The notes below the pieces were generated by a model. That model made no database searches, was not told the origin of the DNA, and worked only from the letters and a program-made list of their open reading frames with translations. Both the position numbers and the translations under genes were made by a program. 34,911 nucleotides of DNA from a virus, in the IMG/VR virus record IMGVR_UViG_3300047319_001126, positions 1 through 34,911 of that record; one strand, written 5' to 3'. Positions 1 through 34,911 of this stretch are shown here, in pieces (the first letter of the stretch is position 1; each line of letters begins with the position of its first letter).

Positions 1-115
1 GCGCCGCCGGCTATAGTAAGCTAGAACGCCTCGACCGGATCGTCGTCCAGGTCGGCAGGGTAGCCAGGGAGCTGCTGCCGAGGCACGGCCTCGCGCTGCC
101 TCTTGTCCTGCTCTT
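1..115. repeat. Partial copy of 216-bp repeat R (3' end of DUF669 gene)
   Basis: Bases 1-115 are identical to 2412-2526, which hold the last 31 or so codons of the DUF669 gene and the start of its downstream spacer. At base 116 identity stops abruptly. The other part of the repeat (2311-2409) recurs at 34813-34911. If the window ends are joined, this makes a second copy of R lacking two bases (2410-2411). The copy is a fragment: no DUF669 start or body precedes it. Confidence 0.95.
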
Positions 116-154
116 AACGAAAGTAACCGTCATATTGGTTTCCGTTTTTGCCAT
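11..154 (-). pseudogene. Chimeric 47-codon ORF, truncated at the repeat junction
   Basis: An ATG at 154 follows a good Shine-Dalgarno (AGGAGG, 161-166) and boundary element E1, as the intact cassette genes do. Only about 13 codons (MAKTETNMTVTFV) are unique. The frame then enters the copied 3' end of the DUF669 gene out of its normal frame and stops at 11-13. The simplest reading is the 5' end of a real cassette gene cut off by the recombination that placed the repeat here. No function can be given. A short fusion peptide could still be made. Confidence 0.6.
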
Positions 155-177
155 TTGCTGCCTCCTCTCAAGACCTA
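155..177 (-). repeat. Boundary element E1
   Basis: It starts with the TAG stop of the 175-504 gene (177-175), reads TAGGTCTTGAG, and ends in the AGGAGG Shine-Dalgarno for the ORF at 154. This is the shortest member of the family; CCTATAGG around the stop is a small palindrome. Confidence 0.6.
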
Positions 178-504
178 TAGGCCTCTTATCATGCCTAGGA
201 TGTGATGCCAGGGGCCACACGGAATGTTGTAGAACTTGATGATTTCCTCGTCGCCCTCGGTAACAACCATGAACGTTTCGTCCTCATTCATTCTGCGGTC
301 AAGTTCTTCCAGAGTGGCAACCAGGGTATCAAGTTTGAGCGCGGCGTTGTGGTCGCGCACCATCTGATATGCAAGTGCGAGGTCGTTCCTTTCCGCCGTT
401 GTCATGCCGTCCGTAGACGCAACGCGAAAGCCCTCTTCGTCGCCCACCAAACACCCCTCGATTAGTTGCCATCGAAGCTTGGCCTGTTCTTCAATCTTTG
501 CCAC
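175..504 (-). CDS. Hypothetical protein, 109 aa
   Basis: Not recognised. A GTG start at 504 is preceded by GGGAGG with six bases between. It overlaps the end of the 491-703 gene by 14 bases, which implies translational coupling. The product is acidic and mostly helical at first (EEQAKLRWQLIEG; then a leucine-rich stretch LATLEELDRRM), with a C-terminal part rich in W, H, P and G. Its TAG stop is the first codon of boundary element E1. It is the last intact gene of the accessory array before the truncated ORF. Confidence 0.7.
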   Translation of the reverse strand: MAKIEEQAKLRWQLIEGCLVGDEEGFRVASTDGMTTAERNDLALAYQMVRDHNAALKLDTLVATLEELDRRMNEDETFMVVTEGDEEIIKFYNIPCGPWHHILGMIRGL

Positions 505-703
505 GCTTTTCCTCCCAGTTTTCCTTGAGCATTTTCTTGCGGGTGCTAATCATGTCCTGTATTCCATCAACTGCATGCTCTTTAGCATGGCTGTCGTAAC
601 TATGGCGCGGGAATAAGTCCGTGCGAGTAAGCAGCCGGAACGCGATTTCCAGCAATTCGATCTCATGCTCCAGGGCGTGTCGCGCCCGCAAATGCGCCTC
701 CAT
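491..703 (-). CDS. Hypothetical protein, 70 aa
   Basis: Not recognised. An ATG at 703 follows TTGGAGG in element E2. The product is charged and predicted all-helical (HALEHEIELLEIAFRLL, ISTRKKMLKENWEEKRGKD), with no signal peptide or metal site. It overlaps the following 175-504 gene. As a small, highly charged, helical early phage protein it could bind a host protein, but nothing in the sequence shows that. Confidence 0.7.
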   Translation of the reverse strand: MEAHLRARHALEHEIELLEIAFRLLTRTDLFPRHSYDSHAKEHAVDGIQDMISTRKKMLKENWEEKRGKD

Positions 704-748
704 AGTTCCTCCAATTATCCGTAACGAGAGATAGGTTCTCAGTACCTA
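704..748 (-). repeat. Boundary element E2 with hairpin
   Basis: It starts at the TAG stop (748-746) of the 746-982 gene. GAGATAGGT (752-744) pairs with ACCTATCTC (736-728), a 9-bp stem with a 7-base loop. The conserved CTCGTTAC and GATAATTGGAGG follow, leading into the ATG at 703. The stop codon lies inside the 5' arm of the stem. Confidence 0.8.
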
Positions 749-982
749 TCTCTTCTTCGAGCCGCCCAACTTCACATAATCAAGGGCAGGGTGAACATAG
801 ACCGCTGCCCATTGGAACTCGTCACGCTCAAAGGACAGCGCGGTATTCTCAACCCAATATGCAATATCATCTATCAGGACTATGCTCCCCTTCTCCGGTA
901 CTGCCGGAGAGGTGACACGCGACGTTATCGTGTGCTTGCCGTTTATTGTTTCGACTATGAGTAACAAAAAAGAGTCGTCCAT
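746..982 (-). CDS. Hypothetical protein, 78 aa
   Basis: Not recognised. An ATG at 982 follows AGGAGGGGTT in element E3. The composition suggests a small beta-rich fold (FLLLIVETINGKHTITSRV; KGSIVLIDDIAYWVENTAL; FQWAAVYVHPAL), with no transmembrane segment or cysteine. The C-terminus GGSKKR is written by bases that run into the E2 stem, and the neighbouring 1025-1249 gene also ends on the same TTCGAGCCGCC motif, so the element may slightly shape the protein ends. Confidence 0.7.
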   Translation of the reverse strand: MDDSFLLLIVETINGKHTITSRVTSPAVPEKGSIVLIDDIAYWVENTALSFERDEFQWAAVYVHPALDYVKLGGSKKR

Positions 983-1027
983 AACCCCTCCTAAAATCAG
1001 TAGTGAGAGATAGGTTCCGAGAACCTA
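983..1027 (-). repeat. Boundary element E3 with hairpin
   Basis: It starts at the TAG stop (1027-1025) of the 1025-1249 gene. ATAGGTT and AACCTAT (1028-1022 and 1016-1010) form a 7-bp stem around a 5-base loop; CTCTCACTACTGAT and AGGAGG follow, leading to the ATG at 982. Confidence 0.8.
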
Positions 1028-1249
1028 TTCTTCGAGCCGCCTATTCTTCCACTCCCAGGTATCCAGGTTGCCGTCAATTGGGACGCTGATGTTCTTCGGC
1101 GGCGATGAAAACTCCTCGTGATAGCCGGGGTTGCCACCTAAACGGCTCCGGTTCGTCATGTTCCTGGCAACCTGGGCGCAATCATCGCAGAGCACCCGCT
1201 TGATACCGCGTCGCTTCCTCCCAGGCTTGCCGCATACCGCACACTCCAT
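1025..1249 (-). CDS. Small zinc-ribbon-like protein, 74 aa
   Basis: Residues C3, C6, C21 and C24 form CxxC pairs (CAVCG and CDDC) separated by a basic stretch GRKRRGIKRVL, a probable zinc ribbon. This is followed by a basic segment and an acidic, tryptophan-bearing tail. An ATG at 1249 follows AAAGGAGG in element E4. Such ribbons in phages often bind nucleic acid or RNA polymerase, but the fold alone does not say which. Its TAG stop opens element E3. Confidence 0.75.
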   Translation of the reverse strand: MECAVCGKPGRKRRGIKRVLCDDCAQVARNMTNRSRLGGNPGYHEEFSSPPKNISVPIDGNLDTWEWKNRRLEE

Positions 1250-1295
1250 TTTGTGCCTCCTTTATCAGTAACGAGAGATAGGTTCTCAGTACCTA
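1250..1295 (-). repeat. Boundary element E4
   Basis: It starts at the TAG stop (1295-1293) of the 42-aa ORF and reads TAGGTACTGAGAACCTATC, the same as E2 over that stretch. CTCGTTACTGATAAAGGAGG follows, before the ATG at 1249. TAGGT/ACCTA can pair. Confidence 0.8.
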
Positions 1296-1421
1296 ATCCC
1301 ACCCAATCTCCAGCCGCCTGCCATTGCCCAAATAACTGCTGTAGTTCGCTGGGTGGAACCAAATGATATAAAGCCTACCGATTGTTATTGCTAGCCGCAT
1401 TGGGCTATTGTCCACTCGCAT
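1293..1421 (-). CDS. Short ORF, 42 aa, unknown
   Basis: The ATG at 1421 follows GGGGG with seven bases between, within element E5. The product is basic and aromatic (MRLAITIGRLYIIWFHPANY near the start; GRRLEIGWD at the end), possibly with one hydrophobic strand or short membrane-seeking segment. It is supported by its fit between two boundary elements: its TAG stop opens E4 and its start follows E5, as for the longer cassette genes. Not recognised. Confidence 0.55.
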   Translation of the reverse strand: MRVDNSPMRLAITIGRLYIIWFHPANYSSYLGNGRRLEIGWD

Positions 1422-1444
1422 TTTCAATCCCCCAGCGGAACCTA
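1422..1444 (-). repeat. Boundary element E5, short form
   Basis: It starts at the TAG stop (1444-1442) of the 1442-1648 gene and reads TAGGTTCCG before a GGGGG Shine-Dalgarno and the ATG at 1421. The second half of the hairpin is missing. Confidence 0.6.
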
Positions 1445-1648
1445 TCGACGCTTGGTTCTACGAAAGCACGATAAGTGCGTAGAAAGAAGAACCCCATCTC
1501 GGCATCGGATGGTGACAAATGGCTCCTGCCGACCCCGCTCAATCTGGACAACCGGGCCGTATTCCTTATCAGGAAGCCCCGCCGCCAACTGTTGCCAGTT
1601 GTAATCATCCGGGTGTACTTGGAGCCAATCCCCGACCCTAACTCTCAT
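1442..1648 (-). CDS. Hypothetical protein, 68 aa
   Basis: Not recognised. An ATG at 1648 overlaps the end of the 1638-1850 gene by 11 bases, suggesting coupling. The product looks like a small beta-barrel (VGDWLQVHPDDYNW; YGPVVQIERGRQEPFVTIRC) with a basic tail FRRTKRR, which would suit an SH3-like or KOW-like nucleic-acid or protein contact. That is shape-based inference only. Its TAG stop opens E5. Confidence 0.65.
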   Translation of the reverse strand: MRVRVGDWLQVHPDDYNWQQLAAGLPDKEYGPVVQIERGRQEPFVTIRCRDGVLLSTHLSCFRRTKRR

Positions 1649-1850
1649 TTGGAATTACCCCCGTCCACTGCCTTAGCTTGATTTCATAACCTGTGCGACA
1701 TTGTTCGCTTTCGGGTATCTGTCTTGCGTCCCGCACAATAGCGCGCACCTGCTCCATCATTTGAACGACGGTTCCGGTTGCCCACATCGCGCATTCAAGT
1801 TCATGAAGTGCCTGCTCATAACGGGCTATTTTTTCATCTTTCTTACTCAT
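1638..1850 (-). CDS. Hypothetical coiled-coil protein, 70 aa
   Basis: The start is taken at the ATG at 1850 because TTTGGAGG sits five bases before it in element E6; an upstream TTG at 1862 would lie inside the Shine-Dalgarno. The product is helical (KKDEKIARYEQALHELECAMW; VVQMMEQVRAIVRDARQI). No catalytic motif is seen. It is the first gene after the HNH gene in the array and overlaps the 1442-1648 gene. Confidence 0.65.
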   Translation of the reverse strand: MSKKDEKIARYEQALHELECAMWATGTVVQMMEQVRAIVRDARQIPESEQCRTGYEIKLRQWTGVIPNES

Positions 1851-1882
1851 TCCAACCTCCAAATTATTAGTAACGAGACCTA
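1851..1882 (-). repeat. Boundary element E6, deleted form
   Basis: It starts at the TAG stop (1882-1880) of the HNH gene: TAGGTCTCGTTACTAATAAT followed by TTGGAGG. Compared with E2 and E4 it lacks the middle (second stem arm), so the element occurs both with and without the hairpin. Confidence 0.65.
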
Positions 1883-2260
1883 ATCGTATTCCCCGTCATA
1901 CCATGATGGGCCGGGGTCAGCCCGCTTCCGTGCCCCCGGTCGAGGCGCACTAGCAACCTTGTGCAAGTCAATGCGCCCGCGTTCGTGAGCGTCTTTCATG
2001 TTTCGCGCCCGATCCCCCAAGTAGAGGTGGTCAGGGTTGACGCAGCGTCTGTTGTCGCAGTGGTGGAGTACCCAAAGCCCATCAGGGATCGCACCGAAAG
2101 TCAGGAACCAGGCGGCGCGGCTGGCGCGGATGAGTTTACCGTCCGCGCCGATTCGCCCGTATCCACCGCCATCAAGAGCGCCTTGCCACTCCCAGCAGTC
2201 ATCTGTCTTGAGTACAAAGCGCCAGAATCTATCAGCCAATGGTTCTCGCTTGCCTCTCAT
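1880..2260 (-). CDS. HNH homing-type endonuclease, 126 aa
   Basis: It has an HNH_3-type core: WEWQGALDGGGYGRI at 23-37, then HHCDNRRCVNPDHLYLG at 66-82, containing the His-His-Cys-Asp-Asn cluster, the Asn-Pro-His of the HNH motif, and C68/C73 as possible zinc ligands. This family makes nicks or double-strand breaks and includes free-standing homing endonucleases of phages. The start at 2260 is chosen because TTGGAGG lies six bases upstream; a longer frame to 2365 only runs through repeat R. It is the first gene after R, so it could be tied to the mobility of the 2.4-kb block. Its TAG stop opens E6. Confidence 0.9.
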   Translation of the reverse strand: MRGKREPLADRFWRFVLKTDDCWEWQGALDGGGYGRIGADGKLIRASRAAWFLTFGAIPDGLWVLHHCDNRRCVNPDHLYLGDRARNMKDAHERGRIDLHKVASAPRPGARKRADPGPSWYDGEYD

Positions 2261-2310
2261 GTTTGCCTCCAATTCTGAATAACCCCGGCAAGACCGCCCT
2301 GCTCTGTTTC

Positions 2311-2526
2311 TATCCTTACTCAGCAACACAAGGGCGGTCAGGCCGAAGGTGGTGCCGGCGGGCACTTTGCGTGTACGCCGCTCTCAGTAGTATCCAGCCA
2401 ACAAAGAGAGCGCGCCGCCGGCTATAGTAAGCTAGAACGCCTCGACCGGATCGTCGTCCAGGTCGGCAGGGTAGCCAGGGAGCTGCTGCCGAGGCACGGC
2501 CTCGCGCTGCCTCTTGTCCTGCTCTT
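2311..2526. repeat. Full 216-bp repeat R: DUF669 3' end plus leader of accessory array
   Basis: R covers the end of the DUF669 gene (2432-2526) and about 120 bp of non-coding leader before the HNH gene. The leader holds GTGCC-N4-GGCAC and CGCTCTC/GAGAGCG inverted repeats but no convincing promoter. Its two parts recur at the window ends (1-115 and 34813-34911). Upstream of the identical stretch the two leaders stay partly alike (both contain ACCCCGGC), which suggests an older duplication with one recently homogenised core. Confidence 0.9.
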
Positions 2527-2986
2527 TCTGAGGGCGCATCCTGGGCGTGGGCGTCGGTGTTACCTTGTCAACGTAGTTGCGGAACTGCCCCGGCTCCTTC
2601 TTGCTCTCTACCTCAGTCACCCACAACTGAGCTGACTTGCCGGCGAGCTCCCGCGTGCTCTTGTTCACGCCAGGTGTCAACGTAGGCACCCCCAGAAGAG
2701 CCGCTGCGTGCCTGTGGGCCTTCGCCTTCTCGTGCCATTTGCGGGTCGTCCAGTCGGTCAGGCGTGTGCCCTGGTACTCGCCATCGGTGATCTCGAACAC
2801 CCATTCCCACTGGTACTTGTCCTCGCCTTCCTCGCCCTTCAGCTTCCAGGCCGGAAGGTCGGTTGTGCGGAAGGCCACCAGGCGGGCGTTGTATGTACCC
2901 GGTGGTATCGTCTCGAACACGCGCTGCTCAGGTACTTCAATCGGCTCGTCCTCTATCACGTCCTGTTTCTCTTGTGTATCGTTCAC
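2432..2986 (-). CDS. DUF669-family, SSB-like early protein, 184 aa
   Basis: The body (about residues 20-145) matches the DUF669 pattern found in phage replication operons: an IPPGTYNARLVAF opening, the central QWEWVFEITDGEYQGTRLTDW, and WTEV-like strands near the end. A Pro/Thr linker follows, and then an acidic tip DLDDDPVEAF that resembles the C-terminal tip of single-stranded DNA-binding proteins. The likely role is ssDNA or recombination support during replication. A GTG start at 2986 is chosen because AAAGGAG lies nine bases upstream; an ATG at 3121 would overlap the previous gene. The 3' end is copied at 1-115. Confidence 0.75.
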   Translation of the reverse strand: MNDTQEKQDVIEDEPIEVPEQRVFETIPPGTYNARLVAFRTTDLPAWKLKGEEGEDKYQWEWVFEITDGEYQGTRLTDWTTRKWHEKAKAHRHAAALLGVPTLTPGVNKSTRELAGKSAQLWVTEVESKKEPGQFRNYVDKVTPTPTPRMRPQKEQDKRQREAVPRQQLPGYPADLDDDPVEAF

Positions 2987-3059
2987 CTTGTTTGTCTCCT
3001 TTAGAGTTTGTACCACGCTGATGGCGGATTTCGATGTTGCCGGCTCTAACGCGGCCTGC

Positions 3060-3383
3060 TCACGCCTTATCGGCTGCTTTCCTCGCCCTGTCCCGCTGCC
3101 TCTGCCATGCCTCAAGCTCATTGAGCGTCGGCTTCGCGTTGATCCAGTCGGGCAGCACGTCGCTCACGTTCATGCGGTCGTATGCGGGCGACTCGACCTC
3201 TAACTTGTATGCCGCTAAAGGCTTCGGGGCCACAGCGGGCAGCTCATGCGCTCCTGTGCCAACGTAGAGGCGCATCCTCTCGTCTACGCGTTGCCGGTAG
3301 CGCGTTACCCTCTTGACCTCGCGGTGTACCGCGAGGATTAAGCCGACAAGCATGATGCCAAATGCGAATAAAAGCGGAATCAT
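3060..3383 (-). CDS. Small membrane-anchored protein, 107 aa
   Basis: An N-terminal hydrophobic helix (IPLLFAFGIMLVGLILAV, residues 2-19) is followed by a basic, helical cytoplasmic part and a helical end (LNELEAWQRQRDRARKAADKA). The ATG overlaps the stop of the upstream gene (ATGA, 3380-3383), so the two are coupled. Both this and its upstream neighbour have an N-terminal membrane helix and a similar Pro/Lys-rich middle (PKPLAAYKLE here, TKPLAGRLPL there), so they may be distant paralogues. Function unknown. Confidence 0.75.
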   Translation of the reverse strand: MIPLLFAFGIMLVGLILAVHREVKRVTRYRQRVDERMRLYVGTGAHELPAVAPKPLAAYKLEVESPAYDRMNVSDVLPDWINAKPTLNELEAWQRQRDRARKAADKA

Positions 3384-3718
3384 TTCCCGCCCTCCTTCGT
3401 GGCTTCGGGTAGCCCTGCGATATAGGAGGCGCGTTCCTGCGGGTCAAAAAAGATGATGTTGTCAGCGTATGCCGCCCACTCGCCCGGCTCCTCTTTCCAC
3501 CAGCCGTCACCGTCGTCCAGCGCCCTCAGTTGGCGGTAAGGCTTCGTCTCAACCTGGGGCAGAGGGAGCCGGCCAGCCAGGGGCTTTGTAGGCGGCTCAG
3601 GAGCGAGGTGTGGTCGTCTGTGCGCCAGGCTCTCAAACAAGCACACCATCCCGATCAGGACGCTGATGAGCGTCCAGACGACACAGAGAGCAATGAAAAC
3701 GTGGAATATGTCGATCAT
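3380..3718 (-). CDS. Small membrane protein, 112 aa
   Basis: The start at 3718 is preferred over 3769: the ATG follows AAAGGCGG and lies four bases past the stop of the 3723-4013 gene. Residues 2-28 form a membrane helix (IFHVFIALCVVWTLISVLIGMVCLF). The rest is soluble, Pro-rich and then acidic with tryptophans (DDGDGWWKEEPGEWAAYADN). Early leftward operon. Possible roles are superinfection exclusion or membrane recruitment; neither is shown by the sequence. Confidence 0.7.
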   Translation of the reverse strand: MIDIFHVFIALCVVWTLISVLIGMVCLFESLAHRRPHLAPEPPTKPLAGRLPLPQVETKPYRQLRALDDGDGWWKEEPGEWAAYADNIIFFDPQERASYIAGLPEATKEGGK

Positions 3719-3722
3719 TGGT

Positions 3723-4013
3723 TTAGTCCGCCTTTCGTAGTTCAGCTTGAGCGCGTTGTAGTTTCGCAAGGTTCATCTCAGCCTGCCAGAGTTTCTTAGC
3801 CAGGCGCATCCTCTCGTCGGGCATCAGCGTATGATTAGGGTCGACCCGATCCATGCGCTTGGTCCAGAATGCCTCTGTGGCCGGCCTCACGGCCTCTCGC
3901 CCATCGTAGCCCGGCTTACTCTGCCTCCTGGCAGCGCCTACCTTGCCTGAGAGTGAGGCAATGCGCCGTCTCAGGGCCGTGCGTTTGGGGGATAATTCGC
4001 CATTGTCTTTCAT
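3723..4013 (-). CDS. Hypothetical basic protein, 96 aa
   Basis: Not recognised. An ATG at 4013 follows AAAGGAT. It is strongly basic at the N-terminus (KRTALRRRIASLSGKVGAARRQSK), with a C-terminal helix (MRLAKKLWQAEMNLAKLQRAQAELRKAD) likely to form a coiled coil. It sits in the early leftward operon between a helical protein and two membrane proteins. A nucleic-acid-binding role would fit the charge but is unproven. Confidence 0.7.
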   Translation of the reverse strand: MKDNGELSPKRTALRRRIASLSGKVGAARRQSKPGYDGREAVRPATEAFWTKRMDRVDPNHTLMPDERMRLAKKLWQAEMNLAKLQRAQAELRKAD

Positions 4014-4054
4014 CCGTGGTATCCTTTCTGTGAGCCCTCGCCAGAGTACTCACC

Positions 4055-4348
4055 TCACGCCGCTTGAATGTTCATGCATTCGGCGGCTTTCTCTTCGTCC
4101 ATCAACCGCTGGTAATCTCTGATTTCGATCTGCATATGCCGGTCTATTTCGCCGCCCCGGATCATCCGGATGCCGATGCGGGTCCGGCAGGCTTGCTTGA
4201 TGCTTGCCAGCTTGATCCTTGTGGCAGATGCCGTAATCTCTGCTCTCTCAATAGGCGTTATCACGCCGTCGCGTAGGGCCGATGCAACGATCTGCTCGTG
4301 CTGCTCAGTCAACTCGCATATCTCTACCTGCTTCGCCAGGATTTGCAT
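4055..4348 (-). CDS. Hypothetical helical early protein, 97 aa
   Basis: The start at 4348 is chosen because AAAGGAGG lies nine bases before this ATG; the longer frame to 4414 lacks a ribosome site. The product is almost all helix (QILAKQVEICELTEQHEQIVASALRDG; ERAEITASATRIKLASIKQACRTRI), reminiscent of small phage proteins in which alternating acidic and basic helices form a bundle. Not recognised. It follows the SWIM protein gene after an 81-base spacer. Confidence 0.7.
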   Translation of the reverse strand: MQILAKQVEICELTEQHEQIVASALRDGVITPIERAEITASATRIKLASIKQACRTRIGIRMIRGGEIDRHMQIEIRDYQRLMDEEKAAECMNIQAA

Positions 4349-4429
4349 TGCTTTCAACCTCCTTTCGTGTGGAATAAAGAACAAGCCGCAGCCTCGGCTA
4401 TGATTAGCCTGCATGAATAAAAGAGGGGT

Positions 4430-4738
4430 TTACCAGCGCTCTTTGACGCGCTCTCGTCGAGTTACTGCATGAGTGGGAGGCCGGCTGTAGTCAAACAGGT
4501 CTTCGAGCCGAACATTGGGCCGCTTGGCCACATCCCGAGCCGGCAGGATAGCGGGCCTGATGTCGAGCTCGTCAAGCAACTGGATGAGGTGGGCGCATGA
4601 ATGCTTGTAGAAATAGCCCTCGCAAGTGCAGGACCATTCGCCGCGCTCGTCACAGGTAAGGTCGTATGTTTGCAAGGTGACCGTGCGGCTCTCGCACCAA
4701 AAGTGAAAACGACTGACTTCGTGAAACTTGATCTTCAT
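4430..4738 (-). CDS. SWIM zinc-finger protein, 102 aa
   Basis: It has one SWIM motif, C37-x-C39-x8-C48-x-H50 (WSCTCEGYFYKHSCAHL). The preceding strands (VTLQTYDLTCDERGEWSC) match the usual SWIM beta-hairpin. SWIM domains bind DNA or protein partners and often accompany helicases or recombination factors; here the domain stands alone with a 50-residue tail ending in RRERVKERW. The start overlaps the excisionase-like stop by one base (TAATG at 4740-4736), so it is the second gene from the early promoter. Confidence 0.85.
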   Translation of the reverse strand: MKIKFHEVSRFHFWCESRTVTLQTYDLTCDERGEWSCTCEGYFYKHSCAHLIQLLDELDIRPAILPARDVAKRPNVRLEDLFDYSRPPTHAVTRRERVKERW

Positions 4739-4929
4739 TACGCTACCTTGGTCCTTCGTTGGGCCTCGCGGCGGGCGGCTTCGCGGAGGATGTATTCCCG
4801 CGAGAAGATGAATTGCTTCCCTAGCTTGGAGAGGGGCTGAAGTTTGCCGTTACCCGCTTGCCGCCAGATGGTCGCCTCGGAAACCCCGAGTATTTCCGCC
4901 GCTTCTTTTGTGCCGATCAGTTCTCCCAT
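4738..4929 (-). CDS. Excisionase-like HTH_17 DNA-binding protein, 63 aa
   Basis: IGTKEAAEILGVSEATIWRQAGNGKLQPLSKLGKQFIFSR matches the HTH_17/MerR-like fold of small phage excisionases and regulators: a helix-turn-helix at 6-24, then a wing. The start at 4929 is chosen because GGGAG precedes it by ten bases and because the longer frame to 5010 would begin upstream of the promoter. It is the first gene of the early leftward operon, divergent from the repressor. Most likely it binds the att region to direct excision, or regulates the switch; the family does not tell these apart. Confidence 0.8.
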   Translation of the reverse strand: MGELIGTKEAAEILGVSEATIWRQAGNGKLQPLSKLGKQFIFSREYILREAARREAQRRTKVA

Positions 4930-4948
4930 GTGCTTCATTCTCCCGTGA

Positions 4949-5036
4949 TGCAATAGTTCTTGCACCTTTAGTGTAACACTTCTTACGCGGAATTGCAATA
5001 GGTATTTCACCCAATTTATGAAAGAAGTATTGCAAG
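4949..5036. promoter_or_regulatory. Candidate repressor operators in the lysogeny switch
   Basis: Three TTGCAA-type sites occur here. TGCAA-N6-TTGCA lies at 4949-4964, just after the leftward start site. TTGCAATA (4993-5000) covers the leftward -35. TATTGCAAG (5028-5036) covers the rightward -35. An 11-bp palindrome AGTGTAACACT (4970-4980) lies over the leftward -10. Symmetry and position suit a dimeric XRE repressor controlling both promoters; binding is inferred. Confidence 0.6.
4970..4998 (-). promoter_or_regulatory. Early leftward promoter
   Basis: On the minus strand TTGCAA (4998-4993), a 17-base spacer and TACACT (4975-4970) form a good sigma-70-type promoter. The predicted start near 4963 gives a leader of about 34 bases before the excisionase-like ATG. 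Confidence 0.7.
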
Positions 5037-5058
5037 CTATGTGGCGCTCGGCTAGAAT
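5030..5058 (+). promoter_or_regulatory. Repressor maintenance promoter, leaderless transcript
   Basis: TTGCAA (5030-5035), a 17-base spacer and TAGAAT (5053-5058). The expected start at 5065-5066 coincides with the ATG of the repressor, so the mRNA would be leaderless, as known for the lambda cI transcript from PRM. Confidence 0.65.
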
Positions 5059-5065
5059 GAGACCG

Positions 5066-5431
5066 ATGGGGCAGGAGTGGTTTGAGAAGCTACGGGCTCG
5101 GCGTGAGGAACTCGGCTGGACACCGGCTCACTTGGCCATGCGCGCGAAAATCAGCCGGCCACAAATCGTGCACATCGAAGCCGGGGATGTGCGTTACCCG
5201 CGCAGAGAGACTGTGATGGCGCTGGCTGAAGCCCTGGGGATTGACTACGACGCGCTGTATGCCCGTAAGCTGCACGAAGAGCCGACGATATACGAACCGC
5301 TTGACCCCCAGCTAGAGCAGATTCAAGTGAACCTGAAGGCGATCAAACGGCTTGACCCGGAGAAGATTGACGAGCTGGCTGACATTATCCTGGCTGTCAA
5401 GGAAAAAACAGAGAGAGAGGCCCAGAGTTGA
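5066..5431 (+). CDS. XRE-family phage repressor, 121 aa
   Basis: The HTH_3/XRE domain spans about residues 5-65 (FEKLRARREELGWTPAHLAMRAKISRPQ, then IVHIEAGDVRYPRRETVMALAEALGID), followed by a short helical C-terminal part (LEQIQVNLKAIKRLDPEKIDELADIILAV) that probably dimerises. There is no LexA/CI-type peptidase, so induction would not rely on self-cleavage. The start at 5066 is preferred to 5018 because the promoter -10 ends at 5058. Divergent from the excisionase-like gene and upstream of attP and the integrase gene, it is the expected lysogeny repressor. Confidence 0.85.
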   Translation: MGQEWFEKLRARREELGWTPAHLAMRAKISRPQIVHIEAGDVRYPRRETVMALAEALGIDYDALYARKLHEEPTIYEPLDPQLEQIQVNLKAIKRLDPEKIDELADIILAVKEKTEREAQS

Positions 5432-5883
5432 ACTACCCACCGCCCCCGCCCCAAGCTCCACCTCGCCGGCGCCGCCCGATCTGGCAATGGGGCTGCGGCG
5501 CTCTGATCGTCCTGCTAGTTTGTGGTGGAATCGCTGCGATCGCCTCGCCCAAAAGCCCCAGCTCGCCGGCAGTGAGTGTGCCCACGGTTGCGCCAGTGGC
5601 ATCAGTTACTTCGGCTCCGATCCCTACAGCAACCGCAGTAATGGCCCAGCCGCCTCCACCGCCCACAGTCGTTCCGAGCCCAACGGTAGACCTTGCGCTT
5701 TCTCTTGAAGCGACCATTACTGCGCAAGCGAAGCTGCCCCCCAACGTCCGCTACGCGCCCCCTGGCTGCACGTCCGGAGTCCAATACGGCTCATTGTGTA
5801 AGGACGGTTCTTTTTCTACCACGGTGGGGCAGGGAGCATGTTCTGGGCACAAGGGTGTTCAGCAGAAGCTAACGTGCCCTTGA
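5428..5883 (+). CDS. Membrane-anchored DUF3761-like protein, 151 aa
   Basis: The order is: a proline-rich, basic cytoplasmic N-terminus ([16 protein letters not shown]), a membrane helix (about 23-41, [17 protein letters not shown]), a Pro/Ser/Thr/Val-rich linker, and a C-terminal module with [17 protein letters not shown] and [15 protein letters not shown]. The last resembles DUF3761, a small cysteine-rich extracytoplasmic domain. A TTG start overlaps the repressor stop (TTGA) after GAGAGAGG, so it is co-expressed with the repressor in the lysogen. A lysogenic-conversion or superinfection-exclusion role is a reasonable inference. Confidence 0.75.
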
Positions 5884-5893
5884 CCCCACACCA

Positions 5894-6077
5894 ACAAACT
5901 GCACAGAAAGGCCGCGCCTGACATACGTGACCCCACGCCGACACATAGCGAAAGGCCTTCTAAGTAGTGGGTCGCAGGTCCGAATCCTGCCGGGCGCGCT
6001 CCGTGCCTACACACAACCACAAACTGTAAAAGAGGCCGATATGCCCAACCCCTCACCGACTATACAGCAACAAACTG
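5894..6077 (+). promoter_or_regulatory. Candidate integrase/excisionase arm sites around attP
   Basis: ACAAACTG occurs at 5894-5901, 6019-6026 and 6070-6077, in similar longer contexts (CAACAAACTGCACAGAAAGG; CCACAAACTGTAAAAGAGG; CAACAAACTGAGCAGAAAA). They flank the tRNA-like core on both sides, as arm-type sites do. The same motif also precedes two candidate promoters at 31001 and 33892, so a wider regulator is possible. Confidence 0.5.
5956..5998 (+). other. attP: attP core: 3' half of tRNA-Arg(TCT)
   Basis: The stretch reads as the anticodon loop with anticodon TCT (5959-5961), the variable loop, a T-arm GCAGG-TCCGAAT-CCTGC (5974-5990), the 3' acceptor strand CGGGCGC and a discriminator G, and then leaves tRNA sequence. 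The 5' half of a tRNA is absent and the anticodon stem does not pair, so this is not a functional tRNA gene. Tyrosine integrases often use such tRNA 3' halves as identity cores. It lies 43 bases before the integrase ATG. Confidence 0.85.
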
Positions 6078-7009
6078 AGCAGAAAACAGATAGCTACACA
6101 CAAACGCTGGAGAGCTTCCGGCGTTCCCTTTTGGCTGCTAATAAGAGCCATACCACCATTCTAGCATACCTGCTCGGCCCGCGCGCTCTGGGTGACTTCC
6201 TTCGCGACCAGGGAATGCCTCTAGCGATAGAACACATCCGCCGCGAGCACATCGAGAGCTACCTTGCCTACCTTCGCAACCGGCCTCACCAAAGGACAGG
6301 GAAGCCGCTGTCCGACTCTACCCTGATAAACCACTACAAAGGACTGAAGGCATTATTCGCCTGGGCGGTCGATGAGGATGAGATAAGACGTTCTCCATTA
6401 GAGAACATCAAGCCGCCCCATGTGGGAGAGATCGCCGTGCCGGTGCTGTCAGAAGAGGACATCAAGCGATTGCTGAAGAAGTGTGAGGGGAGAGACTTCT
6501 ATAGCCGGCGGGATATGGCCATGATCCGCATCCTGCTCGATACGGGTATGCGCCGGCGCGAGCTGGCCAACATCAAGCTGGAGGATATCAACTGGGAAGA
6601 GCAGGTCATCTACGTGGTGGGCAAAGGCAACCGGCCCCGGGCGTGTCCCTTTGGCAGAAAGGCAGCCCTGGCGCTCGATCGGTACATAAGAGCACGTCGT
6701 GACTATGGGCGTCACGGCTCCAATGCGCTACCTAACCTGTGGGTAGGTAAAGCAGGGCCAATGACCGATTGGGGCGTGTCTCAAGCCATCGTAGCGCGTT
6801 GTGAGGCGGCGGGGATCAAAGGCGCTCACCTTCACCTGTTCCGTCATAACTTCGCGCACAGGTGGCTGTCAGAGGGCGGCGAGGAAACAGACCTCATGCG
6901 CCTGGTTGGGTGGCAATCTCGGTCGATGGTGGGCAGGTATGCGAGGTCAACCGCTGACGAGAGGGCCAGGGAAGCGCACAGGAGGCTTGCCCCTGGCGAC
7001 AGGCTATGA
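6041..7009 (+). CDS. int: Tyrosine-family integrase, 322 aa
   Basis: An N-terminal SAM-like core-binding domain (about 15-110) is followed by a catalytic domain. The expected residues are present: R171 in TGMRRREL, K195 in [10 protein letters not shown]265 and R268 in HLFRH, W291 in place of the second histidine (LVGWQS), and the nucleophile Y300 in GRYAR. It would integrate the phage at a host tRNA-Arg through the adjacent attP. The start at 6041 is taken because AGAGG precedes it; the longer frame to 5927 would translate attP. It ends convergently with the glycosidase-like gene, sharing six bases. Confidence 0.95.
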
Positions 7010-7834
7010 AGCGAGCCACCTTGCCAGCAGCTCGTAAGCCTTAGGGTCACGGATGATAAAGCGCGGATCCCAGTAGCCCGCCGGTGTGCCGTTGCTGGTG
7101 AAAGGGCAGAGCAGCTTCACCCGGTCATTCGAGTGGCTGGTCATTATTATGGCCGCCAGCTCAATCGCACACTTCATCTGGAGTACGTCATCGTCGGTCG
7201 GGAAGGTCGCCTCGTCAATCCAAAGCGGTTTGTGCCATTCCTCACACGACCTCTTCAGCCCGAACTTGAACCGCTCCGCATTGATGGCGTTACCGTCCCA
7301 GCCGAGCACATATCCGCAATGGGAAGCTACCCCAGCGGCACGCTGGTACACGCCGGCCACAATCTCCCGCCAGGTGGTACGCCCAGGCTGTAGCGCGCCG
7401 TCCTCACTGATCATCTCAGGTGGCCAGGTCATCGCCGGGGCCACGGCGAGCAGGCCCGCATCCATTACGGCGCTCATCAGGTCGTTCGCACGCAAGCGGT
7501 GAGCATAGGCACGCGCCTGGCCCCAGTTCGGTGATGTATAGGTGAAGTCGATGCCCGTGTCCGGCTCGACACCCACTATCACCGCGTCAATGGGGATCAT
7601 AAGCGAAAGCCGGCGCAGCTCGTCGGTGATAACAGATGGGCTGTCGGCGTTCGTCTGCTCTATCCTCAGAACGGCACGGCAGTTGAGCCCTGTCAGCCTG
7701 GCCAGCACCCCCGGTTGAGAGCGGGCCAGGCCGAAGGACAAAAGCACGCGCTTGCAGGTGCTTATGGTCAGGTTCGTCCAGTCCTGCACCGTAGGCACAG
7801 CATACCAGGAGAGGGCGAAGTCTTGCTTGTTCAT
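7004..7834 (-). CDS. Glycoside-hydrolase-like TIM-barrel protein, 276 aa
   Basis: The strand spacing fits a (beta/alpha)8 glycosidase of the clan GH-A type. E90 in [11 protein letters not shown] ends one strand and E208 in [11 protein letters not shown] another, in positions like the acid/base and nucleophile; aromatic clusters ([30 protein letters not shown]) suit sugar binding. It lacks a signal peptide. The ATG at 7834 lies just after the stop of a 43-aa ORF, with no clear Shine-Dalgarno. At the end of the late operon near the endolysin, it may be a second cell-wall or capsule-degrading enzyme. Confidence 0.6.
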
Positions 7835-7835
7835 G

Positions 7836-7967
7836 CTAGAAAAGGAATGAGGCCGCGAAGAAGGCCAACCCAGCCGCCATGATGTTGAACCTGTCGGCAC
7901 TCACTCCGAGCGCGGCTATGATGAATAATGCGATAGCCACTATAAGCAATACGACTGATATGGTCAT
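7836..7967 (-). CDS. Short membrane protein, 43 aa
   Basis: The ATG at 7967 has AGGAG about 12 bases upstream. The product is almost entirely hydrophobic: helix 1 at 2-21 (TISVVLLIVAIALFIIAALG), a short polar turn SADRFN, then helix 2 (IMAAGLAFFAASFLF). It sits directly before the glycosidase-like gene, ending two bases before its ATG, in a lysis neighbourhood. A small holin-like or accessory lysis role is possible. Not recognised. Confidence 0.6.
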   Translation of the reverse strand: MTISVVLLIVAIALFIIAALGVSADRFNIMAAGLAFFAASFLF

Positions 7968-8050
7968 TGTCTTTGTTGTCTCCTATTGATAGGGCGAGCG
8001 CCGCAGCCACAGCGCTCTCTCACAGCCCTTTTGTGCGTGGTGTTCGGTTG

Positions 8051-8125
8051 TTATGCCGGCTCGGCGTCCGTGCCTTCTTCGTCGGTCGGCTCCGGCTCCT
8101 TCGGCTCGTCATCAGGCGTGTACAT
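8051..8125 (-). CDS. Acidic micropeptide ORF, 24 aa
   Basis: The ATG at 8125 has a strong GGGGGTGAG ribosome site and overlaps the previous gene end by 14 bases. The product is almost only Asp, Glu, Pro and Thr (MYTPDDEPKEPEPTDEEG). Its size makes it doubtful, but start context and operon position are good. Bases 7968-8050 hold nothing else recognisable. Confidence 0.35.
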   Translation of the reverse strand: MYTPDDEPKEPEPTDEEGTDAEPA

Positions 8126-8324
8126 TGCTCTCACCCCCTTCCTTGTCGGCATCCTCTATTGTCACGATACCCAGCACCCTCACTGATTCCCCGTGCTGAG
8201 ACTTCGCGCTATCCATGTGCAGCCGCTTGCGTACTTCTTCGGCTGCAAAGAACACGATGTCCTCGTCAGGCTCGAACTCGCCTGAGTAGCGAATGCGGAC
8301 CTGTAGAATTACAGCTTTTTTCAT
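8112..8324 (-). CDS. Hypothetical protein, 70 aa
   Basis: The start at 8324 is the ATG one base after the TGA of the holin-like gene, with GAAGGAT upstream. The product looks alpha/beta (KKAVILQVRIRYSGEFEPDEDIVFFAAEEVRKRL; SVRVLGIVTIEDADK). Not recognised. It is probably translated with the holin-like gene. Confidence 0.65.
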   Translation of the reverse strand: MKKAVILQVRIRYSGEFEPDEDIVFFAAEEVRKRLHMDSAKSQHGESVRVLGIVTIEDADKEGGESNVHA

Positions 8325-8325
8325 G

Positions 8326-8706
8326 TCACACATCCTTCGGCGGGTCGGTGTTGACCCCCGCTGCTATTGCCGCATGAGCGTTCTTCGAGCCCGATGCCGC
8401 CCAGTGGATGCCCTGGGACACGGCGTAACCTGTTGCGAACGCGAGGAACAGGCCGTTCAATGTCACCTGGCGCGAGCTGAGTAGCACGTCCACCACATAC
8501 GCAACCAATGGTATGCCGAACGACAGGATGACGGCCAACCAGAACTGTATGTCAGGCGAGAAGGGCGGGCCGTTGCCGTCCTTTGTGTAGAGCTTTTGGA
8601 GCCCCTCGATAATGGCCCAAACGAGGGCGCCTACTATGATGGCTGTCGGGGCTACTGCCGCGAAGTCGCCGGCCACCAGGCTGTCAAGGAATGTCTGAAG
8701 GTCCAT
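8326..8706 (-). CDS. Holin-like membrane protein, 126 aa
   Basis: It has three hydrophobic segments: about 18-37 (VAPTAIIVGALVWAIIEGL), 55-75 (FWLAVILSFGIPLVAYVVDVL) and 83-102 (LNGLFLAFATGYAVSQGIHW), and a polar C-terminus. Length, topology and operon fit a holin that permeabilises the inner membrane so that the amidase can reach the wall. The ATG at 8706 follows AGAGGAGG. Other candidates in this block are the 10733-11203 and 7836-7967 products, so the assignment is not unique. Confidence 0.6.
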   Translation of the reverse strand: MDLQTFLDSLVAGDFAAVAPTAIIVGALVWAIIEGLQKLYTKDGNGPPFSPDIQFWLAVILSFGIPLVAYVVDVLLSSRQVTLNGLFLAFATGYAVSQGIHWAASGSKNAHAAIAAGVNTDPPKDV

Positions 8707-8717
8707 GTATGCCTCCT

Positions 8718-9086
8718 CTATACGAACACGTTGGGTATTGTGAACGTCTCAAGCGTGGTGAGCCGAGAGCCCGGCGGATGTGGGTTGGGGTCTGCAGCCG
8801 TGTTATGCCCATTCACCACCACGCGCAGGCCCGTGCCCTCTTTGCAGATAGCCACGCCCTCACCCTTGTATGCCGGCGTTACCTGGTAATCAGGCGCGGG
8901 CTTGGGCGATGGCTCGCCGTGGTGATGCACGAACACCTCCACGACTGAGTGGTTGTTGAGCGGGAAGTGGAGCTTGATAAGCGCGTACACAAGTATCTGT
9001 GTAGGCTCATCGAAGCATACGGCACAGCCCGTCATGTCAGCGCCGTATTCTGAGTACAAGAGATGCGATGTGATGTTAGTAGCCAT
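8718..9086 (-). CDS. Hypothetical protein, 122 aa
   Basis: Not recognised. An ATG at 9086 follows TAGGAGG and overlaps the LuxR-like gene end by 11 bases. It is predicted beta-rich: ITSHLLYSEYGADMTGCAVCFDEPTQILVYALIKLHF, then HSVVEVFVHHHGEPSPKPAPDYQ and GTGLRVVVNGHN. It may be a small virion or late accessory protein; the histidine run could bind metal. Confidence 0.65.
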   Translation of the reverse strand: MATNITSHLLYSEYGADMTGCAVCFDEPTQILVYALIKLHFPLNNHSVVEVFVHHHGEPSPKPAPDYQVTPAYKGEGVAICKEGTGLRVVVNGHNTAADPNPHPPGSRLTTLETFTIPNVFV

Positions 9087-9405
9087 CTTGAAAACCTCCT
9101 ACTAATGCTCTAGCTGTAAAGTCGATTTCTTTGAACCACCAGGGCTCCTGGGCCTCTTCGGGCATCTGGCCGCGCCGCTCCCTACGCCGTTCCTCGCTGT
9201 CCGGCGGCAGATAGCCGGTCAATGCATACACGGCTACCGATGCCCGGCAGGTCACACCCAGCTCATGCTCGATTGACGAGACATAATTCCTCACTGTTTG
9301 CAGCCGCAGACCCGTACAATCCGCAATCTCCCGGTCTTTCTTCCCCTCGGCTATCAGAGCCAGGATTTCGTATTGCCGGTGCGTAAGAGGAATAAAGGCG
9401 TGCAT
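9076..9405 (-). CDS. LuxR/GerE-type HTH protein, 109 aa
   Basis: Residues about 6-64 form a textbook LuxR C-terminal helix-turn-helix (PLTHRQYEILALIAEGKKD, REIADCTGLRLQTVRNYVSS, IEHELGV, ASVAVYALTGYL). There is no receiver or ligand domain; the C-terminal 45 residues are charged, then aromatic (EPWWFKEIDFTARALVGGF). It would bind DNA as a regulator, on phage late genes or host genes. The start at 9405 is chosen because GAAAGG precedes it and the previous gene stops at 9408; the longer frame is only a shadow. Confidence 0.8.
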   Translation of the reverse strand: MHAFIPLTHRQYEILALIAEGKKDREIADCTGLRLQTVRNYVSSIEHELGVTCRASVAVYALTGYLPPDSEERRRERRGQMPEEAQEPWWFKEIDFTARALVGGFQDGY

Positions 9406-9407
9406 GG

Positions 9408-9755
9408 CTACGGTCCTTTCGTCGGCACCGGCTCGGGCGCTGTCGGCTGGGCTGTAGGGACATCCGTGGGCACAGGGGCGGGCACAGTAGGCACCTCTGT
9501 AGGCGGCTCGACTGTAGGTTGCGCTGTGACCTCCTGAGAAGGCACAGGAGCCGGGAACGTAGGCACCTCTGTGGGATACACCGGTGTAGCCGTTGCGTGT
9601 ATGGGCCGCGGCGTACAAGTCAAGCAAGGCGTGGGCGGCCCGCCGTTGTTCACGGCGTTGGCTATCAGCCCTAGCGCGATAGCAGCCAGCAGCACCAGGC
9701 CGCCGATCACGGCTGCTACCCCTACTCTTGAGTTATCGGATGTTCCAGGGTTCAT
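9408..9755 (-). CDS. Membrane-anchored Pro/Thr-rich protein, 115 aa
   Basis: One membrane helix (about 12-34, VGVAAVIGGLVLLAAIALGLI) is followed by an extracytoplasmic Pro/Thr/Val tail with repeats of the PTEVPT and PAPVP type and a CLTC pair. The ATG at 9755 follows a perfect AAAGGAGG. The plan resembles the DUF3761-like protein minus its cysteine-rich end. It could span to the cell wall during lysis, as a spanin or wall-contact protein would; this is inference. Confidence 0.7.
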   Translation of the reverse strand: MNPGTSDNSRVGVAAVIGGLVLLAAIALGLIANAVNNGGPPTPCLTCTPRPIHATATPVYPTEVPTFPAPVPSQEVTAQPTVEPPTEVPTVPAPVPTDVPTAQPTAPEPVPTKGP

Positions 9756-9768
9756 TGCGTTACCTCCT

Positions 9769-10335
9769 TTAGATGGTTGACATGATCCGGCAGCCCGCAT
9801 GGTCGTGCCACTCGGCCAGCGGAGCGAACGGCCACTGAGCGCGGAGCTGGTCAATCCGTGTCCACATCCGGTGCCAGTCCCAGCCCAAAGGATCGTCCTT
9901 GCGGCCTGCCGGCAGAGCCACCCGCGCATGACTTGTGACGTCGCGATCCGCAATCTTGTACAGCGCGCAGTTATAGGCCACTGTCTGCGCGACGCTCTCA
10001 TACTGTGCATCGGTGTAGAGCTCGCCCGTGCCGTTGTTGCATATCTCAACGCCCATCATCCAGCCGTTGCAATCAGCCCGCCCGTCCCAGGTGGACACGC
10101 CGGCGTGCCAGGCCACCACGTCGTTCTTGACGATCTGCACGATAGTGCCGTTCCTCCTGATGAGTTGGTTGATGCTCACCGGGTTTGCGTGATAATGCGA
10201 TAGCCACGATATATCGCCGTCCTCTCCCGTGGAGCCGGTGTGATGGAGCAGGATGCCGCTGGGATCGCCGGCTGCCATCTTGCCCCCGTGCACGTTCGGG
10301 TCGGTCTGTGCTGTCATGTCTACTACTGTCGCCAT
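9769..10335 (-). CDS. Endolysin, N-acetylmuramoyl-L-alanine amidase, 188 aa
   Basis: It has an Amidase_2/PGRP fold: GILLHHTG (H31, H32) at the first zinc site, then the NGTIVQIV, VAWHAGVSTWDGR and GVEICNNG motifs, H136 in SHARV and D148 in GRKDDP as further zinc ligands. It cleaves the amide bond between MurNAc and L-Ala in peptidoglycan. It has no signal peptide, so it needs a holin. The start at 10335 is chosen for GGGGAG seven bases upstream. It overlaps the 10323-10736 gene by 13 bases. Confidence 0.92.
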   Translation of the reverse strand: MATVVDMTAQTDPNVHGGKMAAGDPSGILLHHTGSTGEDGDISWLSHYHANPVSINQLIRRNGTIVQIVKNDVVAWHAGVSTWDGRADCNGWMMGVEICNNGTGELYTDAQYESVAQTVAYNCALYKIADRDVTSHARVALPAGRKDDPLGWDWHRMWTRIDQLRAQWPFAPLAEWHDHAGCRIMSTI

Positions 10336-10736
10336 GTTTGATCTCCCCATATCACTTGAGCGCGGCTATGTCCGTCACGGCACCACCCAGCCGAGCAAGC
10401 CGTCTGCCAATCCACTTCCACGATCAGCCCGCTACGGACGTGTCTTGGTCTATCCACGCTTGCACTACAATCGGTCACCAACAAACTATACCATGTGCCC
10501 CAGGACGCGCTACGTTGGTCCACAACAGGCGATCTGAACCGCGCGTGTATAATCCGGCCTATACCGGAGCAATTTGGCGTGGAAGCGAAACCGCCCTGCC
10601 AGCCTGGAGCTACTAGCCCCTGGTGGATACGGGTGTGGTAGACGCGTTCAAACAGACCGGCTCGGTACTCGACGGCCCGCCCGGTTTGGACGGTGCCGGT
10701 GGGCAGCAGAGCCAGGAGAAGCAATAGCGCGGTCAT
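10323..10736 (-). CDS. Exported hypothetical protein, 137 aa
   Basis: An N-terminal signal-like segment (TALLLLLALLPTGTVQTG) leads into a cysteine-containing domain with tryptophans (SASWGTWYSLLVTDCSAS; IVEVDWQTACSAGWCRDG). At least four cysteines suggest disulfides outside the membrane. The ATG overlaps the previous stop (ATGA, 10733-10736). Directly before the endolysin, it may help lysis or modify the envelope. Not recognised. Confidence 0.65.
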   Translation of the reverse strand: MTALLLLLALLPTGTVQTGRAVEYRAGLFERVYHTRIHQGLVAPGWQGGFASTPNCSGIGRIIHARFRSPVVDQRSASWGTWYSLLVTDCSASVDRPRHVRSGLIVEVDWQTACSAGWCRDGHSRAQVIWGDQTWRQ

Positions 10737-11203
10737 GCGTTTTGCTTCTCCTCTTGCTCTGCATACGACTTGCTGGATTGAATACGACCGAAGATAAGCC
10801 CGTCTATCATCGCCTGCTCGATAGCCTCGTCTATCTCAGGCCGCATCATCATCTCTAAAATCTGATAAAAAGCGATTAGTGCTCCTGCCATAAAGAGTGA
10901 GATACCGAACACCGGGCCGACCAGGAGAGCCGCCCCTTGCCCTGGCGCGTTGGAGGCCACGATGACCAGCACGCCGAGCATGAAGAAAAGGGTCGTGATG
11001 ATGCCCAGGATGTTCGAGCGTATGACGCGCTGTATAAAGAGCAGACCCACGGCTCTTGTCGTGATGACAGCGGCGTGGCTGCGTATCACGCGCCTGCCCC
11101 GCGTGTAGATGACGACAGCATTGATGGCGGAGACGACCACGCCGATAAAGTTCATGATGGTCCACAACCATTCCACGAAAGTCGCGTTCGGGAAGTAGTT
11201 CAA
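10733..11203 (-). CDS. Integral membrane protein, 156 aa
   Basis: It has three or four membrane helices: about 9-32 (FVEWLWTIMNFIGVVVSAINAVVIY), 46-58 (weak), 64-86 (NILGIITTLFFMLGVLVIVAS) and 93-118 (LVGPVFGISLFMAGALIAFYQIL), then an acidic/basic cytoplasmic tail. In the lysis block next to the endolysin it is an alternative holin. It is longer than most holins and has a basic loop (GRRVIRSHAAVITTRAV). Confidence 0.7.
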   Translation of the reverse strand: MNYFPNATFVEWLWTIMNFIGVVVSAINAVVIYTRGRRVIRSHAAVITTRAVGLLFIQRVIRSNILGIITTLFFMLGVLVIVASNAPGQGAALLVGPVFGISLFMAGALIAFYQILEMMMRPEIDEAIEQAMIDGLIFGRIQSSKSYAEQEEKQNA

Positions 11204-11205
11204 CT

Positions 11206-11625
11206 TTACGACCTCCTCCGTTCCGGGCCGTGATATTCGCGGCCTTCGGCCCCTTCGCCGCCGCTGCTACTGCTACTATGTCTCCGCTCGCCCCCATGAT
11301 CCGCAGGATCGTCCCAGCGGTGCTCTCTGGGCGTAGGTGGCCGAGCCTGCCGCTTTCCCGTCTCAAGCTCCAACTCGAGCTCATAACGGGCGTACTCTCT
11401 GCGTACCGCGTCCATCTCCTGGCGCTTGCGGGCTGTCCACCTTTCGGCTTCCTCTAGCTTTTCCACCCTGGCCTCCAGTGGGAGATCATCGTTGTTATCC
11501 TCGGGCGGGCCGGTCACGTTTATGTTCACATTTATGTTCGTGTCGCCTTCGGGTTGCTCATGCTCCGGCTTGACACCTTCGGGCGGTGTCTGTTGTCCTG
11601 TAAGCCTCTGAAATAGTCCTTTCAT
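11206..11625 (-). CDS. Hypothetical coiled-coil protein, 139 aa
   Basis: The N-terminus is polar with NINVNINVTG, a central helix is strongly charged (EARVEKLEEAERWTARKRQ; EMDAVRREYARYELELELE), and the tail is Ser/Arg-rich and disordered (RRHSSSSSGGEGAEGREYHG). The start overlaps the stop of the 11622-11927 gene (ATGA). It may pair with that membrane protein, which also has a coiled coil. Not recognised. Confidence 0.65.
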   Translation of the reverse strand: MKGLFQRLTGQQTPPEGVKPEHEQPEGDTNINVNINVTGPPEDNNDDLPLEARVEKLEEAERWTARKRQEMDAVRREYARYELELELETGKRQARPPTPREHRWDDPADHGGERRHSSSSSGGEGAEGREYHGPERRRS

Positions 11626-11927
11626 ATTGACGGTTTACCTCCGCCGCGCCTTGCTTCGCGGAGCTCGTCTCTAATGTCGTCAAGCCGCTCGTTCTGATGG
11701 CGGCTCACCTCTACGGCATCCTTCGCTATTGCCCCGTTCTCATTGGCCAGCTTCTCCCATCTCTCAATCTGCGCATTCTTGTCCTTCAGCCTCTCTTCAA
11801 ATTGCACCTTCAGGTCTGCTATACGGTCGGTCAGCCCTGCCACCTGTGCCCTGTACAGGAGGGCTATGGCGCCCCCCAGCGTGCCGATAACACCCGCCAG
11901 AGCGCCAATAATCGCGGCGCTGTCCAC
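11622..11927 (-). CDS. Membrane-anchored coiled-coil protein, 101 aa
   Basis: One N-terminal helix (AAIIGALAGVIGTLGGAIALLY, 4-25) is followed by a long coiled coil (VAGLTDRIADLKVQFEERLK and on to EVSRHQNERLDDIRDELREA). This plan, a single membrane anchor plus long helix, is shared by i-spanins and by many tail-end or lysis-module proteins of phages of Gram-positive hosts. It is the first gene after the tail genes, and coupled to the gene that follows. Confidence 0.65.
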   Translation of the reverse strand: MDSAAIIGALAGVIGTLGGAIALLYRAQVAGLTDRIADLKVQFEERLKDKNAQIERWEKLANENGAIAKDAVEVSRHQNERLDDIRDELREARRGGGKPSI

Positions 11928-11930
11928 GCC

Positions 11931-12428
11931 TCATAGCCCCACTAATTGCGCGTAGGTGCCCTTGTGGTGAGCAATGCTGATCACCGTTTCCACGGCTAGT
12001 TGGCTGATACGCGCCGCCATATCGGAGGGCAGCAGGACGCTCTCAGCGTCGAGTTGAGAGAGGCGCGCCGCCATGTCAGTAGGCCAGAGCACAGATTCAG
12101 CGGTCTCCTGAGACAGGCGAGCCGCTTCGTCGGTGGGGAACAGCACGCTGTCAACGGCTTCCTGCGATATGCCCGCGTTATTGGGCGTGCGCTGGATGAC
12201 ACTCTCAATTGCCTGTTGAGAGATGAGAGCCGTTGCATCGGTGGGCGACAGGACGCTCTCGATAGCCTCCTGCGATAGGCGTGCGTTTACTTTCTGGTCA
12301 ACGCCCGTGCCCGTGCCCGATAGCCCGATCTGCCCGGCTCCGGTACTGCCGTCGTAAGGCACCACCACATTGTCGGGAGTGCCCCCGGTTACTACCTGGT
12401 CTGAGTTGGCAAAGACGTTCTTGACCAT
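11931..12428 (-). CDS. Virion-associated protein with six 18-residue repeats, 165 aa
   Basis: Residues 51 to about 155 are six copies of an 18-residue unit, starting at 51, 69, 87, 105, 123 and 141, with the pattern (L/I)SQ.A.ESVL.PTD.AAR. Similar SQ..VE.L repeats are found in tail-end proteins of many siphoviruses. The N-terminal 45 residues are Gly/Thr-rich. It lies at the distal end of the tail cluster. It is probably a minor tail or fibre component; function unproven. Confidence 0.7.
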   Translation of the reverse strand: MVKNVFANSDQVVTGGTPDNVVVPYDGSTGAGQIGLSGTGTGVDQKVNARLSQEAIESVLSPTDATALISQQAIESVIQRTPNNAGISQEAVDSVLFPTDEAARLSQETAESVLWPTDMAARLSQLDAESVLLPSDMAARISQLAVETVISIAHHKGTYAQLVGL

Positions 12429-12443
12429 AGTTTCGTCCCGTGC

Positions 12444-13397
12444 TTAGGGGTTGGTGACGGTCCAATAAGGAACGGTGATGGCTATGGGCATATTCGGCGT
12501 GGCCGTGTTGCGGGCGTTCAGCAGGATGCCCACCTTCGCGGGCGTAATGGTGAGAGTGTGACTAACAGATGTAATGGCCACCAGGCCGGCCAGTGTGCGC
12601 CCCGCTGACCACGTTCTCGATGTACCGCCCGCCGCCCCATCGTCCTGTACGCGCACCCAGAGGCCGTTGAAGTACGAGTTCACCAGATCGAGTGTAATCG
12701 CGGTGACGGCTGTGGAGGACGACTGGTATTGGGACACAGAACTGATAGTGGCGCCGTTCATGGTGGCGAGGCCGAACATATCCATGCTTGAGCCGCCCGA
12801 AGCCGTGAGAAGCGCCATCATCGCCATTTGATAGTTCTTGGGGCTATACTTGTCGGGCCGCAGATACATCGTGGCGGTCCACGGCCCCGTGGTGGAGGGC
12901 AGGGCTACAGTCCACAGATCGTAACTGTCGGTGGTCCCGTGAGCCGCCTGGGTCAGCTTGAGGCCTGCTTTGCTGTCTGCCGCGCTGCCGCCGCCTGCCG
13001 TGAGCGTATGCGTGAAGGATGCCACCACGGGCCGCGCGCTTTGCAGGCCGATGTACTGGCCATGATGGAATATCTGCCAGTCGGATGCGGTATCCACGAA
13101 TACGAAGTCATCGTCTGTGGGCATATAAACGTTACCGGCTGTGCTCGCGGCAGGCAGGCTTGCAAGCACGCCCGTCGTGATCGTGTTGCCTCCACCACTG
13201 CCACCCACGCCGATCCATGTAGGCGTGGTGGCTGTGAGCATCCAGATGCTATTGTTGTCGAGCTGGCGGGCAAACTTGCCCACGTCGCCCGATATGAAGC
13301 CGCCCGCCCCTGTGCGGGCCGTAGCATCGGCATAGGTCCAGTTGTACGGGATGTGAATTACGCCCGTTGCAAGGTCTGCGTGCTGTACGTTTGACAT
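12444..13397 (-). CDS. Putative tail fibre or receptor-binding protein, 317 aa
   Basis: The N-terminus (HIPYNWTYADATARTGAGGF, then GDVGKFARQLDNNSIWMLT) resembles a common phage tail-end module in which a short region tells whether a value has loaded before a C-terminal beta-sandwich. The rest is Ser/Thr/Gly/Ala-rich beta structure with the WTATMYLRPDKYSPKNY and VNSYFNGLWVRVQDDG segments, which look like a jelly-roll carbohydrate-binding domain. Downstream of the tail hub genes, it probably contacts the host surface. Confidence 0.6.
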   Translation of the reverse strand: MSNVQHADLATGVIHIPYNWTYADATARTGAGGFISGDVGKFARQLDNNSIWMLTATTPTWIGVGGSGGGNTITTGVLASLPAASTAGNVYMPTDDDFVFVDTASDWQIFHHGQYIGLQSARPVVASFTHTLTAGGGSAADSKAGLKLTQAAHGTTDSYDLWTVALPSTTGPWTATMYLRPDKYSPKNYQMAMMALLTASGGSSMDMFGLATMNGATISSVSQYQSSSTAVTAITLDLVNSYFNGLWVRVQDDGAAGGTSRTWSAGRTLAGLVAITSVSHTLTITPAKVGILLNARNTATPNMPIAITVPYWTVTNP

Positions 13398-13414
13398 GCT
13401 CTCTGTTCCTCTAT

Positions 13415-13798
13415 CTAGGTGCTCGTATAGGTGAAATCGCTAATAGGGATTTCGTAATAGTCGCCGGCGGCCAGCGTGATAGACCCTGTAAACGCCCCAC
13501 CGTCTATGAAGGTGCCGCTTGTGCTTGCGTCCCATAAGCCCCAGTGAGTGACGGTATAGCCCGCAGCAGCCGATGGGAAGGATATAGCCGAGGTGTTTGA
13601 CACGCTCTTTGAGGAGGGCGTGCCCATCGCGGCGGTGATGTTGGCGCGTCCATAGTTGGTGTCAGCCACTTCGTTAGCGCCCGTGGTGCCCGGTGAGGCC
13701 GTATGCAGGCTCATATAGAGGGTGGTGGGCGCAATGAAGTTGGTCTGGTTGAAGATCAGCTTGAGCAGGTTATTGCCGTAGGTAGTGCCGAGAGCCAT
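13415..13798 (-). CDS. Small tail-tip protein, 127 aa
   Basis: The sequence MALGTTYGNNLLKLIFNQTN followed by LYMSLHTASPGTTGANEVA and YGRANITAAM is a widespread phage tail-tip or fibre-associated module: a short helix, then 'small value' beta-strands and an aromatic strand (VTHWGLWDA). It usually lies beside fibre genes, as here. It ends in a beta-strand repeat (YYEIPISDFTYTST). Role in detail unknown. Confidence 0.65.
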   Translation of the reverse strand: MALGTTYGNNLLKLIFNQTNFIAPTTLYMSLHTASPGTTGANEVADTNYGRANITAAMGTPSSKSVSNTSAISFPSAAAGYTVTHWGLWDASTSGTFIDGGAFTGSITLAAGDYYEIPISDFTYTST

Positions 13799-13802
13799 CT
13801 GT

Positions 13803-14840
13803 TTACACCGTCACCTTCACGCCCACCTGGTCGTTATTGCAGTCGGAGATCGTCCAGGCTGCGCTTGAGTTGGCGGGGTTTGTCTCGAATATCTGGCTCT
13901 GATAGACGTATGAGGTAGAGAGCGCCTTATTGGAGCCGGTCGCGTCGGTCGAAGAATGCCGTATCTCGGCAGCAATGGAGCGCGCTCCGGCGTCGTCCTT
14001 GCGCGCATACATGTTTACCTTGCGAGCGAACACCGAGCCTGTCAGGGGAGTGACTGGGGAAAGTGTGTAAGTGTCAATGTTATTGAGGGTGTTAGTCGAG
14101 TTGTAGTCCGTATCACCATTGGGGGTCACTTCGTCCACGTTGGCCCAGTGATTGACACCTGTAGAGGGCGTCCAGTCGGTGTGCGCTCCGTCGCCGGTAG
14201 GCAATTGGCATTGCACGCGCACATCGCCCAGGAAGTCATTATTGGGAGGGGTGCCCGATGAGGTGGTATCCAGGATCACCACATCCCCAATCAGGATTTG
14301 AGTGGAGCCGCCGCCTGAGAAGTAAACAGTGTCGGCGGAGTTATTCGAGCTTGAGCGGGTGTTCACGCCGCTTGCTGAAAAGAGGGGCGTACCAGAGCCG
14401 TTGAGCCGCAATTCATACGCGCCCGTGCTGTTGTTTATGGTTGCTTTCAGCTCCAGATAGTACCAGATGCCGCTTGTAAACAACCCCGTGGTACTGGTGG
14501 CCAGCACAGCGGGGGTGCCGGTCCTTACTAACTGGATTGCCCCGCCGGCCGCCAGCCGCAAGTCTATCTGCGATGTGCCCCCGTCCTTGAGAGCAAGAAT
14601 GGGCACGTTGGTTGCACCTACCACGAACTGAAGGGCGAACCCCACAATGAGCGTAGCCTTTGAGGTGGTAACGTATGCAACCGTGTCGCCATTGCCCATG
14701 TTGATGTTACCGGAGTCAGAAAAGCGCCCGCTGCCCCTCGCATTCACGGCCAAACCGCCGCCGCTGCCTGTGGTTGACCATACAAGGCTTAGTTGAGAAG
14801 TGCCGTAATAGGACATACTGTCACAAAACAAAAGAGACAT
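13803..14840 (-). CDS. Minor tail protein, LamG/concanavalin-like, 345 aa
   Basis: It is all-beta with pattern matches to phage LamG-type fibre proteins: TLIVGFALQFVVGATNVPIL, IDLRLAAGGAIQLVRTGTP, GIWYYLELKATINNSTGAYE and IGDVVILDTTSSG. A C-terminal domain (DTYTLSPVTPLTGSVFARKV to VYQSQIFETNP) matches the part often found after it in siphovirus tail proteins. It is likely to bind cell-surface sugars or form the tail tip. Confidence 0.7.
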   Translation of the reverse strand: MSLLFCDSMSYYGTSQLSLVWSTTGSGGGLAVNARGSGRFSDSGNINMGNGDTVAYVTTSKATLIVGFALQFVVGATNVPILALKDGGTSQIDLRLAAGGAIQLVRTGTPAVLATSTTGLFTSGIWYYLELKATINNSTGAYELRLNGSGTPLFSASGVNTRSSSNNSADTVYFSGGGSTQILIGDVVILDTTSSGTPPNNDFLGDVRVQCQLPTGDGAHTDWTPSTGVNHWANVDEVTPNGDTDYNSTNTLNNIDTYTLSPVTPLTGSVFARKVNMYARKDDAGARSIAAEIRHSSTDATGSNKALSTSYVYQSQIFETNPANSSAAWTISDCNNDQVGVKVTV

Positions 14841-14852
14841 ATAGATACTTCC

Positions 14853-16949
14853 TCAGTTCTTCTTCAAGTCAAGCTCGCACGATAACTGCCCGAACGAGCT
14901 GCCCGACACGGACGCCAGGCTGGCGATCACCCACGACCCAGCCGCCACAGAAATGGAGAGGCCCGTCGTGTCGTGGTGATCTGTCGCGCTCATAGACTCT
15001 GTATGAACAAGATCGGCCAGCGCGGGCCATTGCGTAGCGTTCACCAGGATGTCCACCGAAGCCGTCATAGTCTCGCCGTGATGTGTCAGCAGGTGCACGC
15101 CCGTGATCGTAGAGGCCTCGGGCACACGCACGGCGGGCAGGCTATAGGTGGAGAGCGGTGTAGATATTGCCCCGCTGTCGAAGGGCAGGTGCAGACCGTA
15201 GTTGGTGACGGTAGCGATCATCCTTTGCGGGGTGATCGGCTGCGCTACCTGTAGGCTGTCAATCCACCAGTCATAGGCGCCGGACATGGGTTGCGAATGA
15301 AAGCGGAGTACAGCGGTCGTCACGTTCTCAGGCGAGCTCCCAGGCCACGGCAGGTCATAGTGATATGACGACCATGTGGCCAGCAAGTTGAGCCCGGATA
15401 CCACAGTCTCTGTGTCTACCAGCGTGAACGTGTCATCGTACCAGTCCACGTAGATGTCGATGGAGTTGACGTTGTGCGAGCCGCGCTTCATCTTGAGGTC
15501 GAGGTACACGAGCGCGCCCGCGTCGGCTCCGTCCAGGTAGCGCAGGGCAAAGGGATCGCTTGTCAGCAGCACCTCGTCAGATGGGGAGGGCGTATAGAAG
15601 TGAAAGGAGTTGCGTCCGTCTGCCGCCGTGGTTGTGTCCACGCTGCCCACGCCGGCCCCCACGGTTGCGACTACCCAGTGAAGCGCGGTATTATCGGCTC
15701 GCAAAAGCTCGAATGAGCCGTTCTGTAAGCCGTCTGCCAGGGGCGGGGCAATACCCTGCTCGACGGGCAGGCCGTTTATCTCCTCGAGGCCCGTGTCAAA
15801 CAGACGCAGCCGGCGGTTGTTCACTGTCAGCTTCGACCAGATGACGTCAGGGTCTTCAATGACCATCTTGACCTTAGCCACGCGATAGGACACGGCAGAG
15901 ATGCCTTCGAGCGCCCAGGTGAGCTCCACCACATCCCCCGGCTGAACGCGCTCGGGCGTCTCCCACTCGAATGTTTCCTTCGGGTTGGCCGTGGTCGCTA
16001 CCATGCGGTCCATTGCGGCTTGGGCTTCGGTTGTGTTCTTTGAGTTCGTATCCTTGATGGCCTCTTCCATCCAGTAGCCGTCATTACCGCCCGCCCCGTC
16101 ATGGTTGATATAAGGGTTGGGGTAGGTGCTCTGTGAGGGATCGTCGGTGCCCGTTGACACGGTGGCATCGTTCCACACGCTCTGCCGGCGCTGCACGACC
16201 ACCGTGCTGTCATCAACGCGCCGGAACGTGCCGAACAAGCCTTTCTGGCCGCCCGTAGGAGCGTCTGAGAAGCTCACAGAGGCGCCGGGGATGCTCGCCC
16301 CGTCGTATATCCACAGAACCGGATTACCGAAGGTGTCACCGATGCCGAAGGTAGCGCCAACGCCCAGGTAAAAGTGAGGTCGAAGGGCGGGCACGAACAA
16401 CTGAGCGGTGTTACAGAGGTACTGAATGTAGAAGGCCAGCGAATGCCCGCCCTCCAGCACAACGGCGGGCATAGTGGCGTACAAATCCTCTACGCCGCTG
16501 GTAGCATCAATGAGCGTGGGCGGTGGCGAGCCGAAGCCGTGGCCGTTATATTGCACCGTCTCCACAAGTGAGGCTATCTGGTTAGCGAAGGTATCGGCGG
16601 TCAGGCTGATTGCCTTCACCGGTTGCACATCGCGCACCAGGCCTTTTGAGAGCACGATGTTGTAATCCCAACAGGTCAGCCTCCAGAGCTTCGTCGTGCC
16701 CTGGTTGCCCGTGTCGCGCATATTGACGTGACCACCGAACAAGCGCCCTTTGGCAGCGATCCCGGCTCCGGCCGCGTTGAAGGTCTGCCACACCTTGACG
16801 TCATGCATATTGCGGAGGTCGAGCCCGCCCAGCGCCTCGTCAAAGTAGAGCCGGCCCACACCCGTGATGCCGTCACCGCCCGGGTCGATGTCGATCTGCT
16901 TGAGGGCTGTGGAAACGTCTACCCCGTTTATCTGGCACTTGAAGGGCAT
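14853..16949 (-). CDS. Tail hub / baseplate protein, 698 aa
   Basis: The N-terminal half (ALKQIDIDPGGDGITGVGRL; GRLFGGHVNMRDTGNQGTTK; LWRLTCWDYNIVLSKGLVRD) follows the pattern of tail hub proteins related to gp27/Tal, with the later TFEWETPERVQPGDVVELTW-like segment (near 335) closing that region. The second half holds beta-sandwich domains (PSPSDEVLLTSDPFALRYLD to WWIDSLQV) resembling carbohydrate-binding modules. It follows the tape measure gene, the usual place for the distal tail hub. Signature peptidase residues were not found. Confidence 0.65.
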   Translation of the reverse strand: MPFKCQINGVDVSTALKQIDIDPGGDGITGVGRLYFDEALGGLDLRNMHDVKVWQTFNAAGAGIAAKGRLFGGHVNMRDTGNQGTTKLWRLTCWDYNIVLSKGLVRDVQPVKAISLTADTFANQIASLVETVQYNGHGFGSPPPTLIDATSGVEDLYATMPAVVLEGGHSLAFYIQYLCNTAQLFVPALRPHFYLGVGATFGIGDTFGNPVLWIYDGASIPGASVSFSDAPTGGQKGLFGTFRRVDDSTVVVQRRQSVWNDATVSTGTDDPSQSTYPNPYINHDGAGGNDGYWMEEAIKDTNSKNTTEAQAAMDRMVATTANPKETFEWETPERVQPGDVVELTWALEGISAVSYRVAKVKMVIEDPDVIWSKLTVNNRRLRLFDTGLEEINGLPVEQGIAPPLADGLQNGSFELLRADNTALHWVVATVGAGVGSVDTTTAADGRNSFHFYTPSPSDEVLLTSDPFALRYLDGADAGALVYLDLKMKRGSHNVNSIDIYVDWYDDTFTLVDTETVVSGLNLLATWSSYHYDLPWPGSSPENVTTAVLRFHSQPMSGAYDWWIDSLQVAQPITPQRMIATVTNYGLHLPFDSGAISTPLSTYSLPAVRVPEASTITGVHLLTHHGETMTASVDILVNATQWPALADLVHTESMSATDHHDTTGLSISVAAGSWVIASLASVSGSSFGQLSCELDLKKN

Positions 16950-16952
16950 CCC

Positions 16953-19757
16953 TTAGACACCTCTCCTGGTACGCACACTCGCGCTTAGTTCTTCTTCGAG
17001 CTGGTCAATGAAGGAGGAGGCAAACGTGGAGCCGTCCATGCCTGGGTAAGCGTAGATGTTGAGGGTTGCAATCGTTATCGCGTTACCGCCTATCGGGGTA
17101 AAGCCTACGCCGAAGGCACGCGCACCCTGACCGCCTGAGCCTGCCAGCGGTTGGTTGGGCCCATAAGCAGGATTGCCACCCGTCTGCCCGCCTCCCGGGA
17201 GATAGGCGGGGTTTTGCGGGTCGTATGCAGGATTGCGGTAAGCCGGCTCGCCGGGATTATATGCGGGGTTTTGTGGATCATAGGCGGGGTTTCTATACGC
17301 AGGCTCGCCGGGGTTATAGGCGGGGTTGCCGTTGCCAGGCTCATACGCCGGGTTGCGATATGCGGGCTCACCAGGAGCATACGCGGGATTGCCGGCTGTT
17401 TCCTTTGCCTGCTTTTGGCCCGCGGCTATCTTGGCTATGATGCCCTTCTGCACGGCATCCCAGGCATCTGAGAAGCCCTGACCTATACCCGTGGCCATCG
17501 GGGTGCCCACCTCGTCGGCCATGAGCTTTGATGGCGATGAGATGCCAAAGAACTTCTTGACAGCGTCCACCAGCCCGCCCAGGAGGCCCGTTACCCAGTT
17601 AACAAAGGAGTTCCAACCGTTCTGTATGCCCTCGCGGATGCCGTCTACGATGGCGCGGCCTATAGCCAACACTTTTTGAGCAGCGCCGCTAGCCGTCTGC
17701 GTTATCCACGTCCAGATGCCCTCCGCTATTTGAGCGAGCTTTGCGCCTATCGTGGCAAGCACACCACCCGGCCCCGTGATCCAATTCCAGAAGGCCGGCA
17801 GCCACTCATTGACTAACTTTGAGCCGAGGTCTTTAGCTGTTTGCGATAGCCATGTCCATAGGGCGGATGCGATATTGCCGAGCCAGATGGGCAGATTAGG
17901 CAGCACGCTCTTGAATATCCAGTCGAAGAAGGCATCCTTCCAACTCTGTAGCTTCGCGTAGATACCTGGTGCGTTATCAACTATCCAGTTCCACAACGTG
18001 CCTATTAGACTACCTAGCCCCTGGAGGAGAGCAGGCAGGGCAGTATTGAGCACCCACGCGCCGAACGCCTGCGCCCATGTAAGGAGCTGCTGGGCTATCC
18101 CCGGCCCATTGGCCACTATCCAGTTCCACAGTGAGCCTACGAGCGAGCCGAGTTGTGACAACAACCACGGAAGCGCCGTAGTAAGTACCCAGTTCCCAAA
18201 TATCTGTGCCCACTGTAAAAGTTGTGCGGCGATGCCCGGCCCGTTTGTCGTAATCCAGTTCCACACAGCCGTAATGAGCCCGCCCAATGCTTGCAGGAGA
18301 GCCGGCAGAGCTACCGTCAACACCCAACCGGCGAAGGCTAAAGCCCACTGGCCAAGCGTCTGAAGTATGCCCGGCCCGTTCGCCCCTATCCAACCGACAA
18401 TAGCCTGGAATAGCCCGCCCAATGCGGCGAGCACCTGGGGCACAGCCGCTTGTACCCATTGCCACAACAGCGCGCCTATCTGCTGGAGGGCCGGCCCGAT
18501 CTTCGGCCCTGCCTCCTGTATAGCCGCGCCCAGGTTCCCAAATAGTTGACCGATTGCATCGCCTATGCTCGCACCTTTGCCTAGCGTATCAAAGAATGTT
18601 TTGAAAGCATCAATGAACGGCTGCATAATCGGCTGCACGATCCCCCACACGGAGCGCACCATGTCGCCGATGCCCAGGAAGTTGGTCTGGAAGGCTATAA
18701 AGAGACCGGCAACCACAGCCCCGATTAGGAGGAATGGAGCCATTGCAGCCAGCGTCGCCGAAGCTGTAGCGAACAAGGCGGGCAGCGTGGTAGTAAGCAT
18801 AGTGGTGCCCCATGCTATGAAGGCGGGCACGACCTGAGAAAGAATGATTGAGCCTACCAATATCAGGATGGGCACCGCGTTATCTCTCAGGAAACCACCG
18901 AAACTTATGAGCGCAGGTAGCGCAGTACCTATCAAGAAGTTGAATACGCCCTCTAATACAGGCTGTAAGTCTGTGAATGCCTGCTGGAGCATCGCCGCGC
19001 CTTGACCGAGCGTGGTGCCTATGAAGTCAGCGAACGCCTGAAAGCCCTGCTGAAACTCCGGGGAACTGATGAAGTTAGCCAGCCCTGACAAGGCTTGAGT
19101 GACCGATGGCAATATCTCATGCCCCACCGTCTCAAGCGCGTCACCGAAGGCGGTCTGGAGGCGCTCCATGCCGCCTGCCGCGCTGTCAGCATATGCCTGG
19201 GCCTGACCTGCGCTCGCCTTCTGTATGGCTGCCAGCGCCTCTGTGGACGTGGCTCCCTTGTCTACCGCAATGCCGTAGCGCCCCAGGATGCCGACGTTGC
19301 CCCCGTATACTTTGCCTACAATATCGGTGGCAGTAGAAAGATCGATATTCTTGGCACGCGCAAGGTCCATGGCGGTAGCCTGGAGCTTCTGTGCTTCTGT
19401 GAGATCGTGTGTGCGTGGCACCAACTTGTTGAGGCTGTCGCGTACATCGTCATCGGCAAAGGCCATGTTCTCCATCTTGGAGACATAGCCCTCCACCGCG
19501 TCCTCGTTGCCCTTCCAGCCTGGAATGTTCGCTGTGAGCGTGGTGCCCAGGCGGTCCATGCCGACCTGCTCGTCACTGGCCGCCTTCGTAGCCTCCACCA
19601 GGAAGCCGCCCAAAGCCAGGATGGAGCCGCCTGCGGCGATGGCCCCGCCCTTGACGAGGTCGCCCATGCCCCCGCCCTTTTCGCCTATGGCATCCAGGCC
19701 GGAGGAAGCGTTATCTTTGAGGCTGACCAGCAGTTCAAGCGCGGCTGTTGATGGCAT
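16953..19757 (-). CDS. Tape measure protein, 934 aa
   Basis: It is the longest gene, directly after the frameshifted chaperone pair. The N-terminal 130 residues are a helical region with an SLDxLG-like EQVGMDRLGTTL segment. There are hydrophobic stretches at about 290-390. Five or so 45-residue repeats follow, each centred on WNWI..NGPGI and WV.(T/N).ALP.LL. A KFFGISSPSKLMADE motif, common in siphovirus tape measures, comes next. Near the C-terminus, eight NPAY and three EPAY tetrads alternate with Pro/Gly (DNA about 17145-17395). It sets tail length and helps DNA entry. Confidence 0.92.
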   Translation of the reverse strand: MPSTAALELLVSLKDNASSGLDAIGEKGGGMGDLVKGGAIAAGGSILALGGFLVEATKAASDEQVGMDRLGTTLTANIPGWKGNEDAVEGYVSKMENMAFADDDVRDSLNKLVPRTHDLTEAQKLQATAMDLARAKNIDLSTATDIVGKVYGGNVGILGRYGIAVDKGATSTEALAAIQKASAGQAQAYADSAAGGMERLQTAFGDALETVGHEILPSVTQALSGLANFISSPEFQQGFQAFADFIGTTLGQGAAMLQQAFTDLQPVLEGVFNFLIGTALPALISFGGFLRDNAVPILILVGSIILSQVVPAFIAWGTTMLTTTLPALFATASATLAAMAPFLLIGAVVAGLFIAFQTNFLGIGDMVRSVWGIVQPIMQPFIDAFKTFFDTLGKGASIGDAIGQLFGNLGAAIQEAGPKIGPALQQIGALLWQWVQAAVPQVLAALGGLFQAIVGWIGANGPGILQTLGQWALAFAGWVLTVALPALLQALGGLITAVWNWITTNGPGIAAQLLQWAQIFGNWVLTTALPWLLSQLGSLVGSLWNWIVANGPGIAQQLLTWAQAFGAWVLNTALPALLQGLGSLIGTLWNWIVDNAPGIYAKLQSWKDAFFDWIFKSVLPNLPIWLGNIASALWTWLSQTAKDLGSKLVNEWLPAFWNWITGPGGVLATIGAKLAQIAEGIWTWITQTASGAAQKVLAIGRAIVDGIREGIQNGWNSFVNWVTGLLGGLVDAVKKFFGISSPSKLMADEVGTPMATGIGQGFSDAWDAVQKGIIAKIAAGQKQAKETAGNPAYAPGEPAYRNPAYEPGNGNPAYNPGEPAYRNPAYDPQNPAYNPGEPAYRNPAYDPQNPAYLPGGGQTGGNPAYGPNQPLAGSGGQGARAFGVGFTPIGGNAITIATLNIYAYPGMDGSTFASSFIDQLEEELSASVRTRRGV

Positions 19758-19760
19758 TAG

Positions 19761-20371
19761 CTAATTCTTTTCCTTCGCTTTGGCGTTCATGTTCTCGGCC
19801 TCGGAGCGCGCCGACAGGCTATCCAGGAAATCGGGGTCGAGCGCGTCTACTTGCTCAGGCGTCCAGTTGAAGCGATACGCCAGGTTGACGTAGATGTCCC
19901 ACTCGTTGATGGGCTTCACGCGCGTTGCTTCGGAGCGGAGGCGTTCTTGCCATTGCCTGACAAGGCGGTTGTGGAGGATAAAGGGTCGACGGGCTTGCCG
20001 GCCTCCACTACTACAGCCTTGCGGTTCAGCTCGTTTATCCTGGTCAGCACGGCGTCCACCAGCGGTGCGTCGGGGTCAAGGCTTTCGATAGCCTGGGGCG
20101 TACATGGGACTGTGCGCTCGTTCTCGTCTCGAAAGTCCGGGCCTTCCCAGTCGATGATGTTCATCTGCAAGAGAAGCGTGTTGTATCTGCCCATGTTCAC
20201 GTCCATGCGCTGAAATGTGCGCGTGCCCATGTTCACGCCGTCCACCGACATGAGGGCATCCTGTAACCTGTTCTGAGTGCCCAGGTCCATCTTGCGGCGC
20301 ACCCATACCACGTTGGTGCCGCCGTCTACGCTGACCGACACTCGGTCATCTTTCTTGATGAAAATACTCAT
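19761..20371 (-). CDS. Tail assembly chaperone fusion made by -1 frameshift, 203 aa
   Basis: Ribosomes that slip back one base at C_CCT_TTA (19985-19979) after 131 codons continue for 72 codons in the other frame, from ILHNRLVRQWQE to AENMNAKAKEKN, and stop at 19763-19761. The second frame reads as a real protein (INEWDIYVNLAYRFNWTPEQ) and ends three bases before the tape measure ATG. This is the usual gpG/gpGT arrangement (known in lambda). The second frame could also start at a GTG overlapping the first stop, but the slippery heptamer is in the right phase. Confidence 0.8.
19916..20371 (-). CDS. Tail assembly chaperone, short form, 151 aa
   Basis: It starts at 20371, where GAAAGGAAAGCA leads into ATG-AGT; the longer frame begins at 20395 without a site. 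The product (VSVSVDGGTNVVWVRRKMDL; QNRLQDALMSVDGVNMGTRT; LVDAVLTRINELNRKAVVVE) matches the size and place of gpG-like chaperones, between the tail tube and tape measure genes. It binds the tape measure during tail assembly and is absent from mature virions. Past codon 131 the sequence is low in structure, as expected beyond a frameshift site. Confidence 0.82.
   Translation of the reverse strand: MSIFIKKDDRVSVSVDGGTNVVWVRRKMDLGTQNRLQDALMSVDGVNMGTRTFQRMDVNMGRYNTLLLQMNIIDWEGPDFRDENERTVPCTPQAIESLDPDAPLVDAVLTRINELNRKAVVVEAGKPVDPLSSTTALSGNGKNASAPKQRA
19979..19985 (-). promoter_or_regulatory. Programmed -1 frameshift site
   Basis: The heptamer CCCTTTA on the minus strand fits X_XXY_YYZ in the zero frame (GAC-CCT-TTA). 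No strong downstream stem was worked out by eye. Confidence 0.75.
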
Positions 20372-20383
20372 TGCTTTCCTTTC

Positions 20384-20420
20384 AAAAAGAAGCACCCCTA
20401 ACCTTGCGGCTAGAGGCGCT
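20384..20420 (-). terminator. Rho-independent terminator after tail tube gene
   Basis: A 13-bp stem with three G-T wobbles (AGCGCCTCTAGCC and GGTTAGGGGTGCT), capped by a GCAA tetraloop, is followed by CTTTTTG. It lies between the tail tube gene (ends 20459) and the chaperone start. Partial termination would lower chaperone and tape measure output relative to tube subunits. Confidence 0.75.
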
Positions 20421-20458
20421 CCTTACAGATTATTGCCCCTGGTATGTGGCTCGCGTGG

Positions 20459-21721
20459 TTAGAGCGATGCGCTTGAGTTTTGTATCCTCACCCGGCAATC
20501 GCTGGCGATCTGTGACGAATACACGCCCTTGATCGTGAACGTTACCGTGCGGTTAGTGCCTTCCAGGTCGCCCCAGTCGAGCACACCCAACTTGCCCTGT
20601 ATGTCCATCTCCCAGAAGGGGTAAAGGCTACCCTCAATGGCTGTAGCGCCGTTGAACCTAACGCGAGCCTTGACGGTCGTGCCTGCAATGAACATGGCTG
20701 TGTGAGTAGTGTCGATGAGCTCCATCGTCACCTTCATCTCAGGATGGGCTTTCTTGCGGCCCACATGATCATAGGTCACCCCGCCTGCCGGCCCGGTGGC
20801 TACATACTTGGGGGTTACACCGGTGGGTATAGTGCACTCAGCACTCACCACGCGGCCTGTAACGGCCGTTGTACCGAAGGGTGCGGTAGTATTGCCCTCA
20901 AGCCAGAACTGCATCCTGCCGGGCACCAGGAGCGGCCCCACTGCAATCGCAGGCAGCACGGGGATCGAGCCGCCTGTCAGCTCCGTGGGGAACTGAGCGA
21001 TGCCGTCAACGGTGTTCATTACACCGTCTGTGGTTGATGCGTTGCCCGTGACTTTCCAGGAGTTGAGCATCCCGAACGGGCCTTTATAGAATACCGTGTT
21101 GGGATCGCCCCAGTACATCGTGGCGCTCTTGATGGTGTCGGAGGTCATCACGCGCACCCACTCCCACAGCTCGGCGGTGGTGGCCGTAGTGGACACTGTG
21201 GATGTAGCGCTTGCGCCCGTGCCTGTATGCCCTGTAAAGGTGAGGGCGGGGGCAGATGTGTAATGTGAGCCGGGGTCGAGGACAGCCAGCGCTGTGATGA
21301 CACCCGCTACTGTAGTGGCCTGTATGACCGCCTGGCGGCCACCTGATGCCGGAGCACCCACCCCGATATTGAACGTGCCATCCGAGGGCACGAAACCCGT
21401 GCCGCCTACCAGCGATGTATAACCCGTGACTTCACCGCCTGCTAGCACGCCGGCAGACAGGGGGCCAAGTACCATGTTGGCGATGAGGGGCGCTTTGGTT
21501 ATGTCCATCCCGCCATCTGCTGAGAACGTGGCCGTCTTGCGGACTATCTCGGAGCGCTCGTATTCGGCCAGCACGCCCACCATATCGTTAGGGAAGAACT
21601 CATCCTCCACGGGCTTGAGCGTGCCCGCCATGTTCAGCAGGTGCGTAGGCGGCGTGACGGGTGTGCCCCTGGCACTCTCAAGGGCGAGGCCCAGGGCTTC
21701 AAAAGCAATTTCTTGTCCCAT
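20459..21721 (-). CDS. Major tail (tube) protein, 420 aa
   Basis: The opening GQEIAFEALGLALESARGTPVTPPTHLL matches a phage tail tube protein family: a small N-terminal loop, then the tube beta-barrel. A central insert (residues about 115-185) rich in Gly/Thr/Ala resembles an Ig-like decoration. The C-terminal part has the barrel strands (FWEMDIQGKLGVLDWGDLEG, RTVTFTIKGVYSSQI). It is long for a tube protein, owing to the insert. The ATG shares its first base with the upstream stop (TAATG). It is followed by a terminator. Confidence 0.75.
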   Translation of the reverse strand: MGQEIAFEALGLALESARGTPVTPPTHLLNMAGTLKPVEDEFFPNDMVGVLAEYERSEIVRKTATFSADGGMDITKAPLIANMVLGPLSAGVLAGGEVTGYTSLVGGTGFVPSDGTFNIGVGAPASGGRQAVIQATTVAGVITALAVLDPGSHYTSAPALTFTGHTGTGASATSTVSTTATTAELWEWVRVMTSDTIKSATMYWGDPNTVFYKGPFGMLNSWKVTGNASTTDGVMNTVDGIAQFPTELTGGSIPVLPAIAVGPLLVPGRMQFWLEGNTTAPFGTTAVTGRVVSAECTIPTGVTPKYVATGPAGGVTYDHVGRKKAHPEMKVTMELIDTTHTAMFIAGTTVKARVRFNGATAIEGSLYPFWEMDIQGKLGVLDWGDLEGTNRTVTFTIKGVYSSQIASDCRVRIQNSSASL

Positions 21722-22005
21722 TATTTCTCACTCTCCTCGCCTGCATTCTTCTGGTCGGCCGTCTCCTTCGCGGCAGGCGCTTTCCTGGAGGGCTTCGGTT
21801 TTTCCTCTGCGTACATGGGTGAAGCGGCTATTGAGCGCTGTATCCACTTGGGGTGTGCCTCGTATTCGTCCTTTGTAAGGTCGCGCATGGGCACGCCGGG
21901 GTAATGAGCACCCGCTTCGTTCTGGTCAGGAAGGTAGTAGTAGGCTATGGTCGCCTGCTCCTCTTCACCTTCAGTTGTTGCTTTGTTGTTGTCGTTCTCA
22001 CTCAC
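21721..22005 (-). CDS. Hypothetical acidic protein, 94 aa
   Basis: Both ends are polar and highly charged (SENDNNKATTEGEEEQ; KKPSRK-like KPKPSRKAPAAKETADQKNA). The centre (YYYLPDQNEAGAHYPGVPMRDL; KWIQRSIAASPMY) is short and structured. Small proteins of this type appear between the tail terminator and tail tube genes of siphoviruses, but no function is known to me. Translation is coupled to the tail tube gene through a shared base. Confidence 0.65.
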   Translation of the reverse strand: MSENDNNKATTEGEEEQATIAYYYLPDQNEAGAHYPGVPMRDLTKDEYEAHPKWIQRSIAASPMYAEEKPKPSRKAPAAKETADQKNAGEESEK

Positions 22006-22021
22006 GGCCTATGTCTCCTCT

Positions 22022-22438
22022 TTATGCACCGTATGCGGTCTTATTGAGAGCGTCCACGAACACGTCCACGACGCGGCACTTGACACCGCCCAGCATGATC
22101 CATGTAGCCTGCCCGTCAGGTGATTGAGCCAGACCGGATACAAGCTTGCCGGAGAATTGGGGGTCTTTGTCTACGGCATCGGCCACCAACATGGCGGCAT
22201 CTATCACCGCATCCTCGGCCTCTTTCGTGTTCTGTATCGGCGCTGCTACCGTCACACGAAAGCGATAGCGCATAGGCACAATCTGGCTCGCTGTTGATCG
22301 GCTGTAACTGTCGAGCAGTACCCAGGCGAGTATCTTGACGCCAATGCTGGCCGGCTCAAACGGGTATACCTTTTCGATAGCCGTCACAGTTTCTACCACT
22401 GTCACCAGGCCGTCGCGGATGTCGGTGAATTTGCTCAT
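22022..22438 (-). CDS. Tail completion/terminator-like protein, 138 aa
   Basis: Position and size match the head-tail or tail terminator proteins placed after a gp10-type protein. FTDIRDGLVTVVETVTAIEK and YPFEPASIGVKILAWVLLDS begin an alpha/beta fold; MRYRFRVTVAAPIQNTKEAE follows. The ATG overlaps the gp10-like stop (ATGA, 22435-22438). It probably caps the tail tube. The family assignment rests on the neighbourhood more than on motifs. Confidence 0.65.
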   Translation of the reverse strand: MSKFTDIRDGLVTVVETVTAIEKVYPFEPASIGVKILAWVLLDSYSRSTASQIVPMRYRFRVTVAAPIQNTKEAEDAVIDAAMLVADAVDKDPQFSGKLVSGLAQSPDGQATWIMLGGVKCRVVDVFVDALNKTAYGA

Positions 22439-22839
22439 CCCTCACCACCTTCATCCCCGCCCTCGTCGCCTTCTTGCCCCTCGGTGTCACCACCGGCAGA
22501 CCCACCGCTTATCTTGACGAACAGCTTGGCCCCGAACTGGGCAAGCATCGCCTCGATCTGCGGCTTGTTGTCCTCTCCCGCTTTCGACAGGAAGGGACGC
22601 GCAGGCATGTGCTTGGTGCCGAACTCTACAAAGGGCGCATACACTACGGATGTGCCCACATAAGCGGCGTTACCTTGCACGCGCGTAGTGATTGAACGGC
22701 GCAGGGTGCCCGTGCGAACGGGAGCGTTTGCCTGGGCGCCGCGCTGCACTATGAGCGCGGCTTGCTGTAAGGCATCCTTCGCGCTCTTCAGCTCGACGGC
22801 TGCTGCCTTCATGCGCTCCTCGAATACTTTGGGCTTCAT
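22435..22839 (-). CDS. HK97 gp10-family head-tail protein, 134 aa
   Basis: The typical segments are present: helix RMKAAAVELKSAKDALQQAA, then NAPVRTGTLRRSITTRV, YVGTSVVYAPFVEFGTKHMP and ARPFLSKAGEDN. Such proteins join head to tail. The C-terminal 20 residues are an added run of Gly, Glu and Asp. It abuts the connector gene by one base. Confidence 0.9.
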   Translation of the reverse strand: MKPKVFEERMKAAAVELKSAKDALQQAALIVQRGAQANAPVRTGTLRRSITTRVQGNAAYVGTSVVYAPFVEFGTKHMPARPFLSKAGEDNKPQIEAMLAQFGAKLFVKISGGSAGGDTEGQEGDEGGDEGGEG

Positions 22840-23430
22840 CTAAGCGATCCCCGTAAGCGCTCGGTACTTGTTGCGGATAAGGTCGAGGATCTCTTTCTGG
22901 CGATTGGTCCAGGCATGACGGTAGCCCACAGCGATGCCGCCGGCCCCCTCCACACCGATGATGTCTGTGAAGCCGCCCTTCTCGCGTTCTTTGAACAGGT
23001 TGATGACGACCTCGACGCCCACCTCTTTGACCGAGGGGGGCCATGCGCCGTATCCCCAGTTCGCGGTGACTACGTAACGCTGCGGGTAGAAGCCGCGCTG
23101 CTCAGGCCACCAGCTCTGTAGATAGAGGTCGCCATCGGGTTGTTCCACCCAGTTAGGTACTTGCTGGGCGGATGCGCCCACGGGCACTTCGGGCAGCACG
23201 GAGGTTACGGTGCCTATCTGGTGAGGAGGCAGCGACAGCCAGGGCGTGCCCTTGCCGTAGGCAATGAAAGTAGTCGCGCTCGTATAGTCGGCGAAGGTGA
23301 AGCCCAGATACAACTCGACCATGTCCTGCACTTTCGTGCAGAGGTCAGCCAGCAGCGTATCATACGCGCTGGTGCCGGCTACCTGGTCGAGGTAGAGCTT
23401 GACGTCTGAGGTTGTTACGAGTGCGGCCAT
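22840..23430 (-). CDS. Head-tail connector (gp6-like), 196 aa
   Basis: The N-terminal VTTSDVKLYLDQVAGTSAYD followed by LLADLCTKVQDMVELYLGF is the helical start of the gp6/Phage_connect_1 family. Downstream strands with PPHQIGTVTSVLPEVP and RYVVTANWGYGAWPPSVKEV fit the usual fold. It forms the ring between the portal and tail. It overlaps the small 23430-23612 gene end by one base. Confidence 0.85.
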   Translation of the reverse strand: MAALVTTSDVKLYLDQVAGTSAYDTLLADLCTKVQDMVELYLGFTFADYTSATTFIAYGKGTPWLSLPPHQIGTVTSVLPEVPVGASAQQVPNWVEQPDGDLYLQSWWPEQRGFYPQRYVVTANWGYGAWPPSVKEVGVEVVINLFKEREKGGFTDIIGVEGAGGIAVGYRHAWTNRQKEILDLIRNKYRALTGIA

Positions 23431-23612
23431 TACTTCTTGTTAGTCCTCTTTATCTTGCCGGTCTTGTCGTCGGGGGGTGAAAGCACAGCCTTGTTCTGAG
23501 GTGGCGCTTTCACCGCCTTGACCTTCACCCGGATTGCAGCGCTCTCGTCGTCACAGTCAACCTGCTGGCCGTCTGCATCAAAACAAAAGCGCTGCTTCGT
23601 GTGAGCGATCAC
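23430..23612 (-). CDS. Hypothetical basic protein, 60 aa
   Basis: A GTG start shares a base with the stop of the 23612-24145 gene (TAGTG). The N-terminus holds FCFDADGQQVDCDDES, two cysteines with acidic residues; the rest is Lys-rich and likely unstructured (KVKAVKAPPQNKAVLSPPDD, then KTGKIKRTNKK). Not recognised. It lies between a probable head decoration gene and the connector gene. Confidence 0.6.
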   Translation of the reverse strand: MIAHTKQRFCFDADGQQVDCDDESAAIRVKVKAVKAPPQNKAVLSPPDDKTGKIKRTNKK

Positions 23613-24145
23613 TATGACTGGCTACCCACAACCACCCAGGTCGGCGGGTTGGCCGATGTGGTGATGTAGAGCTTGCCGTTGGTCGTGTCGGACAGGATAG
23701 CCCCGCGCACCGCTCCGCGAGCCGTTGCGTCTACGCCAGGCGTAGTCTCAGCAATGGCCAGCGTGGGCGATGTGCCCGTCAGCGAGTTGTTGGCGACGGT
23801 CATTGTATTGACCGCCTTCTTGGACAGCGGGGAGCCCGAGAAGGTCAGGAGCACCGTGCCGATGCCCGCTGTGAGCGTGCCCGCGGTGGCCACGATCGCG
23901 GATGCCCCACCGTTGGACAGGCCGTCAAGCGCCGTGTTCAGGTTGGACAACAGCGTACCGTTGGTGGCTGACCAGGTGACGGCTGCTGTCTGCACGCCGT
24001 CAAGCGCGAGCTTATAGGTGCCGCCTGTGGGCGTGCCGCCTATGGTGAGCGTCTGCACCTCGTTGGTGCCCGCTGAGGGGGCGCCGGCGGATGTGTGTAC
24101 GCCGATGCTACCCTCGATCATGTTAGTGAGTTCAATCAATGCCAT
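23612..24145 (-). CDS. Ig-like head decoration-type protein, 177 aa
   Basis: The stretch EVQTLTIGGTPTGGTYKLAL-DGVQTAAVTWSATNGTLL is a beta-sandwich common in phage capsid and tail proteins; a C-terminal part ends GKLYITTSANPPTWVVVG. It follows the capsid gene by 12 bases and has a strong GGAGG before the ATG at 24145. A role in head decoration or surface attachment fits the position. There is no enzymatic motif. Confidence 0.6.
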   Translation of the reverse strand: MALIELTNMIEGSIGVHTSAGAPSAGTNEVQTLTIGGTPTGGTYKLALDGVQTAAVTWSATNGTLLSNLNTALDGLSNGGASAIVATAGTLTAGIGTVLLTFSGSPLSKKAVNTMTVANNSLTGTSPTLAIAETTPGVDATARGAVRGAILSDTTNGKLYITTSANPPTWVVVGSQS

Positions 24146-24156
24146 CTTGGGCCTCC

Positions 24157-25389
24157 TTACACGCCTGTGACTTTGCAGAAAGCTGCGGGGCGGTAGATTT
24201 CCAGGGACAGCCTTTCCTCGATCACGGCCAGCACGAGGTTCTTCACGGCGAAGTCGCTGTGCTGATCGTAGATGCGCAAGGTCACGCCTGTGCGGCGGGA
24301 GATATGGGAGTACATCCCGAAGTCGCCCACCAGGATTGTGTTCTCTGTCTCAGCAGGCGTGATGATGAGGGGCTTGCCCCACAGTCGCTCAATCTGCACG
24401 TCGTAGGGATTGCCCCACACGTAACGACCGAGGCCGTCCTGAAGTGTGGCTACGTCCACCCAATCATTGGGGTGGATCACGATGCCGTCAGGCTCCGCGA
24501 AGCCAGGAGTAGAACCGCCGGCGCGGATGTCTGTCATGGCCTTGTACACGGCTGTCGGCGTAGGATCGCCGCCCTTTGCCTGGGTCTGCGTGCCGGACCT
24601 GTGCAGGAAGCCGTCCAGGTGGGAGCCCGTGCCGTCGCCGGTCAGAAGCTCAACCTCTTCGGCCAACTGAAGCATAAGGCCCAGCCGGGAGTTGATGAAC
24701 GCCTGCGCCTGCGGCACGTCCTCCAGCTGCTCTTCAGAGATGGGCAGTGAGTTGGCGATCTTCACGACGGGGGAGGTGCGCTCGGTGAAGGCCAGCGCGC
24801 TCTCAGGCTTTGTGCCCGCTTCAGCCACGACCGCCGCGTTATTGGTGAACGTGGTCTCTTCCATGTACTTGATCGAGGACAGAACGGTGGGGTCTTGCGG
24901 GATCAGGTCAGCCACTACGGGCCGGCGCTGACCGGAGGGGATCACGATGTTCGTCCTGGGGTTGGCAGGCGCCCAGCCGGCCGAGGTGAGGAAGTTGGTC
25001 TTCTGCTGCATGAACGCGCCGTAGTCGAAACCGGGCATCTCTACGGTGCCCCTGAAGGCGCCCTTTGCCTCTCGATAACCAGCGTTCTGCGCGAACAGCT
25101 CACCGAGGCTCTTCTGGTTGTCGTTAGTGGGGCGGGAGCCGTCTCCGAAGCCGATGTTGTTGACGGGCGTATTGAGGAAGTTCATCCTGTCGTTGTTCTT
25201 GGTTGCGATGTCGAGCACGCTCTGAGCCTCTACGCGCTCGTCCTCGATGCGGTTCAGTTCTTCGTTGCGCTTCTTGATCTCTACCAGGTCATCCGAAGTG
25301 AAGGACTTGGTAGATACGTCGCCCATGAACTCCTGGAGCTCACGGGTCTTTGCGGCCAATTTATCGGCCAGCTCTTGTGCCTTGTTCAT
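24157..25389 (-). CDS. Major capsid protein, HK97 fold, 410 aa
   Basis: The N-terminal 95 residues are a charged helical delta-domain (MNKAQELADKLAAKTRELQE; IKKRNEELNRIEDERVEAQS), expected to be removed by the prohead protease. The HK97 core follows: the VVADLIPQDPTVLSSIKYME segment, LPISEEQLEDVPQAQAFINS, the spine GIVIHPNDWVDVATLQDGLG and the C-terminal DFAVKNLVLAVIEERLSLEI. It overlaps the protease stop (ATGA, 25386-25389), as in most HK97-type operons. Confidence 0.95.
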   Translation of the reverse strand: MNKAQELADKLAAKTRELQEFMGDVSTKSFTSDDLVEIKKRNEELNRIEDERVEAQSVLDIATKNNDRMNFLNTPVNNIGFGDGSRPTNDNQKSLGELFAQNAGYREAKGAFRGTVEMPGFDYGAFMQQKTNFLTSAGWAPANPRTNIVIPSGQRRPVVADLIPQDPTVLSSIKYMEETTFTNNAAVVAEAGTKPESALAFTERTSPVVKIANSLPISEEQLEDVPQAQAFINSRLGLMLQLAEEVELLTGDGTGSHLDGFLHRSGTQTQAKGGDPTPTAVYKAMTDIRAGGSTPGFAEPDGIVIHPNDWVDVATLQDGLGRYVWGNPYDVQIERLWGKPLIITPAETENTILVGDFGMYSHISRRTGVTLRIYDQHSDFAVKNLVLAVIEERLSLEIYRPAAFCKVTGV

Positions 25390-26618
25390 CTCGTTGTTAC
25401 TCCTCTGCGCGCGGTGTCGCGCCTGACCATAGACAGGATTGCATCCTGGATAAGTTGATTGCTCTTTTCTTTTTCTGCGTTGTCGCTCCCCTCTTTCGGC
25501 TTGGGTGAAGCCCCGGCCAAGAGCTTCTCCAGCTTGGAGGCGAGCGTTGCGAGCTGTGTCTTGAGGTCGTCAAGCTCGCTCATATTGGCCGCGCTAAGGA
25601 CACGGCCCTCTTTGGTACGCATATTGGCGCGCTTCTCGGCCCGAACCACTATCGAACGCGCGGCGTCAGCCACCGCGTGCAAGCCCGCTGCGAAGCCCGA
25701 CCCGTCAACCAGGCCGTTCTTGCGTGCGCTTCGGTTCCTGCCTGAGTAGCCCATACCGTTAGGCATACCCATTTGTGCTGTTTGGTCGTCGCCTTCTTCG
25801 GCGGCTTGATCCTCGTTCGTGTCCTCTGCGATGTCAGCGGCGATGATAGAAGCCTTCAGCCTGGCGGCGAACTCGTCCACGGCCTCTGATACATTGCCCG
25901 CGAAGTCGAAAGGCAGCATGAGTGTCTCTGCCGCTTCGTCTTGCTCCTGTATGTCCTCCAGGACCGAACAGAACACGCACCAAAGATTCCACGGGTTGTT
26001 GGTCATCTCGGCCAGCTCGTCCTCGTATGCGCCTTTGACGTTCAATCGGCTAGCTCCACTTTTCACAGACGTAACCTCCGCGCTGCGTAACATGGGCAGC
26101 GAAACAATCGAGCCTTCATAGAGCTCGACTTTGGGGAGTACTCGCACACGGGCGAACTTGGTCGCTTTCGCCAGGTTCTGCTGAACCAGGTCAGGCGATG
26201 AATATTGCGGTAACTGCTCGGCATAGTCTTTGGGAAAGATGAACACGGGCGGCGCAGTAGGCTCGTAGCCGATAGACATATAGACACCAAGCCCGGCGTC
26301 TATGCGCTCCTGCGCCTTCGTTCGTACTAGCTGCGAGTCGGGGGTTGAGTGGTACTTGAAGGCCACATACAGACCGGCCTTATCCTGCTTGGCAGACACG
26401 GGGTATCCTGGGAGCTTAGAGAAGGTCCAGTCATGCGAATCAGCACCGAAGCCCCGCTGGAGGAACTGAGGTATGGTATCGGTAAATGCGCCGGCTGCTA
26501 CAATGTCGCCGCCGTCGTCCAGCTCTCCGAACTTGGAAAGATAGCCTTCCCAGCCGCCCGGGCCATCGGATACAGCTTTGAAGTCTGCCAGGTTTATGTA
26601 CTTGGTTTCTTTGGTCAT
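25386..26618 (-). CDS. HK97-type prohead protease with scaffold-like extension, 410 aa
   Basis: Residues 1-190 match the U35/S78 prohead protease: GWEGYLSKFGELDDGGDIV, H62 in ADSHDWTFSKLPGYP, and S115 in GVYMSIGYEP as candidate catalytic residues. Past residue 200 come an acidic region, a Met/Gly-rich stretch (QMGMPNGMGYSGRNR) and a coiled coil (MSELDDLKTQLATLASKLEK), together resembling a scaffold. It matures the capsid and may guide its assembly. It is about twice the length of a lone protease. A terminator lies just upstream, at 26647-26687. Confidence 0.85.
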   Translation of the reverse strand: MTKETKYINLADFKAVSDGPGGWEGYLSKFGELDDGGDIVAAGAFTDTIPQFLQRGFGADSHDWTFSKLPGYPVSAKQDKAGLYVAFKYHSTPDSQLVRTKAQERIDAGLGVYMSIGYEPTAPPVFIFPKDYAEQLPQYSSPDLVQQNLAKATKFARVRVLPKVELYEGSIVSLPMLRSAEVTSVKSGASRLNVKGAYEDELAEMTNNPWNLWCVFCSVLEDIQEQDEAAETLMLPFDFAGNVSEAVDEFAARLKASIIAADIAEDTNEDQAAEEGDDQTAQMGMPNGMGYSGRNRSARKNGLVDGSGFAAGLHAVADAARSIVVRAEKRANMRTKEGRVLSAANMSELDDLKTQLATLASKLEKLLAGASPKPKEGSDNAEKEKSNQLIQDAILSMVRRDTARRGVTTR

Positions 26619-26646
26619 CGCCGCTTCGGTCCTTTACGCAGGCAAG

Positions 26647-26687
26647 CAAAAAGAGAGCCGCCCCCGGTATCGGGGATGGCTCTCTTT
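26647..26687 (-). terminator. Rho-independent terminator ending the moron-like unit
   Basis: AAAGAGAGCC and GGCTCTCTTT (26687-26678 and 26659-26650) form a 10-bp stem, with an inner CCCCGATACCGGGG hairpin, and TTTTTGC follows on the minus strand. It lies between the zinc-ribbon ORF and the protease gene start at 26618, so it should end the short transcript and attenuate late transcripts. Confidence 0.85.
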
Positions 26688-26726
26688 GGAGCTTGGTCTG
26701 GGCCTCAGCGGGCCTTGTTTATTCTG

Positions 26727-26879
26727 TTATCGAGGTAACGTTAGTATATTTTCTACGTTACAATTTCGGCACTTATGATGATACTCTCCGGTGCTATCCG
26801 CCGTATACTTGGCAATTAAGCGACCGCACACACGGCAGCGCCACTCAAGCAATATGACTTTTACACCTGTCTGTATCAT
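26727..26879 (-). CDS. Com-like zinc-ribbon ORF, 50 aa, moron-like
   Basis: C15-x2-C18 and C37-x2-C40 (WRCRVCGRLIAKY; YHHKCRNCNVENI) form a small zinc ribbon of the plan of phage Mu Com, an mRNA-binding translational activator. The ATG at 26879 has GAGGGG upstream but lies inside the -10 box of the local promoter, so translation from that start needs read-through mRNA; a TTG at codon 10 could serve the local transcript. The stretch is visibly more AT-rich than its neighbours and has its own promoter and terminator. Confidence 0.65.
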   Translation of the reverse strand: MIQTGVKVILLEWRCRVCGRLIAKYTADSTGEYHHKCRNCNVENILTLPR

Positions 26880-26903
26880 AATCCCCTCATGCTGCCATGT
26901 CAA
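26875..26903 (-). promoter_or_regulatory. Near-consensus promoter inside the late operon
   Basis: TTGACA (26903-26898), a 17-base spacer and TATGAT (26880-26875) on the minus strand. The start would be near 26868, giving a transcript of about 220 bases to the terminator. It overlaps the start codon of the zinc-ribbon ORF. Confidence 0.75.
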
Positions 26904-26906
26904 TAG

Positions 26907-27461
26907 TTAGTCCACAACAGGCGCGAACGCCCTGGTGCAGTTGGGGTGAGCTATCGGGTTGGCCTCCGCATCCTCTAAGCTCCATATCTGCCCGTCCGCC
27001 TCTGAGCACTCAGCGTCGCCGTCGCCGTCCATCACTTCGACCTTATCCACCTTGGCCTCTCGGTAGGACATCACGGCGCCCACGTTGTAGGCTGTGGCTG
27101 TCTCACTCCTGGCTATCGTCTCCGAGCGGCTGGTGGAGGATGTGATGCCGTAATCCCTGATCTGCTTTGCTATCTCGTCTGTGCTCGGTGTCTTGTCTGC
27201 TGAGAAGGCTCGGTCGAGCAGCCCACGCAGGTCATCCTTTGTGCTGTCGGCCATACCCGTAACCCGCTTGGCGAGGTCTTTCACTGTGGCCTGGACGTGT
27301 GGGTTCTTGACGTCGAAGGCGCCCAGCACCGAGAGCTTATCGCCGGCATCACCCCAGGCTATCTCCAGGAGGTCTATGTACTGAGGCACCATGACATCCA
27401 CCATGTTAGAGGCGTGCTCGTCCCAGTCTACTTCGTCAAGGATGTCGGTGGTGGCGGTCAT
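26907..27461 (-). CDS. Head morphogenesis protein, MuF/SPP1 gp7-like, 184 aa
   Basis: RSETIARSETATAYNVGAVM is the signature of the Mu F/SPP1 gp7 family, followed by KVEVMDGDGDAECSEADGQI and ANPIAHPNCTRAFAPV, with Cys and His as a possible metal site. The N-terminus is helical. This protein is shorter than many relatives. It acts at the portal vertex inside the head. The ATG overlaps the portal stop (ATGA, 27458-27461). Confidence 0.88.
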   Translation of the reverse strand: MTATTDILDEVDWDEHASNMVDVMVPQYIDLLEIAWGDAGDKLSVLGAFDVKNPHVQATVKDLAKRVTGMADSTKDDLRGLLDRAFSADKTPSTDEIAKQIRDYGITSSTSRSETIARSETATAYNVGAVMSYREAKVDKVEVMDGDGDAECSEADGQIWSLEDAEANPIAHPNCTRAFAPVVD

Positions 27462-28981
27462 GCTTTATCAGCCGCCTCATCATACACGCGCTTTATCTCA
27501 GCTTTGACCTCAGAGGCAATAGCAGCCTCCACCAGCTCGCGCTGGGGCTTCTTGGCGGCTTTGCTCTGGTGTCCGTTGCCGTTGCCGTTGCCGTTCAGAT
27601 AGAGCGGGGCAGATCGACCGGCGAGCCCCGGTAATGTCTCGGCAGGAGCGCTTGTGTCGGCTACGTCCTGACCTATCGGCCCGTCCTTCGTGAAGTACAC
27701 GTCGTCTGAGCCGTCTGTTTCGGGCTTGAGGCCAATGCGTATCTTGGCCTGCGCGCGCGTGATAACGCCCTTCGAGTACAGGTCGGCTGTGCTCTGTTCG
27801 CGGGCCTCTACGTTGCCCCTGAGCACGCTAATGTGCGATGTATCGAACTCCAGTGTCTCGGCGTCTTTTGAGGTGAAATCGGGCAGCGTTTGTATGTCTA
27901 TCTCCTCAGCCCATGACGCAAGGGTGGGGATGATGTTGTCGTCATATGCACGACGGATAGCATCGTCCGCGTTGGAGTATGTGTTCCTGTCCAGCCCTGC
28001 CCCCAAGCCCGCCACGGATGCGGGCACACCCAACAGAGCAGCCACACGCTCTTCGCTGATCTTGCGGTTCTCCCTTGTGGACATCTTGGTGGGGTCACTC
28101 GCGGGGAAGGCGAAGTTGAGTGGCACATCCTCCACCAGCCACTTGCCGCGCTCGTCGCCCGTTGTGAGCGCCTGCAGCTCCGCCTTCAGCTTGTCCACGT
28201 TGTTGATCGGCAAGTCCTCAGAGCCGGAGGATACAATGCCGCCTACCACGCCCAGGTTGCGGAACATGGTGGCTGAGTACCTGGAGGCTTCGTTATCGGT
28301 GAACACATCGCGCAGGGCAGACGCCAGGGGGGCCATGCCGAGCATCCCGTTGTATGCAGAGAACGACCACCGGAAGTGGACGATGTCCTCTACGGGCACA
28401 TCAAACCACTGGCCCATTGTCCCGCCCGTCCTACGCCAAACCTGATACTTGGTGACGAAGTCCTCGTCAGACAAGCGAACGGGGCGGATGGTCCAATGAG
28501 GCTCATACCAGTATTGGATCACCTGGCCGGCTCCGTTGCGTATCTTGCGCCAGTAGGCGTTCCCGTCCCAGTAATACGAGCAGACGGTGGCCCTCAAAAG
28601 CTGAGTGCCTGAATAGAACGGGTTGGGCCGCTTGAGCATCCTGGTGAACGGGTGGTTCTCCACGGGCACCTCACCGTCATCACCGGGCACGACTACACGC
28701 GGGGTAGCTTTGGGCAAGTTACGCATCAGCCAGTTCATGCAGGCCATTACGGCGCTGTTGTCTATCAGGTCGCCGGCCTCGACTGCGTACTGGATGCGCC
28801 CTCCGTAGGTGCCGGCGGGATACATGGGCACGGTGGGTGCTGACCAGTTATTCAGCATGAGGTTCTGGTAAGGGTCTACCTGAAAGAGGTGATCGTCGCC
28901 CGCCTTGCGCTGCCTCTGTGGGTCCCCGTTGGGACCATAGAGGAATCGCTCGACAATATTGGGCTTACTACGCTGCGGCAT
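27458..28981 (-). CDS. Portal protein, HK97-type, 507 aa
   Basis: It has features of the Phage_portal family: ALDNSAVMACMNWLMRNLPK-like VMACMNWLMRNLPKATP, HPFTRMLKRPNPFYSGTQLL, RATVCSYYWDGNAYWRKIRN, VEDIVHFRWSFSAYNGMLGM, PLASALRDVFTDNEASRYSA and ISEERVAALLGVPASVAGLG. The C-terminus has an NGNGNGNGH run, encoded by CCGTTG repeats, and a helical end. It forms the dodecameric channel for DNA. It is preceded by the terminase gene and a small overlapping gene. Confidence 0.95.
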   Translation of the reverse strand: MPQRSKPNIVERFLYGPNGDPQRQRKAGDDHLFQVDPYQNLMLNNWSAPTVPMYPAGTYGGRIQYAVEAGDLIDNSAVMACMNWLMRNLPKATPRVVVPGDDGEVPVENHPFTRMLKRPNPFYSGTQLLRATVCSYYWDGNAYWRKIRNGAGQVIQYWYEPHWTIRPVRLSDEDFVTKYQVWRRTGGTMGQWFDVPVEDIVHFRWSFSAYNGMLGMAPLASALRDVFTDNEASRYSATMFRNLGVVGGIVSSGSEDLPINNVDKLKAELQALTTGDERGKWLVEDVPLNFAFPASDPTKMSTRENRKISEERVAALLGVPASVAGLGAGLDRNTYSNADDAIRRAYDDNIIPTLASWAEEIDIQTLPDFTSKDAETLEFDTSHISVLRGNVEAREQSTADLYSKGVITRAQAKIRIGLKPETDGSDDVYFTKDGPIGQDVADTSAPAETLPGLAGRSAPLYLNGNGNGNGHQSKAAKKPQRELVEAAIASEVKAEIKRVYDEAADKA

Positions 28982-29168
28982 TACGATTCTCCCTTGCCAC
29001 TCTACGGTTCAACGCTGCATAATACCGTCTTGCGAAAAAGGCAGGCAAAAAGTCAAGCCAATAGCTCGCCTTGTCATCAGGGCATAATGTATTCCAAAGC
29101 CACCCGGCTCTCATTTCGCACCAGTACCAGCATTCTTCAGCGATTGCTTCACGCAGCTTGCGATGCAT
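28968..29168 (-). CDS. Small overlapping protein, 66 aa
   Basis: The ATG at 29168 has AGAGG nine bases upstream; the ends overlap terminase and portal. The product is rich in Trp, Tyr and Arg (ECWYWCEMRAGWLWNTLCPD; FLPAFFARRYYAALNRRVAR). Its last codons carry the portal Shine-Dalgarno, GGGAG. Not recognised. Confidence 0.55.
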   Translation of the reverse strand: MHRKLREAIAEECWYWCEMRAGWLWNTLCPDDKASYWLDFLPAFFARRYYAALNRRVARENRNAAA

Positions 29169-30573
29169 CTTGTTCATCCTCTTGTGTCTCTGCTAACTGT
29201 CCCGCCCTCATCAGCGGCCTCGTGGATACCTCGGCTGCGTCTCCCAGGTCGTCGTGATCGCCATCGGGCAGCGCGTGCATATGCTTCAGGAACATCTCAT
29301 TCCACGGGCCTGCCACTAGTTTCACGTTACCCGCCAATGTCTGGGCTGCCAAAGGCTTGAGGCGGGTGATTTTGTCACCTTGCGGCCTCACACCGCGGGC
29401 ATCGTAGCCGGACATCAGGCGCACGAGAGTGAGGTTGTCCCGCTTGCCCGATGCTCCCGGCTCTCGCTCCCATCTCACGCGGTAAGTGCCGGCCTCGCTT
29501 TGTGCGTGCTGTGCGTGCTGGATAGTCGTGTTGAGCATTACCCGGTTTACTTCGGCTGGACCCACTCTCATTTGCTGCGCGTCCAGGATATAAAGCGTGC
29601 CGTGCACCAGCTTTGAAAACACGTTCGCTGTATAGTCAGGGTCATCCCCCGCGCTCTTCTTCTCGGTGGCCGCCAGGTCCCAGCCGTCAGAGAACTCCCC
29701 GCCGGCGGGAGCAGCATCGACAATCTCAAACCAGCCCCGATTGAACACCTTGCCCGCTGTGGCCCGAACCTTCCAGTTACCGTGAAGAAGGCGCTGCTGG
29801 TCCACGTAGTCTTGAGCCAGCAGGTTCGCCCTGTAGCCGGGGTCACGCTCTGTGAGGATCGGGTTGTCCTCCAGCTTGGCGGGGATGAAGGTCACGCTCT
29901 TGGGCTGGTCAGGCTCCAGCTCGGGATGCTCTGCCAGCAGTTCCGCTCGGGTGTCAGCCCATAGCCACTCCTGGCCATTGCGAGCAAACCACCGGATATG
30001 GCCGGCGCGTGCCTCGATGGGCAGGCCGGTATCCTGGTCAATCCACCACTCCACGAAACGAGCTACCCAACTATCAGGGTCGGGGTTGACTGTGGCTCTC
30101 ATGTAAGGGCGAACGCCGCAAGTCGAGCGGTTGCGGGAGAGCATATAAAAGAACACGCGCTCGGCGTGCTCCTCTAACTGGTCAAACATGATAAGCGGTA
30201 TCTGCGCGCCCTTCCAGCCCTCTACGTCACGAGCGTAATGCATATGCGAGAAGGAGATTTTAGCACCGGAAGGGAAGCGCCAGACCATGTCGCTCTCGTT
30301 GGCCAGCGCACCCAAAAGCGGGTAAAGCTCACCGCTTTCGTCCCACAAGCCGCCCTCTCTGGCTATCTGAGGGTAAGTCGTCCTGAAGATCACGGCACCG
30401 AACCTGGGGTTGCTGATGTGTCTAAGAGGTTCAAGGAGAAGGCCGTAAGTCTTACCGCCGCCGGCTGCCCCTCCGAAGATAGCAATATCCGCCGGCGTTG
30501 ACAGGAACATCTCCTGCTTTGGTTGCGGGCGGATTTCTCGCGTCTTGGGCCTGGTCGATAATAGCGTTGTCAC
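29149..30573 (-). CDS. terL: Terminase large subunit, 474 aa
   Basis: The ATPase domain has Walker A GGAAGGGKT (34-42), Walker B LIMFDQLEE (127-135) and a C-motif-like MRATVNPD near 159-165. The nuclease domain begins about 290, with D299 in GWDLAATEKKSAGDDPD and a later acidic cluster in HALPDGDHDDLGDAAEV. It powers DNA packaging and cuts the concatemer. The small terminase gene stop overlaps its ATG (ATGA, 30570-30573). Confidence 0.95.
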   Translation of the reverse strand: MTTLLSTRPKTREIRPQPKQEMFLSTPADIAIFGGAAGGGKTYGLLLEPLRHISNPRFGAVIFRTTYPQIAREGGLWDESGELYPLLGALANESDMVWRFPSGAKISFSHMHYARDVEGWKGAQIPLIMFDQLEEHAERVFFYMLSRNRSTCGVRPYMRATVNPDPDSWVARFVEWWIDQDTGLPIEARAGHIRWFARNGQEWLWADTRAELLAEHPELEPDQPKSVTFIPAKLEDNPILTERDPGYRANLLAQDYVDQQRLLHGNWKVRATAGKVFNRGWFEIVDAAPAGGEFSDGWDLAATEKKSAGDDPDYTANVFSKLVHGTLYILDAQQMRVGPAEVNRVMLNTTIQHAQHAQSEAGTYRVRWEREPGASGKRDNLTLVRLMSGYDARGVRPQGDKITRLKPLAAQTLAGNVKLVAGPWNEMFLKHMHALPDGDHDDLGDAAEVSTRPLMRAGQLAETQEDEQDASQAA

Positions 30574-30947
30574 TCAGGCTTATCTTCTCGCTGATTGTCG
30601 GGCATATACACGTTCACCCCGCCTGTGACTTCAACCTGTTGTTTGGGCATATATTTACCGAGCATCTCGAAATAGGTTTTCTGATGCTGATAAGAGCCAT
30701 TACGAGCTTCGCGCTTGAACGCTTCGACGATGGGCGCGTAGTCGTCTCCGAAATGCTCATCGACTAACTTGTTCACCTCGGCATAGAAGCCCGGCAACTG
30801 CTTCCAGCGCCACAGGGTCATAACGCTCACGCCAATGTCCTCAGCGAACGACTTTTCTGTCGTGGGTAGCCGTTCGTCAGAGGGCAGTGATAACCAATCC
30901 ATAAATTTGCGTTGTTTGATTGTCCAGTTCATAACGTGTTCTAACAT
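30570..30947 (-). CDS. terS: Terminase small subunit, 125 aa
   Basis: It has an N-terminal helix-turn-helix (TTEKSFAEDIGVSVMTLWRW KQL in outline), helices around DEHFGDDYAPIVEAFKREAR, and QKTYFEMLGKYMPKQQVEVT before an unstructured tail, as in small terminases that recognise packaging DNA. The start may be 30947 or the ATG at 30932; neither has a clear ribosome site. The predicted transcription start near 30953 makes 30947 almost leaderless. Confidence 0.85.
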   Translation of the reverse strand: MLEHVMNWTIKQRKFMDWLSLPSDERLPTTEKSFAEDIGVSVMTLWRWKQLPGFYAEVNKLVDEHFGDDYAPIVEAFKREARNGSYQHQKTYFEMLGKYMPKQQVEVTGGVNVYMPDNQREDKPE

Positions 30948-30959
30948 AGTCCCACGGCC

Positions 30960-30989
30960 ATCATATCAGCCTCAGCAGCGCTATGTCAA
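30960..30989 (-). promoter_or_regulatory. Late promoter ahead of terminase
   Basis: TTGACA (30989-30984), an 18-base spacer ending TGA, then TATGAT (30965-30960): a consensus -35, near-consensus -10 and the extended TGn motif. An ACAAACTG motif sits 11 bases upstream of the -35 (31001-31008). From here all following genes to 7004 run in the same direction. Confidence 0.75.
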
Positions 30990-31078
30990 TCCCAGCACCT
31001 ACAAACTGTGCATAATGCCTGATGAATGGCATTGTAGCCACGGCGCTATCCTGGGCGCTCTGCGAGGCTCTCAATCGC

Positions 31079-31486
31079 TTACAGGGCATCTGGTGGGTGG
31101 GCTTCAAGGTATTGTTTAGCCAGGAGCCAGGGACAATCGGATTCATGATCTGGGCCAAACGCAGCGCAATAGGGGCAATCTCCCATAGTTGGTGGAAAGA
31201 TAGGTGCCCTGACAAAAGCCCCCAACAAAGCCTGAGCCTCCCGCAGCGCCGCCACCAGGTCGGGGATGTCCTCCTCAATGATGCCCTCGACCTCACGCCA
31301 TACAGGAGGCCATACGATAGCCGCAGCCCTCGCCTCGATTTCCTTCAGTCGTTCCTCTGTCATGCCTTTAGTCTCCTCAACGTTCAGTTGCACAAGTCGC
31401 GGGTCAATGCGCCCGCCTGTCTCTTTGTCGGTGTAATGATTGCCGTATATCAGCAGATCGTATTGCTTTTGCGCTTCATCGTCCAT
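31079..31486 (-). CDS. Hypothetical protein with C-terminal zinc motif, 135 aa
   Basis: The N-terminal part (EAQKQYDLLIYGNHYTDKET) is followed by two helices (TEERLKEIEARAAAIVWPPV; IPDLVAALREAQALLGAFV) and then CPYCAAFGPDHESDCPW, a Cys/His cluster likely to bind zinc. The ATG at 31486 follows AGGAGGAGG. Proteins with this helix and zinc arrangement occur often in phage early regions without known roles. Bases 30948-31078 hold the late promoter. Confidence 0.7.
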   Translation of the reverse strand: MDDEAQKQYDLLIYGNHYTDKETGGRIDPRLVQLNVEETKGMTEERLKEIEARAAAIVWPPVWREVEGIIEEDIPDLVAALREAQALLGAFVRAPIFPPTMGDCPYCAAFGPDHESDCPWLLAKQYLEAHPPDAL

Positions 31487-31503
31487 GTTAGTCCTCCTCC
31501 TGT

Positions 31504-31797
31504 CTAAATAATAGCATTGATAGCGCGCAGGGCATCCTCAACCGAGTTGACCACATGCGCCTCGACACCCACACTGGCCAGTAGCCTTATCGTCTCCTGC
31601 TCGGCCTCAGTGAGCCGGCGAGCGTGTGCCGGTTTCGCCCCGTCCTTCACCTCCACAAGGTGCAGAGCGCCTCTGTACGCCACCAGGAGGTCGAGGCAGC
31701 CAGGTAGGGCATGGACATCGAGCACCACAGCGCCCACCTGGCGTAGAGCCTGGCATATCTCTTTGTGGTTGGCATCGGTTCGCTTCGGGGCTATCAC
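31504..31797 (-). CDS. VRR-NUC-type nuclease, 97 aa
   Basis: It has the PD-(D/E)XK core of VRR_NUC proteins: D36 in PGCLDLLVAYRG, E49 and K51 in HLVEVKDGAKPAHA, then the RRLTEAEQETIRLL helix. Stand-alone VRR-NUC enzymes resolve or cut branched DNA, and often lie near phage replication genes. A GTG start is inferred at 31797, overlapping the previous stop (GTGA). A longer frame to 31836 would overlap the 31-aa gene in another frame. Confidence 0.85.
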   Translation of the reverse strand: MIAPKRTDANHKEICQALRQVGAVVLDVHALPGCLDLLVAYRGALHLVEVKDGAKPAHARRLTEAEQETIRLLASVGVEAHVVNSVEDALRAINAII

Positions 31798-31889
31798 TTG
31801 CGCCTCGCTGCTTCGGACACGATCATGCCCAACCAAACGAGGTCGGCACCAATCATCAGGCCGATTATGAACCAGATTGTTTCACTCAC
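31794..31889 (-). CDS. Small membrane protein, 31 aa
   Basis: A GTG start at 31889 overlaps the upstream stop (GTGA) and its own TGA overlaps the nuclease GTG, giving a tightly coupled trio. One membrane helix (IWFIIGLMIGADLVWLGMIV) is followed by SEAARRK. Below the usual ORF cut-off, but start and stop couplings on both sides support it. Role unknown. Confidence 0.7.
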   Translation of the reverse strand: MSETIWFIIGLMIGADLVWLGMIVSEAARRK

Positions 31890-32119
31890 TCCGAAACCTC
31901 CCACAACCCCGCCTGCTTCTCCTGTGGCTCTTGCTTGTCCTTCAGCCCCACCTGGCCGTGATAGCGCGCGTCCCAGCATGACCTATGAGCCCAAACGTTG
32001 CGTACCACGTTGTTCTGGCCCATGTAGTGCATCTGCTGGCCGGCTGCTATCGGGCGAAGGCACAGACAGCATAGCGTCGCGATAAGGTCGCCTGTTTTAC
32101 CCACGGTATCGTTTTTCAT
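31886..32119 (-). CDS. Small zinc-finger-like protein, 77 aa
   Basis: The CCLCLRPIAAGQQMHYMGQN segment, followed by WAHRSCWDARYHG, has the CxxC and H/C spacing of a treble-clef or zinc-ribbon unit. The acidic, Gln-rich tail (KDKQEPQEKQAGLWEVSE) is disordered. The start overlaps the previous gene end by 23 bases. Probably a nucleic-acid-linked early protein; family not recognised. Confidence 0.65.
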   Translation of the reverse strand: MKNDTVGKTGDLIATLCCLCLRPIAAGQQMHYMGQNNVVRNVWAHRSCWDARYHGQVGLKDKQEPQEKQAGLWEVSE

Positions 32120-32321
32120 TCTTGCCTACCTTTTCCGGTATATAAGGCTTATGGTCGGTGTGCTGCAGCCATTGCCAGTATTCACGCTTCTCCTGGCTGT
32201 GCTGCCAATCTCTCAGCCTGACCGCGCCCATACATCGCTCGCACCAGTTACCCGAGCTGCTGATCCACCAGGTATCAGGCTCCCGCAGGCCGCAGTTAGT
32301 ACAAACACGTCGTTTAGACAT
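32097..32321 (-). CDS. Zinc-ribbon protein, 74 aa
   Basis: C7, C10, C27 and C30 (VCTNCGLREPDTWWISSSGN; WCERC) make a clear four-cysteine zinc site. The rest is helical with Trp, Gln and Lys (EKREYWQWLQHTDHKPYIPE). The start at 32321 has GAGGTG six bases away; an ATG three bases further upstream is possible. Longer frames reading into 32342-32432 only translate the iteron region. Confidence 0.7.
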   Translation of the reverse strand: MSKRRVCTNCGLREPDTWWISSSGNWCERCMGAVRLRDWQHSQEKREYWQWLQHTDHKPYIPEKVGKNEKRYRG

Positions 32322-32341
32322 CATAGACACCTCATTACATT

Positions 32342-32431
32342 GTGTCCCGATGTCCCGATCTCTTAAGAGATCGGGACATCGGGACACGGTTAGTCCCGAC
32401 CAATCGGGACATCGGGACGGACATCGGGACA
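32342..32431. other. Iteron array with 46-bp perfect palindrome, candidate origin
   Basis: TCGGGAC occurs five times forward (32371, 32379, 32404, 32412, 32424) and three times reversed (in 32343-32350, 32351-32358, 32393-32399). Bases 32342-32387 form a perfect palindrome centred on TTAA. The array starts eight bases past the RecA-like helicase gene stop at 32439. Phage and plasmid origins often hold such iterons beside the replication gene; a very strong hairpin or regulator site is the alternative. Confidence 0.6.
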
Positions 32432-32438
32432 ACCGGGA

Positions 32439-33548
32439 TCATCGAGCCCTCCAGGTACCATCACCTACCGCATAAGCCCTGTTCTGCTTATGGAGGACCG
32501 ATAGGTTATTTTTGATGGTTTTCAAGGACTTATCGAGTTCAGTGGCTAGGAACTCAGGGCGGGCGCCATCAGGGTATTTGGCCAACTCTCTGAGCACCTG
32601 CTCGGCGGCCGGTAGGTTCTCCTCGATGCCGGCCAGCCTCTCGTCGCCGGCTGTTATTTGAGAAACGCGCACGGAGTTATCGTCCTCATAAAACTCAAGG
32701 ATCAGATGTAAAGGATCGGAGAGCGCAGAGAAGTTGGATTTCTTGTGGAGGAGCGTGAGAGCCCCGCCATCGGCCTTGATAACCTGGATAGCAGACCTGG
32801 CCACATTGCCCTTGAACACTGTACCGAAGGCCCTGTATTGGCTCAGGTTGGCCCCTGGCATCGGCTTGGCTATGTGGTCAATGGCAATGACGGGACAGCC
32901 CAGGCGTTCAAGGAACTTCAGTACACCGATCATGTCAGAGGCATCGGATGCATCGGCCGCGTAGCTGCCAATGGAGAGAGAATCCAGCACCACGAATCCG
33001 GCTTTGCTCTCCCGATGTGCCGCCATGACGCGACCTTGCACGACCTGCTCACTGAGAGAGCCGGCGAGCTGGTAATAATGCAAGCCGTCAGGAGGTCTCG
33101 AGACGCCCATGCCGCGCGCCAGCTTGTACGCCCGCCTGGTGAACTCGGTAACGTCCAACTCAGCATCGATGTAAAGTGCTTGCCGCTGCTCGACATATCG
33201 GCCGAGGAAAGGTTGGCCCATACAGGAAAGCATTGCAAGCGCGAGGGCTATGTAAGATTTCCCCTGGCCGCCGTCGCCATAAAAGAGCGTGACAGCGCCA
33301 TCCGGCACAATACCTGCCACAGCGAATTGGCGGGCCTCCGGTTCATCAGACTTCCAAACCTTGGTAAGCCCCGGCGTCTTGTATGCATCGTCCTCGCCTG
33401 GCGCAGCCTGAGCCGGTTCTTCGTGCGGGTCGGCGCCGTTGGGCTTCGCATCCTCGCGGGTGTGGCTGGAGGCCGGATAACCGCCCACAGCCCGCCAGGC
33501 TGCGAAGTTCAGAGGCGGCGGTATACTACCCGCCCCGCCCGCTGTCAT
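32439..33548 (-). CDS. RecA-like/RepA-type ATPase (AAA_25), 369 aa
   Basis: Walker A GDGGQGKS (91-98), Walker B FVVLDS (185-190) and IAIDHIAK (222-229) place it in the AAA_25 group with RepA-like hexameric helicases of phages and plasmids. Residues 1-75 are disordered. The C-terminus (AAEQVLRELAKYPDGARPEF; TELDKSLKTIKNNLSVLHKQ) is a winged helix, suited to DNA binding. The ATG at 33548 overlaps the upstream stop (ATGA). It is the likely replicative helicase, directly beside the candidate origin. Confidence 0.88.
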   Translation of the reverse strand: MTAGGAGSIPPPLNFAAWRAVGGYPASSHTREDAKPNGADPHEEPAQAAPGEDDAYKTPGLTKVWKSDEPEARQFAVAGIVPDGAVTLFYGDGGQGKSYIALALAMLSCMGQPFLGRYVEQRQALYIDAELDVTEFTRRAYKLARGMGVSRPPDGLHYYQLAGSLSEQVVQGRVMAAHRESKAGFVVLDSLSIGSYAADASDASDMIGVLKFLERLGCPVIAIDHIAKPMPGANLSQYRAFGTVFKGNVARSAIQVIKADGGALTLLHKKSNFSALSDPLHLILEFYEDDNSVRVSQITAGDERLAGIEENLPAAEQVLRELAKYPDGARPEFLATELDKSLKTIKNNLSVLHKQNRAYAVGDGTWRAR

Positions 33549-33739
33549 GATCGCCCCGCCTGCCGCTTGACGACATCGGCCCGCCATTGCTCGAATTGGT
33601 CACGCTCAAGTTGCTGCGCCTTCATATCGGCTTCAGTAGCAAGTCCCAGCGCAATCCTAACAACGCGAGGGTTGGTCTTGATGATCTCTACCAGCGCCTT
33701 CAATGCCGCTGTTTCGGCATCCGTCAACCTGTGTTCCAT
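33545..33739 (-). CDS. Hypothetical helical protein, 64 aa
   Basis: The start at 33739 follows TTTGGAG; the longer frame has no site. The product is all-helical (MEHRLTDAETAALKALVEII; ATEADMKAQQLERDQFEQWR), with a basic end VVKRQAGRS. Coupled to the ATPase gene by ATGA. Not recognised; a helicase partner is possible by position. Confidence 0.65.
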   Translation of the reverse strand: MEHRLTDAETAALKALVEIIKTNPRVVRIALGLATEADMKAQQLERDQFEQWRADVVKRQAGRS

Positions 33740-33789
33740 AACGAAACTCCAAACACATAACAAAATCCGCCTCACACGTGCACCGGCTG

Positions 33790-34230
33790 CTACACCTCAC
33801 GCGCAAAAGCGGACTCTGTTAGATAGTATACGGTCTTTCCGGTGTGTAGGTGTAGCAATAAACATTTTACCACCCACGCTCCCCAGGAGCAACAAACTGC
33901 ACATTTCCACCATTGCTCACGCTGCCCTCTCCTCTCCAACCATTCGCACGATGTTGCGAGGCTCATCCTCCTGGCGGCCATACCATCGGAGCCTATAGCG
34001 CCTCCGAGCGGCGCGTGTGCGCTCTCTGAACTCGGGGTCGTCCTTGAGCCTGGTGTAGCGCTCCCGCATATACTCGCGGTGTGCCTCTGCGTTCTTGTGT
34101 GTGCCGTGTGGCATTGTGTTTGCTCACCTTCGATAAGCGGCTCTGGAGCGCCATCTCCCCCACGGATAAAGCGCCCCGTTGCCGTAGTTGCTTCGTATCG
34201 GACTTCATCAGTGATAAGCCTCACCCCCAT
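33790..34230 (-). CDS. Alternative overlapping ORF, 146 aa, uncertain
   Basis: The first 35 residues (MGVRLITDEVRYEATTATGR, then FIRGGDGAPEPLIEGE) and the last 17 (GKTVYYLTESAFAREV) look protein-like, but the middle appears to be a shadow of the 33917-34114 gene. A GTG inside (34224) or an ATG at 34208 in another frame are other possible starts after element E7. At most the front part is likely to be translated as drawn. Confidence 0.25.
   Translation of the reverse strand: MGVRLITDEVRYEATTATGRFIRGGDGAPEPLIEGEQTQCHTAHTRTQRHTASICGSATPGSRTTPSSESAHAPLGGAIGSDGMAARRMSLATSCEWLERRGQREQWWKCAVCCSWGAWVVKCLLLHLHTGKTVYYLTESAFAREV
33864..33892 (-). promoter_or_regulatory. Possible promoter of replication genes
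   Basis: TTGCTC (33892-33887), a 17-base spacer and TAAAAT (33869-33864). An ACAAACTG copy (33892-33899) overlaps the -35, as another precedes the late promoter. No convincing gene lies between 33740 and 33916, apart from the alternative frame noted at 33790. Confidence 0.45.
33917..34114 (-). CDS. Hypothetical basic protein, 65 aa
   Basis: The ATG at 34114 has AAGGTGAG upstream. The product is strongly basic and helical (HKNAEAHREYMRERYTRLKD; DPEFRERTRAARRRYRLRWY), like small phage proteins that carry HNH-associated or DNA-binding helices. Two other frames are open across this stretch; codon use and protein texture favour this one. No domain is recognised. Confidence 0.55.
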   Translation of the reverse strand: MPHGTHKNAEAHREYMRERYTRLKDDPEFRERTRAARRRYRLRWYGRQEDEPRNIVRMVGEERAA

Positions 34231-34268
34231 TCCTAGATCGGTAATGAGATTGGCAGTTCTCGGAACTA
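34231..34268 (-). repeat. Boundary element E7
   Basis: It starts at the TAG stop (34268-34266) of the XRE gene and reads TAGTTCCGAGAACTG, then CAATCTCATTACCGATC. GATTAGTTC and GAACTGCCAATC can pair imperfectly. It differs from the consensus in the fourth base, lacking one G. Confidence 0.6.
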
Positions 34269-34565
34269 ATCTTCTTCGTGAAGTGTCGCCCGAAGCCTCT
34301 CAAAACCTACGACTACGGTGGATGCGAGGACATTGAACCCCCGACAGTCGGGCGGTAGCCGGTCCGCAGCATAGTAAAAGAAGTCGGTCGGACCACCTAA
34401 CGCCTCGGCAATCAGTTCGATAATGGCGTCCTTTGGCGGGTTGCGGCGATCCCTTTCGATGTCATTCAGATATTGCTCCGAGATGCCCAGCTGGGTTGCA
34501 AGGGCTTTACCCGAAAGATTGCCCGCAATGCGCCACCCTCGGACCACCGAACCAAATGTAACCAT
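34266..34565 (-). CDS. XRE-family regulator, 99 aa
   Basis: An HTH_3 domain fills residues 5-62 (VVRGWRIAGNLSGKALATQL; GISEQYLNDIERDRRNPPKD; IIELIAEALGGPTDFFYYA), and a short C-terminal region follows (CRGFNVLASTVVVGFERLRA). The start at 34565 has TTGGAGG seven bases upstream, in element E8; the TTG at 34577 is part of that site. Being early, small and unlike the main repressor, it may act as a Cro-like or late regulator. Its TAG stop opens E7. Confidence 0.8.
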   Translation of the reverse strand: MVTFGSVVRGWRIAGNLSGKALATQLGISEQYLNDIERDRRNPPKDAIIELIAEALGGPTDFFYYAADRLPPDCRGFNVLASTVVVGFERLRATLHEED

Positions 34566-34602
34566 TACAGCCTCCAATTATCCGTATGCTTCTCGGAACC
34601 TA
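34566..34602 (-). repeat. Boundary element E8
   Basis: It starts at the TAG stop (34602-34600) of the 53-aa ORF: TAGGTTCCGAGAAGC, then ATACGGATAATTGGAGG. The 3' part matches E2 (ACGGATAATTGGAGG), although the two lie on opposite sides of the window join. Confidence 0.7.
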
Positions 34603-34761
34603 TGGCTCCTGCCCGGCCCTCACCTTGCGTATCCAAGAAATCCAGATGAGGATGGCACGGCGCTTGATCTGCCGGTAATGCCCGCTTGTGTTGCGGTATT
34701 CGGCAAGGTGCATATTCAGCCGACGCTCCATGTCGTCAGAGTCCCAAATGCCAGCTTTCAT
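34600..34761 (-). CDS. Short basic protein, 53 aa
   Basis: The ATG at 34761 follows TAGGAGG with six bases between. The product (KAGIWDSDDMERRLNMHLAE; YRNTSGHYRQIKRRAILIWI; SWIRKVRAGQEP) is basic and helical with tryptophans near the end. It is the first gene after the right part of repeat R, in the place the HNH gene takes after the full copy. Its TAG stop opens E8. Not recognised. Confidence 0.65.
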   Translation of the reverse strand: MKAGIWDSDDMERRLNMHLAEYRNTSGHYRQIKRRAILIWISWIRKVRAGQEP

Positions 34762-34812
34762 CTCAGCCTCCTATGTGACTAATGACCCCGGCGAGAGCGC
34801 CCCGCCTTTTCG

Positions 34813-34911
34813 TATCCTTACTCAGCAACACAAGGGCGGTCAGGCCGAAGGTGGTGCCGGCGGGCACTTTGCGTGTACGCCGCTCTCAGTAGTATCCAGC
34901 CAACAAAGAGA
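34813..34911. repeat. Partial copy of repeat R (leader part)
   Basis: These 99 bases are identical to 2311-2409. Further left (34762-34812) the similarity to 2261-2310 is only partial. Joined to base 1, the two ends make a second R that lacks two bases, GC at 2410-2411. No promoter could be named in it. Confidence 0.95.

Follow-up and report, generated by a model that had tools for sequence, protein, structure and literature searches.

A promoter–zinc ribbon–terminator unit at the MuF–protease boundary of a temperate phage, read as a candidate cassette for gating late transcription

The DNA analysed here (the window) comprises all 34,911 bases of a single viral record, IMGVR_UViG_3300047319_001126 of IMG/VR, from a temperate phage whose late operon lies on the minus strand. 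It encodes a tyrosine integrase (5927–7009; phrog_1, 6.5e-42), HTH regulators (5018–5431 and 34266–34577), an amidase and a tape measure protein, and the late operon gives Pfam matches for the portal (3e-47) and the capsid (6e-41). A reading of this DNA from sequence only had placed a moron-like unit, with its own promoter and terminator around a Com-like zinc-ribbon open reading frame (ORF), between the MuF-like and protease genes. Pfam confirmed both neighbours, and all of the named elements are present, which confirms the cassette as a real unit with the following features:

26907–27461, minus strand: MuF-like head morphogenesis gene (Pfam Phage_Mu_F, 2e-8), the neighbour upstream of the cassette
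26875–26903, minus strand: sigma-70-type promoter, TTGACA-17-TATGAT (11/12), against a mean of 0.15 sites as good in shuffled windows
26883–26888, minus strand: Shine-Dalgarno-like GAGGGG before the ATG of the ORF, upstream of the predicted +1
26868, minus strand: predicted transcription start, placed by the spacing rule only, 7 nt past the −10 box (±2)
26730–26879, minus strand: 50-codon C4 zinc-ribbon ORF, weakly Com-like, with two CxxC motifs (AlphaFold pLDDT 83)
26650–26687, minus strand: intrinsic terminator hairpin and U-tract (−26.5 to −28.3 kcal/mol), ending about 31 nt before the protease ATG
25386–26618, minus strand: S78-type prohead protease gene (Pfam Peptidase_S78, 1.8e-5; phrog_80, 1.9e-9), the neighbour downstream of the cassette

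The stop codon of MuF is separated from the −35 box by 3 nt. The near-perfect promoter that had been proposed consists of TTGACA (26903–26898), a 17-nt spacer and TATGAT (26880–26875), and its 11/12 match was scored against the sigma-70-type consensus, the phage being uncultured. The window as a whole has just one further 11/12 promoter, which is likewise on the late strand and lies upstream of the small terminase gene:

30960–30989, minus strand: second 11/12 promoter, TTGACA-18-TATGAT, 12 nt before the TerS ATG

Dinucleotide shuffles of the window (n = 100, both strands) contained a mean of 0.15 such promoters, and 1% of them reached two. Each of the two TATGAT boxes contains an ATG preceded by GAGG, so that start codons feed the −10 match of both promoters and the properly spaced TTGACA becomes the informative part. 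This overlap would suit a coincidence, in which TATGAT comes from an ATG that follows a T, TTGACA is there by chance and the terminator alone is real. We regard such a coincidence as very improbable, given two sites against 0.15 expected, each of them preceding late genes on the late strand, and given that the pairing of promoter and terminator recurs in phages whose −10 box is no start codon. A regulatory spacer common to both window promoters was also considered and dropped, as the similarity of the two spacers was not significant (18% of random pairs were as alike). With its predicted start, the second promoter would give a TerS message with hardly any leader (about 6 nt).

The ORF begins within the cassette promoter, as had been claimed: its ATG (26879–26877) sits inside the −10 box, and the Shine-Dalgarno-like sequence likewise lies upstream of the predicted start. 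Because of these two positions relative to about 26868, a transcript from the cassette promoter cannot initiate translation at the ATG; in frame, the next candidate start is the TTG of codon 10, which has no visible ribosome-binding site. Judging from these signals, the ORF can be translated from mRNA coming through MuF. The higher AT content ascribed to the segment was evident as well, with a GC content of 0.447 in the ORF versus 0.588 in the late region (the 0.5th percentile of 150-nt windows) and a GC3 of 0.44 versus 0.76 in MuF and 0.67 in the protease gene.

Of the Com-like zinc ribbon, the zinc ribbon stood, but the Com label was weak. The two CxxC motifs and an AlphaFold model with four beta strands and a zinc-ribbon-like shape (pLDDT 83) agree with a zinc ribbon, whereas the ORF gave no match to Pfam PF10122, which a Mu Com control matched at 2.7e-9, and matched phrog_6417 weakly (E = 0.017). 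A direct search with the 50-residue sequence returned no homologues in viral contigs or phages, and Foldseek with the model against the PDB returned only weak matches, which included several zinc ribbons (lowest E 1.5). Mu Com (PF10122; phrog_6417), which binds mRNA and activates translation of mom, is likewise a short C4 zinc ribbon with two CxxC motifs, but the window ORF is not followed by a mom-like gene.

The terminator, AAAGAGAGCCATCCCC-GATA-CCGGGGGCGGCTCTCTTT (26687–26650), is as strong as had been suggested, at up to −28.3 kcal/mol, and is the strongest terminator-like site in the window. The predicted 222-nt cassette RNA folds better than 200 of 200 shuffles (z −3.6), an excess due largely to the terminator, and an Rfam search found nothing.

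Among relatives, the presence of the unit varies, rather than being conserved in all of them at the same GC content. The nearest relative, L006 (TerL 65% and portal 47% identical), has a different small ORF and no TTGACA right after MuF, and portal searches found no other close relative. Four MuF-type relatives from the capsid search (L118, L119, L120 and L122) carry other small ORFs at the MuF–protease junction, and in three more (L124, L129 and L131) MuF abuts the protease with no small ORF between. Because it is absent from these seven junctions and replaced in L006, the cassette is optional. In Gordonia phage Cynthia, which has a related protease, the portal and protease genes overlap and leave no room for a cassette, and cultured phages were of no help. 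A terminator-like hairpin, GCCCTCTTCGGAGGGC, with a T-tract lies between MuF and protease at 3255–3280 of L166, and also in L169 and L175, with no TTGACA promoter or zinc-ribbon ORF.

The same elements recur, non-randomly and together, before proteases of another type, in several distantly related phages gathered by capsid- and protease-anchored searches. A C4 ORF, a TTGACA promoter and a terminator precede a ClpP-type protease gene in L143, L146, L158, L163, L178, L186, L230 and L244. On 70 non-redundant ClpP-type junctions, the promoter and the C4 (CxxC..CxxC) ORF occurred jointly in 7 and neither occurred in 63 (P = 8e-10), the seven loci not being independent events, as several are mutually related; a reversed-consensus control gave 0/70. 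Six of the seven loci further contain, directly ahead of the protease gene, a terminator at least as strong as −17 kcal/mol (promoter–terminator association on the 70 junctions, P = 1.5e-6). At S78-type junctions (n = 45), terminators of this strength were found only in the window and L150, both with a promoter; L150 has a 127-nt promoter–terminator interval and an ORF without cysteines, and L144 has a weaker version of the cassette. In whole records, TTGACA-TAnnnT was found at 16 sites in 11 records, versus 2 for the reversed pattern. The window, L150, L230 and L244 seem to represent separate lineages.

In these relatives the promoter overlaps the end of the C4 ORF, the terminator ends a few nucleotides before the protease gene, and the interval between them is about 73–96 nt, so that the RNA is predicted to be short and non-coding. 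Because the zinc-ribbon ORF carries the promoter at its 5′ end in the window but at its 3′ end in the relatives, the window's unit may not be homologous to their cassettes. The window ORF aligned to the relatives' C4 ORFs with a probability of 65% in hhalign, and the corresponding ORF of L178 matches phrog_6417 at 2e-6, the best among the relatives. Five related cassettes share a self-pairing helix in the leader, two base pairs of which vary in a compensatory manner (one of them as A-U, G-C and U-A), which is suggestive of a conserved leader RNA structure, five sequences being no proof; the window's cassette RNA has no homology to this leader. Duplication of the 5′ terminator arm was rejected as a general rule, as it is seen in L178, L186 and L244 (p 0.001–0.005) but not in the window or L230. 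At 4886–4945 of L186, the TTGACA-18-TAGCAT promoter is tandemly duplicated as a 30-bp repeat that lengthens the end of the zinc-ribbon ORF.

Guided by the arrangement of these elements, we propose, with a probability of about 0.5, that the unit is an insertable promoter–leader–terminator cassette at the portal/MuF–protease boundary of the late operon that gates late transcription; the window's unit is best read, on present sequence comparisons, as such a cassette and not as a plain Com moron. We infer that it is transcribed, that it terminates transcription in vivo and that it acts as a gate. In this reading, a discrete RNA of about 220 nt would be transcribed constitutively by the host polymerase and its main sigma factor, from around 26868 to the hairpin close to 26650, where the terminator would shield the protease, capsid and tail genes from this transcription. 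As its ribosome-binding site and ATG are both ahead of the start, the zinc-ribbon protein would be translated solely from longer late mRNA that enters from MuF. Late transcripts would have to read through the hairpin or be antiterminated there, so that the cassette would also set, or gate, the amount of transcription that arrives at the protease and capsid genes.

Morons, which are transcribed independently and usually in the lysogen, are optional, compositionally odd units with a promoter and a terminator inside a late operon, such as the ant moron of P22-like phages (PMC2629481). The cassette shares with them its insertion in the operon relative to relatives, its own promoter and terminator sequences and its deviant composition, and in both, read-through may tune the next gene. 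The moron reading thus holds for a discrete, compositionally odd and optional unit with its own promoter-like and terminator sequences, but not for Com as its product. A short RNA or leader is the likelier product, as suggested by the ORF start upstream of the predicted +1 and by the promoter of the relatives overlapping the 3′ end of their zinc-ribbon gene; the small-RNA alternative, raised in the sequence-only reading, comes closer to the relatives, whose promoter and terminator enclose nothing but a short RNA. A classic moron, whose cargo would be the zinc-ribbon protein, expressed in the lysogen by a promoter of its own and delimited by its own terminator, would account for the order of promoter, ORF and terminator, the low GC and the optional insertion. 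We consider it unlikely, because the ATG is inside the −10 box with the Shine-Dalgarno upstream of +1, because the next in-frame start, the codon-10 TTG, has no visible ribosome-binding site, and because the relatives' ORF is outside the promoter–terminator interval. Unlike in phage morons, the coding region is not wholly inside the transcription unit, the ORF starting upstream of the predicted transcript; the enclosed product in the relatives is predicted to be non-coding; and the trio recurs at the same boundary. The cassette may act as a gate of late transcription, as a moron-like insertion that the lysogen expresses, or as both.

A second site of this kind lies at the tail junction. L178 and L186 have another CxxC-type ORF, TTGACA promoter and terminator between a gene in the position of the major tail protein and a small gene, which in L186 is followed by the tape measure gene. 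The corresponding junction in the window contains the only other very strong late-strand terminator, with no recognizable promoter before it:

20383–20420, minus strand: further strong terminator on the late strand (−22 kcal/mol), flanked by the inferred genes for the major tail protein (20459–21721) and for tail assembly
19916–20371, minus strand: inferred tail-assembly gene, directly after the second terminator, named from its position before the tape measure gene, with no family match itself
16953–19757: tape measure gene (phrog_58, 1e-31)

Gene order supports the correspondence of this junction to those of L178 and L186; BLAST showed no link between the gene at 19916–20371 and the tail-assembly genes of L279 and L280.

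Such leaders recall lambda PR′–tR′, a late promoter whose leader terminator is overridden by the antiterminator Q (PMC6606751, PMC4825925); as in the cassette, a sigma-70 promoter, a short leader and an intrinsic terminator precede late genes (PMC6606751). Under a control of the Q type, a constitutive late promoter and a leader terminator overridden by a phage antiterminator would stand before the protease–capsid genes and sometimes the tail-assembly genes too. Leaders of about 60–220 nt, terminators that end shortly before structural genes, the presence of two such leaders each in L178 and L186, and the likeness of the spacers of the two L186 promoters (11/18, reached by 0.4% of random pairs) are all in its favour. 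It is nevertheless doubtful: no Q-like gene or other antiterminator was recognized among the window genes scanned with PHROGs and Pfam, many of which have no family; the spacers of the window promoters show no such likeness (see above); and the cassette, which may occur twice per genome, follows terminase and portal, unlike the lambda leader. In the prophage Gifsy-1, the IsrK sRNA/mRNA is a short RNA that ends at an intrinsic terminator, and both its read-through into the genes that follow and its action in trans have been demonstrated (PMC4825925). The predicted cassette RNA would likewise end at such a terminator and be extended by read-through, but the genes and the place differ. It is also conceivable, though unlikely, that the trio is a recurrent module in which a C4 zinc-ribbon RNA-binding protein is encoded in cis with a constitutive promoter–short RNA–terminator leader at one or two structural-module boundaries (protease–capsid and tail assembly), and acts on the leader RNA to control read-through.

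A limited literature search found no description of the trio of promoter, C4 ORF and terminator, which suggests that this possible gate or hitch-hiking unit had not been singled out previously. If the cassette is real, several phage lineages have placed, within the operon that they express most highly and immediately ahead of capsid or tail genes, a host-type promoter and a strong terminator, nearly always with a zinc-ribbon gene alongside. It would then offer a concrete and cheap test of late-operon gating without a recognized antiterminator, as well as a candidate class of prophage small RNAs which, having no gene inside them, escape annotation pipelines.

At 3970–5517 on the plus strand of L006, the nearest relative, the MuF gene contains an intein-like insertion (Pfam Intein_splicing, E 9e-6, below the curated cut-off). 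On the opposite strand, at 4531–5448, lies a 305-residue ORF with a weak resolvase-type HTH.
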